Part shown: one piece after another, positions 1-64,000 of the stretch | How positions within the stretch are numbered: position 1 is the first letter of the stretch | Layout of the letters: every line of letters begins with the position of its first letter | Assembly (NCBI RefSeq): GCF_016803135.1 | Contig: NZ_JAEVFE010000009.1 | Coordinates: forward strand, 1-64,000 | DNA: 64,000 bases | Direction: 5' to 3' | From: Altererythrobacter sp. C41 | Lineage (GTDB): Bacteria; Pseudomonadota; Alphaproteobacteria; Sphingomonadales; Sphingomonadaceae | Translations under genes and position numbers: made by a program | Notes under the pieces: generated by a model | Told to the model about the DNA's origin: nothing | Seen by the model: the letters and a program-made list of their open reading frames with translations, nothing else | Database searches by the model: none

Positions 1-25
1 GTGGCGCGCGTCCCCCGCTCCCCGA

Positions 26-49
26 CCCTCTCCCCTGAAGGGGAGAGGG
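26..49. repeat. Hairpin downstream of rpsP
   Basis: A perfect 10-bp stem (positions 26-35 with 40-49) closes a TGAA loop, 8 bp past the rpsP stop. Its arm has the CCCTCTCCCC/GGGGAGAGGG form of the junction repeats elsewhere in the window. It lies where rimM usually follows rpsP, so it is an intercistronic element or one end of a larger repeat cut by the window edge. There is no U-run on the rpsP strand, so a terminator role is doubtful. Confidence 0.5.
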
Positions 50-57
50 AGTTTTCA

Positions 58-594
58 TCAGCCCTCGGCCTTGTCTTCGGCGCCCTCGGCCGGCTCGTCC
101 GAGGTCGACTCGACCGCGGCCTCGTCGCCGGTCGCCGGGGTCTCGCTGCCTTCAGCCGGTTCGTCGGTGGTCGGCGCCGGAGCTTCAGCGGTCGCTTCCT
201 CAGCGGGAGCCGGCGCGTTCGCTTCTTCCTCGGCGGCCTTCTTGGCTTCCTCGGCTTCGGCGACCTTGGCGGCCTTCTCCTCGGCGCGTTCCTTGGCCTT
301 GTCGCCCGGCTCGGCCTTGTTCGGGTTGTTGCGCGCGGCACGCTCGCGGATGCCGGCGGCGTCGAGGAAGCGGGCGACGCGGTCGCTCGGCTGCGCGCCG
401 ACGCCGAGCCAGTAGCGGGCGCGGTCCTCGTTCAGCTGGACGCGCTTCTCGTCGTCCTTGGCGAGCAGCGGGTTGTAGGTCCCGATCTGCTCGAGATAGC
501 GGCCGTCGCGCGGCTTGCGGCTGTCGGCCACGACGATGCGGTAGTAGGGGCGCTTCTTCGCGCCACCGCGCGAGAGACGGAGTGCAATTGCCAT
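58..594 (-). CDS. rpsP: 30S ribosomal protein S16 with long acidic C-terminal tail
   Basis: This is small ribosomal subunit protein S16, which binds 16S rRNA during 30S assembly. Residues 1 to about 83 form the complete S16 core, starting [20 protein letters not shown] and including the [14 protein letters not shown] signature. Residues 84-178 are an Ala/Glu/Pro/Thr-rich, low-complexity, acidic extension, making the protein about twice the length of E. coli S16 (82 residues). Long S16 tails are common in alphaproteobacteria. An AAGG ribosome-binding site lies 8 nt before the ATG. It follows ffh on the same strand after a 39-bp gap, the usual ffh-rpsP-rimM-trmD-rplS order; rimM would lie beyond the window edge. 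The identity of the core is certain; the role of the tail is unknown. Confidence 0.97.
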
Positions 595-633
595 TGTAGA
601 TTACCTTCCAATGTTAAATGTTTGGTATTACGC

Positions 634-2061
634 TTACTTCTTCGAACCAGGCAGGCCCGGGAGCCCCGGCGGCATGCTGCCCCCCGGTCCACCAAGACCC
701 GGCATCGCGGCGCCCATGCCCCCGCCGTCGAACAGCGCGCCGAGGCCCTTGAGGCCGCCCATCTTCTTGATCTGCTTCATCGCGCGGCTCATTTCCTGGT
801 GCATCTTGAGCAGCTTGTTCACGTCCTGCACCTCGCGCCCCGCGCCGGCCGCGATGCGACGCTTGCGCTTGGCGTTGAGCAGCGCAGGATTGGCGCGTTC
901 CTTGGGCGTCATCGAGCCGATGATCGCATCCATGTGGACCAGCACCTTGTCGTCCACGCCCGACTGCGACAGCGCAGCCTTGGCCTTCTTCATGCCCGGC
1001 AGCATCCCGGCGAGCATGCCCAGCCCGCCCATGCTCTGCATCTGGCGGAGCTGCGTGCGCAGGTCGTTGAGGTCGAACTGACCCTTCGCCATGCGCTTGG
1101 CGAGCGCTTCGGCGTCTTCTTCCTTGATCGTCGCCGCGGCCTTCTCGACCAGGCTGACGACGTCGCCCATGCCGAGGATGCGGCCGGCGACGCGCTTGGG
1201 ATCGAAGGCCTCCAGCGCATCGAGCTTTTCACCCGTGCCGGCGAACTTGATCGGCTTGCCGGTGACGTGCCGCATCGACAGCGCCGCACCGCCGCGCGCA
1301 TCGCCGTCCATCCGGGTCAGCACCACGCCGGTCAGCGGCACTTCCTCAGTGAAGCTCTTGGCGACGTTGACCGCGTCCTGGCCGGTCAGCGAATCGACCA
1401 CCAGCAGCACTTCGTTCGGCGAGGAGATGCCGGCGACCGCCTTCATCTCCGCCATCAGCGCCTCGTCGACGTGCAGGCGGCCGGCGGTGTCGAGCAGCAG
1501 CACGTCGGCCGACTGGAGCCGCGCGGCTTCCATCGCCCGCCGCGCGATGTCGACCGGCTGCTGGCCGGCAACGATCGGCAGGGTCGCGACGCTGACCTGC
1601 TCGCCCAGCACCGCGAGCTGCTCCTGCGCGGCCGGACGGTTGACGTCGAGCGAGGCCATCAGCGCCTTCTTGCCGTGGCGCTCCTTCAGGAACTTGCCGA
1701 GCTTGGCGGTGGTGGTCGTCTTGCCCGAGCCCTGGAGGCCGACCATCATGATGACGACCGGCGGCTTGGCGTCGAGGTTCAGCCCCTCGACCGCTTCCCC
1801 GCCCAGCATCTCGACCAGCTCGTCGTTGACGATCTTGACGACCTGCTGGCCCGGCGTGACCGACCGCAGAACCTCGGCGCCGATCGCCTTCTCGGTCACG
1901 GCATCGATGAACCGGCGCACCACCGGCAGCGCGACGTCCGCCTCGAGCAACGCGACGCGCACCTCGCGCATCGCCTCGCGCACGTCCTGCTCGCTCAGCG
2001 CCCCGCGCCCGCGCAGGCGGTCGAACACATTGCCGAGCCGGTCGGACAGATTGTCGAACAT
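634..2061 (-). CDS. ffh: Signal recognition particle protein Ffh
   Basis: This SRP GTPase binds 4.5S RNA and signal peptides and delivers ribosomes to FtsY and the Sec translocon. The 475 residues are the normal length. The N domain spans about 1-85. The G domain carries the P-loop GLQGSGKT at 108-115, then DTAGRLH near 192 and the TRMDGDARGG element near 250. The M domain (about 300-440) is methionine-rich with RRIAAGAGREVQDVN, the RNA- and signal-binding part. The last 30 residues are a Gly/Pro/Met-rich tail. It is the first gene of an apparent ffh-rpsP operon. The 4.5S RNA gene itself is not seen here. Confidence 0.97.
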   Translation of the reverse strand: MFDNLSDRLGNVFDRLRGRGALSEQDVREAMREVRVALLEADVALPVVRRFIDAVTEKAIGAEVLRSVTPGQQVVKIVNDELVEMLGGEAVEGLNLDAKPPVVIMMVGLQGSGKTTTTAKLGKFLKERHGKKALMASLDVNRPAAQEQLAVLGEQVSVATLPIVAGQQPVDIARRAMEAARLQSADVLLLDTAGRLHVDEALMAEMKAVAGISSPNEVLLVVDSLTGQDAVNVAKSFTEEVPLTGVVLTRMDGDARGGAALSMRHVTGKPIKFAGTGEKLDALEAFDPKRVAGRILGMGDVVSLVEKAAATIKEEDAEALAKRMAKGQFDLNDLRTQLRQMQSMGGLGMLAGMLPGMKKAKAALSQSGVDDKVLVHMDAIIGSMTPKERANPALLNAKRKRRIAAGAGREVQDVNKLLKMHQEMSRAMKQIKKMGGLKGLGALFDGGGMGAAMPGLGGPGGSMPPGLPGLPGSKK

Positions 2062-2117
2062 CGCCTACTCCAAACTCAGGCCGCAAGGACCATGCTTATC
2101 TGGTCGCTTCCCGAACC

Positions 2118-2140
2118 GAAAAAGTGGTGCCCACTTTTTC
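2118..2140 (-). terminator. AT-rich palindrome between tRNA-Ala and ffh
   Basis: A perfect 10-bp inverted repeat (GAAAAAGTGG / CCACTTTTTC, loop TGC) sits 57 bp upstream of ffh and 237 bp past tRNA-Ala. On the minus strand it ends in a TTTTT run, so it could stop tRNA-Ala transcription before ffh. It also reads as a terminator in the other direction. Its AT-rich arms stand out in GC-rich DNA. Confidence 0.45.
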
Positions 2141-2270
2141 TGGGAAGCTCCCGAAACGCGAAAAACGCCGGCGGACGAAACCTCGTCGGCCAGCGTGGGG
2201 CGAACCCCTATGAAACCCAAACTCAATCCGGGTATGTCGAGATCCGGTCAGTGGCGAGGCGAAAACGGTG

Positions 2271-2329
2271 GCTTTCGAGAACCGGAGCGCAGCGACCTTC
2301 AGGTCGTGAGCACCGGAAGCGCAGAAAGC
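2271..2329. repeat. Nested palindrome with repeated ACCGG(A)AGCGCAG boxes
   Basis: The gap 2062-2376 has no plausible gene. It holds a composite element: outer arms GCTTTC/GAAAGC (2271-2276, 2324-2329), two direct near-copies of ACCGGAGCGCAG (2281-2292 and 2312-2324, the second with one extra A), and between them the hairpin CGACCT-TC-AGGTCG (2293-2306). The symmetry suggests a mobile or structural repeat rather than chance. I cannot assign a function. Confidence 0.45.
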
Positions 2330-2376
2330 TGCCGTTTGCAGCCCGTCAATGGCCGGATATCGGCATATCCGGAGGA

Positions 2377-2452
2377 TGGTGGAGCCTAGCGGGATCGAAC
2401 CGCTGACCTCCTGCATGCCATGCAGGCGCTCTCCCAGCTGAGCTAAGGCCCC
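2377..2452 (-). tRNA. tRNA-Ala (anticodon GGC)
   Basis: The minus strand folds as a complete cloverleaf of 76 nt with encoded CCA. The acceptor arm is GGGGCCT/AGGCTCC with discriminator A, the D arm begins GCTC, and the anticodon stem is CCTGC/GCAGG. The loop ATGGCAT places GGC at positions 34-36 and the T loop is TTCGATC. It reads GCC, a favoured alanine codon in this GC-rich genome. Confidence 0.97.
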
Positions 2453-2509
2453 GTGCCATCCATTTGCGGCGCATCCCGGGAGATGCGCCAGACCCGCCGG
2501 TGAGCGGGA

Positions 2510-2535
2510 GGGCCGCCCTTTATTCAGGGCGGCCC
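2510..2535 (-). terminator. Hairpin after the FYDLN-type gene
   Basis: A perfect 10-bp GC-rich stem (GGGCCGCCCT / AGGGCGGCCC) with a 6-nt AT loop lies 20 bp past the stop of the FYDLN-type gene. There is no U-run after it on the minus strand, so it may be an mRNA-stabilising hairpin rather than an intrinsic terminator. Confidence 0.4.
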
Positions 2536-2554
2536 GGCATTGCAAGAGCGGATT

Positions 2555-2881
2555 TCAGGTATCTTCTTCCTCGTCGTCGCCCTTGCCCTTCGAGACGCCG
2601 AGATCGTCGTCGCCGCCGAGATCGACCTCGTTGTCCGGCGAATCGTCGTCGTCGTCGACGTCGATGTCTTCCAGATCGTCGTCGGCAAGGTCGCTGTCGG
2701 CTTCCTTGTCCTTCTTCTCTTCTTCCTCGAACGGAATCGGCTGCTTCGACTTCAGCACCGGCTCGGGATACCATTCCTCGCCGCATTCGATGCAGGCGAC
2801 CGGCTCATCCTTGCCGAGATCGTAGAAGCGTTCACCGCATTTGGGGCAGGAACGCTTGGTGCCCCATTCTGGCTTGGCCAT
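2555..2881 (-). CDS. FYDLN acid domain protein (TIGR02300 family)
   Basis: This 108-residue protein has an N-terminal zinc ribbon and an acidic tail. MAKPEWGTKRSCPKCGERFY carries the first CxxC; the second is CIEC in the segment ending GEEWYP. From about residue 52 the protein is almost entirely Asp/Glu with some Lys. This matches the alphaproteobacterial TIGR02300 family, whose function is unknown. I chose the ATG at 2881 because AAGGA lies 7 nt upstream; the in-frame TTG two codons earlier overlaps that site. It is transcribed toward tRNA-Ala and divergently from aroA. The long acidic run could mimic nucleic acid or be disordered; that is inference. Confidence 0.85.
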   Translation of the reverse strand: MAKPEWGTKRSCPKCGERFYDLGKDEPVACIECGEEWYPEPVLKSKQPIPFEEEEKKDKEADSDLADDDLEDIDVDDDDDSPDNEVDLGGDDDLGVSKGKGDDEEEDT

Positions 2882-3057
2882 TGTCAATCCTTACATTCCC
2901 CGCCGCCCCGGCAGGGTTGAAAACTCGTGAGAACGTGATGGGTGTGCTCGCCCCCGGAATCAAGAGCGCACCGCAGGCGGCGCGCGCCTTGCCATAGGGC
3001 AATGCCGCTGTCAAAAGCCGCGGCCGATCCGCCCCCTCCCGGTGAAGGACCCCTTCC

Positions 3058-4485
3058 TTGAACGACATGCCCCGCCCCCGCCGCTTTCTGCCGTCCGGCC
3101 CCTTGCGCGGACGGATTCGCGTGCCCGGCGACAAATCGATCAGCCACCGCGCGCTGATGCTCGGCGCGCTGGCCGTGGGCGAGACGCGGGCGAGCGGATT
3201 GCTGGAAGGCGAGGACGTGCTCGCCACCGCCGCCGCGATGCGTGCGATGGGCGCGACCATCGAACGTGACGACGCCGGCACCTGGTCGATTCACGGCGTC
3301 GGCGTCGGCGGTTTGCTCCAGCCCGGTCAGGCGCTCGAGATGGGCAACTCGGGCACCTCGACCCGCCTCCTCATGGGCCTCGTCGCCAGCCACGGGATCA
3401 CCGCGGCCTTCACCGGCGACGCCAGCCTGTCGAAGCGCCCGATGGGCCGCGTGATCGAGCCGCTGAGCCGGATGGGCGCGAGCTTCACCCCGTCCCCCGG
3501 CGGCACGCTGCCGCTGATGATGGAGGGGCTGTGCCCGGCGGTGCCGATCGAATACCGCCTGCCCGTCGCCAGTGCACAAGTGAAGAGCGCGGTGCTGCTT
3601 GCCGGGCTCAACACGCCGGGCGTGACCACGGTGATCGAGCCGGTGCCGACGCGCGACCACTCCGAACGCATGCTGCGCGGCTTCGGCGCCGAACTGGAGG
3701 TCGATGAACTGGTCGGCGAGCGGGTCATCCGTATCCATGGCGAGGCCGAACTGCGTCCGCAGACGATCGAGGTGCCGGGCGATCCCTCGTCCGCGGCATT
3801 CTTCCTCGTCGCCGCCAGCCTCGTCGAAGGAAGCGACCTCGTGATCGAGAACGTCGGCCTCAACCCGACCCGCGCGGGGTTGGTCGAGGTGCTGCGCCAG
3901 ATGGGCGCGAGCATCGAGGAACTGGACGCGCGCGAAGTCGGCGGCGAGCCGGTCGCAGACCTGCGCGTGCGCCACGCAGCCCTCACCGGGATCGAGGTCG
4001 ACCCGGCCGTGGCGCCGAGCATGATCGACGAGTTCCCCGTCCTGTTCGTCGCCGCCGCCCTCGCGCAGGGCCGCACGGTGACCCGCGGGCTGGAGGAACT
4101 ACGCGTCAAGGAAAGCGACCGCATCGCAGCCATGGCCGCCGCGCTCACCGCCGCCGGCGCGCGAGTCGAAGAGACCGAGGATGGCCTGATCGTCGATGGC
4201 AGCGGCGGCGATCCCCTGCCTGGCACCGGCGGCGACGTGGCGATCGTCACTCACCTCGACCACCGCATCGCAATGAGCATGGCCGTCGCCGGCCTCACCA
4301 GCCGCGCCGGCGTGGACATCGACGACACCCGCCCGATCGGCACGAGCTTTCCCGATTTCGAGGGCCTGCTGTCAGGCGCAACAAATCCCCCCTCCCGCTT
4401 GCGGGAGGGGCCGGGGGAGGGCCTGTCGACCGATGCTCCTCACCCACCCCCCAGCCCCCTCCCGCAAGCGGGAGGGGGAGAGTGA
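3058..4485 (+). CDS. aroA: 3-phosphoshikimate 1-carboxyvinyltransferase (EPSP synthase)
   Basis: EPSP synthase joins shikimate-3-phosphate and phosphoenolpyruvate in the shikimate pathway. Motifs in order are [84 protein letters not shown] and RVKESDRI. The middle motifs resemble the class II enzymes typified by Agrobacterium CP4, so low glyphosate sensitivity is possible by family inference only. I chose the TTG start because GAAGGA lies 9 nt before it; an ATG follows at 3067. The catalytic protein ends near [11 protein letters not shown]. The last 30 or so residues ([13 protein letters not shown] onward) are encoded by a palindromic repeat, so this tail is probably not functional. The stop overlaps the next gene as GTGA. 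Confidence 0.96.
4387..4480. repeat. Palindromic junction repeat (CCCTCCCGC...GCGGGAGGG type), copy a
   Basis: Two hairpins flank a short core. The left arm has CCCTCCCGCTTGCGGGAGGG and the right arm has CCCTCCCGCAAGCGGGAGGG. The element lies wholly inside the 3' end of aroA and ends 1 bp before the GTG of the next gene. Its right arm, GGGAGGGGGAGA, is the only Shine-Dalgarno-like sequence for that gene. Related copies are at 4751-4788 and 31058-31174. Confidence 0.8.
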
Positions 4486-4796
4486 CAGGCCTCGACACGG
4501 CCGCGATGGTCGGCTTCGGCGGCATGTTCTGCATCATCGCCGCCTACGCCTACCTAACCTGGAATCCGGCCCCGAACCCGTTCCTCCTCCACGGCACCAA
4601 CCTGCTCGGCGCCGCGCTGCTGACAGTGTCGCTGCTCGTCCACACCAATTGGCCAAGCCTGGTGCTCGAAGGCTTCTGGGCCTCGATCGCGATCTACGGC
4701 CTGGTCAAGGCGGCGCGGGAACGCAAGTCCCCCTCGCTCTCCTCCGCGGCAAGCCCTCCCCCGGCCCCTCCCGCAAGCGGGAGGGGAGAGCGGTGA
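4482..4796 (+). CDS. Small membrane protein, CBU_0592-like
   Basis: The 104-residue protein has three likely membrane segments: about 8-24 ([17 protein letters not shown]), 38-54 ([17 protein letters not shown]) and 58-74 ([15 protein letters not shown]). The hydrophobic pattern fits the short CBU_0592-type membrane family of unknown function, but I recognise it only by this pattern. The GTG start overlaps the aroA stop by four bases and its stop overlaps the cmk start in the same GTGA form, so the three genes should be translationally coupled. The last 22 or so residues ([19 protein letters not shown]) are encoded partly by a palindromic repeat and are unlikely to be part of the fold. Confidence 0.7.
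4751..4788. repeat. Palindromic junction repeat, copy b
   Basis: The arm CCCCTCCCGCAAGCGGGAGG (4765 onward) is the same sequence as the right arm of copy a. It encodes the tail of the small membrane protein and ends 4 bp before the GTG of cmk. Its GGGAGGGGAGA is the apparent ribosome-binding site of cmk. It looks like a shortened copy lacking a matching left hairpin. Confidence 0.75.
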
Positions 4797-5419
4797 TCAT
4801 CGCCGTCGACGGCCCCACCGCCAGCGGCAAGGGCACGATCGCCCGCGCGCTGGCCGCGCGCTACCGGCTGCCGCATCTCGACACCGGCCTGCTCTACCGC
4901 GCGGTCGGGCGGCAGGTGTTCCTCGACGGCGGCAACCCGGACGACCCCGTCGATGCGCTGGCAGCCACCAGCTTCCCCGAAGCCCTGCTCGCCGATCCGC
5001 ACTTGCGCAGCGAGGCAACCGGCGGGCTCGCCAGCCGTGTCTCGATCCACCCCACCGTGCGCCAGGCCCTGTTCGAGCGCCAGCGGACGTTCGCCACCCA
5101 GCCGGGCGGCGCGGTGCTCGACGGGCGCGACATCGGCACCGTCATCGCACCCGAGGCGCAGGTGAAGCTGTTCGTCACCGCCAGCGTCGAGGCCCGCGCG
5201 CACCGCCGCTGGAAGGAAATGCACGACCGCGGCATCCCCGCCTCGCTCGACGCCATCGCCGAAGACCTCCGCCGCCGCGACGCCCGCGACACCCAGCGCA
5301 AGGACGCCCCCCTGCGCGCGGCGCCGGACGCGGTGATGCTGGATACCTCCACCTTGGGCCGCGACGAGGCCATCGCCGCCGCGATCGAGGCGGTCGAGAG
5401 GGTACGGCAAGCGTACTAG
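4793..5419 (+). CDS. cmk: Cytidylate kinase
   Basis: (d)CMP kinase phosphorylates CMP and dCMP with ATP for RNA and DNA synthesis. At 208 residues it is near normal length (E. coli 227). It has the P-loop GPTASGKGT at 7-15, DTGLLYRAVG, DGRDIGTV, and the C-terminal lid and binding segment RRDARDTQRKDAPLR with DTS near the end. The GTG at 4793 gives [14 protein letters not shown] directly, overlaps the previous stop and follows GGGAGGGG. Upstream in-frame codons run back into repeat-derived sequence and are not used. aroA-cmk-rpsA is a common alphaproteobacterial order. Confidence 0.96.
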   Translation: MIIAVDGPTASGKGTIARALAARYRLPHLDTGLLYRAVGRQVFLDGGNPDDPVDALAATSFPEALLADPHLRSEATGGLASRVSIHPTVRQALFERQRTFATQPGGAVLDGRDIGTVIAPEAQVKLFVTASVEARAHRRWKEMHDRGIPASLDAIAEDLRRRDARDTQRKDAPLRAAPDAVMLDTSTLGRDEAIAAAIEAVERVRQAY

Positions 5420-5465
5420 CGATCAGACGGAGCCGGAAAGAGCCCAGCTCTCGCCTCACCTCTTT

Positions 5466-5535
5466 GTCATCCCCGCGGAAGCGGGGATCCATGGGCCATC
5501 GTCCGACAATGGATTCCCGCTTTCGCGGGAATGAC
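5466..5535. repeat. GTCAT...ATGAC dispersed palindromic repeat, copy 1
   Basis: GTCATCCCCGCGGAAGCGGG opens the element and CCCGCTTTCGCGGGAATGAC closes it, so each end is a hairpin and the whole 70 bp is an imperfect palindrome. It lies 46 bp past cmk. Four further copies of this design are in the window (9251, 19066, 32067, 36419). Here the stems are CCCCGC/GCGGGG rather than CCCAGC/GCTGGG. Confidence 0.8.
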
Positions 5536-6159
5536 AAGGGGTAGTGCAAGCGTCCTTTCGTTCTCACGCCCCCCAGCTCGGCCGCTTTCCCCACGCAGAG
5601 CCCGCGAAGACCGCAGAGAAGCATTCACCGCGCTCCGCGGCTGAAATCCTCTCCGACCGCCAGGCAAGAAACCATTTTCCTACACGCCCTCCGCTGTGCC
5701 AGCACCCCGATCATGCGCACCGCGACTCGGCCTCCTCCCGCCCTGCCCGCCGCGCAAGGTGACACCCGGCGGCGAGTGTGGCTTTTCCGCTCCCGAAGTC
5801 CACACACGGGCCACCCGAAAAAGCCTCTTCGCCGAGGGCGAGCAGCCCAAGGTGACACCGTGCTAAAACTCCGCGGAGCGTCAACCCAGCAGCGCGGTTT
5901 CGCTTGCTTTTGCGGCCGCTTTCCCCTAGGCGCGCGCCCGTTCGACGGACGCATGGGTCCGGTCGGAGGCAGGCTTCCTTTTGGCATTGCCGGTCGCGTT
6001 CGGGCGGTTCGTCCGCCCCGGCCTGCTTTTCCCGCCCCTCCCTCTCCCACGCACCCGGAGAACCTCCGCCACGGCATTCGGCCTCGCGGAGAGTCTGGCC
6101 AGAAGACCAGCGGACCCAACCGCTTGGCCGGAAAAAACGTGAAGTAGGAACATCCACCA
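5536..6159 (+). other. Long non-coding stretch before rpsA
   Basis: No convincing gene lies in these 624 bp. Open frames here have no Shine-Dalgarno, no family features and unnatural Pro/Arg-rich composition. The sequence contains two copies of CAAGGTGACACC (near 5754 and 5848) about 95 bp apart. A GTAGGAAC ribosome-binding site for rpsA is at the 3' end. The stretch probably holds the rpsA promoter and leader, where autoregulation by S1 would act. I could not identify a specific promoter. Confidence 0.4.
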
Positions 6160-7860
6160 ATGGCAACTTCCGCCAACCCCACGCGCGCCGATTTCGAGGC
6201 GCTGCTCAACGAACAGCTCGGCGGCGCCGGCGAAGAAGGCTTCGAAGGCCGCGTCGTCAAGGGCACCGTCACCGCGATCGAGAACGGCATGGCCGTGATC
6301 GACGTCGGCCTGAAGAGCGAAGGCCGCGTCAACCTCAAGGAATTCATGCGCGTCGACGACGAGCACGGCCTGCAGGTCGGGAGCGAAGTCGAAGTCTTCG
6401 TCGACCGCGTCGAGAACGCCGACGGCGAAGCCATGCTCAGCCGCGACCGCGCCCGCCGCGAAGCCGCGTGGGACAAGCTGGAAAGCGAGTTCGGCGAAGG
6501 CAAGCGCGTCGAGGGCCGCATCTTCGGCCGCGTCAAGGGCGGCTTCACCGTCGACCTCGATGGCGCCGTGGCCTTCCTGCCCGGCAGCCAGGTCGACATC
6601 CGCCCGGTCCGCGACGTGACCCCGCTGATGGACATGCCGCAGCCGTTCCAGATCCTGAAGATGGATCGCCGCCGCGGCAACATCGTCGTCAGCCGCCGCG
6701 CGGTGCTCGAGGAAACCCGCGCCGAACAGCGCAGCGAGCTGATCGACAAGCTCTCCGAAGGCCAGGTGATCGAGGGTGTCGTCAAGAACATCACCGACTA
6801 CGGCGCCTTCGTCGACCTCGGCGGAATCGACGGGCTGCTCCATGTCACCGACATGAGCTACAAGCGCGTCAACCACCCGAGCGAGGTGATCAACATCGGC
6901 GACACCGTCACCGTGCAGATCATCCGCATCAACGAAGAGACGCAGCGCATCAGCCTCGGCATGAAGCAGCTCGAGAGCGATCCGTGGGATGGCGTCGGTG
7001 CGAAGTACCCGGTCGGCGCGAAGCTGACGGGCACCGTCACCAACATCACCGAATACGGCGCCTTCGTGGAGCTGGAGCCGGGCATCGAAGGCCTGGTCCA
7101 CGTCTCCGAGATGAGCTGGACCAAGAAGAACGTGCACCCGGGCAAGATCGTCTCGACCTCGCAGGAAGTCGAAGTCATGGTGCTCGAGGTCGACAGCGAG
7201 AAGCGCCGCATCTCGCTCGGTCTCAAGCAGGCCCAGCGCAACCCGTGGGAAGAGTTCGCCGAGAAGCACCCGATCGGTTCGAAGGTGTCGGGCGAAGTCA
7301 AGAACGCCACCGAGTTCGGCCTGTTCGTGGGCCTCGACGGCGACGTCGACGGCATGGTCCACATGTCCGACATCGCCTGGGGCATCTCGGGCGAGGACGC
7401 GCTGGCGCTGCACCGCAAGGGTGAGCAGGTCGAGGCGATCGTGCTCGACGTCGACACCGACAAGGAGCGCATCAGCCTCGGCATGAAGCAGCTCGAGAAG
7501 GGCGCGCCGAGCGAGGCGGGCGCTTCGGGCTCGCTGCGCAAGAACGAAGTCGTCACCGTCAGCGTGCTCGAAGTCCGCGACGGCGGCCTCGAGGTGCAGG
7601 TCGGCGAAGACGGCGCGACCGGTTTCATCAAGCGCTCGGATCTCGGCCGCGACCGCGACGAGCAGCGCCCCGACCGCTTCCAGGTCGGCCAGAAGATCGA
7701 TGCCATGGTCATCGGCTTCGACCGCTCGAAGAAGCCCAACTTCTCGATCAAGGCGCGTCAGATCGCCGAAGAGAAGGAAGCCGTCGCGCAGTTCGGTTCG
7801 TCCGACTCGGGCGCCTCGCTCGGCGACATCCTCGGCGAAGCGCTGAAGAAGAAGGACTGA
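6160..7860 (+). CDS. rpsA: 30S ribosomal protein S1
   Basis: S1 recruits mRNA to the 30S subunit. The 566 residues contain six S1/OB repeats of about 85 residues each, starting near residue 20. The clearest are DYGAFVDLGGIDGLLHVTDM, EYGAFVELEPGIEGLVHVSE and EFGLFVGLDGDVDGMVHMSD. The two N-terminal repeats are diverged, as expected for the ribosome-docking domains. The C-terminus ends in a Lys-rich tail after SLGDILGEALKKKD. GTAGGA precedes the ATG by about 12 nt, not a tight spacing, but the start gives the expected MATSANPTRADFEALLNE. It follows cmk after a 740-bp gap. Confidence 0.97.
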   Translation: MATSANPTRADFEALLNEQLGGAGEEGFEGRVVKGTVTAIENGMAVIDVGLKSEGRVNLKEFMRVDDEHGLQVGSEVEVFVDRVENADGEAMLSRDRARREAAWDKLESEFGEGKRVEGRIFGRVKGGFTVDLDGAVAFLPGSQVDIRPVRDVTPLMDMPQPFQILKMDRRRGNIVVSRRAVLEETRAEQRSELIDKLSEGQVIEGVVKNITDYGAFVDLGGIDGLLHVTDMSYKRVNHPSEVINIGDTVTVQIIRINEETQRISLGMKQLESDPWDGVGAKYPVGAKLTGTVTNITEYGAFVELEPGIEGLVHVSEMSWTKKNVHPGKIVSTSQEVEVMVLEVDSEKRRISLGLKQAQRNPWEEFAEKHPIGSKVSGEVKNATEFGLFVGLDGDVDGMVHMSDIAWGISGEDALALHRKGEQVEAIVLDVDTDKERISLGMKQLEKGAPSEAGASGSLRKNEVVTVSVLEVRDGGLEVQVGEDGATGFIKRSDLGRDRDEQRPDRFQVGQKIDAMVIGFDRSKKPNFSIKARQIAEEKEAVAQFGSSDSGASLGDILGEALKKKD

Positions 7861-7867
7861 CGCCGGT

Positions 7868-7972
7868 GTCCCCGCCCTTCGGCTGGCTGGCAAGCCAGCC
7901 GCTCAGGGTAAACTGCCCAAAGGGCAGGCGGGGACCTCAGGCGGCATGAGACCCCCGCCTTCGCGGGGGCTC
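7868..7972. repeat. Hairpin cluster after rpsA (GAGMCCCC...GGGGCTC type)
   Basis: The gap 7861-8050 is filled with stems. GTCCCCGCC at 7868-7876 pairs with GGCGGGGAC at 7927-7935 around an inner GGCTGGC/GCCAGCC hairpin. A second palindrome at 7948-7972 (GAGACCCCCGCC...GGGGGCTC) resembles the ends of the 17640-17716 element. No gene is present. Confidence 0.6.
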
Positions 7973-7981
7973 GTACGAACA

Positions 7982-8019
7982 GGAAGGCCCGCTTGCCCAC
8001 CCGGCAGGCGGGCCTTTCC
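7982..8019 (+). terminator. Probable rpsA terminator
   Basis: GGAAGGCCCGC (7982-7992) pairs with GCGGGCCTTTCC (8008-8019) with one bulge. The 3' side contains a short TTT before CC. It lies 122 bp past rpsA and 32 bp before the VOC gene. The weak T-run makes termination plausible, not certain. Confidence 0.5.
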
Positions 8020-8050
8020 TATATCCGCCCCGGCGCGTAGACTGCGCGCC

Positions 8051-8449
8051 ATGCAGGCAAGACCGTTCCTCATGTTCCAGGGCCAGGCGCGGCAGGCGCT
8101 CGACCTGTGGCAGCGCGCCGTCCCCGGTTTCGAGATCGTCTCGGTGGAAGAATACGCCGAGGGCGAAATGGCCGGGCAGATCGAGAGCGCCATGGTCAGG
8201 ATCGGCGGCACGGTCTGGCAGCTCTATGACAGCCCGCCGATGCACGATTTCACCTTCACCCCGTCGACCTCGATCTTCGTCGACTGCGACGACGAGGCAC
8301 AGCTCCGCGCCATGGCGGAGGCGCTCGGCGACGGGGGCGCGGTGATGATGCCGCTCGACGACTACGGGTTCAGCCGCCTCTTCACCTGGATCGCGGACCG
8401 GTTCGGGGTGAGCTGGCAGCTCAACCTGCCGGGGACCGAGCATGCTTGA
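8051..8449 (+). CDS. VOC family protein, PhnB/YjdN type
   Basis: This 132-residue vicinal-oxygen-chelate-fold protein begins MQARPFLMFQGQARQALDLW, the typical N-terminus of PhnB-like proteins (older name 3-demethylubiquinone-9 methyltransferase-like). It ends with FSRLFTWIADRFGVSWQLNL, the usual last strand. No substrate can be inferred. I rejected a start 35 codons upstream because that part is Pro/Arg-rich and lies in the hairpin cluster. It overlaps gloB by 8 bp, so the two are probably co-transcribed. Confidence 0.85.
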   Translation: MQARPFLMFQGQARQALDLWQRAVPGFEIVSVEEYAEGEMAGQIESAMVRIGGTVWQLYDSPPMHDFTFTPSTSIFVDCDDEAQLRAMAEALGDGGAVMMPLDDYGFSRLFTWIADRFGVSWQLNLPGTEHA

Positions 8450-9197
8450 AGTCCATCAGTTCCCCTGCCTCGGCGACAACTACGGCTACCTGCTCCATGA
8501 CCCCGAAAGCGGCGAGACCGCCGCGATCGACACGCCCGACGGCGCCGAATACCTGCGGCAGGCCGAAGCGAAGGGCTGGCGGATCACCCAGATCTGGAAC
8601 ACCCACTGGCATCCCGACCACGCCGGCGGAAACAAGGCGATCGTGGAGGCGGTCGGCGCCGCGGTGACCGGCCCGAAGGAGGTCGAGAAGATCGCGGCCG
8701 TCGACCGCGCGGTCGCAGGCGGCGACACCGTGGCGCTCGGCCGGTTCGAGGCGCAGGTGATCGACGTCGGCGGGCATACCGAGGGGCATATCGCCTACCA
8801 CTTGCCCGAAGCCGGGATCGCCTTCGTCGGCGACAGCGTCTTCGCGCTCGGCTGCGGCCGGATGTTCGAGGGGACGCCCGAGCAGTTCTGGGCCAGCCTC
8901 GAGCGAATCAAGGCCCTGCCGCGCGAGACCACGCTCTACTGCGCGCACGAATACACCCAGGCCAACGCCCGCTTCGCGCTCCACGCCGACCCGGACAACG
9001 CCGAACTGCACCTCTACGCCCGCGAGATCGACGAGCGCCGCGCCCGGGGCGAACCGACGGTGCCGATGCCGCTGTCCCGCGAACTCGCGACCAATCCCTT
9101 CCTGCGGGCCGACACCGAAGCCCTGCGCGGCCGCTGGGGCGGCACCGCACCGCACGAGACCTTCGCGGCGCTGAGGACGGCAAAGGACAACTTCTAG
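8442..9197 (+). CDS. gloB: Hydroxyacylglutathione hydrolase (glyoxalase II)
   Basis: Glyoxalase II hydrolyses S-lactoylglutathione to D-lactate and glutathione, completing methylglyoxal detoxification. The 251 residues are the family length. The metallo-beta-lactamase signature THWHPDHAGG is near residue 52. VGGHTEGHIAYH, FVGDSVFALGCGRMFEG and YCAHEYTQANARF supply the remaining metal ligands and the glutathione-site residues. It starts inside the 3' end of the VOC gene. Glyoxalase I is itself a VOC enzyme, but the upstream gene looks PhnB-like, so I do not call it gloA. Confidence 0.95.
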   Translation: MLEVHQFPCLGDNYGYLLHDPESGETAAIDTPDGAEYLRQAEAKGWRITQIWNTHWHPDHAGGNKAIVEAVGAAVTGPKEVEKIAAVDRAVAGGDTVALGRFEAQVIDVGGHTEGHIAYHLPEAGIAFVGDSVFALGCGRMFEGTPEQFWASLERIKALPRETTLYCAHEYTQANARFALHADPDNAELHLYAREIDERRARGEPTVPMPLSRELATNPFLRADTEALRGRWGGTAPHETFAALRTAKDNF

Positions 9198-9250
9198 GCC
9201 GAAGGTCGTTTTCGCGCGGAGAGCGCGGAGAGATATTTTTCAACCTTCAA

Positions 9251-9328
9251 TCATCCCAGTGCAAGCTGGGATCGCTGGCAGCAAGCTCCGACGGTGCGGT
9301 GAGCGATCCCAGCTTGCACTGGGATGAC
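9251..9328. repeat. GTCAT...ATGAC dispersed palindromic repeat, copy 2
   Basis: TCATCCCAGTGCAAGCTGGG and CCCAGCTTGCACTGGGATGA form the two ends; the interior CAGCAAGCTCCGAC is shared almost exactly with the copy at 36419. It lies in the 350-bp gene-free gap between gloB and the flavodoxin-like gene. Confidence 0.85.
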
Positions 9329-9387
9329 GGGTGGTTTTTGGCGACCTTCTTCCGCGCCCTCTGCGGACTCTGCGCGAACCACCAAAG

Positions 9388-9539
9388 CCCTCCTCTTCAG
9401 AGGAGGGGGAGCGAGACTTGGCGAGGCCCGAACTCGTTTCGGGGCGAGCCTAGTCGCAGCCGGGGTGGTGTTTGAGGCGGGGCGCGACGCTGCGCGTCGC
9501 CACCCCCCCCGGCCCCCTCCTCTGAAGAGGAGGGGGAGG
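9388..9539. repeat. 150-bp dispersed repeat (CCTCCTCTTCAGAGGAGG type), copy 1
   Basis: The left hairpin is CCTCTTCAGAGG and the right end is its reverse, CCTCTGAAGAGG. Bases 9391-9470 are identical, by direct comparison, to 37301-37380. The inner part then diverges before the right arm. The right end stops 8 bp short of the stop codon of the flavodoxin-like gene. Confidence 0.9.
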
Positions 9540-9547
9540 AGAGGCGC

Positions 9548-10156
9548 TCAGCCGGGGTAGGGTTTGTCCTTCAGCAGCGTTGCGAGATGAGCTGCATTTG
9601 CCGCGACCATCCTGGCGGTCTCCGCAACTTTCTCCGGCGTCTGATCGAGATCCTTGAAGTCGGTCGAGCCCATCGCCTCGCCCACCCAGTAGCAGGCCGC
9701 GGCCGCCGGGATCGTCCAGCCGACGTCGTTGAGGCTCTGGAACAGTTGCGAGGTCGACCAGTGCGCGCCGTCCTCGTTGCCGACGATCGCGGCGACGGCC
9801 ACTTTCGAGTAGCTCGGCATCCGTCCCTTGTCGTCGGTTTCGCTGAGGAACGCGTCCATCCGCTCCAGCACGCGCTTGGCGAGCGAACTTATCTGGCCGA
9901 GCCAGATCGGGCCGCCGAAGACCAGGATGTCGTGCGCGAGGATCTTCGCCCGCAGTTCGGGCCAGTCGTCGCCCTCGCCCTCGTCCGACGTGACGCCGGG
10001 CAGCACGTTGTAGTCGGCGATCCGCAGCGTCTCGGAGATCGACACGCCGCGCTCGGCGAACTTCTGCGCGAGAACGCCGATCATCACGTCGGTGGAGCTC
10101 TGCTCGTCGCCGGACGACTTGAGCGTGCAATTTATCGCTATTGCGGAAAGGGCCAT
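9548..10156 (-). CDS. Flavodoxin-fold NAD(P)H-dependent oxidoreductase
   Basis: The 202-residue protein has an FMN-reductase/flavodoxin fold. It begins MALSAIAINCTLKSSGDEQS, giving strand 1 and the phosphate-binding turn, with DILVFGGPIWLGQISSLAKR about 75-95 and VAAIVGNEDGAHWSTSQLF about 125-145 for the isoalloxazine site. The substrate is unknown; quinone or azo reduction is common in the family. I chose the ATG at 10156 because AGGAG lies 8 nt upstream; six more in-frame codons upstream overlap that site. It stands alone, downstream of the atp operon on the same strand. Confidence 0.85.
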   Translation of the reverse strand: MALSAIAINCTLKSSGDEQSSTDVMIGVLAQKFAERGVSISETLRIADYNVLPGVTSDEGEGDDWPELRAKILAHDILVFGGPIWLGQISSLAKRVLERMDAFLSETDDKGRMPSYSKVAVAAIVGNEDGAHWSTSQLFQSLNDVGWTIPAAAACYWVGEAMGSTDFKDLDQTPEKVAETARMVAANAAHLATLLKDKPYPG

Positions 10157-10223
10157 ACGATTTCTCCTCTTCACAGGAGAAAGCGCACGGCCCCTCTCGA
10201 TCGTTCCGCCGCAGCGGAACGCG

Positions 10224-10787
10224 TCAGATGCCCGCGATCAGCTCGTCCGCCAGCTTGCGGTCGGCATCGGCGTCATGCTTCTCGGCGATCAGCTTGCCCG
10301 CGGCGGCGGCGGCGGCGCTCGCGGCGCGGGCGCGCACGTCCTCGACCGCCTCGCGCTCGGCGGCGGCGATCTTGTCTTCGGCCATGCGCTTGCGGCGCTC
10401 GACCATCGCCTTGCTGTCGTCCTCGGCCTTGGCGACGATGGCATCCGCCTCGCGCTGGGCGTTGGCGAGCATGGCCTCCGCATCCTTCTCGGCGCCGGCG
10501 ACCTTGCGGCGATATTCGTCGCGCAGAGCCTCGGCCTCGGCGCGCAGCGCCTTGGCTTCGTCGAGCTGGCGCTTGATCGCCGCGATCTTGTTGTCGAGCC
10601 CGCCGACGATCATGCCGGGGACCTTCTTCCAGACCGCGATCAGGATCAGCACCGTCATCGCCACGGCGACCACCTGGAACGGGGCCAGGCCGAACAGCTC
10701 GGGCTCTACGTGCTCTACCAAGCCGTGCTCGACCACTGCCTCGGTCTGGGCAGCGTCGGTGGCGAAGACTTCAGGTGTGTTAGCCAT
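10224..10787 (-). CDS. atpF: ATP synthase F0 subunit b
   Basis: Subunit b is the peripheral stalk of F1F0 ATP synthase, anchored in the inner membrane. The 187 residues have one membrane segment near 38-54 (VVAVAMTVLILIAVWKKV) and then a long Ala/Glu/Lys/Arg coiled coil to the end. A 36-residue hydrophilic N-terminal extension precedes the membrane segment. It is the last gene of the F0 operon and overlaps the upstream b' gene by 8 bp. In photosynthetic and alphaproteobacteria b and b' form a heterodimer. Confidence 0.92.
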   Translation of the reverse strand: MANTPEVFATDAAQTEAVVEHGLVEHVEPELFGLAPFQVVAVAMTVLILIAVWKKVPGMIVGGLDNKIAAIKRQLDEAKALRAEAEALRDEYRRKVAGAEKDAEAMLANAQREADAIVAKAEDDSKAMVERRKRMAEDKIAAAEREAVEDVRARAASAAAAAAGKLIAEKHDADADRKLADELIAGI

Positions 10788-11274
10788 GATTCATGGCCTC
10801 CTTGACGGCCTTCTTCGCGCTCGCCGCGGTAATGCTGACGCCGGCGAGCCGCTGGACGATGTCCTGCGCGGCTTCGGCCGCCACGCCTTCGACCTCGGCC
10901 AGCGCGGACGTGCGCGCGGCGGTGACCGCGGCTTCCGCATCGGCGAGCTTCTTGTCGAGCCGCTTCTGCGCGGCCGCTAGCTTCTTCTCGCTGCTGGCGG
11001 CGGCATCGGCCTTCGCCTTGGCAACGAGCGCCTGGGCGGCGGCGCGATTTTCGTTCTCGCGCTTGCGCCAGGCTTCTTCTTCCTCGTCCGCCTGCGCACG
11101 CGCGGCCTCGGCGGCGGCGAGATCGCTGCCGATCTGGCTGTCGCGCTGGGCCACGGTCCCCATCACCTTGGGGACCATGCCCCGGCCGATGACGAAGAAC
11201 ACGATCCCGAAGAACACCAGCAGCCAGAAGATCTGGCTGGAGAAGGTTTCTGCGAGCTGGGCTATCTGGGGCAT
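10780..11274 (-). CDS. ATP synthase F0 subunit b'
   Basis: The 164-residue protein is the second b-type stalk subunit. MPQIAQLAETFSSQIFWLLV is the typical b' N-terminus; the membrane segment is about 14-33, followed by the GMVPKVMGTVAQRDSQIGSD turn and an Ala-rich coiled coil. It lies between atpE and the b gene, in the usual order a-c-b'-b. It is named atpF', atpF2 or atpG in different genomes, so I leave the symbol empty. Confidence 0.92.
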   Translation of the reverse strand: MPQIAQLAETFSSQIFWLLVFFGIVFFVIGRGMVPKVMGTVAQRDSQIGSDLAAAEAARAQADEEEEAWRKRENENRAAAQALVAKAKADAAASSEKKLAAAQKRLDKKLADAEAAVTAARTSALAEVEGVAAEAAQDIVQRLAGVSITAASAKKAVKEAMNHG

Positions 11275-11365
11275 CGAAGCACGTCCCGGAAGTCAGGCGC
11301 CGGATTCAGGCGGAAGAAAGCGTGCCGGCCGGGCGAAACCCGGCCGGCGACGGATAGTCGGTCGA

Positions 11366-11593
11366 TCAGGCGACGAAGATCAGGATCATCGCCACGACGA
11401 ACGCCAGCAGGCCGAGAAGCTCGGCAGCGGCGAAGCCGATGAACAGGCGGCCCTGCTGGCCGTCTGCGGCACCCGGGTTGCGCAGCGCGCTCTCGAGGAA
11501 CGAGCCGAACACGTTACCCACGCCGATCGCGGCCATGCCCGCACCGATCGCGGCGAGACCAGCGCCAACCAGCTTTGCAGCTTCTACGTCCAT
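11366..11593 (-). CDS. atpE: ATP synthase F0 subunit c
   Basis: The 75-residue hairpin protein forms the proton-driven c-ring. The first helix has the tight-packing Gly/Ala pattern AGLAAIGAGMAAIGVG. The polar loop is RNPGAADGQQGR. The second helix carries the essential carboxylate as Glu58 in FIGFAAAELLGLL. The normal loop sequence and the lack of extra polar residues around Glu58 indicate H+ rather than Na+ coupling. It is spaced 91 bp from b' and 46 bp from atpB, wider gaps than elsewhere in the operon. Confidence 0.97.
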   Translation of the reverse strand: MDVEAAKLVGAGLAAIGAGMAAIGVGNVFGSFLESALRNPGAADGQQGRLFIGFAAAELLGLLAFVVAMILIFVA

Positions 11594-11639
11594 GTCAAAA
11601 CTCCTTTGAATCGAATTCGTTAATTCGGGTTGGTAAAGC

Positions 11640-12428
11640 TCAGTGAAGGTTTTCCGCGTCGTTGATGTAGAGCGACGTCAGAAGAGCGAAAACGTAAGCC
11701 TGGATGCCCGCGACCAGGATTTCCAGCGCGCAGATGCCGATCATCAGCAGGAAGCTGGGCAGGCCGACCAGCAGGCCGAAATGCGCGCCGGCATTGGTGC
11801 CGTCGATCACGAAGCTCGACAGCACTTCGAGCAGCACGTGGCCGGCCATCATCGCGACGAACAGTCGCAGCGCGAGGCTGAACGGGCGCACGGCGAAGCT
11901 GACCAGCTCGATCAGGAAGATCGCCGGGATCATCGGCAGCGGCGTGCCGTGCGGCACGAACAGGCTGAAGAAGTGGAAGCCGTGCTTCCAGAAGCCGACG
12001 ATCAGCACGATCGAGAAGCTGATCGCGGCGAGCACGCCGGTGATCGTGAAATGGCTGGTGAAGGTGAACGGGTGAAGCCCGACGATGCCGAGCGGCAGCA
12101 GGCCGAGGATATTGGCGAAGAGGATGAACATGAACAGCGAGAACACGTAAGGCACGTACTTGCGCCCCGCCTTGCCGATGTTCGCTTCCAGCATGTTCTC
12201 GACGAAGCCGGTGAAGGTCTCGACCGCCATCTGCCAGCGGCCGGGGACGAGCTCGCGCTTCATCCCGCCCCACACGAAGATGCCCAGCACCACGGTGGTG
12301 ATCAGCATCCACATCGCGCTGTTGGTGAAGGCGATGTTGAAGCCCGCAATCTCCCAGTTCGCCGAGCCGAACAGCGGCTCGATCGTGAACTGGTACATCG
12401 GGTCGACCTTGGCCGGTTCGGCTGCCAC
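11640..12428 (-). CDS. atpB: ATP synthase F0 subunit a
   Basis: Subunit a forms the proton half-channels facing the c-ring. The 262 residues contain five to six membrane helices. The essential arginine is in SLALRLFVAMMAGHVLL, near residue 187. PIMPAIFLIELVSF-type residues and the AGIQAYVFALLTSLYINDA C-terminal helix are also present (the window reads PMIPAIFLIEL). It is downstream of atpI and upstream of atpE. The F1 genes are absent, as expected for alphaproteobacteria where F1 and F0 are separate operons. Confidence 0.97.
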   Translation of the reverse strand: MAAEPAKVDPMYQFTIEPLFGSANWEIAGFNIAFTNSAMWMLITTVVLGIFVWGGMKRELVPGRWQMAVETFTGFVENMLEANIGKAGRKYVPYVFSLFMFILFANILGLLPLGIVGLHPFTFTSHFTITGVLAAISFSIVLIVGFWKHGFHFFSLFVPHGTPLPMIPAIFLIELVSFAVRPFSLALRLFVAMMAGHVLLEVLSSFVIDGTNAGAHFGLLVGLPSFLLMIGICALEILVAGIQAYVFALLTSLYINDAENLH

Positions 12429-12469
12429 GGCTGTCTAAGTCCCTACCTCATGAACATCCGCGCTCGCGG

Positions 12470-12805
12470 CTACCCCTCCGGGGAGGAGTCGTCGGAGCGC
12501 GTGTTCGCCATCCTGAAAATGTTCCTGAAGGCCACCGCTATTCCGAGGAACAGGCCGACCAACAGACCCCAGGGCGACGTGTCGGCGAAGGTATCGACCA
12601 ACCAACCGAGCACGAGACCGCCGAGAATACCGCCGAGCAGATCCGCGAGCACCCGGTTGCCGCTGCGATAGTTCGCATCGGCCCCGGTCGCCTGCGGCCG
12701 GTTGCGCTCGTCTTCTCGCTCGCGTGCGGCTTTGAGCCGCTCTTCGAGCGCATCGATCCGCGCATCCTCGGCGATAGGTTCTCGTGCGGGCTTGTCGTCG
12801 CTCAT
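12470..12805 (-). CDS. atpI: AtpZ/AtpI-like F0 assembly protein
   Basis: The 111-residue protein has a charged coiled-coil N-terminus (about 1-48) and two membrane segments (about 52-70 LADLLGGILGGLVLGWLVD and 77-95 WGLLVGLFLGIAVAFRNIF). This is the AtpZ/AtpI arrangement; the family assists c-ring assembly or Mg2+ handling. AAGGAG lies 7 nt before the ATG. It is first in the F0 operon, with atpB starting 41 bp later. Confidence 0.88.
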   Translation of the reverse strand: MSDDKPAREPIAEDARIDALEERLKAAREREDERNRPQATGADANYRSGNRVLADLLGGILGGLVLGWLVDTFADTSPWGLLVGLFLGIAVAFRNIFRMANTRSDDSSPEG

Positions 12806-12945
12806 GCCATGCTCCTTGAACGGGAAGGCGAGGCACGGGCAACTCTGCCCGCCGAGGGCGCCGCCCCCTTAGGCGGCACCTAGGATCGAGTCAATCGGCG
12901 GGTTGCTGCATTGCGGGAGAAGTTTTTGCCGCCCCGGTTCGAACC

Positions 12946-13344
12946 CTAGGCCGGGCAGCGGCTGTCGCGCTGCGGCGGCGCGCTGGTGCGCGTCTGCCAC
13001 GAACCGTCGGGCGCCTGATACTTTTCACCCGGCGCGGTCCGGGCGATCGCGATGCAGCCGGCGGTCAGCGCATATTCCTCGAGCGTCGCGTTGGCCGTCT
13101 GCGCCTTCTGGGCATAGACCGCGCGCCGCTTGATGTTGATGTCGTTGACCATGCGCTGCAGTTCGGGCGTCGAGGCGCCGACGATCCCGAGATAGCCGTC
13201 CATCTTCTCACCCACCTTGCCGCTTTCGCGCGCGGCGTCGTACGCCGGATCGCGCTGCGCATGGGCAGCCCCTGCGAGCCCGCCCGCGGCGAGCGCGAAG
13301 CCGGCGGCGGCGAGCGCCATCTTGCGAACCAAATCCCTGTTCAT
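12946..13344 (-). CDS. YdbL family (DUF1318) periplasmic protein
   Basis: The 132-residue protein has a signal peptide (about 1-27, ending GLAGAAHAQ) and a DUF1318/YdbL-type body with GEKMDGYLGIVGASTPELQR and NDINIKRRAVYAQKAQ, the characteristic core. I chose the ATG at 13344 because AGGGATC lies just upstream; an in-frame ATG nine codons earlier is possible. It is the last gene of the ydbH-ynbE-ydbL operon. In E. coli YdbH and YnbE act together in phospholipid transport to the outer membrane, with YdbL modulating them; the role here is inferred from that. Confidence 0.85.
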   Translation of the reverse strand: MNRDLVRKMALAAAGFALAAGGLAGAAHAQRDPAYDAARESGKVGEKMDGYLGIVGASTPELQRMVNDINIKRRAVYAQKAQTANATLEEYALTAGCIAIARTAPGEKYQAPDGSWQTRTSAPPQRDSRCPA

Positions 13345-13370
13345 GCCAGATCCCTTCACAACGCTCTCCA

Positions 13371-13631
13371 TCAGAAGATGTCCGCGTTTTCCTCGATCGT
13401 ATTGCCCGCGTCTTCCGCGAGCCGGTAGATCACTTCCTGCCGGATGTTGATGTTGAGTTCGATGACGATCGGCTTGTCGGGCGCTTCCACGGAAATGCAC
13501 CCGGCCAGCGTCATCAAACCCGCCACCACCAGCGGCAGCGAACGGATCGCCCGCTTCCACGCTGTCGCATTCCCCTGCATGGGCAGGGTTCTCGCAGCCG
13601 CGCGGCGGGCAGTCAATTCGGCTGACGTCAT
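13371..13631 (-). CDS. YnbE-like outer-membrane lipoprotein
   Basis: This small lipoprotein has a hydrophobic stretch SLPLVVAGLMTLAGC ending in lipobox LAGC (Cys45 from the first ATG). The YnbE core follows: PDKPIVIELNINIRQEVIYR, then a short acidic C-terminus. The ATG at 13631 overlaps the ydbH stop as ATGA, which supports it; an ATG at residue 18 (13580) would give a more normal signal-peptide length and is a real alternative. E. coli YnbE stacks onto the C-terminus of YdbH to complete the periplasmic bridge. Confidence 0.85.
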   Translation of the reverse strand: MTSAELTARRAAARTLPMQGNATAWKRAIRSLPLVVAGLMTLAGCISVEAPDKPIVIELNINIRQEVIYRLAEDAGNTIEENADIF

Positions 13632-16600
13632 GGCATGGTCTCGCTTTCGTGGGTCTGAACGGGCTGTCCGTCGGGGATCAGGTCTTCGGGTCTGATCACT
13701 TCCGGCGGCGGGCGGACCTGGCGCTGCAGGCGCGTGCCGTCGTCGGAGAGCAGGCCCAGCTCGCGCGGATCGCGCACGAAGGCGGGATCGTAGAGCGAGC
13801 GCAGGTTGGTGAGGAGCTGCGCGAAAGCCGCGCGGATATTGACTCGGAACTCGAGCGGCAGCCCGGCGATCTGGCGGGTGACGAAGTTCTCGCTCGCGCC
13901 CTCGCCCTGGCTGACCCCTTCGAAGCGCACTTCGGTGATGATCTCGCCGGAGAGATTGCCGTTCATGTCGATCGTCATCCGGCGGTAATCGAGCGAGCGC
14001 AGCGCGTCGAACGCGAAGTTGGCGATCGGCGACAGATCCTCGTAGGTCAGCTCGCCGACGTAGGACAGGTTGCCGCCCGGCTCCCGCGAGATCAGGCGGC
14101 CGCCCTGGATCCTGCCGTTGCCCTGCTCGTCGAACACGATCGGCACCTCGCCGTCGAACGTGCCGGTGGCGCTGATATTGCCGAGCTCGAGCTGCTGGAT
14201 GAAGGTCGCCGCATCCAGCCCGGTGATCTCGAAGATATAGGACCGCTGCTCGCTCGCGCCGAGGTTGAGATTGACCGGACGCAAGGTCAGCGTGCCGCCC
14301 ATGAACGGCCAGGTGCCGCCGACGACCGAGAGGAACTGCCCTTCGCGCAAGGCGAACTCGACCTCGCCGTCCAGCACCTCGATGCCCGGATTGACCGAGC
14401 CGACCCGCAGAGTCTGTCCGGGCGCGGTGGTGAGGTTGATGAGATCGCTGAATACGATCGTGCCCGACGCGCCGCGCACCGGCCCGAACGCGGCGGCGAA
14501 ATCGAGGCTTTCGCTGGAGAACTGCCCGGAACTCGTCACCCCTTGCGCGTTCCAGTCGATCCGGCCCGTGCCCGTTACCGTGCCGCGCGCATTGGCGATC
14601 ACGCCCAGCGCAAGCGGGCTCAGCATGTCGGGCTGGAGCGATTCGTCGAGCAGCAGGCCGTTCACCGCGAGGTCCGCGTGGCCGGTGCCGCTCGAGAAGT
14701 TGTGGACGATCGCGACCTCGGTCACTTCGCGCTCGCTGGTCGGCTCGCGCAGAAGCGCGTCGGCACGGATGACGTTGTTCTCCAGCGTCAGCGTGGCGCC
14801 GCGGGCCATCAGCGGATTGAAGCGGTCGGTCTCGCTGCGGTCCTCGAGGATGAAGCTGCCCTGGTCGATCGCGAACACCCCGCCGGCATAGCGCCAGTTG
14901 CCCGCCGTCTGCCGCAAGTCGAGCGGGACAGAGAAGAGCTCGACGTCGGCATCCGCGAACGTGCCGGCGATCTCGCTGCCGAGCGTCGCCTGGATGTCGC
15001 TCACGCGGAACCGGTTCGCCTCCCGATCCGGCCCGAGCGCGACCACGACGTCGCGCACCGAGAGGTTGCCGGGATAGGCGAAGCCGACCGCCCCGGTGCG
15101 GAGAGCGATCGGCGTTCCCGCGAGCTCGCCCGCGAGATCGAGCGAAGGCGCGCCGGCGGCGAGGCGCAGGCCATTGTCGCCGTAGGCGAGGATCGGCGCG
15201 CCCCGGCGCGGGCATAGCGTCAGACCGCGGCGTTCGAGCGCCAGATTGGCAAGTTCGAGCCGGTCGAAGCGGAACTCGGTGCAACTGCGCCACAGCGCCA
15301 GCCCGGTTGTGCTCGACCAGGCGCCGTCGAGCGGCACGACGAGATCCTGCGCCGAACCGCCCGGAAGCGCGCCCGTGGCGACCACGCTTCCCGAAAAACC
15401 GAGCGCTCCACCCGGTCCCTGCGCCAGAACGAGCTCCGGAATAGCCAGCCGCGAATCGCCCGCGGCATATTCGGCCATCCGCAGCCGCAGCACGGCGTCG
15501 CGCCCGGGTAGCCGTTCCATCCGGCCCACGATCTGCGGCAGCCCTTCCCCCCCGGTGCTGAAGTTCCCGGTCAGGCGCGCGGCGCCCTCCGCCGGACTGT
15601 TGAAGTGGACCCGCGAAAGCGCCAGCAGCGTCGCGCCGCTGCCGCCGCGCAGCGCCGCGTTGGGGACGACGAGCGACAGGGCCTCGCCATCCTTGCGCAG
15701 CCGCAGGTTGCCCGCGAGCCGGCTGCCGCGCGCCTCGCGCTGGAGAGCGCCGGCAAAGCGTTCGAGCAGCGGCGCAAGCAGCGTGTCGCGCCCGGCCCGC
15801 GCCAAGCCGCTGAGCCGGCCAGCGAAGCCGTCGCCCATGCGCAGCCCGTTGCCCTCGATCTCGGCATCCGTCTCCGCCTGATCGAAGGAGTCGCGCGTAC
15901 GCAGGAGGCCCTTGGCCGTGAGCACCGCGAACCTCGCCTGCGGATGCGCCACCCCGCGCCCGACCAGCGAATAGCGCGCGGTCAGACGGTCGTCGCGCCA
16001 GGTCGCGCGGACGGTGCCGTTGATACCGTCCGCCGCGAGGCTGGGCAGCGCCGTCCGCCCGCTCGCCAGCTTCGCCGTTCCTTCGTAGCCGGCCAGATCG
16101 GCATCGGCGGTGGCATCGAGTTCGAGCCATGCGTTCGCAAGGCGCAGGCCCGTTTCCGGGCAGGCCAATGCGCCAAGCCGCACCGGCCCCGCGAAGCGCG
16201 GCTTGCCGGCGCTCGTCGTGATCCGGCCGTAGAGGGTCGTATCGCGCGCAGCGCAGCCGCCGCCAGCAAGTTCGGGGGCGGTCGCGGCCACGATGCCTGC
16301 AAAGCCGCCCTTCAGTTGGCCGGCCCCTTCCGCCTTGATCCCGACCGGCCCGAAGTCCGTTTCCAGCAGCGCGCGGCCGTCGACGAGCTTCAGATCGAGA
16401 TCGGGCAATCCCGGCGGCGCTCCGGTATCGCGGAACAGCACGCGGTCGAGGCTTCCGAAGCTGAGTTCGCCATCGTGCAGCCGGCCGAACAGGCGCGGCC
16501 GTTCGAGCACGACGCGGCCGATGGTGGGCGTCCCGAAGCCGTAGCGCATATTCACGGTCACGCGCTCGATCGTCAGGTCGGGCAGCAGCGGATCGCCGAT

Positions 16601-16852
16601 CACCACGTTGCGGAGCACCTGCCGCTCGGGCCCGATGCTCTCGATCTCGTACCGGGCGGCGAGATCGTAGTCCTCCAGCATTCCGCCGATGACATTGTTC
16701 GCGATCCGCTCGCGCGAGAACCACGCAGCGGCCAGCGCCGCGGCGATCAGCAGGAGCAGCGCGAGCGAGACCCGCCAGCGCCACCTTAGCGGGCGCCGGT
16801 GCGGCGCTTCGGCCTCGACCTCGTCTGGATTGTCGTCTTCGGCCAACGCCAT
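13628..16852 (-). CDS. YdbH family (AsmA-like) inter-membrane lipid transport protein
   Basis: The 1074-residue protein has an N-terminal cytoplasmic segment with a membrane anchor near 28-46 (VSLALLLLIAAALAAAWF). A very long periplasmic beta-rich body follows, of the repeating-groove type seen in the AsmA/YdbH/TamB group. The C-terminal part has EGVSQGEGASENFVTRQIAG and PLEFRVNIRAAFAQLLTNLR, typical of the YdbH DUF2125-like end. I chose the ATG at 16852 because GACGGG lies before it; 12 more in-frame codons lie upstream. It is first in the operon with ynbE (4-bp overlap) and ydbL, and divergent from radC. Confidence 0.85.
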   Translation of the reverse strand: MALAEDDNPDEVEAEAPHRRPLRWRWRVSLALLLLIAAALAAAWFSRERIANNVIGGMLEDYDLAARYEIESIGPERQVLRNVVIGDPLLPDLTIERVTVNMRYGFGTPTIGRVVLERPRLFGRLHDGELSFGSLDRVLFRDTGAPPGLPDLDLKLVDGRALLETDFGPVGIKAEGAGQLKGGFAGIVAATAPELAGGGCAARDTTLYGRITTSAGKPRFAGPVRLGALACPETGLRLANAWLELDATADADLAGYEGTAKLASGRTALPSLAADGINGTVRATWRDDRLTARYSLVGRGVAHPQARFAVLTAKGLLRTRDSFDQAETDAEIEGNGLRMGDGFAGRLSGLARAGRDTLLAPLLERFAGALQREARGSRLAGNLRLRKDGEALSLVVPNAALRGGSGATLLALSRVHFNSPAEGAARLTGNFSTGGEGLPQIVGRMERLPGRDAVLRLRMAEYAAGDSRLAIPELVLAQGPGGALGFSGSVVATGALPGGSAQDLVVPLDGAWSSTTGLALWRSCTEFRFDRLELANLALERRGLTLCPRRGAPILAYGDNGLRLAAGAPSLDLAGELAGTPIALRTGAVGFAYPGNLSVRDVVVALGPDREANRFRVSDIQATLGSEIAGTFADADVELFSVPLDLRQTAGNWRYAGGVFAIDQGSFILEDRSETDRFNPLMARGATLTLENNVIRADALLREPTSEREVTEVAIVHNFSSGTGHADLAVNGLLLDESLQPDMLSPLALGVIANARGTVTGTGRIDWNAQGVTSSGQFSSESLDFAAAFGPVRGASGTIVFSDLINLTTAPGQTLRVGSVNPGIEVLDGEVEFALREGQFLSVVGGTWPFMGGTLTLRPVNLNLGASEQRSYIFEITGLDAATFIQQLELGNISATGTFDGEVPIVFDEQGNGRIQGGRLISREPGGNLSYVGELTYEDLSPIANFAFDALRSLDYRRMTIDMNGNLSGEIITEVRFEGVSQGEGASENFVTRQIAGLPLEFRVNIRAAFAQLLTNLRSLYDPAFVRDPRELGLLSDDGTRLQRQVRPPPEVIRPEDLIPDGQPVQTHESETMP

Positions 16853-16919
16853 CCCGTCACACTTGCGCGCATCGCCCCGCAAAGGCAATGCATCCTCGAA
16901 CGCGACGACGGGGGGAAAG

Positions 16920-17630
16920 TTGCCGCAGGGGGATGAAAATCCGGACGAGAGTGCCGCTCCGCATGCCGGCGCCGGCCACCGCGCGCGGCTGCGGCAACGT
17001 CTGCTGACCGGCGGCGCGGAGGCGCTGGCGGATTATGAAGTCCTCGAATTCCTGCTCTTCGCCGCCAACCCGCGCGGCGACACCAAGCCGCTCGCCAAGG
17101 CGCTGCTGACCCGCTTTGGATCGCTCCCCGCGGTGCTCAACGCCGAGCCGGGCGCGCTGCGTCAGGTCAAGGGCATGGGCGAGACCGGGGCGGCCACGCT
17201 CAAGGCGGTCGCGCTCGCGGCGCGGCGCATGGCCCGCGGCGAGGTCGCGCAGAAGCCGGTGCTGGGAAGCTGGCAGGCGCTGCTCGATTATCTGACGATC
17301 GACATGGCGCATCTGACGGTCGAGCGCGTCCGCGTGCTTTATCTCGACACACGCAATCGGCTGATCGTGGATCATCACGTCGGCGACGGCTCGATCGACG
17401 AGGCTGCGATTCACCCGCGCGAGGTGGTGAAGAAGGCTCTCGACGTCGGCGCCAGCGCGATGATCCTGGTGCACAACCACCCGAGCGGCAATCCGGAGCC
17501 GAGCCGCGCCGACATCCGCATCACGCAGCGCATCGCGGAAGCCGGCCGGCTGCTCGGCATCGTCGTGCACGATCACGTGATCGTCGGGCGCGAGGGGCAC
17601 ACGAGCCTGAAGGCCAAGGGGCTGATCTGA
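16920..17630 (+). CDS. radC: RadC family JAB-domain protein
   Basis: The protein has 236 residues. An N-terminal helix-hairpin-helix part (RARLRQRLLTGGAEALADYE and LRQVKGMGETGAATLKAVAL) is followed by a JAMM/MPN-like metal domain with LVHNHPSGNPEPSRAD near 185-200. The family was once called DNA repair protein RadC; no repair role is proven and its function is open. The TTG at 16920 is the only sensible start, just after GGGGGAAAG; codons upstream would overlap the divergent ydbH gene. The gap to ydbH is only 67 bp, so the two promoters must be packed together. Confidence 0.9.
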   Translation: MPQGDENPDESAAPHAGAGHRARLRQRLLTGGAEALADYEVLEFLLFAANPRGDTKPLAKALLTRFGSLPAVLNAEPGALRQVKGMGETGAATLKAVALAARRMARGEVAQKPVLGSWQALLDYLTIDMAHLTVERVRVLYLDTRNRLIVDHHVGDGSIDEAAIHPREVVKKALDVGASAMILVHNHPSGNPEPSRADIRITQRIAEAGRLLGIVVHDHVIVGREGHTSLKAKGLI

Positions 17631-17639
17631 AACATTCCC

Positions 17640-17716
17640 GAGCCCCTGCGAAGGCAGGGGCCTCAGGCCGCACCGAACGACCAGGAGGCCTGAGGCCCCC
17701 GCCTGCGCGGGGGCTC
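17640..17716. repeat. 77-bp imperfect palindrome between convergent genes
   Basis: The element runs GAGCCCCTGCGAAGGCAGGG ... CCCCCGCCTGCGCGGGGGCT, with an inner arm GGCCTCAGGCC repeated in reverse as GGCCTGAGGCC. The whole folds as one long cruciform with a hairpin at each end. It fills the gap between radC and the converging channel gene and overlaps the latter's stop, so it could serve as a two-way terminator. Confidence 0.75.
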
Positions 17717-18941
17717 ACGCTTCGGAAAACGCCCGCTGGAAATCCAGTCCGCTCGGCCCCTGGAATATGCGCAGGCCGAACTCGGGCATGATCGCCAGAA
17801 GATGATCGAAGATGTCGGCCTGCGTTCCTTCGTAGTCGGCCCAGGCGGTGCTGGCGGTGAAGGCATAGATTTCCAGCGGCAGGCCGTTCTCGGTCGGCGC
17901 GAGTTGCCGGACCATGAGGAACAGGTTGGTGTTCATGTCACCGCGGTTCTTGAGATAGGCCGTTACATAGGCGCGGAAGGTGCCGAGGTTGGTGATCCGC
18001 CGCGCGTTCACCGCATCGCGCTGGCGCTCGGGCCGGGCGGCATTCCATTCGCCGATCTCCGCCGCCTTCGCCGCGATGTAGTCCTCGATCACCGAGAAGC
18101 GCTTCAGCCGTTCGATCTCCTCGGTATCGAGGAAGCGGACACTGTTCTGGTCGATCATCAGCGAGCGTTTGATCCGCCGCCCGCCGACTTCGTACATTCC
18201 GCGCCAGTTCTTGAAGCTGTCCGAGATCAGCCGGTGCGTCGGGATCGTGGTGATCGTCTTGTCCCAGTTCTGCACCTTCACGGTATGCAGCGCGATGTCG
18301 ATCACGTCGCCGTCGGCGTTGAGTTCGGGCATCTCGATCCAGTCGCCGACCCGCAGCATGTCGTTCGAGGTGAGTTGCACCGAGGCGACGAGCGAGAGGA
18401 TGGTGTCCTTGAACACCAGCAGCAATACGGCCGCCATCGCGCCGAGGCCGGAGAGCAGCAGGAGCGGCGACTGTTCGATCAGCGCGGCAACGATCAGGAT
18501 CGCGGCGCCGGCGAAGATCAGGATCTTGAGAACCTGGATGTAGCCCTTGATCGGCCGGTTGGCGGCATCGGGGCGCCGGTTGTAAAGCGCGTTCCCGAAC
18601 GTCAGCGCCGCGCTGATCGCCAGTGCGATGACCAGGATCGTCACGCCGTTCGCGACATTGGAAACGACCGCCTTCACCCCGACCGGCAGATGGGGAACCG
18701 CCCAGATCCCGTAGGACACGATCACCGTCGGGATGATGTTGGCGAGATAGGCGACGACCTTCCGCGGGCTCGGCCCCTCTTCGGGCAGCAGCCGCGCCAT
18801 CAGGATTCGCAGGATGATCTTCTTGGCGATGAAGTTGGCCAGCCAGGCGATCGCCGCCAGCACGCCGAGCCCGATCAGTGCTTCTACGGCAGGGGCGAGG
18901 CCGGTGAGGCCGAAATCTTCGTAGGTCGGGAGGTCCATCAT
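17715..18941 (-). CDS. YbdG-type small-conductance mechanosensitive channel
   Basis: The 408-residue protein belongs to the MscS superfamily. It has about five membrane helices (20-40, 68-86, 100-120, 140-158, 165-185) and the pore-lining helix near LLLLSGLGAMAAVLLLVF. The beta domain follows with DMLRVGDWIEMPELNADGDV and VKVQNWDKTITTIPTHRLIS. The inserted segment and C-terminal domain of about 410 residues match E. coli YbdG (MscM, 415 residues) rather than MscS (286 residues). It would release solutes on osmotic downshock. It converges with radC. Confidence 0.9.
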   Translation of the reverse strand: MMDLPTYEDFGLTGLAPAVEALIGLGVLAAIAWLANFIAKKIILRILMARLLPEEGPSPRKVVAYLANIIPTVIVSYGIWAVPHLPVGVKAVVSNVANGVTILVIALAISAALTFGNALYNRRPDAANRPIKGYIQVLKILIFAGAAILIVAALIEQSPLLLLSGLGAMAAVLLLVFKDTILSLVASVQLTSNDMLRVGDWIEMPELNADGDVIDIALHTVKVQNWDKTITTIPTHRLISDSFKNWRGMYEVGGRRIKRSLMIDQNSVRFLDTEEIERLKRFSVIEDYIAAKAAEIGEWNAARPERQRDAVNARRITNLGTFRAYVTAYLKNRGDMNTNLFLMVRQLAPTENGLPLEIYAFTASTAWADYEGTQADIFDHLLAIMPEFGLRIFQGPSGLDFQRAFSEA

Positions 18942-19065
18942 GGGCGTGTCGTGTCGCCCGTCCGTGCGGGCGGCTGGCTCCTCTGTTCGCGATCGATGAA
19001 GGCCGCCTAGGTGCCCGTCGGGTACCGCTGTGTCAAATCAAGCAGTCGCGCGCTACGGGCCGGTC

Positions 19066-19144
19066 GTCATCCCAGCGCAAGCTGGGATCGTTGGCCGCCA
19101 CATCGGATTCCGCTGCACGCGATCCCAGCTTGCGCTGGGATGAC
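19066..19144. repeat. GTCAT...ATGAC dispersed palindromic repeat, copy 3
   Basis: GTCATCCCAGCGCAAGCTGG opens and CCAGCTTGCGCTGGGATGAC closes it; the two ends are perfect reverse complements over 20 bases. It lies 32 bp past the stop of the first DUF1801 gene, which is transcribed toward it. Confidence 0.88.
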
Positions 19145-19175
19145 GGGACCGAACCGCCCCGCCACCGGAAACCCT

Positions 19176-19541
19176 CTACCGCTTCTTCGCGAGATTGAAC
19201 GCCGCCGCCTCGCGCACGAGCGCCTGCAGGGCCGGCGCGTCGATCGCGTCCCCTTCGCCCATATCGATCGCGCGCCGCACGTTGCCATCCAGGCTTGCGT
19301 TGAACAGGCCCGCCGGATCCTCCAGCGCGGCGCCCTGCGCGAACGTCAGCTTGACCTTGTCCTTGTAAGTCTCGCCCGTGCAGATGATGCCTTCGCGGCT
19401 CCACGTCGGCACGCCAGCGGGGTTCGAGGGCTTGCGCCACTTGGCTTCCTCGACGATCTCGGGATCGGCGCTCATGATAACCTCGCGCGCCTGCGCGAGC
19501 CTCTCCTGCCGCCAGTCGCCTTGTTCTTTGTCCTGCGCCAA
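19176..19541 (-). CDS. DUF1801 domain protein
   Basis: The 121-residue cytoplasmic protein contains the DUF1801 (YdhG-type) core VPTWSREGIICTGETYKDKV and VKLTFAQGAALEDPAGLFNA. The family is frequently found with ArsR regulators and SRPBCC (AHSA1) proteins, as here, but its biochemical function is unknown. It is the last gene of a five-gene minus-strand operon, 13 bp after a second DUF1801 gene. Confidence 0.85.
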   Translation of the reverse strand: MAQDKEQGDWRQERLAQAREVIMSADPEIVEEAKWRKPSNPAGVPTWSREGIICTGETYKDKVKLTFAQGAALEDPAGLFNASLDGNVRRAIDMGEGDAIDAPALQALVREAAAFNLAKKR

Positions 19542-19554
19542 ACCGCGCCTCCTG

Positions 19555-19962
19555 CTACATCTTCTCGCACGGCAGCTTCGCTGCCTGCGTCACCCATTCG
19601 GTGAACTGGTCGCCCGGCATTTCGCCTTCGTGAATATGGTAATAGCGCACCTCGGGATACTTCGAGGTCTCGGGCGGCGGCGGTTCGAGCGAGCCGCCGC
19701 GGAAGAACGTGACCTTCACGTAGCGGTCGAAGCAGTGGAACGAGATGAACCAGCAGCCCTGCTCCTTGCCGTAGAAAGGGCTGTTCCACTTCACCGCCTT
19801 CTCGACGTCGGGGACCGCGCTGACGATTGCGGCGTCCAGCGCCTCGCCCACCGCGCGCTTCCAGCCCGGCATGGCGGCGATATAGGCCTGCACCGGCGCA
19901 TCGCCCTCGCCCTTCGGGATCTGCGGATTGCCGCCGGACAGCAGCTTGGGCTTTCCCGTCAT
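19555..19962 (-). CDS. Second DUF1801 domain protein
   Basis: The 135-residue protein has the family core VEKAVKWNSPFYGKEQGCWF and FISFHCFDRYVKVTFFRGGS. It is diverged from its neighbour and not a recent duplicate. The ATG at 19962 overlaps the stop of the upstream membrane protein as ATGA; the longer open frame upstream lies antisense to nothing but over the neighbouring gene in another frame and is rejected. Confidence 0.87.
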   Translation of the reverse strand: MTGKPKLLSGGNPQIPKGEGDAPVQAYIAAMPGWKRAVGEALDAAIVSAVPDVEKAVKWNSPFYGKEQGCWFISFHCFDRYVKVTFFRGGSLEPPPPETSKYPEVRYYHIHEGEMPGDQFTEWVTQAAKLPCEKM

Positions 19963-20156
19963 GACCGGGCCGGCCTGCGGTAGTGGCGAACGAACATATA
20001 AATGCCCGTCAGCATGAGGAAGAACAGGAACGGGAGCGGCGTGTAGTAAAGCCATTCCGGCGGCACCGCGAACGCCTGGAAAGCGAATATGCCTACGACG
20101 ACCAGGGTGAATATCATCGAGGTCCAGCGGTGCAGCTGTCTGATCCGGGCGCCCAT
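19959..20156 (-). CDS. 65-residue two-helix membrane protein
   Basis: This small protein has two membrane segments (about 13-30 SMIFTLVVVGIFAFQAFA and 38-55 YTPLPFLFFLMLTGIYMF) and a basic C-terminus RHYRRPARS. It has no family I recognise. It is coupled at both ends: its ATG overlaps the SRPBCC stop by one base (TGATG) and its stop overlaps the next DUF1801 start. That tight coupling and the length of the hydrophobic helices support a real gene. Confidence 0.75.
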   Translation of the reverse strand: MGARIRQLHRWTSMIFTLVVVGIFAFQAFAVPPEWLYYTPLPFLFFLMLTGIYMFVRHYRRPARS

Positions 20157-20566
20157 CAGTCCATCCTTTCCAATAGATTTTCGAGTGATTTGAGAAAACG
20201 CGGCCAGCCCGCCCGCGCACCGTAGTACGCCATCTTTTCCTCGGGCCGGAAACCGGTCTGCTCCATCCGCAGCCGCGTGCCGCCGGTCGTCGCTTCGAGC
20301 GTCCAGCGCACCACGCTCTGGAGGCCGGGGCCGTTCCAGCGGTAGCTCAGCGAGCGCAAGGGCTCGATCGCCAGGACCTCGCCTTCGACCTTGCCCCATT
20401 CGGCCGCCATCTCGAACCGCTCCCCCACCTCCGCACGAAAGTCGTTGGGCATGATCCATTCGGCCAACAGGTCGCTCTGCGTCAGCGCACGCCAGAGCCG
20501 CTCCGGCGGGTGGGCGAACTCGCGTTCGACGACAAGCGTGCGGATTTCGGCGGCCGCGGCGGTCAA
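20156..20566 (-). CDS. SRPBCC (AHSA1-like) domain protein
   Basis: The 136-residue AHSA1/START-fold protein has IRTLVVEREFAHPPERLWRA at the start, LAEWIMPNDFRAEVG and a C-terminal helix MAYYGARAGWPRFLKSLENL. It starts at a TTG that overlaps the ArsR stop (TTGA); there is no other start downstream that keeps the first strand. The ArsR-SRPBCC pair is a very common bacterial arrangement. Ligand unknown. Confidence 0.87.
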   Translation of the reverse strand: MTAAAAEIRTLVVEREFAHPPERLWRALTQSDLLAEWIMPNDFRAEVGERFEMAAEWGKVEGEVLAIEPLRSLSYRWNGPGLQSVVRWTLEATTGGTRLRMEQTGFRPEEKMAYYGARAGWPRFLKSLENLLERMD

Positions 20567-20889
20567 TTGTCCATCCTCGCCAGCAGATCGTCGAGCTTGT
20601 CGAACCGCTCTTCCCAGAATGCACGCATCTGCCCGGTCCAGTCGTCGAGCGGCGCAAGCCGTGCCGGCAGCGCGCGATAGTAGGTGGAGCGGCCCGCCCG
20701 TCGCCCTTCGACCAGCCCGCCCTCCTTCAGCACGCCGATATGCTTGGAGATCGCCGGCTGCGAGATTCCCGACCCACGGGTAAGGCCGCCCACGGTCAGT
20801 TCCCCTTCGCGGCACAATCGCTCGAATATCGCTCTGCGGCTCGCGTCGGCGAACACACGGAAGAGAGGATCGGGATCGGTCGCAGGCAT
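20563..20889 (-). CDS. ArsR-family transcriptional regulator
   Basis: The 108-residue winged-helix repressor begins with DPLFRVFADASRRAIFERLC, then LTVGGLTRGSGISQPAISKH (recognition helix) and the wing LVEGRRAGRSTYYRA. I see no CxC or other metal-binding motif, so it is not a classical metal sensor; this fits the ArsR/AHSA1 type. It is first in a five-gene operon and probably regulates it. The 65-bp gap upstream contains AACCCGATGGTTATGAGTTA, with repeated short TTAT/ATAA elements that might form its operator. Confidence 0.92.
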   Translation of the reverse strand: MPATDPDPLFRVFADASRRAIFERLCREGELTVGGLTRGSGISQPAISKHIGVLKEGGLVEGRRAGRSTYYRALPARLAPLDDWTGQMRAFWEERFDKLDDLLARMDN

Positions 20890-20954
20890 GACTAACCCAT
20901 AACCCGATGGTTATGAGTTAGTCAACCGGCAGGCGGCGATCGACGAGCGCTCGA

Positions 20955-23750
20955 TCAGCGTGTTGGAGGCGTCATTCCGTAGGCCCCGTAGATCCCCTTC
21001 AGAGCGGGCTCTGCCGCCAGAGCGGTCGCGATATCTTCCTGCCCGGCCTTATCGTCCAGCGACAGGCGTACGATGCCGCGCAGATAGCGCGACTCATGCT
21101 GGCCCGGCGCGACCGCGAGGACCTTGTTCAGATCGACGAGGGCTTCTTCCGCCCTGCCGAGGCGGAACAGGACGAGCGCCCGGCTGTCGAGCGCCGCCGC
21201 ACTGCCGGAGGCCTGCTCGATCGCCTTGAGGCAGGCCGGCAAGGTCTCTGGCGTCGCCAGATTCCAGATCCCCGAATACCAGCACAGTGCGTTGTGCGCC
21301 TCGGACCCTGCCGGCGCGGTCTCCGCCAGTTCGGTCAACCGCGCCAGCCCCTCCTCGCGCCGGCCAGCCCACCCCTCGGCATAGGCGAGCTGAATGTCGG
21401 CCGAATCCGGATCTGCCGCGACGAGCGCGCTCTCCTCGGCCAGAGCCAGAGCCTCGTCCCCGCGCCCCATCTGCCCGAGCAGCTCGATCTGCACCTGATG
21501 ATCGGCCTCCGAAGGGCTCAGGCGTTCGGCCTCCTGAACGTCGGCGAGCGCGCCTTCGAGATCACCGAGATGCCACCTCGCCTGCGCGCGCGCGAGATGA
21601 TGCTCGTTGCTCGGCTGGCGCTCGATGACGACATCGAGATCGGCGAGAGCGCCGGCCCAGTCGCTCGTGCCGGCATAGAACGCCGCGCGGTTGACGTAGG
21701 CTTCGACCTGGTCATCCTCCTCCTGTTCCACGAGGGCGGAATAGGCGGCGTCGATCGCGTCGAGCATCCGTTTGTCGTCGCCCCGATATTCCCATTCGTG
21801 CCTGACATCCGTCGGCGCGATGAGCTTCGGCAACTGGCGCCGCATGCGCATCGTATCACGCTTCACCGCAGCGAGCTGGTCGGCGGGAATCTCCCACACC
21901 AGGCTCTGGAGGTCCTGCGTCAGTTCGAAGCGTTCGCCTTCGATGCCGCCGGTGGAACGGATGACGTTACCGCCGATCGTGTTCTCGAAGCTGGGCTGCC
22001 CGCGGATGGCGAAGCCTTCGCCTTCACCGGGCAGGAGCCATGCGACCTCGCTGCGCCAGAACAAGGGCCCGTTCACGATCACCGGCAGATCGCGCCACTC
22101 GGCACGCGCACGGTTGATCTCGAAATTGAATTCCGCGGCCGGCTGATAGGGAACGTCGAGGCGGTAGCGGCCATCTTCGTCCGTCCAGGGCGTGGTCATG
22201 AGGCCGTCCACCGTGATGGTCGCGGTGCCCGTCTCGTCGTCGTAGGCGACGGTTTTCTCCACCTGTTGATGCGGGCCGATGATGCCGGCCACGGTGCTGT
22301 AGATGGCGTCGTCCCGCTGCTCCCCGTCCTCCATCTGCGTCAGCATCCGGACCGCCGCGGCGAAGGGGCCCGTCACCGTGAGTTCGAAATCGAACAGCGC
22401 GGGCACCCTGATGCCCGCGCGCTGGTCGACCGTCATGCGGACTATGCGGTCGGGGACCGTCTGCGGCCGCATCGCGATCTCCTGCAGCGACGCCCCACCA
22501 GCGCGGAGAGGAAGCGCATAGCCGAAGCGCGGGACGGCGCCGATCGTCTCGAGCCTGGTCCCGGCGCTCGTTCCATCGAGCCAGTACGAAACGCCGCCAA
22601 TGTCCGCGCGAACGATCATGTGGTTGAAGTTGCCCGGCAGCGGCAGCAGGTCGGGCAAGGCGTCGCCGCCTTCGGTCACGACCAGCACGACTTCCGAGGA
22701 AATGTCGAGCTCGCGCAAGATGGAGAGGAGGAGCAGCGACTTCGCCTTGCAATCGCCGAAGCGCTTCTCCCACGTCAGAGCCGGCGACTGGGGCAGATAG
22801 TTCCCGCCGTCGAGACCGTTCATGAGATAGCCGACCTCGTCCTGAACGAGCTGGACGGCGAGAGCCGCGCGGGCAAGCGGATCGGTCGTTGCGCTCCGGA
22901 TCTTGTCGATCTCGCGCGCGATCGGCCCGTCGGGCAGGATCGTGCCTTGCGGATCGTAATGAGGCGCCATGGTCGCGGACACGGCTTCCCAGCTGTCGAA
23001 CGTCCCGACCTGGATTCCGGGAGGGAGGCGGAAGCGCGTCGGCGCGTCGAACGGAATTTCCTTCGGCTCCGCGATCGGCATCTCGACGGTCAGCGTCTTC
23101 ATGCCGCCCGCCTCGGTGACGGCGAGCTCGCTCCCGATGCGCAGCGCCTTGTGGTTCACGGGCGCCGCGCTGGGCCAGGAGGCGATGATGCGGCCCGACG
23201 CGATCGGCATCGGATCGGCGAAGACGAACGCCCGCCATTCCATCTCGTTGCCCAAGGCCTGGTCGCGCTTGGTGACCGAATACGCGACCCGCAGCGTATC
23301 GCCCACGCGCAGGCCGGGTACCGCGAGCGTCGCGGTCAGTCCGCCGTCGAGAATCCGCTGCTCGAGCTGCCGTTCCCGCCGAAGCACTTCGAACCGCACG
23401 CCGTCGGCCAGCACGTCGTGCAGTTCCCCGTCGCGCACGATCTGGACCCGGTGGACGATCAGATCGCCCTTGTCGGGCAGCCAGTTCGCGGTGATCGTGC
23501 CGAACTGGCTCAGCGCGATCGGCGTGTCGAGCGCGACCGCCATATCGTGGAATTGCCACACCGTCCCGCCGTCGAGGCGGACCTGCGATTCCATCAGCCG
23601 GACAGGCTTCCCGGGTTCGCTTTCGGAAGGCGGCAGTTCCGCCTGATCGACCCATTCGGGCGCGGACTGATAGAGAATTTCCTCACCCGCCAGTGCGGGC
23701 GCCGCGGCAACCACGAGGCTGCCTGCGAACAGGTACGTGTAACGGTGCAT
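20955..23750 (-). CDS. Exported DUF3857 / transglutaminase-like / TPR protein
   Basis: The 931-residue protein has a signal peptide (about 1-21, ending APALA). DUF3857 spans about 50-250. A transglutaminase-like domain near 280-370 retains the triad: Cys in KRFGDCKAKSLLLLSI, His in NFNHMIVRADIGG and Asp in SYWLDGTSAGT. From about residue 640 there are TPR repeats (SDWAGALADLDVVIERQPSN, GDLEGALADVQEAERLSPSE). The family is periplasmic or surface-associated in Bacteroidetes and alphaproteobacteria; substrate unknown. I chose the ATG at 23750 for the signal peptide; the open frame extends 1.2 kb upstream over purB on the other strand and is spurious there. Confidence 0.85.
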   Translation of the reverse strand: MHRYTYLFAGSLVVAAAPALAGEEILYQSAPEWVDQAELPPSESEPGKPVRLMESQVRLDGGTVWQFHDMAVALDTPIALSQFGTITANWLPDKGDLIVHRVQIVRDGELHDVLADGVRFEVLRRERQLEQRILDGGLTATLAVPGLRVGDTLRVAYSVTKRDQALGNEMEWRAFVFADPMPIASGRIIASWPSAAPVNHKALRIGSELAVTEAGGMKTLTVEMPIAEPKEIPFDAPTRFRLPPGIQVGTFDSWEAVSATMAPHYDPQGTILPDGPIAREIDKIRSATTDPLARAALAVQLVQDEVGYLMNGLDGGNYLPQSPALTWEKRFGDCKAKSLLLLSILRELDISSEVVLVVTEGGDALPDLLPLPGNFNHMIVRADIGGVSYWLDGTSAGTRLETIGAVPRFGYALPLRAGGASLQEIAMRPQTVPDRIVRMTVDQRAGIRVPALFDFELTVTGPFAAAVRMLTQMEDGEQRDDAIYSTVAGIIGPHQQVEKTVAYDDETGTATITVDGLMTTPWTDEDGRYRLDVPYQPAAEFNFEINRARAEWRDLPVIVNGPLFWRSEVAWLLPGEGEGFAIRGQPSFENTIGGNVIRSTGGIEGERFELTQDLQSLVWEIPADQLAAVKRDTMRMRRQLPKLIAPTDVRHEWEYRGDDKRMLDAIDAAYSALVEQEEDDQVEAYVNRAAFYAGTSDWAGALADLDVVIERQPSNEHHLARAQARWHLGDLEGALADVQEAERLSPSEADHQVQIELLGQMGRGDEALALAEESALVAADPDSADIQLAYAEGWAGRREEGLARLTELAETAPAGSEAHNALCWYSGIWNLATPETLPACLKAIEQASGSAAALDSRALVLFRLGRAEEALVDLNKVLAVAPGQHESRYLRGIVRLSLDDKAGQEDIATALAAEPALKGIYGAYGMTPPTR

Positions 23751-23861
23751 GATCCCCCCCGGAAACATTGGTGCCCCCATCTGTAGCGCCGATCTCGCGG
23801 GTTGCCAACGCGCCCGTCCGGCACTAGCCGGCCCGGAAACTTTCCCGCTCCGGAGTCTGCC

Positions 23862-25172
23862 ATGGTCCCCCGCTACGCCCGCCCCGAAATGACCGCGATC
23901 TGGGAGCCCGAGGCGCGCTACCGCATCTGGTTCGAGATCGAGGCGCACGCGACCGAAAAGCTCGGCGAGCTCGGCGTCGTGCCGAAGAGTGCGGCGAAGG
24001 CGCTGTGGGACTGGTGGGCGACAGATCCGAAGATCGACGTTCCCGCGATCGACGCGATCGAGGCAGTGACCAAGCACGACGTGATCGCCTTCCTCACCTG
24101 GGTTGCCGAACAGGTGGGCGACGAGGCGCGCTTCATGCACCAGGGCATGACCAGCTCCGACGTGCTCGACACCACGCTGGCGGTTCAGCTCGCCCGCGCG
24201 TCCGACATCCTGCTGGCCGATCTCGACCAGTTGCTTGCGGCCATCAAGCGCCGCGCGGAGGAGCACAAGTACACTCCCACCATCGGCCGCAGCCACGGCA
24301 TCCATGCCGAGCCGGTGACCTTCGGCCTCAAGCTGGCGCAGGCCTACGCCGAGTTCGCGCGTTGCCGCCAGCGGCTGATCGCCGCGCGCGAGGAGATCGC
24401 GACCTGCGCGATCAGCGGCGCGGTGGGTACGTTCGCCAACGTCGACCCGCGGGTCGAGGAGCATGTCGCCGAGCGCCTCGGCCTCGCGGTCGAGCCGATC
24501 AGCACGCAGGTCATTCCTCGTGACCGGCACGCGATGTTCTTCGCCACCTTGGCGGTGATCGCCGGCTCGATCGAGCGGGTCGCGGTCGAGATCCGCCACC
24601 TGCAGCGGACCGAGGTGCTGGAGGCGGAGGAATACTTCTCCCCCGGGCAGAAGGGCAGCTCGGCCATGCCGCACAAGCGCAACCCGATCCTGACCGAGAA
24701 CCTCACCGGACAGGCCCGCATGATCCGCGCCTATGCCCTGCCCGCGCTCGAGAACGTGGCCCTGTGGCACGAGCGGGACATCAGCCACTCCTCGGTCGAG
24801 CGCTTCATCGGCCCCGACGCGACGATCACCCTTGACTTCGCCCTCGCGCGCCTCACCGGCGTGATCGACAAGCTGCTCGTCTATCCCGAGCGGATGCAGA
24901 AGAACCTCGACCGCATGGGCGGCCTCGTCCACTCGCAGCGCGTACTGCTGGCGCTGACCCAGGCCGGCGTCAGCCGCGAGGACGCCTACCGCCTGGTCCA
25001 GCGCAATGCGATGAAGGTGTGGGAATCGGACGGCGCGCTCTCGCTACTCGATCTGCTCAAGGCGGACGAGGAAGTGACGGCGGCGCTCAGCCCCAGCGAT
25101 CTCGAGGAGAAATTCGATCTCGACTATCACTTCAAGGAAGTCGACCGCGTCTTCGCCCGGGTCTTCGGCTGA
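23862..25172 (+). CDS. purB: Adenylosuccinate lyase
   Basis: PurB cleaves SAICAR and adenylosuccinate to release fumarate in purine synthesis. The 436 residues match the short bacterial type. It begins [20 protein letters not shown] and has [14 protein letters not shown] (about 90-104), [14 protein letters not shown] (catalytic His near 141) and the signature [10 protein letters not shown] near 265-275 with the mobile serine. The ATG at 23862 is the standard start. It is divergent from the DUF3857 gene with a 111-bp gap. Confidence 0.96.
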
Positions 25173-25251
25173 GGGGCGCAGCGGCAGGCTTCCCTTGGAT
25201 TGCCAAGGCGTTTAGCATCCGGACCGCCTTCAACGGGAAGCGAGACAGAGC

Positions 25252-25602
25252 ATGCAAGTGGTGAGAACGATCGTCTGGGTCCTGCTGCTGGCCGCGCTGC
25301 TGGTCTTTTCGGCCTTCAACTGGCGGCCAGTCGAGATAACGATCTGGCAGGGCCTTGTGTTGGAGACCAAGATCCCGGCGCTGGTCGTCGTGTCGTTCCT
25401 GCTCGGTCTGCTGCCGATGTGGCTGCTGCACCAGGGTTCGAAGTGGCGGCTCAATCGGCGGATCAGTTCGCTCGAAACGGCGCACCGCACCGCGGTCGCC
25501 AACACCGCGGCCGCGCCCCCGCCGCCCGATACCGTGCACGAACCTGCTCCCACGCCGGCAACGACCGACGTCGCGGACGACCGCCCCAAAGACACTCTAT
25601 GA
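25252..25602 (+). CDS. LapA-family membrane protein
   Basis: The 116-residue inner-membrane protein has two helices (about 5-22 RTIVWVLLLAALLVFSAF and 42-60 IPALVVVSFLLGLLPMWLL), a short coiled segment and a Pro/Ala-rich tail. This is the lipopolysaccharide-assembly protein A domain (DUF1049). In E. coli LapA works with LapB to control LpxC; no lapB is adjacent here. The stop overlaps pyrF as ATGA. Confidence 0.87.
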   Translation: MQVVRTIVWVLLLAALLVFSAFNWRPVEITIWQGLVLETKIPALVVVSFLLGLLPMWLLHQGSKWRLNRRISSLETAHRTAVANTAAAPPPPDTVHEPAPTPATTDVADDRPKDTL

Positions 25603-26273
25603 CCAACCCCGTCTACCTCGCTCTCGACTTGCCGCAGCTCGACGCGGCCAAGGCATTGGCCGGCAAGGTCAAGGCACACGTGGGCGGCGTGAAGCTGGGC
25701 CTCGAATTCTTCTGCGCCCACGGGCACCACGGAGTGCACGAGATCGCACACCTGGGGCTGCCGATCTTTCTCGACCTCAAGCTGCACGACATCCCGAACA
25801 CGGTCGCCGGCGCGATGCAGGCGATCCACGTGCTCGAGCCCGCAATCGTCACCGTTCACGCCAGCGGCGGGCGCGCGATGATGGAAGATGCCAAGGCTGC
25901 CGCCAACAACGGTACGAAAGTCGTCGCGGTGACGATGCTCACCAGCATGGACGACCGCGATCTCGAACGCACCGGCGTGAAAGGCTGCGCACACGATCAG
26001 GTCATGCGCCTTGCCGAGCTGGCCGAGGCGGCGGGCCTCGACGGGATCGTCTGCTCGGGGCAGGAGGTCGGCGCGGTGCACCGGCAATGGAAGGACGGGT
26101 TCTTCGTCGTTCCCGGCCTGCGCCTGCCAGGCAATGGAGCGGGCGATCAGAAACGCGTCGTCACCCCGCGCCAGGCGCGCGACGACGGCGCGAGCGTGCT
26201 CGTCGTCGGCCGTCCGATCAGCCGCGCCGAAGATCCGGTCGCGGCCGCCGTCGCGATCGAGGCGACACTCTAG
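25599..26273 (+). CDS. pyrF: Orotidine-5'-phosphate decarboxylase
   Basis: PyrF makes UMP from OMP. The 224-residue TIM barrel begins NPVYLALDLPQLDAAKALAG and carries the catalytic Asp-Lys-Asp motif in FLDLKLHDIPNTVAGAM near 61-77. VVPGLRLPGNGAGDQKR and VVGRPISRAEDPVAA form the phosphate site. It is translationally coupled to lapA and 2 bp from the VOC gene. The lapA-pyrF-trpF order is common in alphaproteobacteria. Confidence 0.97.
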   Translation: MTNPVYLALDLPQLDAAKALAGKVKAHVGGVKLGLEFFCAHGHHGVHEIAHLGLPIFLDLKLHDIPNTVAGAMQAIHVLEPAIVTVHASGGRAMMEDAKAAANNGTKVVAVTMLTSMDDRDLERTGVKGCAHDQVMRLAELAEAAGLDGIVCSGQEVGAVHRQWKDGFFVVPGLRLPGNGAGDQKRVVTPRQARDDGASVLVVGRPISRAEDPVAAAVAIEATL

Positions 26274-26275
26274 CC

Positions 26276-26638
26276 GTGGCGGATCGCGCCACCCCCAACC
26301 TGCCCGCGCGCGATTTCGACACGACCGAAGCCTTTTATGCCGAGCTAGGTTTCGAGCGGACCTGGCGCGATGGCGACTGGATGATCCTGCGCCGTGGTGA
26401 AGTGCAGCTCGAGTTCTTCCCTTATCCCGATCTCGATCCTGCCCAGAGTTCGTTCAGTTGCTGTCTTCGGCTCGACGACATGCCGGCCTTCGTCGAGACA
26501 TGCCGCGCGGCCGGGATCGGCGCGGGCCCTTCAGGTTTCCCGAGGTTGCAGGCCCCGCGGCGCGAGCACAGCGGGCTCGATATCGCCTATCTCGTCGATC
26601 ACGACGGCTCGCTCCTTCGCCTCGTCCAGAACACCTGA
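26276..26638 (+). CDS. VOC family (bleomycin-resistance-like) protein
   Basis: The 120-residue protein has NLPARDFDTTEAFYAELGFE at the N-terminus and VQLEFFPYPDLDPAQSSFSC, then HSGLDIAYLVDHDGSLLRLV at the end. This is the compact glyoxalase/bleomycin-resistance fold; such proteins bind bleomycin or act in unknown detoxification. No resistance phenotype can be claimed. It starts at a GTG 2 bp past pyrF and ends 5 bp before trpF, so it is a member of this operon. Confidence 0.85.
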   Translation: MADRATPNLPARDFDTTEAFYAELGFERTWRDGDWMILRRGEVQLEFFPYPDLDPAQSSFSCCLRLDDMPAFVETCRAAGIGAGPSGFPRLQAPRREHSGLDIAYLVDHDGSLLRLVQNT

Positions 26639-26643
26639 CCGCC

Positions 26644-27282
26644 ATGCCGCAAATCAAGATCTGCGGGATATCCACGCCCGAGGCGCTCGACGCGGCGATT
26701 GAGGCACGGGCCGATTATTGCGGTTTCGTGTTCTTCGCCCCCTCGCCGCGCAACCTGGCCGCTGGCGCGGCGCGCGAACTCTCGGCCCGTGCGGACGGGC
26801 GGATCGGCAAGGTCGGGCTGTTCGTCGATCCTGACGAAGCGCTGCTCGCCGAGGCGGTGGCAGCGGGCGGCCTGGACGCGATTCAGCTTCATGGCAGCGA
26901 GACGCCCGAACGCGCGGCGCAAATACGCGCGCGCTTCTGCCTGCCGGTGTGGAAAGTTGTCTCGGTCGCCGTGCACGCAGACATTGCGCGCGCCGGCACC
27001 TACCGCGATGCGGCGGACCTGATCCTGTTCGATGCCAAGACCCCGAAAGGCGCGGCCCTGCCCGGGGGGATGGGCCTGCGCTTCGACTGGTCGCTGCTCT
27101 CCGGATATCGCGGCCCGCTGCCGTGGGGCCTCGCCGGAGGACTCGCGCCGGGCAACGTTGCAGAGGCGATCCGCGCGACCGGTGCGCCGCTGGTCGACAC
27201 GTCCTCGGGCGTGGAAAGCGCGCCGGGCGTCAAGGACCCGGTGCTGATCGCGGCCTTCTGCGCGGCGGCACGCGGCGCATAG
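26644..27282 (+). CDS. trpF: Phosphoribosylanthranilate isomerase
   Basis: TrpF performs the Amadori rearrangement of PRA to CdRP in tryptophan synthesis. The 212-residue barrel begins MPQIKICGISTPEALDAAIE with catalytic Cys7, and has YCGFVFFAPSPRNL, AIQLHGSETPE, LILFDAKTP (catalytic Asp) and LAGGLAPGNVAEAI, VDTSSGVESAPGVKD. It follows the VOC gene by 5 bp. The trpBA genes lie 1.5 kb further on, separated by two outer-membrane protein genes of opposite strand. Confidence 0.97.
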   Translation: MPQIKICGISTPEALDAAIEARADYCGFVFFAPSPRNLAAGAARELSARADGRIGKVGLFVDPDEALLAEAVAAGGLDAIQLHGSETPERAAQIRARFCLPVWKVVSVAVHADIARAGTYRDAADLILFDAKTPKGAALPGGMGLRFDWSLLSGYRGPLPWGLAGGLAPGNVAEAIRATGAPLVDTSSGVESAPGVKDPVLIAAFCAAARGA

Positions 27283-27311
27283 AAAAAGGGCGGCCCCGCA
27301 GAGCCGCCCTT
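27283..27311 (-). terminator. Terminator of the first outer-membrane barrel gene
   Basis: AAGGGCGGC (27286-27294) pairs perfectly with GCCGCCCTT (27303-27311). On the minus strand the stem is followed by a T-run (CCGCCCTTTTTC). It lies 22 bp past the barrel-gene stop and directly abuts the trpF stop, so it probably also limits read-through in the plus direction. Confidence 0.8.
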
Positions 27312-27333
27312 CCCTTCGCAATTCTCGCAGGCT

Positions 27334-27792
27334 TCAGAAGGTGAAGCCGACGCCGACCACCGCCGTGTTCACGTCGACGAAGTCGCTGAAGAAGTGGCGG
27401 TACTCGCCCTTCACGTAGAGGTTGGTGCCCAGACGGTGCTGATAGCCGGCGCCGAGGTGCGGCGTGTCCTCGCCTTCGCCGAAGGTGTAGCCGCCGGCGG
27501 CATAGAGCTTGCCGTTCGCGCCCATCTTGGCACCGACGCGCGCCGTGGCGCCCCAGACGACGTCCGCGCCGTCGGCGAGGACCTTGTCGGCCGAGCCTTC
27601 GACGCCGAAGAACGTCGTTTCGCCAAGATCGAAGTCGTAACCGCCGGCGACGCCTGCAACAGCCTCTTCATGGCCATTGGCCCAGGCGATGCCGCCGCGC
27701 GCTTCCACACGGCCTTCGTTGGCCTGCGCGGGCGATGCGATAACGGCCATTCCCACGAGGGCGGGCAGGGTTGCCAAAGCGAACTTTTTCAT
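27334..27792 (-). CDS. Small outer-membrane beta-barrel protein
   Basis: The 152-residue protein has a signal peptide (about 1-24, MKKFALATLPALVGMAVIAS then PAQA) and alternating beta strands such as EARGGIAWANGHEEAVAGVA, ATARVGAKMGANGKLYAAGG and YVKGEYRHFFSDFV. It ends in aromatic Phe (VGVGFTF), the outer-membrane insertion signal. I chose the ATG at 27792 for the signal peptide. It is paralogous in design to the next gene, which lies upstream in the same direction. Function is unknown; opacity/OmpW/OmpA-barrel type. Confidence 0.83.
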   Translation of the reverse strand: MKKFALATLPALVGMAVIASPAQANEGRVEARGGIAWANGHEEAVAGVAGGYDFDLGETTFFGVEGSADKVLADGADVVWGATARVGAKMGANGKLYAAGGYTFGEGEDTPHLGAGYQHRLGTNLYVKGEYRHFFSDFVDVNTAVVGVGFTF

Positions 27793-27963
27793 TGTTTTTC
27801 TCAACTCCACGATCCGGAGCGGGCCCATCCCGTCCGTTCGATGGCCTGCATCTGGGAAGTCGATCCTGTATCTTTCATTTACCGTCGACGAACGACATTC
27901 CCCGTTCGAGCAACATCGTTTCGCACTCGACTAACGGCCTCTTTCAGCGACCCGCCAGGCAAG

Positions 27964-27992
27964 AAAAAAGGGGCGACCCGCGGGCCGCCCCT
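27964..27992 (-). terminator. Terminator of the second outer-membrane barrel gene
   Basis: AGGGGCG (27969-27975) pairs with CGCCCCT (27986-27992). On the minus strand the stem is followed by TTTTTT. It lies 23 bp past the stop, and separates this gene from the next barrel gene, so the two are probably transcribed separately. Confidence 0.8.
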
Positions 27993-28015
27993 CTGGTTGT
28001 GTCATGGCACTGCCG

Positions 28016-28603
28016 TCAGAAGCGGTAAGCCACCCCCGCGCGAACGGCGTTGTTCTTGATGAAGTCGCTGTAGTCGGCATAGGTGTATTCGACGCGGAAC
28101 GACGTCGCATCGCCGAGACGGGTCTCGAGACCGGCGCCGAGAACCAGCGCGTCGTCACGCTCGCTGTCGCCGTTACCGTTCAGCTCCGCCTTGAACCGGG
28201 TGTTTTCCCAGCCGGCACGGCCGTAGATGCCCGTGCTGTCGTTGAGCATCGCGCCGAGGCGAGCCGTCGCGCCGAAGGTTTCCTTCGCGCTGAGATCGAA
28301 CGCGTCGGCCCCGGTATCGATGGTGACTCCCGCGTCGCTCAGCGCGGCCTTGCCTTCGACGCCCACGAAGGCGGAGGTGCCCAGCGGCAGGTCGTAGCCG
28401 GCGAACACGGCGCCCGCGACGCCGTTGCCGCTCAGGCCATCGTAATGGTCGCCGTCGGCGAACACGCCATCGGCCTGAACTTCGTAGCTGTCGAGACCAG
28501 CTTCGATACCGACGTAAGGGCCAGAAAACGGCTCAGCCATCGCCGGAGTTGCGGCGAGCGCAAGGAAAGAAGCAGAGGCGATAACTGCGAACTTGGTATT
28601 CAT
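28016..28603 (-). CDS. Outer-membrane beta-barrel protein
   Basis: The 195-residue protein has a signal peptide (about 1-23, ending TPAMA) and a barrel with FSGPYVGIEAGLDSYEVQAD, GAVFAGYDLPLGTSAFVGVE, ATARLGAMLNDSTGIYGRAG and FRVEYTYADYSDFIKNNAVR, ending in VAYRF. The pattern is that of the 8-stranded Opacity/OmpA-like barrels (outer membrane protein beta-barrel domain). GGAGAAAATAATA precedes the ATG. It faces away from trpB across a 245-bp gap that contains a palindrome. Confidence 0.87.
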   Translation of the reverse strand: MNTKFAVIASASFLALAATPAMAEPFSGPYVGIEAGLDSYEVQADGVFADGDHYDGLSGNGVAGAVFAGYDLPLGTSAFVGVEGKAALSDAGVTIDTGADAFDLSAKETFGATARLGAMLNDSTGIYGRAGWENTRFKAELNGNGDSERDDALVLGAGLETRLGDATSFRVEYTYADYSDFIKNNAVRAGVAYRF

Positions 28604-28617
28604 TATTATTTTCTCCG

Positions 28618-28634
28618 TTCAAGTATAACTTGAA
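28618..28634. promoter_or_regulatory. Perfect 17-bp palindrome in the barrel-gene leader
   Basis: TTCAAGTATAACTTGAA is a perfect inverted repeat (7-bp arms, ATA centre) beginning 15 bp upstream of the barrel-gene ATG and just before its GGAGA. AT-rich 7-bp arms suit a dimeric regulator; alternatively it is an mRNA hairpin that limits access to the ribosome-binding site. The rest of the gap to trpB (28635-28848) shows nothing I can name. Confidence 0.55.
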
Positions 28635-28848
28635 TCTGTTGGTCGGTTAGGGGTTTGTTTGCCACATTGCATTGTGACACGCCGTATCTGGTGATTGAGA
28701 ATCTGGATTCCAGCGCCGAAAAGTATCCGCCCTGCAAGAAAAACGCTGTGTTGCCCATGTGCAACACCTCGCCTGCCCGGAAAGGCCGAGCGCGATCGGC
28801 TGCGGGATTCTGGACAAGCCCAGGCGGCTCTGCCAAGCGCGAGTGGCA

Positions 28849-30063
28849 ATGACCGAGCACCCCAACTCATTCCGCAACCAGCCTGACGAGCGCGGCCATT
28901 TCGGCGCCTACGGTGGCCGTTACGTAGCCGAAACGCTGATGCCGCTCGTGCTCGATCTGGAGCGCGAATATCGAGCGGCCAAGGCGGATCCCGCGTTCCA
29001 GGAGCAGTTCGACGACCTGCTCGAACACTATGTCGGCCGCCCCAGCCCGCTCTACTTCGCAGAGCGCCTCACAGAAGCACTGGGAGGCGCACAAGTGTGG
29101 TTCAAGCGCGAGGAGCTGAACCACACCGGCGCGCACAAGATCAACAATTGCATCGGCCAGATCCTGCTCGCGATCCGCATGGGCAAGACCAGGATCATCG
29201 CCGAGACCGGGGCGGGCCAGCACGGCGTCGCCACCGCGACCGTCTGCGCGCGTTTCGGCCTGCCCTGCACGATCTTCATGGGCGCGACCGACGTCGCGCG
29301 CCAGCAGCCGAACGTGTTCCGCATGAAGCTGCTCGGCGCGGAGGTCGTGCCGGTGGACAGCGGTGCCGCGACCTTGAAGGACGCGATGAACGAGGCGCTG
29401 CGCCACTGGGTCGCCAACGTCCACGACACCTTCTACATCATCGGCACCGCGGCAGGGCCGCACCCCTATCCCGAGTTGGTGCGCGATTTCCAGAGCGTGA
29501 TCGGCAAGGAAGCGCGCGCGCAGATGCTCGAGCGCACCGGCCGGTTGCCCGACCTGCTGATCGCGGCGGTCGGCGGCGGGTCGAACGCGATCGGCCTGTT
29601 CCACCCGTTCCTCGACGATCCGGACGTCGCGATGATCGGCGTCGAGGCAGCGGGCCACGGAATCGACAGCGGACAGCACGCCGCCAGTCTGACCGGCGGC
29701 GCGCCGGGCGTGCTCCACGGCAACAAGACCTACCTGCTCCAGGACGAGGACGGCCAGATCGCCGAGGCGCACTCGATCAGCGCGGGTCTCGACTACCCCG
29801 GCATCGGCCCCGAACACGCCTGGCTCTACGAAAGCGGCCGGGTGAAGTACCTGCCGATCGGCGACGACGAAGCGCTCGAGGCGTTCCAGCTCTGCTGCCG
29901 ACTGGAAGGCATCATCCCCGCGCTCGAAAGCTCCCACGCGCTGGCCGCGCTGCCCAAGCTGGCGGGCGACTATGGCAGGGACCAGATCATCCTCGTCAAC
30001 GTGTCGGGCCGGGGGGACAAGGACATCTTCACCGTGGCGGACAAGCTGGGGGTGACGTTTTGA
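28849..30063 (+). CDS. trpB: Tryptophan synthase beta chain
   Basis: TrpB condenses indole and serine using PLP. The 404 residues are the normal length. The PLP lysine is Lys97 in [35 protein letters not shown] and the phosphate-binding GGGSNAIG (about 236-243) follow, and [12 protein letters not shown] is near the end. I chose the ATG at 28849, giving [20 protein letters not shown]; the frame upstream is not conserved-looking. The stop overlaps the next small gene by one base. Confidence 0.98.
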
Positions 30064-30281
30064 TGAGCGCTCTGCTCAAGTTTGTACTCAATGTGATCGC
30101 AACGGTCGCGCTTTTCCTCGTCTTTCGGCTGCTCCTGCGCCTGATTCCGGGATTTTCGGAGCCTCTGCTGTCCCACTGGAGCGCAGCGGAGTTTCTTGGG
30201 ATGTTCGCGGCCCTCATCCTCCTGTCGAAGGTGAGGCGCCGGCTTCCAATTTTGCGCCTTTCCGAAGCTGGCCAACGATGA
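30063..30281 (+). CDS. 72-residue membrane protein between trpB and trpA
   Basis: The protein has two membrane segments (about 6-29 KFVLNVIATVALFLVFRLLL and 40-55 SAAEFLGMFAALILLS) followed by a basic tail. No family is recognised. It starts at the TGATG overlap with trpB and ends in an ATGA overlap with trpA, so all three would be translated in sequence. Its composition does not look like a frameshift remnant of either trp gene. TrpB and trpA are normally adjacent or overlapping; an interposed membrane gene is unusual. Confidence 0.72.
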   Translation: MSALLKFVLNVIATVALFLVFRLLLRLIPGFSEPLLSHWSAAEFLGMFAALILLSKVRRRLPILRLSEAGQR

Positions 30282-31057
30282 CCCGCCTTTCCTCCGCCTT
30301 CGCTAAACCACATCCCGCGCTCGTCACCTTCATCACCGCGGGTGACGGCGATACCGCGGCCAACCTCGATGCGCTGGTCGAGGGCGGCGCGGACGTGATC
30401 GAGCTTGGCATGCCGTTCACCGATCCGATGGCCGACGGCCCGGCCATCCAGGCGGCGAACATCCGGGCGCTCGGTGCGGGCACGACCACGGCCGAGGTGC
30501 TGCGGATCGCGCGCGAATTTCGCCAGCGCCATCCGCAGGTGCCGCTGGTGCTGATGGGCTACGCCAACCCGATGGTCCGCCGCAGGCCCGAGTGGTTCGC
30601 CTCCGCCGCCGCCGAGGCCGGCGTGGACGGCGTGATCTGCGTCGACATTCCGCCCGAGGAGGACGACGCGCTCGGCCCCGCCCTGCGGGCTGCCGGGATC
30701 GCCCCGATCCGTCTCGCTACCCCGACCACCGACGCGGCGCGCCTGCCGCAAGTGCTCGAGGGCTCGGCCGGGTTCCTCTACTACGTCTCGGTCGCCGGGA
30801 TCACGGGCAAGCAGCAGGCCGCGCAGGCGAGCATCGAGGACGCCGTAAAGCGGTTCAAGGCAGCAACCGATTTGCCGGTGGCAGTCGGCTTCGGCGTGCG
30901 CACGCCCAAGCAGGCCGCGGCAATCGCGCGCGTGGCGGACGGCGTGATCGTCGGCTCGGCCCTGGTCGAGCTCATCGGCACGCACGGCAAGGACGCGCCC
31001 GAGCATCTGCGCGAGCTCACCTCGGCGCTGTCCGGAGCGATCCGCACCGCCGGCTAA
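30278..31057 (+). CDS. trpA: Tryptophan synthase alpha chain
   Basis: TrpA releases indole from indole-3-glycerol phosphate and channels it to TrpB. The 259-residue barrel has the catalytic Glu and Asp in VIELGMPFTDPMADGPAIQA (about 46-65), then PLVLMGYANPMV, GVICVDIPPEEDDAL, YYVSVAGITGKQQAA and AVGFGVRTPKQAAAIARVAD, and VVGSALVELI for phosphate binding. The ATG overlaps the preceding small membrane gene. Confidence 0.97.
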   Translation: MTRLSSAFAKPHPALVTFITAGDGDTAANLDALVEGGADVIELGMPFTDPMADGPAIQAANIRALGAGTTTAEVLRIAREFRQRHPQVPLVLMGYANPMVRRRPEWFASAAAEAGVDGVICVDIPPEEDDALGPALRAAGIAPIRLATPTTDAARLPQVLEGSAGFLYYVSVAGITGKQQAAQASIEDAVKRFKAATDLPVAVGFGVRTPKQAAAIARVADGVIVGSALVELIGTHGKDAPEHLRELTSALSGAIRTAG

Positions 31058-31174
31058 TCCCCCTCCCGTTCACGGGAGGGGTCGGGGGTGGGATCGGGCC
31101 GCAAGGCCCACCCCGCTGCGACCTGGTGCCGCTTCGCGGCACCAGGTTTCGCTCCCTCCGGCAAGCGGGAGGGG
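31058..31174. repeat. Palindromic junction repeat (CCCTCCCG type), copy c
   Basis: The left hairpin CCCTCCCGTTCACGGGAGGG starts right at the trpA stop. The interior contains the hairpin CTGGTGCCGCTTCGCGGCAC, and the right arm is AGCGGGAGGGG. The element is a longer form of the aroA-region repeats. It ends 35 bp before accD, so here it does not supply the ribosome-binding site. Confidence 0.75.
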
Positions 31175-31209
31175 CTGTCATTCGCTCGATTTCGGTTTAA
31201 GGCGCCGCC

Positions 31210-32058
31210 ATGAACTGGTTCACCCGCGTCCGCAATTCGCTGCCCTTCGTGGCCAAGCGCACGACCGAGGAAACGCTGTGGGTCAAGTGCCCCGGCTGCT
31301 CGGAGATGCTGTTCACCAAGGAATACGAGGAAAATCTCAAGGTCTGCCCGCGCTGCGGCCATCACGGCCGGATCGGCGCCGACGAGCGGCTGCGCCAGTT
31401 GCTCGACGAGGGCTACGACGTGCTCCGTCAGCCCGACGTCGCCGAAGACCCGCTCAAGTTCCGCGACACGAAGAAGTACACCGACCGGCTGAAGCAGGCG
31501 CGCGCGAAGAACCCGCACAAGGATGCCTTCACCGTCGGCTCGGGCGCTATCGAGGGCCGACCGGCGGTCGTCGGCGTGCAGGACTTCTCCTTCATGGGCG
31601 GCAGCATGGGCATGGCCGTGGGCACGGCCTTCTGCCAGGGCGCCGAGCGCGCGTTGACCCGCAAGTGCGCCTATATCGTCGTCACCGCAGCGGGCGGCGC
31701 GCGGATGCAGGAGGGCATTCTCAGCCTGATGCAGATGCCCAAGGCGACGGTGATGACGCGCCGCCTGAAAGAAGCCGGCCTGCCCTATATCGTCGTGCTG
31801 ACCGACCCGACCACGGGCGGCGTCACCGCCAGCTACGCCATGCTCGGCGACGTGCATATCGCCGAGCCCGGCGCCCTGATCGGCTTCGCCGGCCAGCGCG
31901 TGATCCAGGACACGATCCGCGAAAAGCTGCCCGAAGGCTTCCAGCGCGCCGAATACCTGCACAAGCACGGCATGGTCGATATGGTCGTCAATCGGCACGA
32001 TCTGAAAGCGACGCTGGCAAGCCTGCTCGACTACCTGCAGCCCAGGGCGGCGGCTTGA
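31210..32058 (+). CDS. accD: Acetyl-CoA carboxylase carboxyltransferase beta subunit
   Basis: AccD with AccA transfers the carboxyl group from biotin to acetyl-CoA, the first step of fatty-acid synthesis. The 282 residues start [20 protein letters not shown]. The zinc ribbon is CPGC near 27-30 and CPRC near 46-49. The crotonase-fold core has [38 protein letters not shown] and [19 protein letters not shown]. The accD-folC pair after trpA is typical of alphaproteobacteria. Confidence 0.97.
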
Positions 32059-32066
32059 TGCAAGCC

Positions 32067-32145
32067 GTCATTCCAGCGAAAGCTGGAATCGCGTGCAGCA
32101 AGCCCGGAGCGTGAGGACAGCGATCCCGGCTTTCGCCGGGATGAC
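32067..32145. repeat. GTCAT...ATGAC dispersed palindromic repeat, copy 4
   Basis: GTCATTCCAGCGAAAGCTGG and CCCGGCTTTCGCCGGGATGAC-type ends bracket GTGCAGCAAGCCCGGAGCG, which is close to the interior of copies 2 and 5. It lies between accD and folC and ends 6 bp before the folC ATG. Confidence 0.83.
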
Positions 32146-32151
32146 GACGCC

Positions 32152-33447
32152 ATGAAAGACTTCGGCACTTCCTCGGACCCCGCGGTCCAGGCGCAGCTCG
32201 ACCGGCTGGCGGCGCTTACGGTGCCGCAGGGGCGGCTCGGGCTGGAGACGATCCGCGCGCTCCTCTCACGCCTCGGCGATCCGCATCTGGCGCTGCCGCC
32301 GGTGTTCCATGTCGCCGGAACCAACGGCAAGGGTTCGACCTGCGCCTTCCTGCGCGCGATGCTGGAGGCGCAGGGACACCGCGTCCACGCCGCCACCAGC
32401 CCGCACCTCGTGCGCTACAACGAGCGCATTCGCGTCGCCGGCGAACTGATTTCCGACGCGCGCCTGGCCGAGCTGCTCGCCGAAGTCCTCGACGCGGGGA
32501 GCCACCTCGCCCCCAGCTTCTTCGAAGTGACCATCGCCGCCAGCTTCCTCGAATTCGCCCGTGTGCCGGCGGGTGCCTGCGTGGTCGAGGTCGGGCTCGG
32601 CGGCCGGTTCGACGCGACCAACGTGATCCCGCGCCCCGCCGTGTGCGGCATCGCCGCGCTCGGCATCGACCACGAACGCTTCCTGCTCGCGCCGGACGAA
32701 GGCGTGCCCGCCGAACCGCTCGCGCGCATCGCGTTCGAGAAGGCCGGCATCGCCAAACCGGGCGTGCCGCTGGTGACGTTCGACTACCTTCCCGAAGCGG
32801 CGACCGCAGTCGACCGGGTGGCGGACCGCGTGGGTGCGCCCCTGTTCGCGCAGGCAATGGACGGCGGATGGAGCGCGGAGGCCGCGCACGACCGCATCGC
32901 CTACGCCGACAGGCAGGGCACGCTCTCGCTGCCTCTCCCGGCGCTGCCGGGGCTTCACCAGGCGCGCAATGCGGCACTGGCCGTGGCGATGCTGCGGCAC
33001 CAGCAGGCGATATCCGTTTCGCCCGAGGCCATGGCCGCAGGCATCCGCGCCGCGCGCTGGCCGGCGCGCCTCCAGCGGCTCGCGCCCGGACCGTTGACCG
33101 GAGAGCGCGAAGTCTGGCTCGACGGGGGCCATAATCCCAGCGCCGGGGCGACCCTCGCGCAGCACTTCGCCGGCCAGCGGCTGCACGTCGTGATCGGCAT
33201 GATCGAGGGTAAAGACCCCATGGCGCTCGTCGCTCCGCTCGCGCCGAGCATCGCCAGCCTCGCAGCCGTCCCGGTGCCCGATCACGATTACCACCCGCCC
33301 GAAGCCTTCGGCGAAATCGCCCGGGCCGCGCCCGACGTTCCCGCCGCGCTCGCCGCTCTGCCCGACGACGGCCTCCCGGTGCTGATCGCCGGTTCGCTCT
33401 ACCTCGCGGGCGACGTGCTGCGGCTCAACGGCGAATGGCCCGATTGA
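32152..33447 (+). CDS. folC: Bifunctional folylpolyglutamate / dihydrofolate synthase
   Basis: FolC adds glutamate to dihydropteroate and extends folate polyglutamates. The 431 residues contain the Mur-ligase-type P-loop VAGTNGKGSTCAFL near 50-62, ATSPHLVRYNERI, VVEVGLGGRFDATNVI and GIDHERFL, and the C-terminal ligase domain WLDGGHNPSAGATLAQHFAG. The start follows a GTCAT repeat by 6 bp; the repeat's GGGATGAC is the only weak Shine-Dalgarno-like stretch. Confidence 0.95.
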   Translation: MKDFGTSSDPAVQAQLDRLAALTVPQGRLGLETIRALLSRLGDPHLALPPVFHVAGTNGKGSTCAFLRAMLEAQGHRVHAATSPHLVRYNERIRVAGELISDARLAELLAEVLDAGSHLAPSFFEVTIAASFLEFARVPAGACVVEVGLGGRFDATNVIPRPAVCGIAALGIDHERFLLAPDEGVPAEPLARIAFEKAGIAKPGVPLVTFDYLPEAATAVDRVADRVGAPLFAQAMDGGWSAEAAHDRIAYADRQGTLSLPLPALPGLHQARNAALAVAMLRHQQAISVSPEAMAAGIRAARWPARLQRLAPGPLTGEREVWLDGGHNPSAGATLAQHFAGQRLHVVIGMIEGKDPMALVAPLAPSIASLAAVPVPDHDYHPPEAFGEIARAAPDVPAALAALPDDGLPVLIAGSLYLAGDVLRLNGEWPD

Positions 33448-35178
33448 TCACTTCGCCGGCACTGCCTCGCCCGCCTCGGGCGCAATGATCCCCGCCTTGC
33501 GTTTGCCGCGGCTTTCCCGCCACCATTCGAGGCAAACGAGCCCTACGGCGGCGAAACCGATCAGCGTCGTCAGCACGAAGACGTCGAAGTATCCGCGCTC
33601 CGCGATCATCTCGCCCAGGGCGCCGCGCCCGAGCGTTCCCACGAGCAGGGTAAGCGAGGACAGCAGGGCATATTGCACCGCACTGAACTTCTTCGACACT
33701 ATCGATGACAGCCAGGCGACGTAGGCGGCCCCGGCGATGCCGATGGCAAGATTTTCGAAGCCGATGGTGATCATCAACCGGGCCAGCTTGGCGCTGCCCC
33801 CGGGAAAGCTTTCGATCAGGGCCGTGAAGCCGATAAAGTCGCTCATCGCCTGCATGTTCGCGCCGCCGACGGCGAGATCGGCGTAGAGCAGGTTGGTCAG
33901 CGCGGCGAGCAGGCCGCCGAGGGCCAGAGTGAACATTCGGCCCAGTGCCGTCAGCATCCATCCGCCCAAGGCGAGGCCGAGGACGATCGCGCCGACCCCG
34001 AAGAATTTCGAGGCAACCGCCACCTCGTCATTCGTATACTGCAGTTCGCCGAGGTAGAACGGGTAGGCGAAGGTGCCCCAGATCGCGTCGCAGATCCGAT
34101 AGGTCAGCACCACCGCCAGGATCAGCACCAGCGACCAGCCCATGCGTCCCACGAACTCGACCAGCGGCAGCACCAGCGCGCGATAAAGATGGTCGAGGGC
34201 GTAGGCGCCCCCGGTCACGGGCGGCGCGTCCTCGGCCAGAAGGTGCTTTCCATCCCGCTTCTGGGCGGCCAGCCAGCCTGCGATCAGTGCGGGCAGCACG
34301 ATCGTCGCGACGATGATCCACGGCCCCCAATTGAGCGTGAAGTCGGTGGGGTTGGGCCGGTCTTCGGGCGCATAGGTCATCGACATGATCATGAATGCCA
34401 GCACCACCGCGATCGCCACTGCCCAAAGCAACCCGACGAGTAGGAGCGCACGGTTGCGCACTTTCGGCGCAAGTTCGCCCGCACGGCGCAGGGCGCGGAC
34501 TTGCTCTTCTCCCGCGAAGCCCGCTTCGTTCTGCGGCGAATCGGCGATCGGCGCGAACAAGCCGATCGCGCCGATTGCCAGCAGGATCGCGCCCATCGCC
34601 ATGTAGGTTTCCGGCCAGCCGATCCGGGCGGCGATGATCAGGCCGAGCGCGCCGCCCACCAGCGAAGACAGGCGATATCCCATTTGATAGATCGTCGACA
34701 GGATATCGAGAGTTGCCTTCTCGTCGGCCACGTCGATGCGCCAGGCGTTGATCGCGATATCCTGCGTCGCGGATGCAAAGGCTCCGATACCGGCCAGCAG
34801 CGAGAACATGCCGAGCTGGGTGCGCGGCTCCAGCACGCTCATCGTCACCAGGATCGCGCCGAGCAGGATCTGCATGGGCACGATCCATTGCTTGCGCTTG
34901 CCCAGCCGGCGCAGCAGCGGCAGGTCGACCTTGTCGATCAGCGGCGACCACAGGAACTGGAAGGCGTAGGCGAGCCCGATCAGGGAGAAGATGCCCATCG
35001 TCTCGAGGTCGACTTCCGCCTCCGTGAGCCAGGCGAACAAGGTTCCGAGGAACAGCGCAAAGGGCAGTCCGCTGGCGAAGCCGAAGAGGAGCATGAAGCC
35101 GGTCTTGCGGTTGGTGAGCGCCAGACCGAGCGCGCGCCAGGAGGAAATCTTCTTCGTTTCGTCGGCGGCCTCGGCCAT
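33448..35178 (-). CDS. AmpG-like MFS transporter
   Basis: The 576-residue inner-membrane protein has 12-14 membrane helices. It begins with LGLALTNRKTGFMLLFGFAS and has GLPFALFLGTLFAWLTEAEV, WSPLIDKVDLPLLRRLGKRK and FASATQDIAINAWRIDVADE, which are the AmpG signatures (the loop with D-K/R and QDIAIDAWR). AmpG imports anhydromuropeptides for cell-wall recycling. The size is above E. coli AmpG (491), with a charged loop near 210-240 and a lysine-rich C-terminus. It converges on folC with no gap. Confidence 0.87.
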   Translation of the reverse strand: MAEAADETKKISSWRALGLALTNRKTGFMLLFGFASGLPFALFLGTLFAWLTEAEVDLETMGIFSLIGLAYAFQFLWSPLIDKVDLPLLRRLGKRKQWIVPMQILLGAILVTMSVLEPRTQLGMFSLLAGIGAFASATQDIAINAWRIDVADEKATLDILSTIYQMGYRLSSLVGGALGLIIAARIGWPETYMAMGAILLAIGAIGLFAPIADSPQNEAGFAGEEQVRALRRAGELAPKVRNRALLLVGLLWAVAIAVVLAFMIMSMTYAPEDRPNPTDFTLNWGPWIIVATIVLPALIAGWLAAQKRDGKHLLAEDAPPVTGGAYALDHLYRALVLPLVEFVGRMGWSLVLILAVVLTYRICDAIWGTFAYPFYLGELQYTNDEVAVASKFFGVGAIVLGLALGGWMLTALGRMFTLALGGLLAALTNLLYADLAVGGANMQAMSDFIGFTALIESFPGGSAKLARLMITIGFENLAIGIAGAAYVAWLSSIVSKKFSAVQYALLSSLTLLVGTLGRGALGEMIAERGYFDVFVLTTLIGFAAVGLVCLEWWRESRGKRKAGIIAPEAGEAVPAK

Positions 35179-35249
35179 TCCCTAGCGTCCTTCCGTCTAT
35201 CCCGATTTTCTGCGACACTAGCTGCCGGAGAGGGCCAGGAATAGGCGCT

Positions 35250-36410
35250 ATGGAAGCTATCGACACCAAACATCCCGCGCGGCGGCCGACCGACGGCATG
35301 CTGGCGCTGGCCCGCGCGATCGCCGAGGGGCAGAGCCGGGCCGAAGCGTGCGTCAGCGAGGTTCCGGCGAGCGTCTACACCGAGCCCGGCTATTTCGCGC
35401 GCGAGAAGGCGGCGATCTACGAGCGCATGCCGCAGATCCTGTGCCCGTCCGCGCTCCTTCCCGAGCCCGGCATGGCGGTTCCGCACGATGCGACCGGGCG
35501 GCCGCTGCTGATTACCCGCGACGGCGAGGGCAAGGCGCACGTCTTCCTCAACGTCTGCCGCCACCGCGGCACGCGGCTGGTCGAGGGCGGCGAGGCGGTG
35601 TGCCAGAAGCGGCTCGTCTGCCCCTATCACGCGTGGACCTATTCGGTGGACGGGCGCCTGCTCGCCCTACCCCGCCCCGACACGTTCCCGGGGCTCGACA
35701 AGGATACGATGGGGCTGATCGAACTGCCCAGCCGCGAGACCGGCGGGCTGATCTGGTTCTGCCCCCGCGAAGGCGCGGATTTCTCGGATGCCGAGCGGCT
35801 CGGCGAGGACTTCGACGCGCTCGGCATGGGCGAGCACGTGCTATTCCGCCGCAAGACGCACGAGGTCGCGGCGAACTGGAAGCTCATCATGGACGCGTTC
35901 CTCGAGAGCTACCACGTCACCCGGCTCCACGCCCAGACGATCGGGCCGTTCTTCAAGGACGGGGTGACCTCGGGCGACATGGTCGGCCCGCACGCACGCT
36001 CCGCCGTCGGCCGGCTGGAGGAGATGGAGGGGGTGGACCTCACCGACATGGCCGCGCTGCGCCGCGTGGTGACTTTCGCCTACCAGCTCATCCCCGGCGC
36101 GCTGATCATCCCCAGCCCCGACTACGTCAACGTCATGGTGATGATGCCCCAGGCGCACGACCGCACGCTGGTGGAGGATTTCATGCTCATCCCCGAGCCT
36201 CCCGCAACCGACAAGGCGCGCGACCACTGGGAGCGGAGCTGGGCCCTGCTCGACGGCGGCGTGTTCGCGAACGAGGACTTCCGCGCGGCCGAGCTGGGAC
36301 AGCAGGGCCTTTCGACAGGCGCGGTGCCCTCGCTGACGCTCGGCACGCTGGAGGGCGGTATCCGGCGGTTCCATGAGACTGTGGAGGAGGCGCTGCGGGC
36401 GGTGAATTGA
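35250..36410 (+). CDS. Rieske non-heme iron oxygenase, alpha subunit type
   Basis: The 386-residue protein has a Rieske [2Fe-2S] domain with CRHRGTRLVEGG and CPYHAWTY (Cys-x-His ... Cys-x2-His) around 95-130. The catalytic domain has NWKLIMDAFLESYHVTRLHA, with the two iron histidines, and an acidic NEDFRAAE near the end as the likely third ligand. The pattern resembles ring-hydroxylating and choline-monooxygenase-like enzymes. There is no ferredoxin or reductase gene nearby, so its electron donor is unlinked and its substrate cannot be inferred. It is divergent from the AmpG-like gene by 71 bp. Confidence 0.88.
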   Translation: MEAIDTKHPARRPTDGMLALARAIAEGQSRAEACVSEVPASVYTEPGYFAREKAAIYERMPQILCPSALLPEPGMAVPHDATGRPLLITRDGEGKAHVFLNVCRHRGTRLVEGGEAVCQKRLVCPYHAWTYSVDGRLLALPRPDTFPGLDKDTMGLIELPSRETGGLIWFCPREGADFSDAERLGEDFDALGMGEHVLFRRKTHEVAANWKLIMDAFLESYHVTRLHAQTIGPFFKDGVTSGDMVGPHARSAVGRLEEMEGVDLTDMAALRRVVTFAYQLIPGALIIPSPDYVNVMVMMPQAHDRTLVEDFMLIPEPPATDKARDHWERSWALLDGGVFANEDFRAAELGQQGLSTGAVPSLTLGTLEGGIRRFHETVEEALRAVN

Positions 36411-36418
36411 CCGCTCCC

Positions 36419-36497
36419 GTCATCCCAGCGAAAGCTGGGATCGCGTGCCGCAAGCTCCGACCTGGCGGAGAGCGATCCCAGCTTTCGCTGGGATGAC
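36419..36497. repeat. GTCAT...ATGAC dispersed palindromic repeat, copy 5
   Basis: GTCATCCCAGCGAAAGCTGG and CCAGCTTTCGCTGGGATGAC are perfect reverse complements. The interior CGTGCCGCAAGCTCCGACCT matches copy 2 closely. It lies 9 bp past the Rieske gene and 20 bp before the pseudouridine synthase. Confidence 0.9.
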
Positions 36498-36517
36498 GGC
36501 GCGTGTAGAGGCCCTGC

Positions 36518-37294
36518 ATGGCCGACACTCCAAAACCTCAGGGCGCCCGAACCGGCGAGCGCATCGCCAAGCTGCTCGCGCGCGCGGGCGTCGCCAGCCG
36601 GCGCGAGGTCGAGCGGATGATCGCCGACGGCCGCGTGGCGATCGACGGCAAGGCGCTCGACACCCCGGCCACGATCATTCCGGACCTGCGCGGCGTCACG
36701 GTCGACGGCAAACCCGTCGGCAAGGCCGAGCGCACCCGGCTGTTCGCCTTTCACAAGCCGACCGGCCTCATCACCGCAGAGCGCGATCCGAAGGGCCGCG
36801 CGACGATCTACACTGCGCTCCGCAACGCGCTTCCCAAGGGCGCCGGGCGCGTCATGCCGGTCGGCCGGCTCGACCTCAATACCGAGGGCCTGCTGCTGCT
36901 GACCAACGACGGCGAGCTCAAGCGCGCGATGGAACTGCCCGCCAGCGGCATCCCGCGTACTTATCGCGCGCGCACGTTCGGCGACGTGACCCAGGGGCAG
37001 CTCGAGGATCTGATCGACGGGGTGACCATCGACGGCGTGCGCTACGGCAGAATCGACGCCAACATGGAACGGCGCACCGGCCGCAACCAGTGGATCGAAC
37101 TGACCATCACCGAAGGCAAGAACCGCGAGGTCCGTCGCGTGCTCGAGCACCTCGGCCTGCAGGTGAGCCGCCTGATCCGCGTCGGCTACGGGCCGTTCGC
37201 GCTGGACGAGCTGCCGCGCGGCGCGGCGGTGGAAATCCAGAAGCACGAGGTCGAGCGGTTTCGCAGCAGCCTGAAGAAAGGCCGGACGACATGA
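36518..37294 (+). CDS. rRNA pseudouridine synthase, RluB/RsuA family
   Basis: The enzyme isomerises specific uridines in rRNA. The 258 residues carry an S4 domain at about 14-60 (RIAKLLARAGVASRREVERM). The catalytic domain has FAFHKPTGLITAERDPKGRA and GRLDLNTEGLLLLTNDGELK with the nucleophilic Asp, and ITEGKNREVRRVLEHLGLQV. The length and insert fit RluB (23S U2605) better than RsuA, but I cannot distinguish with certainty. It ends 5 bp before a repeat and precedes rsmD. Confidence 0.9.
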   Translation: MADTPKPQGARTGERIAKLLARAGVASRREVERMIADGRVAIDGKALDTPATIIPDLRGVTVDGKPVGKAERTRLFAFHKPTGLITAERDPKGRATIYTALRNALPKGAGRVMPVGRLDLNTEGLLLLTNDGELKRAMELPASGIPRTYRARTFGDVTQGQLEDLIDGVTIDGVRYGRIDANMERRTGRNQWIELTITEGKNREVRRVLEHLGLQVSRLIRVGYGPFALDELPRGAAVEIQKHEVERFRSSLKKGRTT

Positions 37295-37298
37295 GCCC

Positions 37299-37448
37299 AC
37301 TCCTCTTCAGAGGAGGGGGAGCGAGACTTGGCGAGGCCCGAACTCGTTTCGGGGCGAGCCTAGTCGCAGCCGGGGTGGTGCCCGCCGCCGGGCGCGACGC
37401 TGACGCGTCGCCACCACCCCCACCCCCCTCCTCTAAAGAGGAGGGGGC
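37299..37448. repeat. 150-bp dispersed repeat (CCTCCTCTTCAGAGGAGG type), copy 2
   Basis: Bases 37301-37380 are identical to 9391-9470. The right end is CCTCCTCTAAAGAGGAGGGG, differing by one base from copy 1. The repeat fills the whole gap between the pseudouridine synthase and rsmD, and its right arm AGGAGGGGG is the ribosome-binding site of rsmD. Confidence 0.92.
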
Positions 37449-37454
37449 TTTCTC

Positions 37455-38000
37455 ATGAGAATCATCGCGGGCGAATGGCGCGGGCGCAGGCTCGCCGCGC
37501 CCAGGGGCGAGGGAACGCGCCCGACCGCGGACCGTACGCGCGAGACGCTGTTCTCGATGCTCGCGAGCCGGCTCGGCAGTTTCGAAGAGGTCGCCGTGGC
37601 CGACCTGTTCGCAGGCTCGGGCGCGCTTGGGCTCGAGGCGCTTTCGCGCGGGGCAGCGCAGTGCCTGTTCGTCGAGCAGGAAGAGGCGGCACTGAAAGCG
37701 ATCCGCGCCAATATCGCCGCGCTCGACGCCCGCATGCGGAGCGAAGTGCGCGCCGGATCGGTCATGGCGCTGGGTCCGGCGGAGGCGGCCAGGGACCTGG
37801 TGCTGCTTGATCCGCCCTACGGCACCGGCGCGGGAGCGGTGGCGCTCGACCGGTTGCTGCGGCTGGGCTGGATCGGGGAGGCCACCTGGGTCGCGCTCGA
37901 AACCGGCGCGGACGAGACGGTAGCGGTAAAGGGACTTTCGATCGATGCCGAAAGACGTGTCGGCAAGGCGAAGCTGACTTTGCTCCGCCTCGCCGACTGA
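37455..38000 (+). CDS. rsmD: 16S rRNA (guanine(966)-N2)-methyltransferase
   Basis: RsmD methylates G966 of 16S rRNA. The 181 residues begin MRIIAGEWRGRRLAAPRGEG, and have RPTADRTRETLFSML, the SAM motif VADLFAGSGALGLEALSRGA (about 47-66) and LLDPPYGTG (the catalytic DPPY). Its Shine-Dalgarno GAGGAGGGGG comes from the preceding repeat. It pairs with the upstream rRNA pseudouridine synthase as a ribosome-modification couple. Confidence 0.95.
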   Translation: MRIIAGEWRGRRLAAPRGEGTRPTADRTRETLFSMLASRLGSFEEVAVADLFAGSGALGLEALSRGAAQCLFVEQEEAALKAIRANIAALDARMRSEVRAGSVMALGPAEAARDLVLLDPPYGTGAGAVALDRLLRLGWIGEATWVALETGADETVAVKGLSIDAERRVGKAKLTLLRLAD

Positions 38001-38028
38001 TCTTGCGAGCTATGTTCCGACCGGCCGA

Positions 38029-38529
38029 TTACATCGGTTCGTCGGTCACCGGCTCATCTGGAGTGGCCGGATCGGCCGTCGTGGGATCGGCCGTCGGATC
38101 CGGGGTCGTGGCGTCCGGGCCAGCCGGGTCCGGAGTCGTCGGATTGGCGGCCGGGTCCGTCGGGGCCGGCATGCCCGCCGCCTGCGCCTCGATCTGCGCC
38201 CAGGCCTGAGTCTGCTGCTCGGGCGGCAGCGTCGCGAGCGTGCTCTTGTCGGCATCGGAGATGCGCCAGAACAGCTCCTGACGCTCCGGCGTCAGCGACC
38301 AGAAGTAGGTCTGCGTCTCGGCAGGCCAGGCATCGTACTGCGCCTGCTGCGCGGGCGCCCATGCATCGTAAGTCGACTGCTGGTCAGGCGCCAGCGTGGT
38401 GGCCGTCGCCATGTCGGCCGGCTCCGCGGATTCGACAGGCGGTTCGGCCATCTCGGTGTCCTGAGCGAGCGCAGGACCGGAAACGATCGCCACGGCGGCG
38501 ACGGCGGGAAGTAGGTTACGGATACGCAT
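38029..38529 (-). CDS. Secreted W/Q-repeat protein A
   Basis: The 166-residue exported protein has a signal peptide (about 1-23, ending GPALA). Its core (about 50-125) is built of short units with regularly spaced aromatic residues and glutamines: QQSTYDAWAPAQQAQYDAWP, TQTYFWSLTPERQELFW and PPEQQTQAWAQIEAQ. The C-terminal 45 residues are a Pro/Thr/Asp low-complexity tail ending PVTDEPM. The same plan recurs in the next gene on this strand. I do not recognise a characterised family. AGGAG lies 9 nt before the ATG at 38529. Residual similarity to TPR-like or surface repeat folds cannot be judged. Confidence 0.78.
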   Translation of the reverse strand: MRIRNLLPAVAAVAIVSGPALAQDTEMAEPPVESAEPADMATATTLAPDQQSTYDAWAPAQQAQYDAWPAETQTYFWSLTPERQELFWRISDADKSTLATLPPEQQTQAWAQIEAQAAGMPAPTDPAANPTTPDPAGPDATTPDPTADPTTADPATPDEPVTDEPM

Positions 38530-38751
38530 TGGGAAGTCTCCTTTCAAATATTCCCAAGCGACGAACGCGAACTCTTCCTGACAAATGGTCCCCCGTCAGG
38601 ATTAGCTAAAGGGTGGGGACTTTGCGCTGCGGCAGCAAGACTTCCGCTCCACTACGATCGCATGGAGGAAACGTCTTGTCGGAAAATGTGTCAGAATCGG
38701 GGCGAGCCGTAATAGATTGATTTTCTTGCAACTTGTCGCCGGCGAACATTA

Positions 38752-38789
38752 AAAAGGGGTGGAGCCGGCAAAGCGGCTCCACCCCTTTT
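38752..38789 (-). terminator. Strong terminator after W/Q-repeat gene B
   Basis: A perfect 16-bp stem (38752-38767 with 38774-38789, loop GCAAAG) is followed on the minus strand by TTTTTAATG. It lies 43 bp past the stop of gene B, so that gene is a separate transcription unit from gene A. The remaining gap 38548-38751 shows nothing I can name. Confidence 0.9.
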
Positions 38790-38832
38790 CGGGTATCGAC
38801 GCGCCGACCAGAGGCGCGCCGGAGAAATACCG

Positions 38833-39486
38833 TCAGGCCCCGTCCGGCTTCTTGGCCGGCAGCGGCTCGTCGATCTCACTCGCCGGCTTGCCCGGCCAGT
38901 ACTCCAGCGGGACGTTGCCATAGTTCTTCCCCGCCTCGCGCGGATTGACGCAGCCGTCCTGCACCTCGGCGCTGCAGACCGGATAGTCCTGCTTCGGCGG
39001 AGGGGCGGTCTGTACCGTCTCGCTCTCGACGAACCGCATGTCCCCGCTCGTGGCCATCGAGGCCGTCGTGCTGGCGGTCGCCGCCGGGGTTCCTGCAGAT
39101 GCCGTCGCGGCCGTCGAAGCCGCGGCGCCCGGCGCCGGGGCACCGCCCATCTGCGCCGCGATCTGCGCCCAGGCCGACGTGCGCTGCTGCGGCGTCATCT
39201 GGTAGACCTGCGTGCGCTGCTCGTCGGTCAGCGCCCACCAGCCGGTCTGCTGCTCGGGAGTCAGCGACCAGAAATACTCCTGAACCTCGGCGGTCCATGC
39301 ATCGTAGGCGGCCTGGCGATCGGCCGGCCATGCGTCGTAGGACGTCTGCTGATCCGCGGTCATGGTAAAGGTGCCCACTGGCGTTTCCGCTTCGACCTGC
39401 GTCTCCGCTTCGGCCTCGGTATCCTGAGCGATAGCGGGCACGGCGAAAGCCAGTGCCGCGGCACTGGCCAGAATTATGCTACGCAT
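38833..39486 (-). CDS. Secreted W/Q-repeat protein B
   Basis: The 217-residue protein is a paralogue of the neighbouring W/Q-repeat gene. It has a signal peptide (about 1-20, ending VPAIA) and a repeat core of DQQTSYDAWPADRQAAYDAW, VQEYFWSLTPEQQTGWWALT and DEQRTQVYQMTPQQRTSAWA. After an Ala/Thr/Ser linker it has a distinct C-terminal module DYPVCSAEVQDGCVNPREAG, with two cysteines, then a conserved-looking NVPLEYWPGKPASEID. Gene A lacks this module. GGAG precedes the ATG at 39486 by 9 nt. Confidence 0.8.
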   Translation of the reverse strand: MRSIILASAAALAFAVPAIAQDTEAEAETQVEAETPVGTFTMTADQQTSYDAWPADRQAAYDAWTAEVQEYFWSLTPEQQTGWWALTDEQRTQVYQMTPQQRTSAWAQIAAQMGGAPAPGAAASTAATASAGTPAATASTTASMATSGDMRFVESETVQTAPPPKQDYPVCSAEVQDGCVNPREAGKNYGNVPLEYWPGKPASEIDEPLPAKKPDGA

Positions 39487-39573
39487 TGGAGCTGTCTCCA
39501 TCCGTTCGTCATCGGTGCCACTACGCGGCACGGGTGATGCGGTTCCGCGCTGGCCCTTGCGCGTTTCCTCCGC

Positions 39574-39588
39574 GTTCCCTAGCTGTTC
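39574..39588 (+). promoter_or_regulatory. LexA (SOS) box upstream of uvrD
   Basis: GTTC-CCTAGCT-GTTC is an exact match to the alphaproteobacterial LexA box GTTC-N7-GTTC. It ends 8 bp before the uvrD ATG, so LexA there would block transcription of a short-leadered or leaderless mRNA. A chance match of eight fixed bases cannot be excluded alone, but its position before an SOS-type gene supports it. Confidence 0.65.
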
Positions 39589-39596
39589 GCCTGCTC

Positions 39597-41903
39597 ATGA
39601 CCCTGCCAGGCGCCGCCTCCGACTCCGCCCCCGACGGCGAAATTCCCTTTTACGCAGCGAGGCTTAACGCGCCCCAGCGGGAAGCCGTGCTGACCACCGA
39701 GGGGCCGGTTCTGATGCTCGCCGGCGCAGGCACGGGCAAGACGGCGGCGCTCACCGCACGGCTGGCACATCTCGTCGCAACGCGCCGCGCCTGGCCGAGC
39801 GAGATCCTCTGCGTCACGTTCACCAACAAGGCCGCGCGCGAGATGCGCGAGCGGGTCGCGCACCATCTGGGCGAAGCGGTCGAGGGCATGCCCTGGCTCG
39901 GCACGTTCCACTCGATCGGCGCCAAGATGCTGCGCCGCCATGCCGAGTTGGTCGGGCTGCAATCGAACTACACGATCATCGACACCGACGATCAGCTTCG
40001 TCTGCTCAAGCAGCTCATCGTCGAGAACGACCTCGACGAGAAGCGCTGGCCCGCGCGCCAGCTTGCCGGGCTGATCGACCGCTGGAAGAACCGCGGCCTC
40101 AACCCCGAAGACCTCGATGCGATCGAGAACGAAGCCTACGCCAACGGACGCGGGCAGCAGTTCTACCGGCTCTACCAGGACCGGCTGAAGGCGCTCAACG
40201 CCTGCGATTTCGGCGACCTGCTGCTGCACATGCTGAACGTGTTCCGGCGGGAGCGCGAGGTGCTGGCGCACTACCAGCAGCGCTTCAAGTACATCCTGGT
40301 CGACGAGTATCAGGACACCAACCAAGTCCAGTACCTCTGGCTCCGCCTGCTCGCGCAGGAGCGCAAGAACATCTGCGTGGTGGGGGACGACGACCAGTCG
40401 ATCTACTCCTGGCGCGGGGCCGAGGTTGCCAACATCCTCAGGTTCGAGAAGGATTTTCCGGGCGCCGCGGTCATCAAGCTGGAGCAAAACTACCGCTCCA
40501 CCCCGCACATCCTCGGCGCCGCATCGGGCCTGATCGACGCCAACAGCCAGCGGCTCGGCAAGACGCTGTGGACCGAGGTCGACGGCGGCGACAAGGTGCG
40601 CGTGATCGGCGTGTGGGACGCGCCCGAGGAAGCGCGCCGGGTGGGCGAAGAGATCGAGCGGCTGGAGCGGGAAGGCGCCCCGCTCGAGCAGATCGCGATC
40701 CTCGTGCGCGCGCAGTATCAGACGCGCGAGTTCGAGGACCGCTTCATCCAGATCGGTCTCAACTACCGTATCGTCGGCGGTTTCCGCTTCTACGAGCGCG
40801 CGGAGATTCGCGACGCGCTCGCCTACCTGCGGGTGATCGCGCAGCCGCAGGACGATCTTGCGTTCGAGCGCATCTACAACCAGCCCAAGCGCGGCCTCGG
40901 CGCCAAGACGCTGGAGAAGATGCACCAGCACGCGCGCCGCACCGGAATGCCGCTCGCGGCCGCCTCGCTCCAGCTCGCCGACAGCGACGAACTGCCCGCG
41001 CGCGCCGCGAACACGATCGGCGGCCTCCTGCGCCAGTTCCTCGAGTGGCGCGAGCAGGCCGAGAAAGTCACCCCGGCCGAGCTGCTGCGCACGGTGCTGG
41101 AGGAGACCGGCTACAACGCCATGCTGGAGGCGGAAAAGACCGCCGAGGCCTCGAACCGGCTGGAGAATCTTTCCGAGCTCGCGCGCGCGATGGAGGAATA
41201 CGAGACGCTCGGCGACTTCCTCGAACACGTCAGCCTGGTGATGGACAACGACGCCGACCAGACGAGCGAGAAGGTCACGATCATGACCATCCACGCCGCC
41301 AAGGGGCTGGAGTTCGACAACGTCTTCCTGCCCGGGTGGGAGGAAGGCGTGTTCCCCAGTCAGCGCGCGCTCGACGAAGGCGGCCTGGCCTCGCTGGAGG
41401 AGGAACGCCGCCTCGCCTACGTCGCGATCACGCGTGCGCGGCGGCGCTGCACGATCCTCCACGCGGCCAACCGGCGCATCTACGGCCAGTGGACCAGCTC
41501 GATCCCCAGCCGCTTCATCGGCGAACTGCCAGCCGATCACATCGAGGAAGAGACCACCCTCACCGGCGGCGCCTCGCTCTGGCGCGCCGGCATGACCGAG
41601 CACGAAGATCCTTTCGCCCACCTCGCCCGCGAGCGCCCCGCCCGCACGCAAACCCGCGGCCCCGGCTGGCAACGCGCTCTCACGACCGGCTACGACGCGA
41701 CGCCCAAGCGCCTCAAGGAAACCACCCGCAGCGCCGCCAGCTTCGCCGCCAAGCCGCGCACCGACATCGCGATCGGCCAGCGCGTGTTCCATGACAAGTT
41801 CGGCTACGGCACGGTGACCGACCAGGAAGGCAACCGGCTGGAGATCGAGTTCGAGCAGGCGGGGACCAAGCGGGTAATCGACAGCTTCGTCACGGTGGCG
41901 TGA
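39597..41903 (+). CDS. uvrD: UvrD/PcrA-type DNA helicase
   Basis: This 3'-5' superfamily 1A helicase acts in nucleotide-excision and mismatch repair. The 768 residues contain motif I AGAGTGKTAALTARL, FTNKAAREM (Ia), LVDEYQDTNQVQY (II), VGDDDQSIYSWRGAE (III), KLEQNYRS (IV), TIHAAKGLEFDNVFLPG (V) and RRLAYVAITRARRRC (VI). The end has RVFHDKFGYGTVTDQEGNRL, the PcrA-like tudor domain. The ATG at 39597 gives MTLPGAASDSAPDGEIPFYA; 48 more open codons upstream do not look like family sequence. No good Shine-Dalgarno is seen. Confidence 0.93.
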   Translation: MTLPGAASDSAPDGEIPFYAARLNAPQREAVLTTEGPVLMLAGAGTGKTAALTARLAHLVATRRAWPSEILCVTFTNKAAREMRERVAHHLGEAVEGMPWLGTFHSIGAKMLRRHAELVGLQSNYTIIDTDDQLRLLKQLIVENDLDEKRWPARQLAGLIDRWKNRGLNPEDLDAIENEAYANGRGQQFYRLYQDRLKALNACDFGDLLLHMLNVFRREREVLAHYQQRFKYILVDEYQDTNQVQYLWLRLLAQERKNICVVGDDDQSIYSWRGAEVANILRFEKDFPGAAVIKLEQNYRSTPHILGAASGLIDANSQRLGKTLWTEVDGGDKVRVIGVWDAPEEARRVGEEIERLEREGAPLEQIAILVRAQYQTREFEDRFIQIGLNYRIVGGFRFYERAEIRDALAYLRVIAQPQDDLAFERIYNQPKRGLGAKTLEKMHQHARRTGMPLAAASLQLADSDELPARAANTIGGLLRQFLEWREQAEKVTPAELLRTVLEETGYNAMLEAEKTAEASNRLENLSELARAMEEYETLGDFLEHVSLVMDNDADQTSEKVTIMTIHAAKGLEFDNVFLPGWEEGVFPSQRALDEGGLASLEEERRLAYVAITRARRRCTILHAANRRIYGQWTSSIPSRFIGELPADHIEEETTLTGGASLWRAGMTEHEDPFAHLARERPARTQTRGPGWQRALTTGYDATPKRLKETTRSAASFAAKPRTDIAIGQRVFHDKFGYGTVTDQEGNRLEIEFEQAGTKRVIDSFVTVA

Positions 41904-42007
41904 AGGCCACCGCTGCGCGGCTCCCGAGCCCCGCATTCACCAACCACATCCCGCCATCCAGCGGCCGCCTGTTGCAGGGGGCACGCGATCGGTTTTAGAA
42001 CCGCATC

Positions 42008-42406
42008 ATGACCGATCACGTGGCGACCTGCCGATGTGGCCAGTTGCAGGCCAGGTGCACGGGCGATCCGGTGCGCGTTTCGGTCTGCCATTGTCTCGCC
42101 TGCCAGCAGCGGACCGGCAGCGCGTTCGCGGTCCAGGCGCGCTGGCCCGACGAGCGGTTCGAGCTGACGGGGACTTTCAGCGAGTGGTCGCGGGCTGGCG
42201 ACAGCGGCGGGCGGGCGACTTATCGCTTCTGCCCCGACTGCGGCTCTACCGTCGCCTATGTCAACGACGGTATGGCGGGCGTGACGGCCGTTCCGGTCGG
42301 AGCCTTCGCCGATCCCGATTTTCCCTCGCCAAAGTTCTCGGTGTACGAGGAGCGCAAGCACCGCTGGACCGCGATCGTCGGCGACGACATCGAGCATATG
42401 GACTGA
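42008..42406 (+). CDS. GFA-domain protein (Mss4/CENP-V fold)
   Basis: The 132-residue zinc-binding protein has TCRCGQLQARCTGDPVRVSV, CHCLACQQRTGSAFA and FCPDCGSTVAYV, the four-cysteine structural zinc set of the GFA family (named after glutathione-dependent formaldehyde-activating enzyme). Most members have no proven enzyme activity. It stands alone with a 101-bp gap after uvrD. Confidence 0.9.
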   Translation: MTDHVATCRCGQLQARCTGDPVRVSVCHCLACQQRTGSAFAVQARWPDERFELTGTFSEWSRAGDSGGRATYRFCPDCGSTVAYVNDGMAGVTAVPVGAFADPDFPSPKFSVYEERKHRWTAIVGDDIEHMD

Positions 42407-42483
42407 TCGAGCTTGGCAGAGGCGCCGCAGGCAAAGGGAAACCTCTCGCCACGCGGCCGTTGGTTTCGCTGAAGGAGAACGAC

Positions 42484-42642
42484 ATGGCCAGCGAAACCGG
42501 CAATGCCCAGGCGCGGAAGGAAAACCGCGGCAGCGCCAATCCGAACGAGAAGCTGCAGAAGCAGGAAGAACGCGATCCCAACCGCTCGAACGCGCGTGAT
42601 CGCGAGAATCGCAAGGGCGGCGACAACGAAGAGGCGCTTTAG
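42484..42642 (+). CDS. 52-residue highly charged protein
   Basis: A hydrophilic protein (MASETGNAQARKENRGSANP...) with no aromatic residues and about 60% Asn/Glu/Arg/Lys/Asp. It has a strong Shine-Dalgarno GAAGGAGAA 6 nt before the ATG, which supports a real gene. It looks intrinsically disordered, in the style of small stress-linked hydrophilins. A protein of similar size and design is at 53933-54103. Function unknown. Confidence 0.65.
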   Translation: MASETGNAQARKENRGSANPNEKLQKQEERDPNRSNARDRENRKGGDNEEAL

Positions 42643-42743
42643 GTTCGACTGGAGCATCGTGCCAGCGAAAGCGGGATCGATTCCCGCCCGGTTGGACCTC
42701 GCTGCCCGGGCCCCGCGCCCGCCGGGATCCCCGGAACTAAACC

Positions 42744-44105
42744 CTAGAGCGCGCTGACGCTGAGGAAGTCGGGCTTCGGACCGTTCCACTCACCGGCGGG
42801 CACCGGCTCGTCGTCTTCGTCACGGCGACGGCGCGAGCGTTCCGGCTTCGCCGCCTTCTCCCGGCGCGATCTTGCCGGGCGTGCCTCGCGATCCTCGTCG
42901 TCCCGGTCGCGGCGAGAGCGGCGCGGCCGCTCCTCTTCCTCGTCCCGATCGTCGCGCGGCTCGGCTGCGGGCCTGAGTTCGACGCGCACGTCCTTCTTGC
43001 CGAACACCGGGATTTCGGCGCCGGTGAGCTTCTCGACGTTGTCGATCGCCTCGGCGTCTTCCTCGGCGACGAAGGTGAACGCCCGCCCCTTCGCTCCGGC
43101 GCGGCCGGTGCGGCCGATGCGGTGGACGTAGTCGTCGGGGTGCCAGGGCGTGTCGAAGTTGAACACGTGGCTGACGCCCTTGATGTCGAGCCCGCGCGCG
43201 GCGACGTCGGAGGCGACGAGAATGTTGACCTCGCCCTTCTTGAACCGGTCGAGCTCGCGCAGGCGGCTGGTCTGGTCCATGTCGCCGTGGATCTCGCCGC
43301 TGGCGAAGCCGTGGCGCTGGAGGCTCTTGTTGAGCTCGCGCACGGTCGTCTTGCGGTTGGCGAAGACGATCGCGGTCTCGACCAGATCGTTTCTCAGCAG
43401 CCAGCGCAGCGTCTCGCGCTTCTGGCGGCTCTTCACCGGCACCTTGAAGGCGGTGATGTCCTTGTTGGTGCTCGCTGCGCGGCTGACTTCGACTCGCTTG
43501 GGATTGTTGAGAAACTTCTTCGCGAGTTTCTCGATCGGCGGGGGCATCGTGGCCGAGAACAGCATCGTCTGGCGCGTGTCGGGCAGCTTGGAACAGATGA
43601 ACTCGATGTCGGGGATGAAGCCCATGTCGAGCATCCGGTCGGCCTCGTCGATCACCAGCAGCTCACAGCCGTTGAGCAGGATCTTCCCGCGCTCGAACAG
43701 GTCCATCAGGCGGCCCGGCGTAGCGATCAGCACGTCGACCCCGTCGTTGAGCGCCTTGATCTGGTCGCCCATCTGCACGCCGCCGATCAGCAACGCCATC
43801 CTGAGGTCGTGATTGACGCCGTACTTCTCGAAATTCTCGGCAACTTGCGCTGCAAGTTCCCGCGTAGGCTCGAGAATCAGGCTACGCGGCATCAGCGCCC
43901 GGCGGCGGCCGTTGGCGAGGATGTCGATCATCGGCAGCACGAAGCTCGCCGTCTTGCCCGTCCCGGTCTGCGCGATGCCGATGAGGTCCTTCATCATCAG
44001 CACCGGCGGGATCGCCTGCGCCTGAATCGGCGTCGGCTCGGTATAGCCGGCGTCTTCGACGGCTTTGAGCAGTTCGGGCGAGAGGCCGAGGTCGGCAAAT
44101 GTCAT
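42744..44105 (-). CDS. DEAD-box RNA helicase, RhlE-like
   Basis: The 453-residue ATP-dependent RNA helicase has FADLGLSPELLKAVEDAGYT (Q region), AQTGTGKT (motif I), PTRELAAQ (Ia), TPGRLMD (Ib), VIDEADRMLDMGF (II DEAD), SATMP (III) and HRIGRTGRAGAKGRAFTF (VI). From about residue 365 the C-terminal extension is rich in Arg/Glu/Asp/Ser (RDDRDEEEERPRRSRRDRDD). The closest subfamily is RhlE (ribosome assembly and RNA decay). The ATG at 44105 is the conserved start; 36 upstream codons in frame are not. Confidence 0.9.
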   Translation of the reverse strand: MTFADLGLSPELLKAVEDAGYTEPTPIQAQAIPPVLMMKDLIGIAQTGTGKTASFVLPMIDILANGRRRALMPRSLILEPTRELAAQVAENFEKYGVNHDLRMALLIGGVQMGDQIKALNDGVDVLIATPGRLMDLFERGKILLNGCELLVIDEADRMLDMGFIPDIEFICSKLPDTRQTMLFSATMPPPIEKLAKKFLNNPKRVEVSRAASTNKDITAFKVPVKSRQKRETLRWLLRNDLVETAIVFANRKTTVRELNKSLQRHGFASGEIHGDMDQTSRLRELDRFKKGEVNILVASDVAARGLDIKGVSHVFNFDTPWHPDDYVHRIGRTGRAGAKGRAFTFVAEEDAEAIDNVEKLTGAEIPVFGKKDVRVELRPAAEPRDDRDEEEERPRRSRRDRDDEDREARPARSRREKAAKPERSRRRRDEDDEPVPAGEWNGPKPDFLSVSAL

Positions 44106-44240
44106 CTGAGTTCGAATTGTCCGGGTTTCGAGGGTGCACGCCCATAGATTGTGCAGCGCCTTCGCACTTGCACAAGCGCGGCGCCCTTTGCGCGGCGCGA
44201 GGGCAAAAGTCAAGAAAAGCGCGCGGGCAGCCGCCGATCG

Positions 44241-44789
44241 TCAGTCGCGGGCGGGCACCATCTGGCTGATCTCCGTAACCTCGCATTTCGATCCGGTGCG
44301 CGATTGCAGCTTGTCGCGATCGACGCAGATCATCCCGTCTTCGTTCCGTTCGACGTAGAAGCCCGAATAGAAATCGCGCGCGTGGCACGACCGCTCCAGC
44401 TTTGCGCTGTACAGGCGGCGGTCGCGCATGAACAGCATCAGGCGGTTGTCGGGCGCGGGCTGAACCGCGCCGACCGCCGCAGCAGGCACGCAGTCGCCCG
44501 CCTTGCGCTCGACCAGCCGCGTGTTCTGGCGCGGCGCCTCGACGAACGACGACGCGCCCTGCCGGGCCGCGGCGCTGCGGGGCACGATCCGGATGATCAC
44601 CCGCTGCTCGATCCGGACCTGACGCTGAACCGGCGTGCCGCGAACGGCGTCGAGGACGCGCCAGCCGGGTTCCGCCCGATCGAGAGCAACCGAGCTCCGC
44701 GGCGCCGACAGATCGCCGGCCTCATCCGCCGGTGCCGGCGGGCTGAACAGCAGCACGATCGGGGCAAGAAAGGCAGCGGGACTCGTCAT
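44241..44789 (-). CDS. Exported protein of unknown function
   Basis: The 182-residue protein has a likely signal peptide (about 1-20, MTSPAAFLAPIVLLFSPPAP, cut before ADEA). The body holds RIEQRVIIRIVPRSAAARQG and LVERKAGDCVPAAAVGAVQP, then LMLFMRDRRLYSAKLERSCH and three further Cys. I recognise no named family. The start choice is uncertain: an ATG at 44861 gives a longer frame, and GGAG lies about 15 nt before 44789. It is divergent from the FAD-linked dehydrogenase gene. Confidence 0.65.
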   Translation of the reverse strand: MTSPAAFLAPIVLLFSPPAPADEAGDLSAPRSSVALDRAEPGWRVLDAVRGTPVQRQVRIEQRVIIRIVPRSAAARQGASSFVEAPRQNTRLVERKAGDCVPAAAVGAVQPAPDNRLMLFMRDRRLYSAKLERSCHARDFYSGFYVERNEDGMICVDRDKLQSRTGSKCEVTEISQMVPARD

Positions 44790-44931
44790 CGGCGCTGGTC
44801 GCGTTCTCCGTGCGGCCGCATGCAGACGTGCGGCCATATCCGGCCCTGCGAAATAGCGCAAACGCTTGAACGACGGCTTAATCCGTCCTCACGGGTGGCA
44901 CGGAGGAGCGGGGTTGTGCCATAGGGTTCCG

Positions 44932-46380
44932 ATGCGCGATCCCGACGCCTTTCTCGCAAGCGCGGCCGAGCTGCTCGGCGAACGCGGCTTTACCCGGGAC
45001 CCGGAGCTGATGGCGCCGTGGCTCACGGACTGGCGTGGCCGCTATGCCGGGAATGCCTTGGCGATGGCCTCGCCAGCGAGCACGGCGGAAGTCTCTGCCA
45101 TCGTCCGGCTCTGCGCCCGGCACCATGTGCCCATCGTACCGCAGGGCGGCAACAGCGGCATGTCGGGAGGCGCCACGCCCGATAGTGGAGGCGAGGCCCT
45201 GCTGCTCTCGCTCCGGCGCATGAATGCCATCCGGGCTGTGGATCCCGATTCGCGGCAGGCGGTGTGCGAGGCCGGAGCGATTCTGCAGACCCTGCACGAG
45301 GCGGCCGCCGCGCAACAAATGCGCTTTCCCCTCACCCTCGGCGGGAAAGGGTCGGCCACGATCGGCGGCCTGATCGCCACCAACGCCGGCGGCACTCAGG
45401 TCCTGCGGCATGGGACGATGCGCGCGCAGGTGCTCGGGCTGGAAGCGGTGCTCGCCGACGGCAGCGTGTTCGATGGGCTTACTCCGCTCAAGAAGGACAA
45501 CCGCGGGTTCGACCTCAAGCAGCTGCTGATCGGATCCGAAGGCACGCTCGGTATCGTGACCGCAGCGACTGTGCGGCTTCTGCCCGCGATCGGCGAGCGT
45601 GCGGTGCTTTGGGCCGGGCTCCGGTCGATCGGCGATGCGCGCCGTCTGCTGCTCCACTGCGAAGCGCGCGCCGGAAACCACCTCGAAGGGTTCGAGGTGA
45701 TCCCCGCCCACTGCCTCTCCGCGGTGCTCGATCACCTGCCCGACGCACGCAGCCCGCTGGCCAGCGAACACTCCTGGCATGCGTTGATCGAGCTCGTCGC
45801 GGAGAAAGGCGCGGCCGACGGCCTTTCCGAACTCGCGGAATCGCTGCTCGCCGACGCCTTCGAGGCCGGGCTGATCGAAGACGCGACGATCGCTGCGAGC
45901 GAGACGCAGGCGGATCAGTTCTGGCTGCTGCGTGAGTCGATCTCGCCGGCCGAGCGGGCGATCGGCCCGGCGATGCAGCACGACATCTCGGTCCCCGTCG
46001 CGCGGATGGCCGAATTCGTCGAAAAGGCCGTACCCGAAGTGGAGGCGCGCTTTCCGGGGACTTGTGCACTCGCATTCGGACACCTGGGCGACGGCAACGT
46101 CCACTTCCACGTGCTTGCCCCCTCCGGGGTGGTTCGCGGCGCGTGGGAGGACGGCGAGGGCAAGGCGATCAGCGCCTTCGTGCACGACCTCGTCACTCGC
46201 TGGGGCGGCTCGATCAGCGCGGAGCACGGCATCGGCCAGATGAAGCGTGACGAGCTCGGCCGGCTGGGCGATCCCGTCGCGCTGGCGATGATGCGCAGCG
46301 TCAAGCAGGCACTCGACCCGCAGAACCTGCTCAATCCCGGCAAGCTCGTGCCGCTTGCGCCTGAGGCACGCAGCAACTAA
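44932..46380 (+). CDS. FAD-linked D-2-hydroxyacid dehydrogenase (GlcD/D-2-HGDH type)
   Basis: The 482-residue flavoprotein belongs to the VAO/PCMH group. The FAD-binding part has VPIVPQGGNSGMSGGATPDS (near 65-85), GGKGSATIGGLIATNAGG and GFDLKQLLIGSEGTLGIVTA. The C-terminal oxidase domain has FGHLGDGNVHFHVL (metal/substrate His) and GSISAEHGIGQMKRDEL. Likely substrates are D-2-hydroxyglutarate, D-lactate or glycolate; the sequence alone does not choose. It is not beside glcE or glcF, which argues against glycolate oxidase. Confidence 0.88.
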   Translation: MRDPDAFLASAAELLGERGFTRDPELMAPWLTDWRGRYAGNALAMASPASTAEVSAIVRLCARHHVPIVPQGGNSGMSGGATPDSGGEALLLSLRRMNAIRAVDPDSRQAVCEAGAILQTLHEAAAAQQMRFPLTLGGKGSATIGGLIATNAGGTQVLRHGTMRAQVLGLEAVLADGSVFDGLTPLKKDNRGFDLKQLLIGSEGTLGIVTAATVRLLPAIGERAVLWAGLRSIGDARRLLLHCEARAGNHLEGFEVIPAHCLSAVLDHLPDARSPLASEHSWHALIELVAEKGAADGLSELAESLLADAFEAGLIEDATIAASETQADQFWLLRESISPAERAIGPAMQHDISVPVARMAEFVEKAVPEVEARFPGTCALAFGHLGDGNVHFHVLAPSGVVRGAWEDGEGKAISAFVHDLVTRWGGSISAEHGIGQMKRDELGRLGDPVALAMMRSVKQALDPQNLLNPGKLVPLAPEARSN

Positions 46381-46448
46381 AGCGCGCGCTTCACGCGCGG
46401 GGTGCACGCCTTGCCGAGTAGACAATCCTAGCGATCCGGAGAGAATCC

Positions 46449-47231
46449 ATGGCCAGCGCGCCGCAGCCCAACCTGCCCCTGTTCTACAACGACCTCATGC
46501 CGCTCAACAGCCGCGATCACGCGAAGTGGCACAGCAAGGGCATCGATTCGGCGAAGTGGCTGACGAGTCAGCACGCGATTCCGCTGACGGTCGACGAATT
46601 CGTCCAGGCGCAGCGCGATTATCCGATCGTCTTCTCCTCCGGCGACAACCCGCTGCCGCTCGCGCTCATGGGTCTGAACGAAGGCGTGAACACGTTCGTG
46701 GACGACGAGGGCAAGGTGAACGAGCCGGTCTATCTCCCGGCTTACATCCGCCGCTACCCCTTCATGCTCGCCAAACTGCGGCCCGATTCCGATGAGCTGT
46801 CGCTCTGCTTCGATCCGACCACCGAATCGCTGGGCGAGTTCTCGGAAGGCGACGCCCTGTTCGACGACGAGGGTCAACCGGCCGATGCGACCAAGCGCGC
46901 TCTCGAGTTCTGCCAGCACTTCGAGGAAGCAGGCCAGCGGACCAAGGCATTCATCGACGAGCTGAAGAAGCACGATCTGCTGATGGACGGCGAGATCGCC
47001 ATCTCCATGCAGGACAATCCGGATCGCCCCTACGTCTACCGGGGCTTCCAGATGATCAACCAGGAAAAGCTGCGCGAAGTGCGCGGCGACGTGCTGCGCA
47101 CCTGGTGCCAGAACGGCTTGCTCGCGCTGATCTACGCCCACATGTTCTCGCTCGACCTGATGCGCGCGATCTTCGCGCGTCAGCAGCAGCAGGGCAAAGG
47201 CCCCGAGCTGGTGCCCGCAGCGACGAACTGA
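46449..47231 (+). CDS. SapC family protein
   Basis: The 260-residue protein matches the SapC family (named for a Campylobacter S-layer-associated gene), common in sphingomonads and caulobacters. It has YNDLMPLNSRDHAKWHSKGI, DYPIVFSSGDNPLPLALMGL and YLPAYIRRYPFMLAKLRPDS, and a C-terminal alpha-helical part MINQEKLREVRGDVLRTWCQ. There is no signal peptide. In several alphaproteobacteria it is near TonB-dependent receptor or tryptophan halogenase clusters, but not here. Function unknown. Confidence 0.88.
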   Translation: MASAPQPNLPLFYNDLMPLNSRDHAKWHSKGIDSAKWLTSQHAIPLTVDEFVQAQRDYPIVFSSGDNPLPLALMGLNEGVNTFVDDEGKVNEPVYLPAYIRRYPFMLAKLRPDSDELSLCFDPTTESLGEFSEGDALFDDEGQPADATKRALEFCQHFEEAGQRTKAFIDELKKHDLLMDGEIAISMQDNPDRPYVYRGFQMINQEKLREVRGDVLRTWCQNGLLALIYAHMFSLDLMRAIFARQQQQGKGPELVPAATN

Positions 47232-47266
47232 GACGACAGCACGAGATCGTCTCGCGATAGCCGGGG

Positions 47267-47294
47267 TTGAAACATCCCGGCACGCAACCTATCT
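47267..47294 (+). promoter_or_regulatory. Promoter of the candidate sRNA
   Basis: TTGAAA (47267-47272) is separated by 16 bp from CTATCT (47289-47294). Both resemble the alphaproteobacterial -35/-10 pattern (TTGAC, CTATAT) and the spacing allows a start near 47300-47302. TTGAAA is also compatible with a heat-shock sigma factor. It lies in the gap after sapC. Confidence 0.55.
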
Positions 47295-47300
47295 CCTCGG

Positions 47301-47405
47301 TATCGGAACGGCGCTCCCCTCATAGCCTGTTCCGATCGGTGCACTGCGGTGCACCTCCTCCCTGAACCTTGGCCACCTCGTGCATTTTGCACGAGGTGGT
47401 TTTTT
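47301..47405 (+). ncRNA. Candidate small RNA with anti-Shine-Dalgarno motif
   Basis: About 105 nt, with three stem-loops read directly. Hairpin 1: ATCGGAAC (47302-47309) pairs with GTTCCGAT (47329-47336), with an inner GGC/GCC and a loop containing CTCCCCTC. Hairpin 2: GGTGCAC (47338-47344) pairs with GTGCACC (47349-47355). The single-stranded CCTCCTCCC (47354-47362) follows at once. Hairpin 3 is a 12-bp terminator (47373-47384 with 47388-47399) with TTTTTT. The CCUCCUCCC motif is that of the alphaproteobacterial anti-SD sRNAs (alpha-r14/cuckoo group), which repress mRNAs by base pairing. No protein frame is plausible here. Confidence 0.7.
47373..47405 (+). terminator. Intrinsic terminator of the sRNA
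   Basis: A perfect 12-bp stem with a TTT loop (CCACCTCGTGCA / TGCACGAGGTGG) is followed by six T. It is among the strongest terminators in the window and would also stop sapC read-through before the converging amidohydrolase gene. Confidence 0.93.
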
Positions 47406-48349
47406 CATTCTGCGGCGAGCGGGAGCGCCCCGTTTCTCCCGAGCGCGGCGACCGCATCGCCAAGTTCCCTGACGAACCCGGTCAGCAAGCGCGCGACAGC
47501 AGGCATGCGCGCAGAGGCTTCCGCGAGCCGCGCATCGAGATAGCTGGAGCGGCAGATTTCGAGTTGCAGCGCATGAATGGCGCGCGCCGGCACCCCATGC
47601 CGGTCGAGAATGTAGCCGCCAGCATAGGGCCGATTGTGCGCGGTACGCCGCTCGAACCGGGCGAAGTATGCGAGCCCTTGCGCCGCAAGGGCGGAATCGC
47701 ACGAGGCACCGAAACGGTCGCCCAGCACGAACTCCGCAGTGCGATCGCCGGGAAAGCGCGGCCTGAGCGGCGGCATCGAATGAAGATCGACCAGCAGCGC
47801 AGCGCCCCAGCGGTCGCGCAGGGTCTCCAGCGCGCCGGCGAGCTGCGCGTGGTAGGGCCGATGAATTCCGTCGATCCGCGCCTCCAGATCGTCCCTGGCC
47901 ATCGGCCCTTTCCAGATTTCCCCCAGTCCGCCGAGGCGGCGCGGCACGAGGCCCAGGCCGCTGCGCGAACGGCGGTTGAGCGCCGAATGCGGTGTCTTCC
48001 TCGGCGCGCCACCGGCGACCATCGACCAGTCCATGTCGTCGCAGGCACGATTGAGGTCGAGCATGGCCCGCGGCGCATGCGCGACGAGCAATGCGGCACC
48101 GGTCGCAGCGGCGATCTCGCGCGCGAGCAGATCGGTATAGCGATCCTCCAGCCGCAAGGCGCTGTATTCGGGATCGCGCATGCGTTCCCGCACGGTTTCG
48201 GGATAGCAGCGGCCGGCATGCGGCGCCGCAATCAGAACCGGGATCGGCGTTTCGCGCGGCATCTCCAGCGTGAATGCCGGCTCGTCGGTGCCAGGGATCG
48301 CCCCGCCCGAGACCCGCTCGCCGCACCCGCTGGAATTGCGCTCGTCCAT
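47405..48349 (-). CDS. N-formylglutamate amidohydrolase
   Basis: The 314-residue protein belongs to the zinc N-formylglutamate amidohydrolase (HutG/FGase-like) family: VLIAAPHAGRCYPETVRERM (metal His), LEDRYTDLLAREIAAATGA, MLDLNRACDDMDW, LLVDLHSMPPL and NRPYAGGYILDRHG. The enzyme class forms formate and glutamate in histidine breakdown, though no hut genes lie here. I chose the ATG at 48349 because AAGGA sits 5 nt upstream; an ATG two codons earlier overlaps it. It is divergent from cpdR, a pairing often seen in alphaproteobacteria. Confidence 0.9.
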   Translation of the reverse strand: MDERNSSGCGERVSGGAIPGTDEPAFTLEMPRETPIPVLIAAPHAGRCYPETVRERMRDPEYSALRLEDRYTDLLAREIAAATGAALLVAHAPRAMLDLNRACDDMDWSMVAGGAPRKTPHSALNRRSRSGLGLVPRRLGGLGEIWKGPMARDDLEARIDGIHRPYHAQLAGALETLRDRWGAALLVDLHSMPPLRPRFPGDRTAEFVLGDRFGASCDSALAAQGLAYFARFERRTAHNRPYAGGYILDRHGVPARAIHALQLEICRSSYLDARLAEASARMPAVARLLTGFVRELGDAVAALGRNGALPLAAE

Positions 48350-48446
48350 TCGCATCCTTGCTGGACCGTTAGCGACGATGTGTCAAAGCAGGGCAATGCC
48401 GACAAGGCGAAAGATTTCTTAAGCCGGGGGCGCTAAGCGAACTCTC

Positions 48447-48836
48447 ATGAGCGAACGCAACGGCCTCAGGATACTTCTCGCCGAAGACGAGGAGGCGATG
48501 CGCGGCTATCTCGCCCGCGCGCTGGAAAATGCCGGCTATGAAGTGACGGCCGTCGATCGCGGAACGCAGGCCGTTCCGTTGCTCGAATCGCAGCATTTCG
48601 ACCTCCTCCTGTCGGATATCGTCATGCCGGAAATGGACGGGATCGAACTCGCGCAGCGCTGCGGCGAAGTCAGCCCGCGAACCAAGGTGATGTTCATCAC
48701 CGGATTCGCCGCCGTGACGCTGCGGGTGAGCCGCGAACAGCCGCAGGCGAAGATCCTCTCCAAACCCTTCCATCTGCGCGACCTCGTGCTCGAGATCGAA
48801 CGCGTGTTCGAAGACTGTCTGCCCGCGACGGTCTGA
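48447..48836 (+). CDS. cpdR: Cell-cycle response regulator CpdR
   Basis: The 129-residue single-domain receiver has the acidic pocket ILLAEDEEAMRGYLARAL, the phosphorylation Asp in FDLLLSDIVMPEMDGIELA (about Asp55), VMFITGFAAVTLRVSREQ and ILSKPFHLRDLVLEI with the switch Lys. The MFITGFAAV segment and lack of an output domain are CpdR marks. In Caulobacter, unphosphorylated CpdR takes ClpXP to the pole to degrade CtrA; its phosphate comes from CckA via ChpT. cckA is also in this window (from 62709). Confidence 0.9.
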   Translation: MSERNGLRILLAEDEEAMRGYLARALENAGYEVTAVDRGTQAVPLLESQHFDLLLSDIVMPEMDGIELAQRCGEVSPRTKVMFITGFAAVTLRVSREQPQAKILSKPFHLRDLVLEIERVFEDCLPATV

Positions 48837-48913
48837 CCGCGAATGAGGGCTTGCGCGGCATGGGCCCAATCGCTAGATGGCGCGCCTGCCGTTCGCGGCA
48901 CCTCCGATGGTTC

Positions 48914-48988
48914 GGGCGTATAGCTCAGTGGTAGAGCACTATGTTGACATCGTAGGGGTCCCAAGTTCAATCCTTGGTACGCCCACCA
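48914..48988 (+). tRNA. tRNA-Val (anticodon GAC)
   Basis: A 75-nt cloverleaf with encoded CCA: acceptor GGGCGTA/TACGCCC, discriminator A, D arm GCTC/GAGC, anticodon stem CTATG/CGTAG with loop TTGACAT, placing GAC at 34-36. The T stem is CCAAG/CTTGG with loop TTCAATC. Confidence 0.97.
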
Positions 48989-49000
48989 TCGAGGAGGAAG

Positions 49001-49026
49001 AAGCCCGCCGCTCCGGCGGGCTTTTT
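49001..49026 (+). terminator. Terminator of tRNA-Val
   Basis: GCCCGCCG (49003-49010) pairs with CGGCGGGC (49014-49021) around a CTC loop, preceded by AA and followed by TTTTT. It lies 12 bp past the tRNA and upstream of icd, so icd is expected to have its own promoter. Confidence 0.9.
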
Positions 49027-49103
49027 CGTATCGGCGGCTTCCCTTGCGCCCTCCCCCGCCTCTGCTAAAGCCCGCGCAAACCATCCAGACAGATAGGGCA
49101 CAC

Positions 49104-50324
49104 ATGCAGAAGATTCAGGTCAAGAACCCCATCGTCGAGCTCGACGGCGACGAGATGACGCGCATCATCTGGGAGTGGATTCGCGAGCGGCTGATCCTTC
49201 CCTACCTCGATGTCGACCTGAAATACTACGACCTGTCGATCCAGAAGCGCGACGAGACCGACGACCAGATCACCGTCGATGCGGCCAATGCGATCAAGGA
49301 ACACGGTGTTGGCGTGAAGTGCGCCACGATCACGCCCGACGAGGCGCGGGTCGAGGAATTCAGCCTCAAGAAGATGTGGAAGAGCCCCAACGGCACGATC
49401 CGCAACATCCTGGGCGGCGTGGTCTTCCGTGAGCCGATCGTGATCGACAACGTGCCGCGGCTCGTGCCCGGCTGGACCGACCCGATCGTCGTCGGCCGTC
49501 ACGCGTTCGGCGACCAGTACCGCGCGACCGACACGCTGATCCCCGGGGCGGGCAAGCTGCGCCTCGTGTTCGAAGGCGAGAACGGCGAGAAGATCGATCT
49601 CGACGTGTTCGAATTCCAGTCGAGCGGCGTCGCCATGGCGATGTACAACCTCGACGATTCGATCCGCGACTTCGCCCGCGCCAGCTTCAACTACGGCCTC
49701 GACCGCGGGTGGCCGGTCTATCTCTCGACCAAGAACACGATCCTCAAGGCCTACGACGGCCGCTTCAAGGACCTGTTCCAGGAAGTGTTCGATGCCGAAT
49801 TCAAGGACAAGTTCGACAAGGCCGGCATCACCTACGAGCACCGCCTGATCGACGACATGGTCGCCTCCGCGCTCAAGTGGAACGGCAAGTTCGTCTGGGC
49901 CTGCAAGAACTACGACGGCGACGTGCAGTCGGACACGGTCGCGCAGGGCTTCGGCTCGCTCGGCCTGATGACTTCGGTCCTGATGACGCCGGACGGCAAG
50001 ACCGTCGAAGCCGAAGCGGCGCACGGCACCGTCACGCGCCACTACCGCCAGCACCAGCAGGGCAAGGCGACCAGCACCAACCCGATCGCCAGCATCTTCG
50101 CCTGGACCCGCGGCCTGATGTACCGCGGCAAGTTCGACGGCACGCCCGACGTGGTGAAGTTCGCCGAAACGCTGGAGCGCGTCTGCATCCAGACCGTCGA
50201 GCGCGGCCAGATGACCAAGGACCTCGCGCTGCTGATCGGGCCCGACCAGTCCTGGCTCACCACCGAGCAGTTCTTCGAGGCGATCGTGACCAACCTCGAA
50301 GCGGAAATGGCCAACTGGGCCTGA
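49104..50324 (+). CDS. icd: NADP-dependent isocitrate dehydrogenase
   Basis: The TCA enzyme oxidises isocitrate to 2-oxoglutarate. The 406-residue sequence is the eukaryote-like (type II) dimeric form common in alphaproteobacteria: [40 protein letters not shown] (isocitrate phosphate-type loop), [20 protein letters not shown] and [20 protein letters not shown], then [20 protein letters not shown] and [20 protein letters not shown] with NADP-site residues. I chose the ATG at 49104; the frame upstream covers tRNA-Val terminator sequence. Confidence 0.97.
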
Positions 50325-50361
50325 TGAAACGTTTGCCCCCTTCCGTCATTGATCCCAGACA

Positions 50362-52041
<1,680 letters not shown>

Positions 52042-52109
52042 TCGGGCAATTTTTCCCGCGGCGCGCGATTGCCGTGACAACGGTCGCGGCCGCCGTTAGG
52101 TGACACGCA

Positions 52110-53873
52110 ATGGCCGGCGAGATCGCACCTTCCCCCGCACTGACGGATGCTCTGGTCATCCTCGGCGCGGCGGGTATCGTGATCCCGGTATTCACCCGCT
52201 TCCGCATCACCCCGGTCATCGGGTTCATCCTGATCGGCATTGCCGTCGGGCCGTTCGGGCTCGGCAAGCTGATCTACGAGTATCCGCTGCTCGGCCATGT
52301 AACGATCAGCGATCCCGAGGTGCTGGCGCCTTTCGCCGAGTTCGGGATCATTCTGCTGCTCTTCACGATCGGTCTCGAACTCTCGTTCAACCGATTGTGG
52401 CAAATGCGAAAACTCGTTTTTGGCCTTGGCGCGCTCGAACTGTTCATCATCGGATCGTGCATCGCCATCGGCCTGTCCATGATGGGCCAGTACTGGACCG
52501 GCGCGCTGGGCCTCGGCCTTGCCCTGGCGCTGTCCTCGACCGCGATCGTGCTGCCGATCTCGGGCACGCACACACCGGTCGGACGCGCCGCGCTGTCGAT
52601 GCTGCTGTTCGAGGATATCGCGATCGTCCCGATCATCTTCCTGCTCGGCGCCATGGCGCCCAACGCGCAGGCGGAGGGGTGGGAGGGCCTCGTCGGCACC
52701 CTGTGGCAAGGCGGGCTGGTGATCGTCGCGCTGCTGGTCGTGGGCCGGATCGCCCTGCCCCGCCTGTTCGCCCAAGCCGCGCGCACCAAGAGCCCCGAAC
52801 TGTTCCTTGCGGCGAGCCTGCTGGTCGTGATCGGCGCCAGCCTCGCCACCGCGGTCGTCGGTCTTTCGCCGATCGTCGGCGCGCTCATCGCAGGGCTGCT
52901 GATCGCCGAGACCGAGTATCACGGCGAAGTCGAAGCGATCATCGAGCCGTTCAAGGGCCTCGCGCTCGGGATCTTCCTCATCACCGTCGGAATGAGCATC
53001 GACCTGACGACGATCTGGGAGAACATCGGCGCCATCGCGCTCGCGGTGGTGCTGGTGCTGGGTTTCAAGGCGCTCGTCACCGGCCTCCTGCTGCGCATCA
53101 TGGGCGCGCGCCGCAGCACGGCTGCCGAAACGGCCGTGCTCATGGCCAGCCCGTCCGAGACCACGCTGATCGTGCTGGCGGGCGCGACTTCGGCCCTGCT
53201 GATCCAGCCCGGCACGGCGCAGTTCTGGCAGATCGTCACCGCTATCGGCCTGACGATCACGCCGATCCTCGCCAAGTTCGGCAGGGCGATCGCCCGGCGC
53301 ATCGACAGCGTGCCCGAACTGCCGCCTGAATACAGCGAGGATCCGCGCGTGATCGTCGTCGGATCGGGACGGGTCGGCCGTCTGGTGGCGGACATGCTCA
53401 CCGTCCACAACAAGCCCTACATCGCACTCGATTCCGACACCGACATGGTCGACCGCACCAAGCGCGACGGCTACCGCGTGCTTTACTGCGACGCATCGCG
53501 CCGCGACGCCCTGGAGAGAGTGGGTCTGAAAAGCGCCCTCGCCGTGGTTCTGACGATGGACGAGCCCGTGCTGGTCCAGCGGCTCGTGCAGAAGATCCGC
53601 CGGCAGCATCCGGACCTGCTGATCGTCGCCCGCGCCCGCGATTCGCACCATGCTGGCGAACTCTACCGAGTTGGCGCCAGCCATGCCGTGCCCGAGACGC
53701 TCGAAAGCTCGCTCCAGCTATCCGAGGCGGTGCTGGCCGATATCGGAGTGCCGATGGGCCCGGTGATCGCCTCTATCCACGAGAAGCGGGACCAGCTTCG
53801 GGAACAGATCCGTCAGGAAGGCGCGCTTCAGTACAAGCCCAAGCTGCGTACGACCACGGCCGAAGCCGGCTGA
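52110..53873 (+). CDS. KefB-type cation:proton antiporter with TrkA-N domain
   Basis: The 587-residue CPA2 protein has 12-13 membrane helices (about 10-400) with GLELSFNRLWQMRKLVFGLG and TAIVLPISGTHTPVGRAALS, and the transport motif LLFEDIAIVPIIFLLGAM. The cytoplasmic RCK/TrkA-N domain begins DPRVIVVGSGRVGRLVADML, a nucleotide-binding GxGxxG. In E. coli KefB/C release K+ under glutathione-adduct control. Only the general class is sure; no ancillary KefF/G gene is adjacent. Confidence 0.9.
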   Translation: MAGEIAPSPALTDALVILGAAGIVIPVFTRFRITPVIGFILIGIAVGPFGLGKLIYEYPLLGHVTISDPEVLAPFAEFGIILLLFTIGLELSFNRLWQMRKLVFGLGALELFIIGSCIAIGLSMMGQYWTGALGLGLALALSSTAIVLPISGTHTPVGRAALSMLLFEDIAIVPIIFLLGAMAPNAQAEGWEGLVGTLWQGGLVIVALLVVGRIALPRLFAQAARTKSPELFLAASLLVVIGASLATAVVGLSPIVGALIAGLLIAETEYHGEVEAIIEPFKGLALGIFLITVGMSIDLTTIWENIGAIALAVVLVLGFKALVTGLLLRIMGARRSTAAETAVLMASPSETTLIVLAGATSALLIQPGTAQFWQIVTAIGLTITPILAKFGRAIARRIDSVPELPPEYSEDPRVIVVGSGRVGRLVADMLTVHNKPYIALDSDTDMVDRTKRDGYRVLYCDASRRDALERVGLKSALAVVLTMDEPVLVQRLVQKIRRQHPDLLIVARARDSHHAGELYRVGASHAVPETLESSLQLSEAVLADIGVPMGPVIASIHEKRDQLREQIRQEGALQYKPKLRTTTAEAG

Positions 53874-53932
53874 GCACACCGGCCGTGAACTCTCCCCCGC
53901 TCCATGCGTTGAGCGATGAAAGGAGAGTTCAG

Positions 53933-54103
53933 ATGACCGACCGCAATCCGGCGAAACCCGAACCGAACGAAGAGAAGTTCAAGCCCCAGAACGTGGCGAA
54001 AGACCAGAAGCACGAGGCGAACCAGCCCGCCGATACCCGCGGGCGCGATCTGCCGCGCGGCAGCGAACCCGAGACCCGCGGCGCCAGCAACGTGCGCCGG
54101 TAA
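53933..54103 (+). CDS. 56-residue highly charged protein
   Basis: A small hydrophilic protein (MTDRNPAKPEPNEEKFKPQN...) rich in Pro, Glu, Asn, Lys and Arg with a single Phe and no Trp, Tyr or Cys. AAAGGAGAG lies 7 nt before the ATG. It looks disordered, like the 52-residue protein at 42484. It ends 5 bp before the alaS stop (convergent). Function unknown. Confidence 0.68.
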   Translation: MTDRNPAKPEPNEEKFKPQNVAKDQKHEANQPADTRGRDLPRGSEPETRGASNVRR

Positions 54104-54108
54104 GGACT

Positions 54109-56766
54109 TCAGGTCGCCGCGAGCGCGGTCTTTACCGCGGCGACGGCGTCGTCCGCTTTCGCGCCGTTCGGCCCGCCACCCTGCGCCATATCCGCGCGGC
54201 CACCGCCGCCCTTGCCGCCCAGCGCCTCGACACCCTTGCGCACGAGCGCGATGGCATCGAACCGGCCGGCAAGATCGCCGGTCACCGCCACCGCGATCGC
54301 CGCGCGCCCCTCGTTGACCGCCACCGCGGTCGCCACGCCGGAACCGAGACGCTTCTTCGCCTCGTCCAGCAGGCCGCGCAGTTCCTTGGGATCGAGGCCC
54401 TGCAGCACCTGACCGGAGAACTTCACGCCGCCGACATCCTCGTCTGCAGGCCCTTGCGCGGCGGCGCCGCCGCCACCGAGCGCAAGCTGCTTTTTCGCTT
54501 CCGCGAGCTCGCGCTCCAGCCGCTTCCGCTCATCGACCAGCGCGGCAACACGCGCCTCGACTTCTTCCGGAGCAGCCTTGATCGTGCCGGCGACCGCTTT
54601 CAGCGCCTCCTCGCGTCCGACCAGCCACTGGCGCGCCGCCTCGCCGGTCAGGGCCTCGATCCGGCGCACGCCAGAGGAAACCGCGCTCTCCGAAACGATG
54701 CGGAACAGGCCGATGTCGCCCGTGGCGCGAACGTGCGTGCCCCCGCACAGCTCGACCGAGTAGTTGCGCCCGCCGCCGGCTCTGCGGCCCATCGACAGGA
54801 CGCGCACTTCCTCGCCGTATTTTTCGCCGAACAGCGCCAGCGCCCCGGCCGCGACAGCATCGTCCGGGCTCATCAGACGGGTGGCGACTTCCTCGTTGGC
54901 GCGGATTTCGGCGTTCACCTCGGCCTCGACCGCAGCGATGTCCGCGTCAGTCAAGGGCTTGGGGTGCGAGAAGTCGAAGCGGAGGCGATCGGCCGCGACG
55001 AGCGAGCCCTTCTGCGTCACATGGTCGCCGAGCCGGTTGCGCAGCGCTGCGTGGACGAGGTGGGTCGCCGAATGGTTCGCGCGAATCTGGTCGCGCCGCT
55101 CCGCGTCGACGGTCAGATGCACGCTGTCGCCCACCGCGACCCTGCCGGCGTCGATCCGGCCGTGATGCGCGTGCAGGCGGCCGAGCGGCTTGGACGTGTC
55201 GGTGACCGCGATCCGCAACCCTTCCGGCGTCGAGATCGTGCCGGCGTCGCCGCTTTGCCCGCCGCTCTCGCCGTAGAACGGGGTCTGGTTGGTCAGCACC
55301 ATGACCTCATCGCCAGTATGGGCTGAATCGACCTCGGCGCCGCCGCGGATGATCGCGACGACGCGTCCCTCGCCCTCCGTGGCGGAATAGCCGGTGAACT
55401 CGGTACTGCCCTCGCGTTCGGCGATGTCGAACCACAGCTCGCTGTCGGCGGTCTGACCCGAGCCCTTCCATGCAGCGCGGGCGGCCTGCTTCTGGCGCTC
55501 CATGGCGGCTTCGAACCCGGCCCGGTCGACTCCGATGCCGCGCGCGCGCAGGGCATCTTCGGTGAGGTCGTAGGGAAAGCCGTAGGTGTCGTAGAGCTTG
55601 AACGCCGTCTCGCCTTCGAGCTCGCCGCCCTCGCCCAGCCCGGCGGTTTCCTCGTCGAGCAGGCGCAGCCCCTTGTCGAGCGTGCGGCGGAACTGCGTCT
55701 CCTCGCGCTCGAGCACTTCCTCGATCAGCGCCTGACCGCGCTGGAGCTCGGGATAGGCCTGGCCCATCTCGGTGACGAGCGTGGGCACGAGGCGGTGCAT
55801 CAGCGGCTGCTCGGCGCCGAGCAGGTGCGCATGCCGCATCGCGCGGCGCATGATGCGGCGCAGGACATAGCCGCGTCCCTCGTTCGACGGCAGCACGCCG
55901 TCCGCCAGCAGGAAACCGCTGGAGCGCAGATGATCGGCGATCACGCGGTGGCTGGCGCGGCGCTCGCCTTCGGCGGCGACGCCGGTCAGGCTCTCGCTCG
56001 CGGCGATCAGGACCTTGAACGTGTCGATGTCGTAGTTGTCGTGCACACCCTGCATGACGGCGGCGATGCGTTCGAGACCCATGCCGGTGTCGATGCTGGG
56101 CTTCGGCAGCTCGGTGCGCGAGCCGTCGGCCGACTGCTCGAATTGCATGAACACGAGGTTCCAGATCTCGATGAAGCGGTCGCCGTCCTCGTCGGGCGAA
56201 CCCGGAGGGCCGCCGGGAATGTGCTCGCCGTGATCGTAGAAGATCTCGCTGCACGGGCCGCAGGGGCCGGTGTCGCCCATCGACCAGAAGTTGTCGCTCG
56301 TCGCGATGCGGATGATCCGCTCTTCGGGCAGGCCCGAGATCTTGCGCCAGAGGTCGAACGCTTCGTCGTCGGTGTGATAGACGGTGGCGGTGAGCTTCTC
56401 CGGCGCGAGGCCCCATTCCTTGGTCAGCAGGGTCCAGGCGTGTTCGATCGCCTGTTCCTTGAAGTAGTCGCCGAACGAGAAGTTGCCGAGCATCTCGAAG
56501 AACGTGTGATGCCGCGCGGTGTAGCCGACGTTGTCGAGGTCGTTGTGCTTGCCCCCGGCGCGCACGCATTTCTGGCTCGACACGGCGGTCGGCGCGGGCG
56601 GGGTCTCGAGGCCGGTGAACACGTTCTTGAAAGGCACCATGCCCGCGTTGACGAACATCAGCGTGGGATCGTTGTAGGGCACCAGCGGCGCACTCGGCAC
56701 CGGCGCGTGGCCCGCGCGCGCGAAATAGTCGATGAAGGACCGGCGAACGTCGTTGGTCGAAATCAT
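54109..56766 (-). CDS. alaS: Alanyl-tRNA synthetase
   Basis: The 885-residue enzyme is full length. The class II catalytic domain begins with [20 protein letters not shown], then [17 protein letters not shown] and [20 protein letters not shown]-type motif (the window reads [20 protein letters not shown]). The editing domain carries zinc ligands [14 protein letters not shown] (HxxxH) and [15 protein letters not shown] (CxxxH). The C-terminal C-Ala domain has the AAxAGG-like DlaxRfdai region ending VKTALAAT. It is transcribed toward the small charged gene. Confidence 0.97.
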
Positions 56767-56838
56767 GCAGCGCAGTTAGTTGCTGGAGCGCGGTGCGACA
56801 AGCGGATTAAGGCGCATTCCCCCAGGCCAGGCGGGCGA

Positions 56839-57669
56839 TCAGCCAGCCGGTGCGCGGGCCGTAACGAGCCAGACGGCTGCCTGCAGCGCGACCTGGCCGC
56901 CATCGAGATGATCTTGCAGAAACGCCCGCACGCGTTCGACGAACTGGGCGCGCTCCCCGTTCTCCATCTGCGCGGCCGCGCGCGCGGCAGGCCCGATCGC
57001 AAGGAAGTAGGAGAGCGCGTCCTCGACCGGATCGTCGCCGGCCCCGGCAACATAGGGGAAATCGATCGCCTCGAACGCCGCGTCCCGCCAACCCGCTGCG
57101 GCGAGGATGTGCTCCACCCGTCGCTTGTCGGCGAATGCGAACGGGCCCGGCTGGCCGGGCGGCGGAGGCGCGCCGAGGCCGGAGGGCAGCAGGGCAGTGA
57201 GACCGCTCGCCCATGCATTCTCGGAGGGGTTGCGGAAGCAGGTGAAGGCGAGCCGCGCATCGGCGGCCGCGAGGCGGACGAGATGGGCGAAGGCGGCAAC
57301 CGGATCGGGGAAGAACATCACGCCGTGCCGCGACACGAGGAGGTCGGGCGCGAAACCGCCGCGTGTCCAGCGGGAGGCATCGCCGAGCTCGAAAGCGAGG
57401 TTCGGCAGGCCTGCGCCCCGCTCCCGCGCGGCGGCGAGAAGTTCGTCGCTGACGTCGACCCCGATCACCTGCGCGCCCGGGTTGGCGCCGGCAAGGGCGA
57501 GCGAGACTTCGCCCGCCCCGCAGCCGATGTCGAGCGCGCCGGCGAAAGGTGCATCGGCGGCTGCGGTCAGCATGCGCCGGGTCAGAGCCGCGAAGCTGCG
57601 GTCGGTCCGTTGCCACTCGGCCGCCCAGGTACGTCCGACACGTCCTTCCCACTCGGCCTTGTCGGTCAT
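56839..57669 (-). CDS. Class I SAM-dependent methyltransferase
   Basis: The 276-residue protein has the Rossmann SAM site ALDIGCGAGEVSLALAGANP (about 42-62), VIGVDVSDELLAAARERGAG (motif II, acidic at the strand end) and DLLVSRHGVMFFPDPVAAFA (motif IV). The C-terminal half has DKRRVEHILAAAGWRDAAFE. It fits the broad UbiE/Methyltransf_11-25 group; a substrate cannot be given. It lies 72 bp upstream of alaS on the same strand. Confidence 0.85.
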   Translation of the reverse strand: MTDKAEWEGRVGRTWAAEWQRTDRSFAALTRRMLTAAADAPFAGALDIGCGAGEVSLALAGANPGAQVIGVDVSDELLAAARERGAGLPNLAFELGDASRWTRGGFAPDLLVSRHGVMFFPDPVAAFAHLVRLAAADARLAFTCFRNPSENAWASGLTALLPSGLGAPPPPGQPGPFAFADKRRVEHILAAAGWRDAAFEAIDFPYVAGAGDDPVEDALSYFLAIGPAARAAAQMENGERAQFVERVRAFLQDHLDGGQVALQAAVWLVTARAPAG

Positions 57670-58218
57670 GGAATGCGCTCCTCGGCTGCTGTGCGGCGAG
57701 ACGGCGGCGTCTTCGCGAATCGGACGTCTTCTTCAGATGGTACTACGAGATCGTAGCCGGCGGACCGTATCCGTCCATGGCGCACCGCGTAAGTCGACCT
57801 GGCGCGCAGCCGTGAAAGTTGTCTGGACCATGCCGCGCCGGGGCGAGGGATCGTTCTTGTGGATCAGCTGACCGCAATCGTGCTGGAAGATCGCGCCGGA
57901 TCATATCCGCTGATCATCATGTGGGGCGCAGCCGTGGATCCCCGGTGCGACCGCTTCCAAGCGCACCGGCCAATCACTCATGAATCGTTGCCGGTCGTCT
58001 CGAGATTCAGCCGGGGAGGAGTGCCTAGGACCGCGCCCCGCTTGTTTCCGAATCACCTTCGCGGACGGTCAGGACGTGCCCGCTCCTCGTTGCCAAAGGA
58101 CAATCGGGAAATGATCGGCTGTCTCCGCCAAACGCTAATTTGGCACGACCGACCCGGCGATCTCTCGCCCTCGGAAGGCCTCGGAGCGACCCACGGCCGG
58201 CCCATCTCCATCAAAGGA
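57670..58218. other. Gene-free stretch between recA and a methyltransferase
   Basis: I see no convincing gene here. The longest frame, 57859-58299 on the plus strand, has no Shine-Dalgarno, no family motif and a composition (many Arg, Pro, Ser, Cys) unlike its neighbours; it also runs through the recA hairpin. No tRNA or clear hairpin cluster is seen. Promoter signals for the methyltransferase may lie near 57670-57750 but are not readable with confidence. Confidence 0.4.
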
Positions 58219-58257
58219 GAAACCGGCGCGGCTCCGTATGGTGCGCGCGCCGGTTTC
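58219..58257 (-). terminator. Hairpin after recA
   Basis: GAAACCGGCGCG (58219-58230) pairs perfectly with CGCGCCGGTTTC (58246-58257) around a 15-nt loop, 45 bp past the recA stop. On the minus strand it is followed by TCCTTTG, a weak T-run. It is a probable terminator. Confidence 0.6.
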
Positions 58258-58301
58258 CCGTTTTCCCGGGCGCCCTGCAGCGCCCGCTTGAGGCGGTGAT
58301 G

Positions 58302-59360
58302 TCAGTCGTCCGCGTCCGGACCCGTCATCATCTCCTCGGCGACTTCGTCGGTCCGGCCGCGGATGGCGGCTTCCAACCTGTCGCAAACTTCGGGATTGTC
58401 CTTGAGATACTGCTTGGCGTTCTCGCGGCCCTGGCCGATGCGGATCGAGTCGTAGCTGAACCAGCTCCCCGATTTTTCCACGATCCCTGCCTTGACCCCG
58501 AGATCGAGGATCTCGCCGATCTTCGAGATGCCTTCCCCGTACATGATGTCGAACTCGACCTGCTTGAACGGCGGAGCGACCTTGTTCTTGACCACTTTCA
58601 CCCGGGTCGAGTTGCCGATGATCTCGTCGCGGTCCTTGATCTGCCCGGTGCGGCGGATGTCGAGCCGCACGCTGGCGTAGAACTTGAGTGCGTTGCCACC
58701 GGTCGTCGTTTCCGGATTGCCGTACATGACGCCGATCTTCATCCGTAGCTGGTTGATGAAGATCACCATGCACTTCGAACGGTTGATCGAGCCGGTCAGC
58801 TTGCGCAGCGACTGGCTCATCAGACGGGCCTGCAGGCCGACGTGGCTGTCGCCCATCTCGCCCTCGATCTCGGCGCGCGGAACCAGCGCGGCAACCGAGT
58901 CGACCACCAGCACGTCGATCGCGTTCGAGCGCACCAGCGTATCGGTGATTTCGAGCGCCTGCTCGCCGGTGTCCGGCTGCGAGACGATCAGCTCGTCGAT
59001 GTCGACGCCCAGCTTCTTGGCATAGACGGGATCGAGCGCGTGTTCGGCATCGACGAACGCGGCGGTGCCGCCGTTCTTCTGCGCTTCGGCGATCACGTGC
59101 AGCGCGAGCGTCGTCTTGCCCGAGCTTTCGGGTCCATAGACTTCGATCACCCGGCCGCGCGGCAAGCCGCCGACGCCGAGTGCGATGTCGAGACCGAGCG
59201 AACCGGTCGAAATCGCTTCGACCTGCATCGCTTCCTTCTGGCCCAGCTTCATCGCCGAACCCTTGCCGAATGCGCGGTCGATCTGTGCCAGGGCGGCGTC
59301 GAGCGCCTTTTGACGGTCCACGTTGCTTTCCTTCTCAACCAGCTTCAGTTCGGCCGCCAT
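58302..59360 (-). CDS. recA: Recombinase RecA
   Basis: RecA performs strand exchange and triggers LexA self-cleavage. The 352 residues have the Walker [16 protein letters not shown] near 74-88 and [19 protein letters not shown]. They also have the Walker B strand [17 protein letters not shown], loop L1 [18 protein letters not shown], loop L2 [20 protein letters not shown], and an acidic C-terminus [23 protein letters not shown] lies before the ATG. Upstream is a GTTC-N7-GTTC LexA box. Confidence 0.98.
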
Positions 59361-59437
59361 CGCATGGGCTCCTTCGCTTGCCTAGGGCTTCGTTCCCGTT
59401 ATCGACTGATGCGCTATGTATCCGCTTTGTTCCATCA

Positions 59438-59452
59438 GAACAAGAGCAGAAC
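59438..59452 (-). promoter_or_regulatory. LexA (SOS) box upstream of recA
   Basis: On the minus strand the sequence is GTTC-TGCTCTT-GTTC, an exact alphaproteobacterial LexA box, 77 bp before the recA ATG. An adjoining inverted GTTC/GAAC pair follows (GTTCTGATGGAAC). This fits SOS control of recA. Confidence 0.85.
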
Positions 59453-59507
59453 GAATATTTTCTCGCCAAGGCGTGAAATGGCGGATTTCCCGCCGGTTCT
59501 TGGCCGA

Positions 59508-61097
59508 TCAGCGGTGCACCGAGCGGGCTCGCCAGCGGATTTTCCGATCCGAATTGGCGGGAATCGTCGTCTCGATCACCCGCTCGCCGTCCTTGATCCG
59601 GAGGCCGCGCCCGCGAACTTCCCAATCGGCCGCTGTGCCGAGCCGGATGCGCAGACGCGCCGGATGATCGAGGGCGTTCGCGATCTCGGCCTCCATCCGC
59701 ACCCACTTCTCGGGCTCCGCCGCCGGATCGTGCTCGCTCGTGCGCGTGCAGGCGACCTGCACACGGCTGCTGGTGCCGAGCGCGATCTCGACGTCCTGGC
59801 CGCGCGCATAGTCGCGCAGGCGCTCTTCCCCGACCAGCAGCGGGCCGTGGGACGATGGCTCGAACACCGCGACGCCGCCCGACGGCAGCGCCACGCCGAG
59901 GCCGTGCGCTTCGTCGTTGACCGTCGTCAGCAACCGCTCGGCCGGGCGAAACTCCTCGTCGCTCTGACGACTCGCCCGGCATCCGATCTCGTAGATCAAT
60001 TCACCCTCGACCTCGTCCTTCTGCAGGAAGGCGACCTGCTTCAGGCCTTTCGCCGCGACGGTGACAGGCTCCGGTACGCGGTAGAGTTTCAGGTCGCCGA
60101 GCTCCTCCTCCGCGGCCATCATCGCCGCGGGCGAAGCCATGCTCTGCACGCGCGCTCCGGTGACGATGATGGCGTCGGCCATCGGCGGCGGAGGGGGAGC
60201 CGGCGGCGGCGGAGGCGGGGGAGGCAGATAAGCGATCGGCGATCCGCTCGCCGTGCTGCCGATCGGATAGCAGGTCAGCCGCAGCGGCTCCGCCACCGGC
60301 TGATCGGCCAGGTCCCGGTAGTCGCTCTCGACGTTGAGGCGGCCTGCCACAGCCATCAGCTCGGCATCGGGAAACGACTGCCCGTTGTCGTTGAGCAGGG
60401 TGAGCCAGGAAGTCAGCCCGAGTGCGACTCCGCCCTTCCCGTCGCCCTCGCCCAGCGTCGCCACGTAGTTCGCCTGCCAGTCGAAGCCCCAGGCGAGATA
60501 GGTCAGCACGACCTGATAGGTCCCGCCGCTCGTGTCGCGGGTATCTATCGAGAACACGGGCTGTGCCGAGAGCCCCGCGGGAATGCGGTCGAAGGTCAGC
60601 TTCTCGGGCAGGCCCGCGCAGCGTACCGCCTCGAACCCCTCGCCCGTCTGCAGCACCAGCCCGCCGTCCGCCCGGGTGCGAACGATCGCCGACTCGCTTT
60701 CCGCCACACCGGTCGCCGGATTGGTGCGCGTGATCGTCACCCGGTTGCCGAGCGTGCCGTTCACCAGCGCCGCGGGGGAGAGCAGCTCCGCATTGCGGTT
60801 CTTCTCGATCGTCCCGCCCGGCAGGCCGGTGACGATTGCGGAGACCGCCACCATCCCCTCGGCCACGCCTTCGAAACGCACCGTGCTCTCGCCTGGCGGC
60901 AGGGTGACGGTGCGCGTCTCGCTGATCATCGCGAAGCCTTCGGGGAAGGCGCGGTCCATCGCCTCGTCCGGCCCGCGCTCGGGATCGCGGTAGACGGTGA
61001 CCGCCACCGCGCCGGGAGCCGAGGCATCGACGGTCTCGCGCGCCTGCGCGGCGGCGGAGGCGGCGATCAGCGCGAGGAGGAATGCGGCGCGCCGCAT
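59508..61097 (-). CDS. DUF4139 exported protein, copy 2
   Basis: The 529-residue protein has a signal peptide (about 1-19, MRRAAFLLALIAASAAAQA) and a DUF4139 beta-rich body (VTITRTNPATGVAESESAIV, VVLTYLAWGFDWQANYVATL). A proline run of 8 then 5 (about 288-302) forms a hinge, followed by DAIIVTGARVQSMASPAAMM, then LGDLKLYRVPEPVTVAAKGL. The IIVTGAR string resembles the N-terminal segment of sphingomonad TonB-dependent receptors. The C-terminal domain has DGERVIETTIPANSDRKIRW. It follows the first DUF4139 gene by 13 bp. Function unknown. Confidence 0.83.
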   Translation of the reverse strand: MRRAAFLLALIAASAAAQARETVDASAPGAVAVTVYRDPERGPDEAMDRAFPEGFAMISETRTVTLPPGESTVRFEGVAEGMVAVSAIVTGLPGGTIEKNRNAELLSPAALVNGTLGNRVTITRTNPATGVAESESAIVRTRADGGLVLQTGEGFEAVRCAGLPEKLTFDRIPAGLSAQPVFSIDTRDTSGGTYQVVLTYLAWGFDWQANYVATLGEGDGKGGVALGLTSWLTLLNDNGQSFPDAELMAVAGRLNVESDYRDLADQPVAEPLRLTCYPIGSTASGSPIAYLPPPPPPPPAPPPPPMADAIIVTGARVQSMASPAAMMAAEEELGDLKLYRVPEPVTVAAKGLKQVAFLQKDEVEGELIYEIGCRASRQSDEEFRPAERLLTTVNDEAHGLGVALPSGGVAVFEPSSHGPLLVGEERLRDYARGQDVEIALGTSSRVQVACTRTSEHDPAAEPEKWVRMEAEIANALDHPARLRIRLGTAADWEVRGRGLRIKDGERVIETTIPANSDRKIRWRARSVHR

Positions 61098-61110
61098 CGC
61101 CCGGCGCCGC

Positions 61111-62622
61111 TCAGAACCGCGTTTCGTAAGTCACGCGGATCACGCGCTCGCCCTCGGCGGGCACGGGGACGACCCACTTGCGCCGATCGGCATTGAGCTG
61201 CTCGCCCGGAATGTCCTCGCTGACGACGCGGAAATCGTGGCCCCACCATCCGCGGTCGAGCCCCGCCTGCACCAGATCGACCTCGACCGGGGCGGCCTTG
61301 GCATTGGTCAGCGTGTAGCGCATCGTCGTGCGGTAGAATTGCTTGGGCCGCTCGACGTCGAGCTGCTCGACCACCTCACCGTCGCGGATCACGCGGTAGC
61401 GGGCGCTGCTTTCCCATTCGGCGGAGGTGATCTCCTCGCGGCGTTCCACTTCGGCCTGCACGAAGATATCGAATGCATCGCCGGTGCGCAGCGACAGCTC
61501 GCTGCCCATCGGAGTATGGCCGATGGCGCTCTCGCCGATGAACTGCGGCGTGCCCTGGCTGTCGCGCTGGTAGAAACGCACGGTGCCCGCGGGCAGCGCA
61601 TCGCCGAGCCCGCCCTGCCGAGAGGACGAGAATGCGATCTCGCTCGACACGTTCACCGGCGCATCGTCGTTGGCGAGCCAGCCGACGGTCCGCGCATAGA
61701 CCTTGCGCGCCGGCACGCCCTGCACGTCGAGGAAGCTGACCTGCTTGGTCTGGTTGTTGGCGATCGTGGTGCGGCCCTCGATCGGATAGAGATAGAACTC
61801 ACCGACCTGCTCGCGGCCGGTGCTCTCGGTGCCCGGGCGAACCATGCCCGGCCGCGGCGGAGGCGGCGGCGGATAGCGCCGGTTGCTCGCCGCCGCCGAT
61901 CCCGGGCTGCCGGCGACCAGCAGCGTGTCTGCCCGATGGAACGTCGTGCCGGTCTGATTGGTCAGCGTCACCCAGCCCTGCATGTCGATCGCGCCGGTCG
62001 CCTCGTCGTAGAGCGAAACGTAATCCGCCGACCAGCCGAGCCCGGGCGTGAGATAGCGGATCGAAGCCGGGCGCGCGCCGCCGCGGTCGCTCTCGACCGT
62101 CACCGATAGCGTCGGCCGGGCACGCAGGTTGGGTGGCACGCGGTCGAACACCGTGCGCACCGGCAGCCCGTCGTCGCGAAGAACCTCGATCCGGTCGCCG
62201 ATCTTCACCACCACGCCGCCGGCGGTGGACAGCACCGTCGCGCGCTCGCGCGTCTCGACGCCGGTAGCAGGGTTGGTGCGCACCAGGGTCACCGTTTGCC
62301 CGATCGCCTTCTCCATCAGCTTGGCCGGGGTCAGGAGGTCGAAGTCGAAGTTCTGCTCGACGATCGCCGCGCCGTCCGCCGCGAAGCTCAGCGTCTCGGG
62401 CCGGATCTGCGCGGAGACGTCGGGAAACTCGATCCGGCTGCGCCCCTGCGCGATCGGCAGTTGTCGCACGTCCTGCACCAGCGCCTGGCCGTTGTTGTAG
62501 ATCGTGACCGAAACGTCGCCCTGCGCGGTTTCGTCGGGATCGGTCTGTGCGGGAGCCGCGGTGGAGAGAAGCGCGAGAGACAGAGCCGCCCCGAGTGCGG
62601 CCAACAAGCGATACGTCTTCAC
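61111..62622 (-). CDS. DUF4139 exported protein, copy 1
   Basis: The 503-residue protein has a signal peptide (about 1-24, ending STAAPAQ) and the DUF4139 core: VSVTIYNNGQALVQDVRQLP, VTLVRTNPATGVETRERATV, IRYLTPGLGWSADYVSLYDE and GEFYLYPIEGRTTIANNQTK. A short Pro-rich hinge (YPPPPPPRPG) is present, but not the IIVTGAR string of its neighbour. I chose the GTG at 62622 because GGGGAGGG lies 7 nt upstream; a TTG six codons earlier overlaps that site. The family is mostly found exported in proteobacteria with no assigned role. Confidence 0.83.
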   Translation of the reverse strand: MKTYRLLAALGAALSLALLSTAAPAQTDPDETAQGDVSVTIYNNGQALVQDVRQLPIAQGRSRIEFPDVSAQIRPETLSFAADGAAIVEQNFDFDLLTPAKLMEKAIGQTVTLVRTNPATGVETRERATVLSTAGGVVVKIGDRIEVLRDDGLPVRTVFDRVPPNLRARPTLSVTVESDRGGARPASIRYLTPGLGWSADYVSLYDEATGAIDMQGWVTLTNQTGTTFHRADTLLVAGSPGSAAASNRRYPPPPPPRPGMVRPGTESTGREQVGEFYLYPIEGRTTIANNQTKQVSFLDVQGVPARKVYARTVGWLANDDAPVNVSSEIAFSSSRQGGLGDALPAGTVRFYQRDSQGTPQFIGESAIGHTPMGSELSLRTGDAFDIFVQAEVERREEITSAEWESSARYRVIRDGEVVEQLDVERPKQFYRTTMRYTLTNAKAAPVEVDLVQAGLDRGWWGHDFRVVSEDIPGEQLNADRRKWVVPVPAEGERVIRVTYETRF

Positions 62623-62708
62623 GCGAACCCTCCCCTGCAAAGTCCATAGAAGATGCTGCCGGCGGTTTTACGGCGCGTGAACGGTGCGGTCCATCGCCAA
62701 TCGCCACC

Positions 62709-64000
62709 CTAGCGATGTGCGGCGCCTAGAACCTGCGCGACCTTGTCGCCGATCTCCTGCACGCTGAATGGCTTTGCGATGAAGTGCATGTCGGCGAGGT
62801 CGATCTCGCTGCGGAGCTGCTCCTCGGCATACCCCGACATGAACAGTACCGGCAGGTTGGGCCGCACCTTGCGGATCGCGCGAACCATGGCCGGGCCGTC
62901 CAGGCCGGGCATGACGACGTCGCTCAGAACGAGATCGAATTCGCCGCCCTCGGCGATCGCGGCGAGGCCCTCTTCCCCGTCCGCCGCCGTGGTCACGCTG
63001 TAGCCCGCGCGCGACAGCGCCCGCTCGGCGACGGCGCGGACCATGTCCTCGTCCTCGACCAGCAGCACGCGCCCGCCGCCCGACCATTCGCTGGTCGCCT
63101 GCGGCTCCTCGGGCGCCTGCCGCGGCTCGTGCGGTGCGCCGCCCCCGTGGACCGGCAGGTAGATCGTGAACCGCGCGCCTTGCGGGCGGCCGTCGGTCCC
63201 GATCAGGTTGTCGCAGAAGATGAATCCGCCCGACTGCTTGACGATGCCGTAGACGGTCGACAGCCCCAGCCCGGTCCCCTTGCCCTGCTCCTTGGTGGTG
63301 AAGAACGGCTCGAAGATCTTGCCCATCAGCTCGGCGGGGATGCCGCCGCCCGTGTCCTGCACCACCAGCACCGTATAGTCGGCGACGGGGATGATGTCGG
63401 ACCCCATCTTGCGCACGTCCCCTGCGGTAACGCGGCGAGTCGCCAGCGTCAGCCTGCCGGTCCCGTCGCCCCGCGCCTGCATGGCATCGCGCGCATTGAC
63501 CGCGAGATTGACGATCACCTGCTCAAGCTGCTGCGGATCGGCGCGCACCGGGCCGAGGTCGCGGTCGTGGTGGACCTTGAACGCGATCTTCTCGCCCAGC
63601 AGCCGCTTGAGGAGCTGGCTGACCTCGCTCACCACGTCGGGCAGTTGCAGGACCTCGGGCCGGAGCGTCTGCTGGCGGCTGAAGGCGAGGAGCTGGCGCG
63701 TCAGGCTTGCCGCGCGGTTCGAATTGGCGCGGATCTGCTGGATATCGTCGTAATCGCTGTCGCCGGGCGTGTGGCGCAGCAGCATGAGATCGCAGTAACC
63801 GATGATCGCGGTCAGCACGTTGTTGAAATCATGCGCCACGCCGCCGGCGAGCTGCCCAACGGCCTGCATCTTGGTCGCCTGCGCGACCTGGCGCTTGAGG
63901 CGGGTTTCCTCGGTCGTGTCGACCAGGCTCAGCAACACCGCCGCCTCGCCCAGCCCGCGCACCCCGGCAAGGCCGAGCGAAACCGGCTCGTCGGGCTGGT
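62709..64000 (-). CDS. cckA: Cell-cycle hybrid histidine kinase CckA (3' part)
   Basis: The gene enters from the right edge; the window holds about the last 430 residues. It shows the end of a PAS-like region (LSLVDTTEETRLKRQV), the H box GGVAHDFNNVLTAIIGYCDL, the N box VNLAVNARDAM, VQDTGGGIPAELMGKIFEPF (G1/F boxes) and GTGLGLSTVYGI (G2). A receiver domain follows with DLVLSDVVMPGLDG (Asp) and LFMSGYAEE. The kinase-plus-receiver order and the MSGYAE/KPFS segment identify CckA. It phosphorylates ChpT, then CtrA and CpdR; cpdR is in this window. Confidence 0.92.
   Translation of the reverse strand, partial: QPDEPVSLGLAGVRGLGEAAVLLSLVDTTEETRLKRQVAQATKMQAVGQLAGGVAHDFNNVLTAIIGYCDLMLLRHTPGDSDYDDIQQIRANSNRAASLTRQLLAFSRQQTLRPEVLQLPDVVSEVSQLLKRLLGEKIAFKVHHDRDLGPVRADPQQLEQVIVNLAVNARDAMQARGDGTGRLTLATRRVTAGDVRKMGSDIIPVADYTVLVVQDTGGGIPAELMGKIFEPFFTTKEQGKGTGLGLSTVYGIVKQSGGFIFCDNLIGTDGRPQGARFTIYLPVHGGGAPHEPRQAPEEPQATSEWSGGGRVLLVEDEDMVRAVAERALSRAGYSVTTAADGEEGLAAIAEGGEFDLVLSDVVMPGLDGPAMVRAIRKVRPNLPVLFMSGYAEEQLRSEIDLADMHFIAKPFSVQEIGDKVAQVLGAAHR

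Follow-up and report, generated by a model that had tools for sequence, protein, structure and literature searches.

Which regulatory RNA lies between the SapC gene and the converging gene for N-formylglutamate amidohydrolase (FGase) in Altererythrobacter sp. C41, and with which alphaproteobacterial family does it belong? A sequence-only reading of the window, by which the whole 64-kb stretch of DNA analysed is meant, had proposed a compact small RNA (sRNA) gene with its own promoter and terminator at this locus, and had placed it among the alpha-r14/cuckoo RNAs. The gene is upheld by the analysis described here, whereas the family is not.

The RNA gene, its fold and its conservation

The features of the locus are collected in Table 1. 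The fold of 47301-47405 has an energy of -56.3 kcal/mol, compared with -28.7 +/- 3.3 kcal/mol in 200 shuffles, none of which equalled it (z -8.43); with the start placed one base later (47302-47405) z is -7.94. A terminator scan gave one site (47371-47401) where 0.1 was expected, in agreement with the proposed terminator stem and its six T, and a Rho-independent terminator is also a feature of alpha-R8 RNAs. In the Rfam scan of the entire window, two tRNAs were the sole matches reaching a cut-off. The fold, the covariation and the matches in 169 of 199 genomes of the family together confirm the compact sRNA gene on the forward strand. Two details of the sequence-only reading have to be narrowed. 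In the supposedly unpaired CCTCCTCCC (47354-47362) UCCUCCC is free in the fold but the first two C are paired in hairpin 2, and in the motif said to be displayed by hairpin 1 CCCCUCAU is free but the preceding G-C-U is paired.

Table 1. Positions in the window of the sRNA gene, its parts and the neighbouring genes
Feature	Position	Strand	Details and basis
Promoter-like element	47267..47294	+	TTGAAA 47267-47272, N16, CTATCT 47289-47294; read from sequence
sRNA gene, ~105 nt	47301..47405	+	putative start, from promoter spacing; fold, covariation, model R1 matches
Hairpin 1, 13 bp	47302..47336	+	apical loop CCCCUCAU at 47316-47323; covariation, fold
Hairpin 2, 7 bp	47338..47355	+	loop UGCG; covariation, fold
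Single-stranded linker	47356..47370	+	anti-Shine-Dalgarno core UCCUCCC 47356-47362, then UGAACCUU; fold, conservation
Intrinsic terminator	47371..47405	+	stem 47371-47383 with 47389-47401, U-run 47400-47405; fold, terminator scan
FGase (N-formylglutamate amidohydrolase), converging neighbour	47405..48355	-	stop codon overlaps last T of T-run; PF05013, E 3e-62
SapC gene, upstream neighbour outside the RNA	46449..47231	+	PF07277, E 6e-71
Response regulator beyond FGase	48447..48836	+	PF00072, E 1e-22

Compensatory change in related genomes, which the earlier reading had named as a check on its three stem-loops, is found in alignment A4 of 99 sphingomonad sequences. There, 26 of the 33 pairs change on both sides, with 632 such cells against 159.5 in shuffles, and 96.2% of cells are paired, compared with 34-51% after sliding by 1 to 3 columns; these controls are given because A4 was fitted to the structure and is hence biased towards it. 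All 13 pairs of hairpin 1 change on both sides (its two parts have 93.2% and 83.4% of their cells paired), as do all seven of hairpin 2 (99.1%) and six of the 13 in the terminator stem (99.6%). The three hairpins are under selection. A4 took in 99 of 150 window-type loci, 69 of them retrieved by the linker motif, and was aligned to covariance model R1, which had been built from 13 sequences (the gap-poor seed A2); four antisense terminator matches and one weak second match were left out by a stricter E-value. The seed replaced a first MAFFT alignment (A1, 41 sequences), whose consensus fold, owing to a misaligned hairpin 1, held only hairpin 2 and the terminator.

The linker varies little in its letters. 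Its 18-mer CCUCCCUGAACCUUGGCC (47357-47374) occurs in 98 of the 99 aligned sequences, 69 of these retrieved by the linker motif itself, and in all 30 loci from the DNA search; those loci, the best-scoring of 70 genomes, also all carry CUCCCUGAACCUUGGCC. UCCUCCC is present in 80/99. When the RNA is folded alone, CUCCC is more than 50% unpaired in 97/99 sequences and more than 80% unpaired in 89/99. With longer fragments that include DNA past the terminator, just 27 of 140 best folds leave the whole 13-nt linker stretch free, and as read from these folds it appears to pair chiefly with DNA past the end of the RNA or upstream of its start. Hairpin 1 exposes an unpaired CCC in 96/99 sequences, with two loop types, CCCUCAUGGCC and CCCCCCUUUCGCG. 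The UCCUCCCUGAACCUU linker is thus conserved and predicted to be accessible, the hairpin-1 loop providing a second C-rich site in the folds, and the exposed anti-Shine-Dalgarno core proposed from the letters is supported as a prediction of the fold.

A plain DNA search found matches in 70 of 148 relatives. R1 found the RNA in 169 of 199 Sphingomonadaceae genomes, the other 30 giving no match with a model whose filters lose weak ones, and it matched 106 of 147 genomes in the order and 37 of 385 in the class; the top score outside the family, among the matches listed, was 45.7 bits. A linker-motif scan with one genome per species gave at least 120 stretches. Those listed are labelled as Sphingomonadales or genera that we take to belong to it, except L057, L061 ('Actinobacteria' bin), L144 and L150, whose labels are broader or odd; in L061, SapC, FGase and a response regulator of the same kind are present. 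Two further matches were noted. One, in Novosphingobium sediminicola, is a weak second R1 match (27.3 bits, L134:461-556, minus strand) that lies about 100 bases away from the first and could be a tandem copy. The other is a second window-type match of 29.6 bits (L238, G643:C1:1655630-1655726) in a genome that also holds a stronger one, with no FGase relative in the 4.1-kb stretch considered.

Gene address and family

The neighbourhood of FGase is the address of alpha-R8 in most alphaproteobacteria, and sisA adjoins FGase in Caulobacter (PMC12559287). The window RNA has the same adjacent gene. FGase is present in 29 of 30 loci of C41 and its relatives and in 112 of 120 listed named-genome loci, two sets that overlap in species; at the one locus of the first set without it (L008) the contig ends just past the RNA. 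Rfam model RF00519 (suhB/MmgR) matched 63 of 115 genomes over the class, and a converging FGase lies within 1500 bases in 25 of 29 of the best loci outside the family. In Sphingomonadaceae the same model matched 190 of 199 genomes, 161 of them over the cut-off, and FGase was in reach of none of the 21 over-cut-off loci considered (C6:107664 of C41 and the 20 best). From these counts and the published address it follows that the window RNA occupies the place of alpha-R8, and that the Rfam 'suhB' of these sphingomonads lies elsewhere. The counts vary with the choice of loci, since the class loci found with R1 have a converging FGase in reach in 14 of 26 and lack it in 12 of 26. An Rfam scan of 20 such class loci put 19 above the RF00519 cut-off. 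In 16 chosen R1 loci from other Sphingomonadales families, FGase is present in 13 and the canonical alpha-R8 10-mer UUUCCUCCCU in 15. The response regulator beyond FGase, which resembles CpdR, has a relative in 6 of 26 class-wide loci.

RF00519 scores 30.0 bits on the window (E 1.8e-4 in 351 bases), below its gathering score of 41 and the best of RF00519, RF02344 and CcsR1. A second model, R2, for which 23 alpha-R8 sequences linked to FGase were taken from outside Sphingomonadaceae, recognises the window RNA as a homolog at 23.1 bits (E 4.8e-5). It matched all 30 window-type loci that it was given, 24 at E<=0.001 and six at 0.0012-0.15, whereas in 27 unrelated gene loci no match had an E-value under 0.66. 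R2 scores equally well on the 21 paralog loci, and ortholog and paralog are therefore told apart by gene order, not by sequence alone; R1 at E<=0.001 gave no match in C41's own RF00519 locus (L002).

With MmgR of Sinorhizobium meliloti and SisA-D of Caulobacter crescentus, the window RNA shares the converging FGase, a hairpin, a single-stranded UCCUCCCU core and the terminator, and its linker CCUCCCUGAACCUUGGCC is close to the CCUCCCUGAACUUGGGCC found in many RF00519 RNAs across the class, a likeness that extends past the anti-Shine-Dalgarno part. It differs in several respects. The exact 10-mer occurs in 3 of 99 aligned sequences, its counterpart in the window being CCUCCUCCCU, with 8 of 10 letters the same and the first two paired in the stem rather than single-stranded. 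The weak hairpin that precedes the core in alpha-R8 is here a stable one of 7 bp. There is a 5' hairpin with a C-rich loop, found also in one class-wide group (L157, L158, L160), and the promoters lack an excess of PhaR-type sites. Because the 10-mer and the Rfam cut-off are not matched, the RNA is filed as a diverged positional ortholog and not as a plain member. We consider it probable that the window RNA is a trans-acting sRNA and the strongly diverged Sphingomonadaceae positional ortholog of alpha-R8 (MmgR, SisA; RF00519). The claim that no such RNA had been assigned to this locus in sphingomonads holds insofar as no paper in the literature searched was found to name it there, but the FGase neighbourhood is itself the published alpha-R8 address (PMC12559287). 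Among the papers listed in that search, most of them judged by their entries, none gave a description of the RNA at the FGase locus in sphingomonads; the main alpha-R8 phylogeny lay outside the search, so that an earlier notice is possible. Sphingomonad members may already be covered by that phylogeny (Lagares 2016).

Two loci of one genus (L236 and L237, g77) have the core GUUCCUCCCUGA at the FGase locus and may be transitional forms linking canonical alpha-R8 to the window type. Three RF00519 copies lie within 600 bases at G180:C7:54432-55030 (L246), and in some sphingomonad genomes RF00519 matches as many as seven times at E<=0.01.

An unrelated anti-Shine-Dalgarno sRNA, not an ortholog, might have appeared next to FGase and acquired the same core by convergence. 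Such an origin would fit the lack of preference of R2 for the window type over the paralogs, the missed RF00519 cut-off, and the departures from alpha-R8 in hairpin 2 and in the first two core letters. It is nevertheless unlikely, as the FGase neighbour is the same, converging and close by as in most class-wide loci, the linker likeness reaches beyond the anti-Shine-Dalgarno part, and the canonical 10-mer is present in 15 of the 16 chosen loci of other Sphingomonadales families. Even less probable is a decoy or sponge that would use its C-rich loop and linker to titrate some other, G-rich RNA and would not act on mRNAs. Pairing between sRNAs does exist in the alpha-R8 family, where SisA of Caulobacter is itself titrated by CrfA (PMC12559287); in that pair, however, it is the G-rich RNA that serves as the sponge, and the alpha-R8 RNA as the regulator.

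More doubtful again is a product of the sapC 3'UTR, or its terminator, with no independent gene. The end of sapC does lie on the same strand about 70 nt before the RNA start, but the positioned promoter is conserved in relatives, the core lies anywhere between about 120 and 3700 bases from SapC, and some loci with both the RNA and FGase (L018 and L031, for example) show no SapC. A mere terminator, moreover, needs neither hairpins 1 and 2 nor an invariant linker.

Least probable of all is the alpha-r14/cuckoo (CcsR-like) assignment of the sequence-only reading, since the covariance model RF02344, which matches end to end and shares the letters CCUCCUCCC, scores 28.4 bits (E 0.0013), less than half of its gathering score of 58.8, with all ten pairs of its second hairpin non-standard in the alignment, and since gene order and R2 lead to alpha-R8. 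RF02344 was also absent from the search of the C41 genome, though no control genome matched either. SmelA075 and SmelA099 are presumably cuckoo/alpha-r14 RNAs. Their motif is in hairpin loops (PMC3927594), and the RF02344 consensus likewise has it in both loops, whereas the window RNA has it once, in the linker, its own loops being CCCCUCAU and UGCG. CcsR1 (RF02791) shares CCUCCUCCC, judged by its Rfam name, and a terminator, but the window scores 10.5 bits against its gathering score of 65.3. RNAI (RF00106, 22.2 bits of 47), TarB and the other Rfam matches all fell under their cut-offs and were taken as chance.

Promoter, possible PhaR control and the relocated paralogs

The window-type RNA has a positioned promoter in the relatives. 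TTGA or TTGC occurs within -52..-28 in 97 of 98 upstream regions (one of 99 was dropped, its upstream being too short), compared with 17.8 and at most 28 of 98 in mononucleotide shuffles, and it sits at -33 in 51, at -32 in 25 and at -34 in 12. TTGAA is found in 67 and CTTGAA in 50 of the 98, often with a TATCTT-like second box; because of the CTTGAA, heat-shock (RpoH) control was considered. The promoter proposed as TTGAAA-N16-CTATCT can be read directly and its TTGAA-type hexamer is kept at -32 to -34 in relatives, but a generic sigma-70 scan of the window region found no promoter.

PhaR (AniA) binds the mmgR promoter and represses mmgR (PMC8401924, PMC12542648). The inner part of the published motif, YGCRNYGCR, was counted with dinucleotide shuffles as control. 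Class-wide, 21 of 29 upstream regions of RF00519 RNAs contain it (2.8 in shuffles, max 7). For the sphingomonad paralogs the count is 9 of 21 (3.6, max 10), a suggestive result and no more, and for the window-type regions it is 6 of 98 (4.6, max 12), which is no excess. An ad hoc pattern, TGCN3GCA, superseded by the published core, gave 15/29, 9/21 and 2/98, respectively. PhaR is encoded in the C41 genome. A possibly new point is that the window-type promoter appears to be without the PhaR site that alpha-R8 promoters commonly have, and that a relocated paralog may carry one.

The SuhB-type paralogs (L002 and L182-L201) share an upstream stretch like TTTTCGCACTTGCACAAA, and 18 of the 21 contain GCACTTGC, compared with a mean of 0.0 and at most 1 in shuffles. 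Transcription of suhB reportedly benefits from PHB granules, and SuhB of Sphingopyxis granuli TFA is a 61-nt, Hfq-dependent RNA that acts on thnR (PMC6563040). A PhaR site could explain the granule effect. The TFA RNA is, like the window RNA, a sphingomonad sRNA tied to RF00519, after which it is named, and likely works in the same way; it differs in length, at 61 nt against about 105 nt, and judged by this length it is more likely a relocated paralog (like L002, with core AUCCUCUCCCAAGACUUU) than the RNA of the window locus. Tentatively, in Sphingomonadaceae the two components of alpha-R8 identity may have separated: the copy at the ancestral FGase address would have shed the PhaR (PHB-sensing) site and turned into a rigid anti-Shine-Dalgarno RNA under different control, with two sites, the C-rich loop and the linker, while the relocated paralog, SuhB, kept or regained PhaR control; this scenario is possible, though the odds are somewhat against it.

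Proposed action and significance

The RNA of about 105 nt would be transcribed from its own promoter and end at its own terminator. By analogy with its relatives, it most likely silences mRNAs by covering the ribosome-binding site, probably with Hfq: the linker would pair with the Shine-Dalgarno regions of several mRNAs, where these are purine-rich and of the AGGGAGG type, and block translation, contact with the leaders being expected through UCCUCCCUGAAC, and Hfq bound at the U-tail would assist the pairing. SisA represses through the 10-mer in an Hfq-dependent manner, and TonB receptors are among the genes repressed (PMC12559287). Likely targets, by this analogy, would be TonB-dependent receptors and other nutrient-uptake genes.

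An Hfq gene is present in the C41 genome. Hfq usually has one Sm domain; the C41 gene (G000:C1:263084-263509, L268) is a single frame with two tandem Sm domains (108.3 and 83.9 bits). AGGGAGG-N4-9-ATG occurs at 28 sites in the genome, two of which share one place, compared with 10 for the reversed pattern. Pfam searches of 20 downstream frames gave TonB-receptor plug domains in three, including L278 and L290; in L292 the plug domain stands behind an M19 dipeptidase domain in one open frame. DUF885, beta-lactamase-fold and amidohydrolase proteins are also found downstream of such sites. Coming from one genome, the candidate targets are a lead only.

Known alpha-R8 RNAs take part in the carbon storage of Sinorhizobium (MmgR) and in the feast-to-famine switch of Caulobacter (SisA) (PMC12559287, PMC8401924). 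At its cut-off Rfam misses the sphingomonad copy that occupies the ancestral address, and Rfam annotation shows the paralog, SuhB, in its stead. The locus makes a case for tracing the address, the sequence and the promoter control of an sRNA separately through evolution. Sphingomonads are widely used in pollutant breakdown, and recognising the window-type RNA gives them a second likely global regulator.
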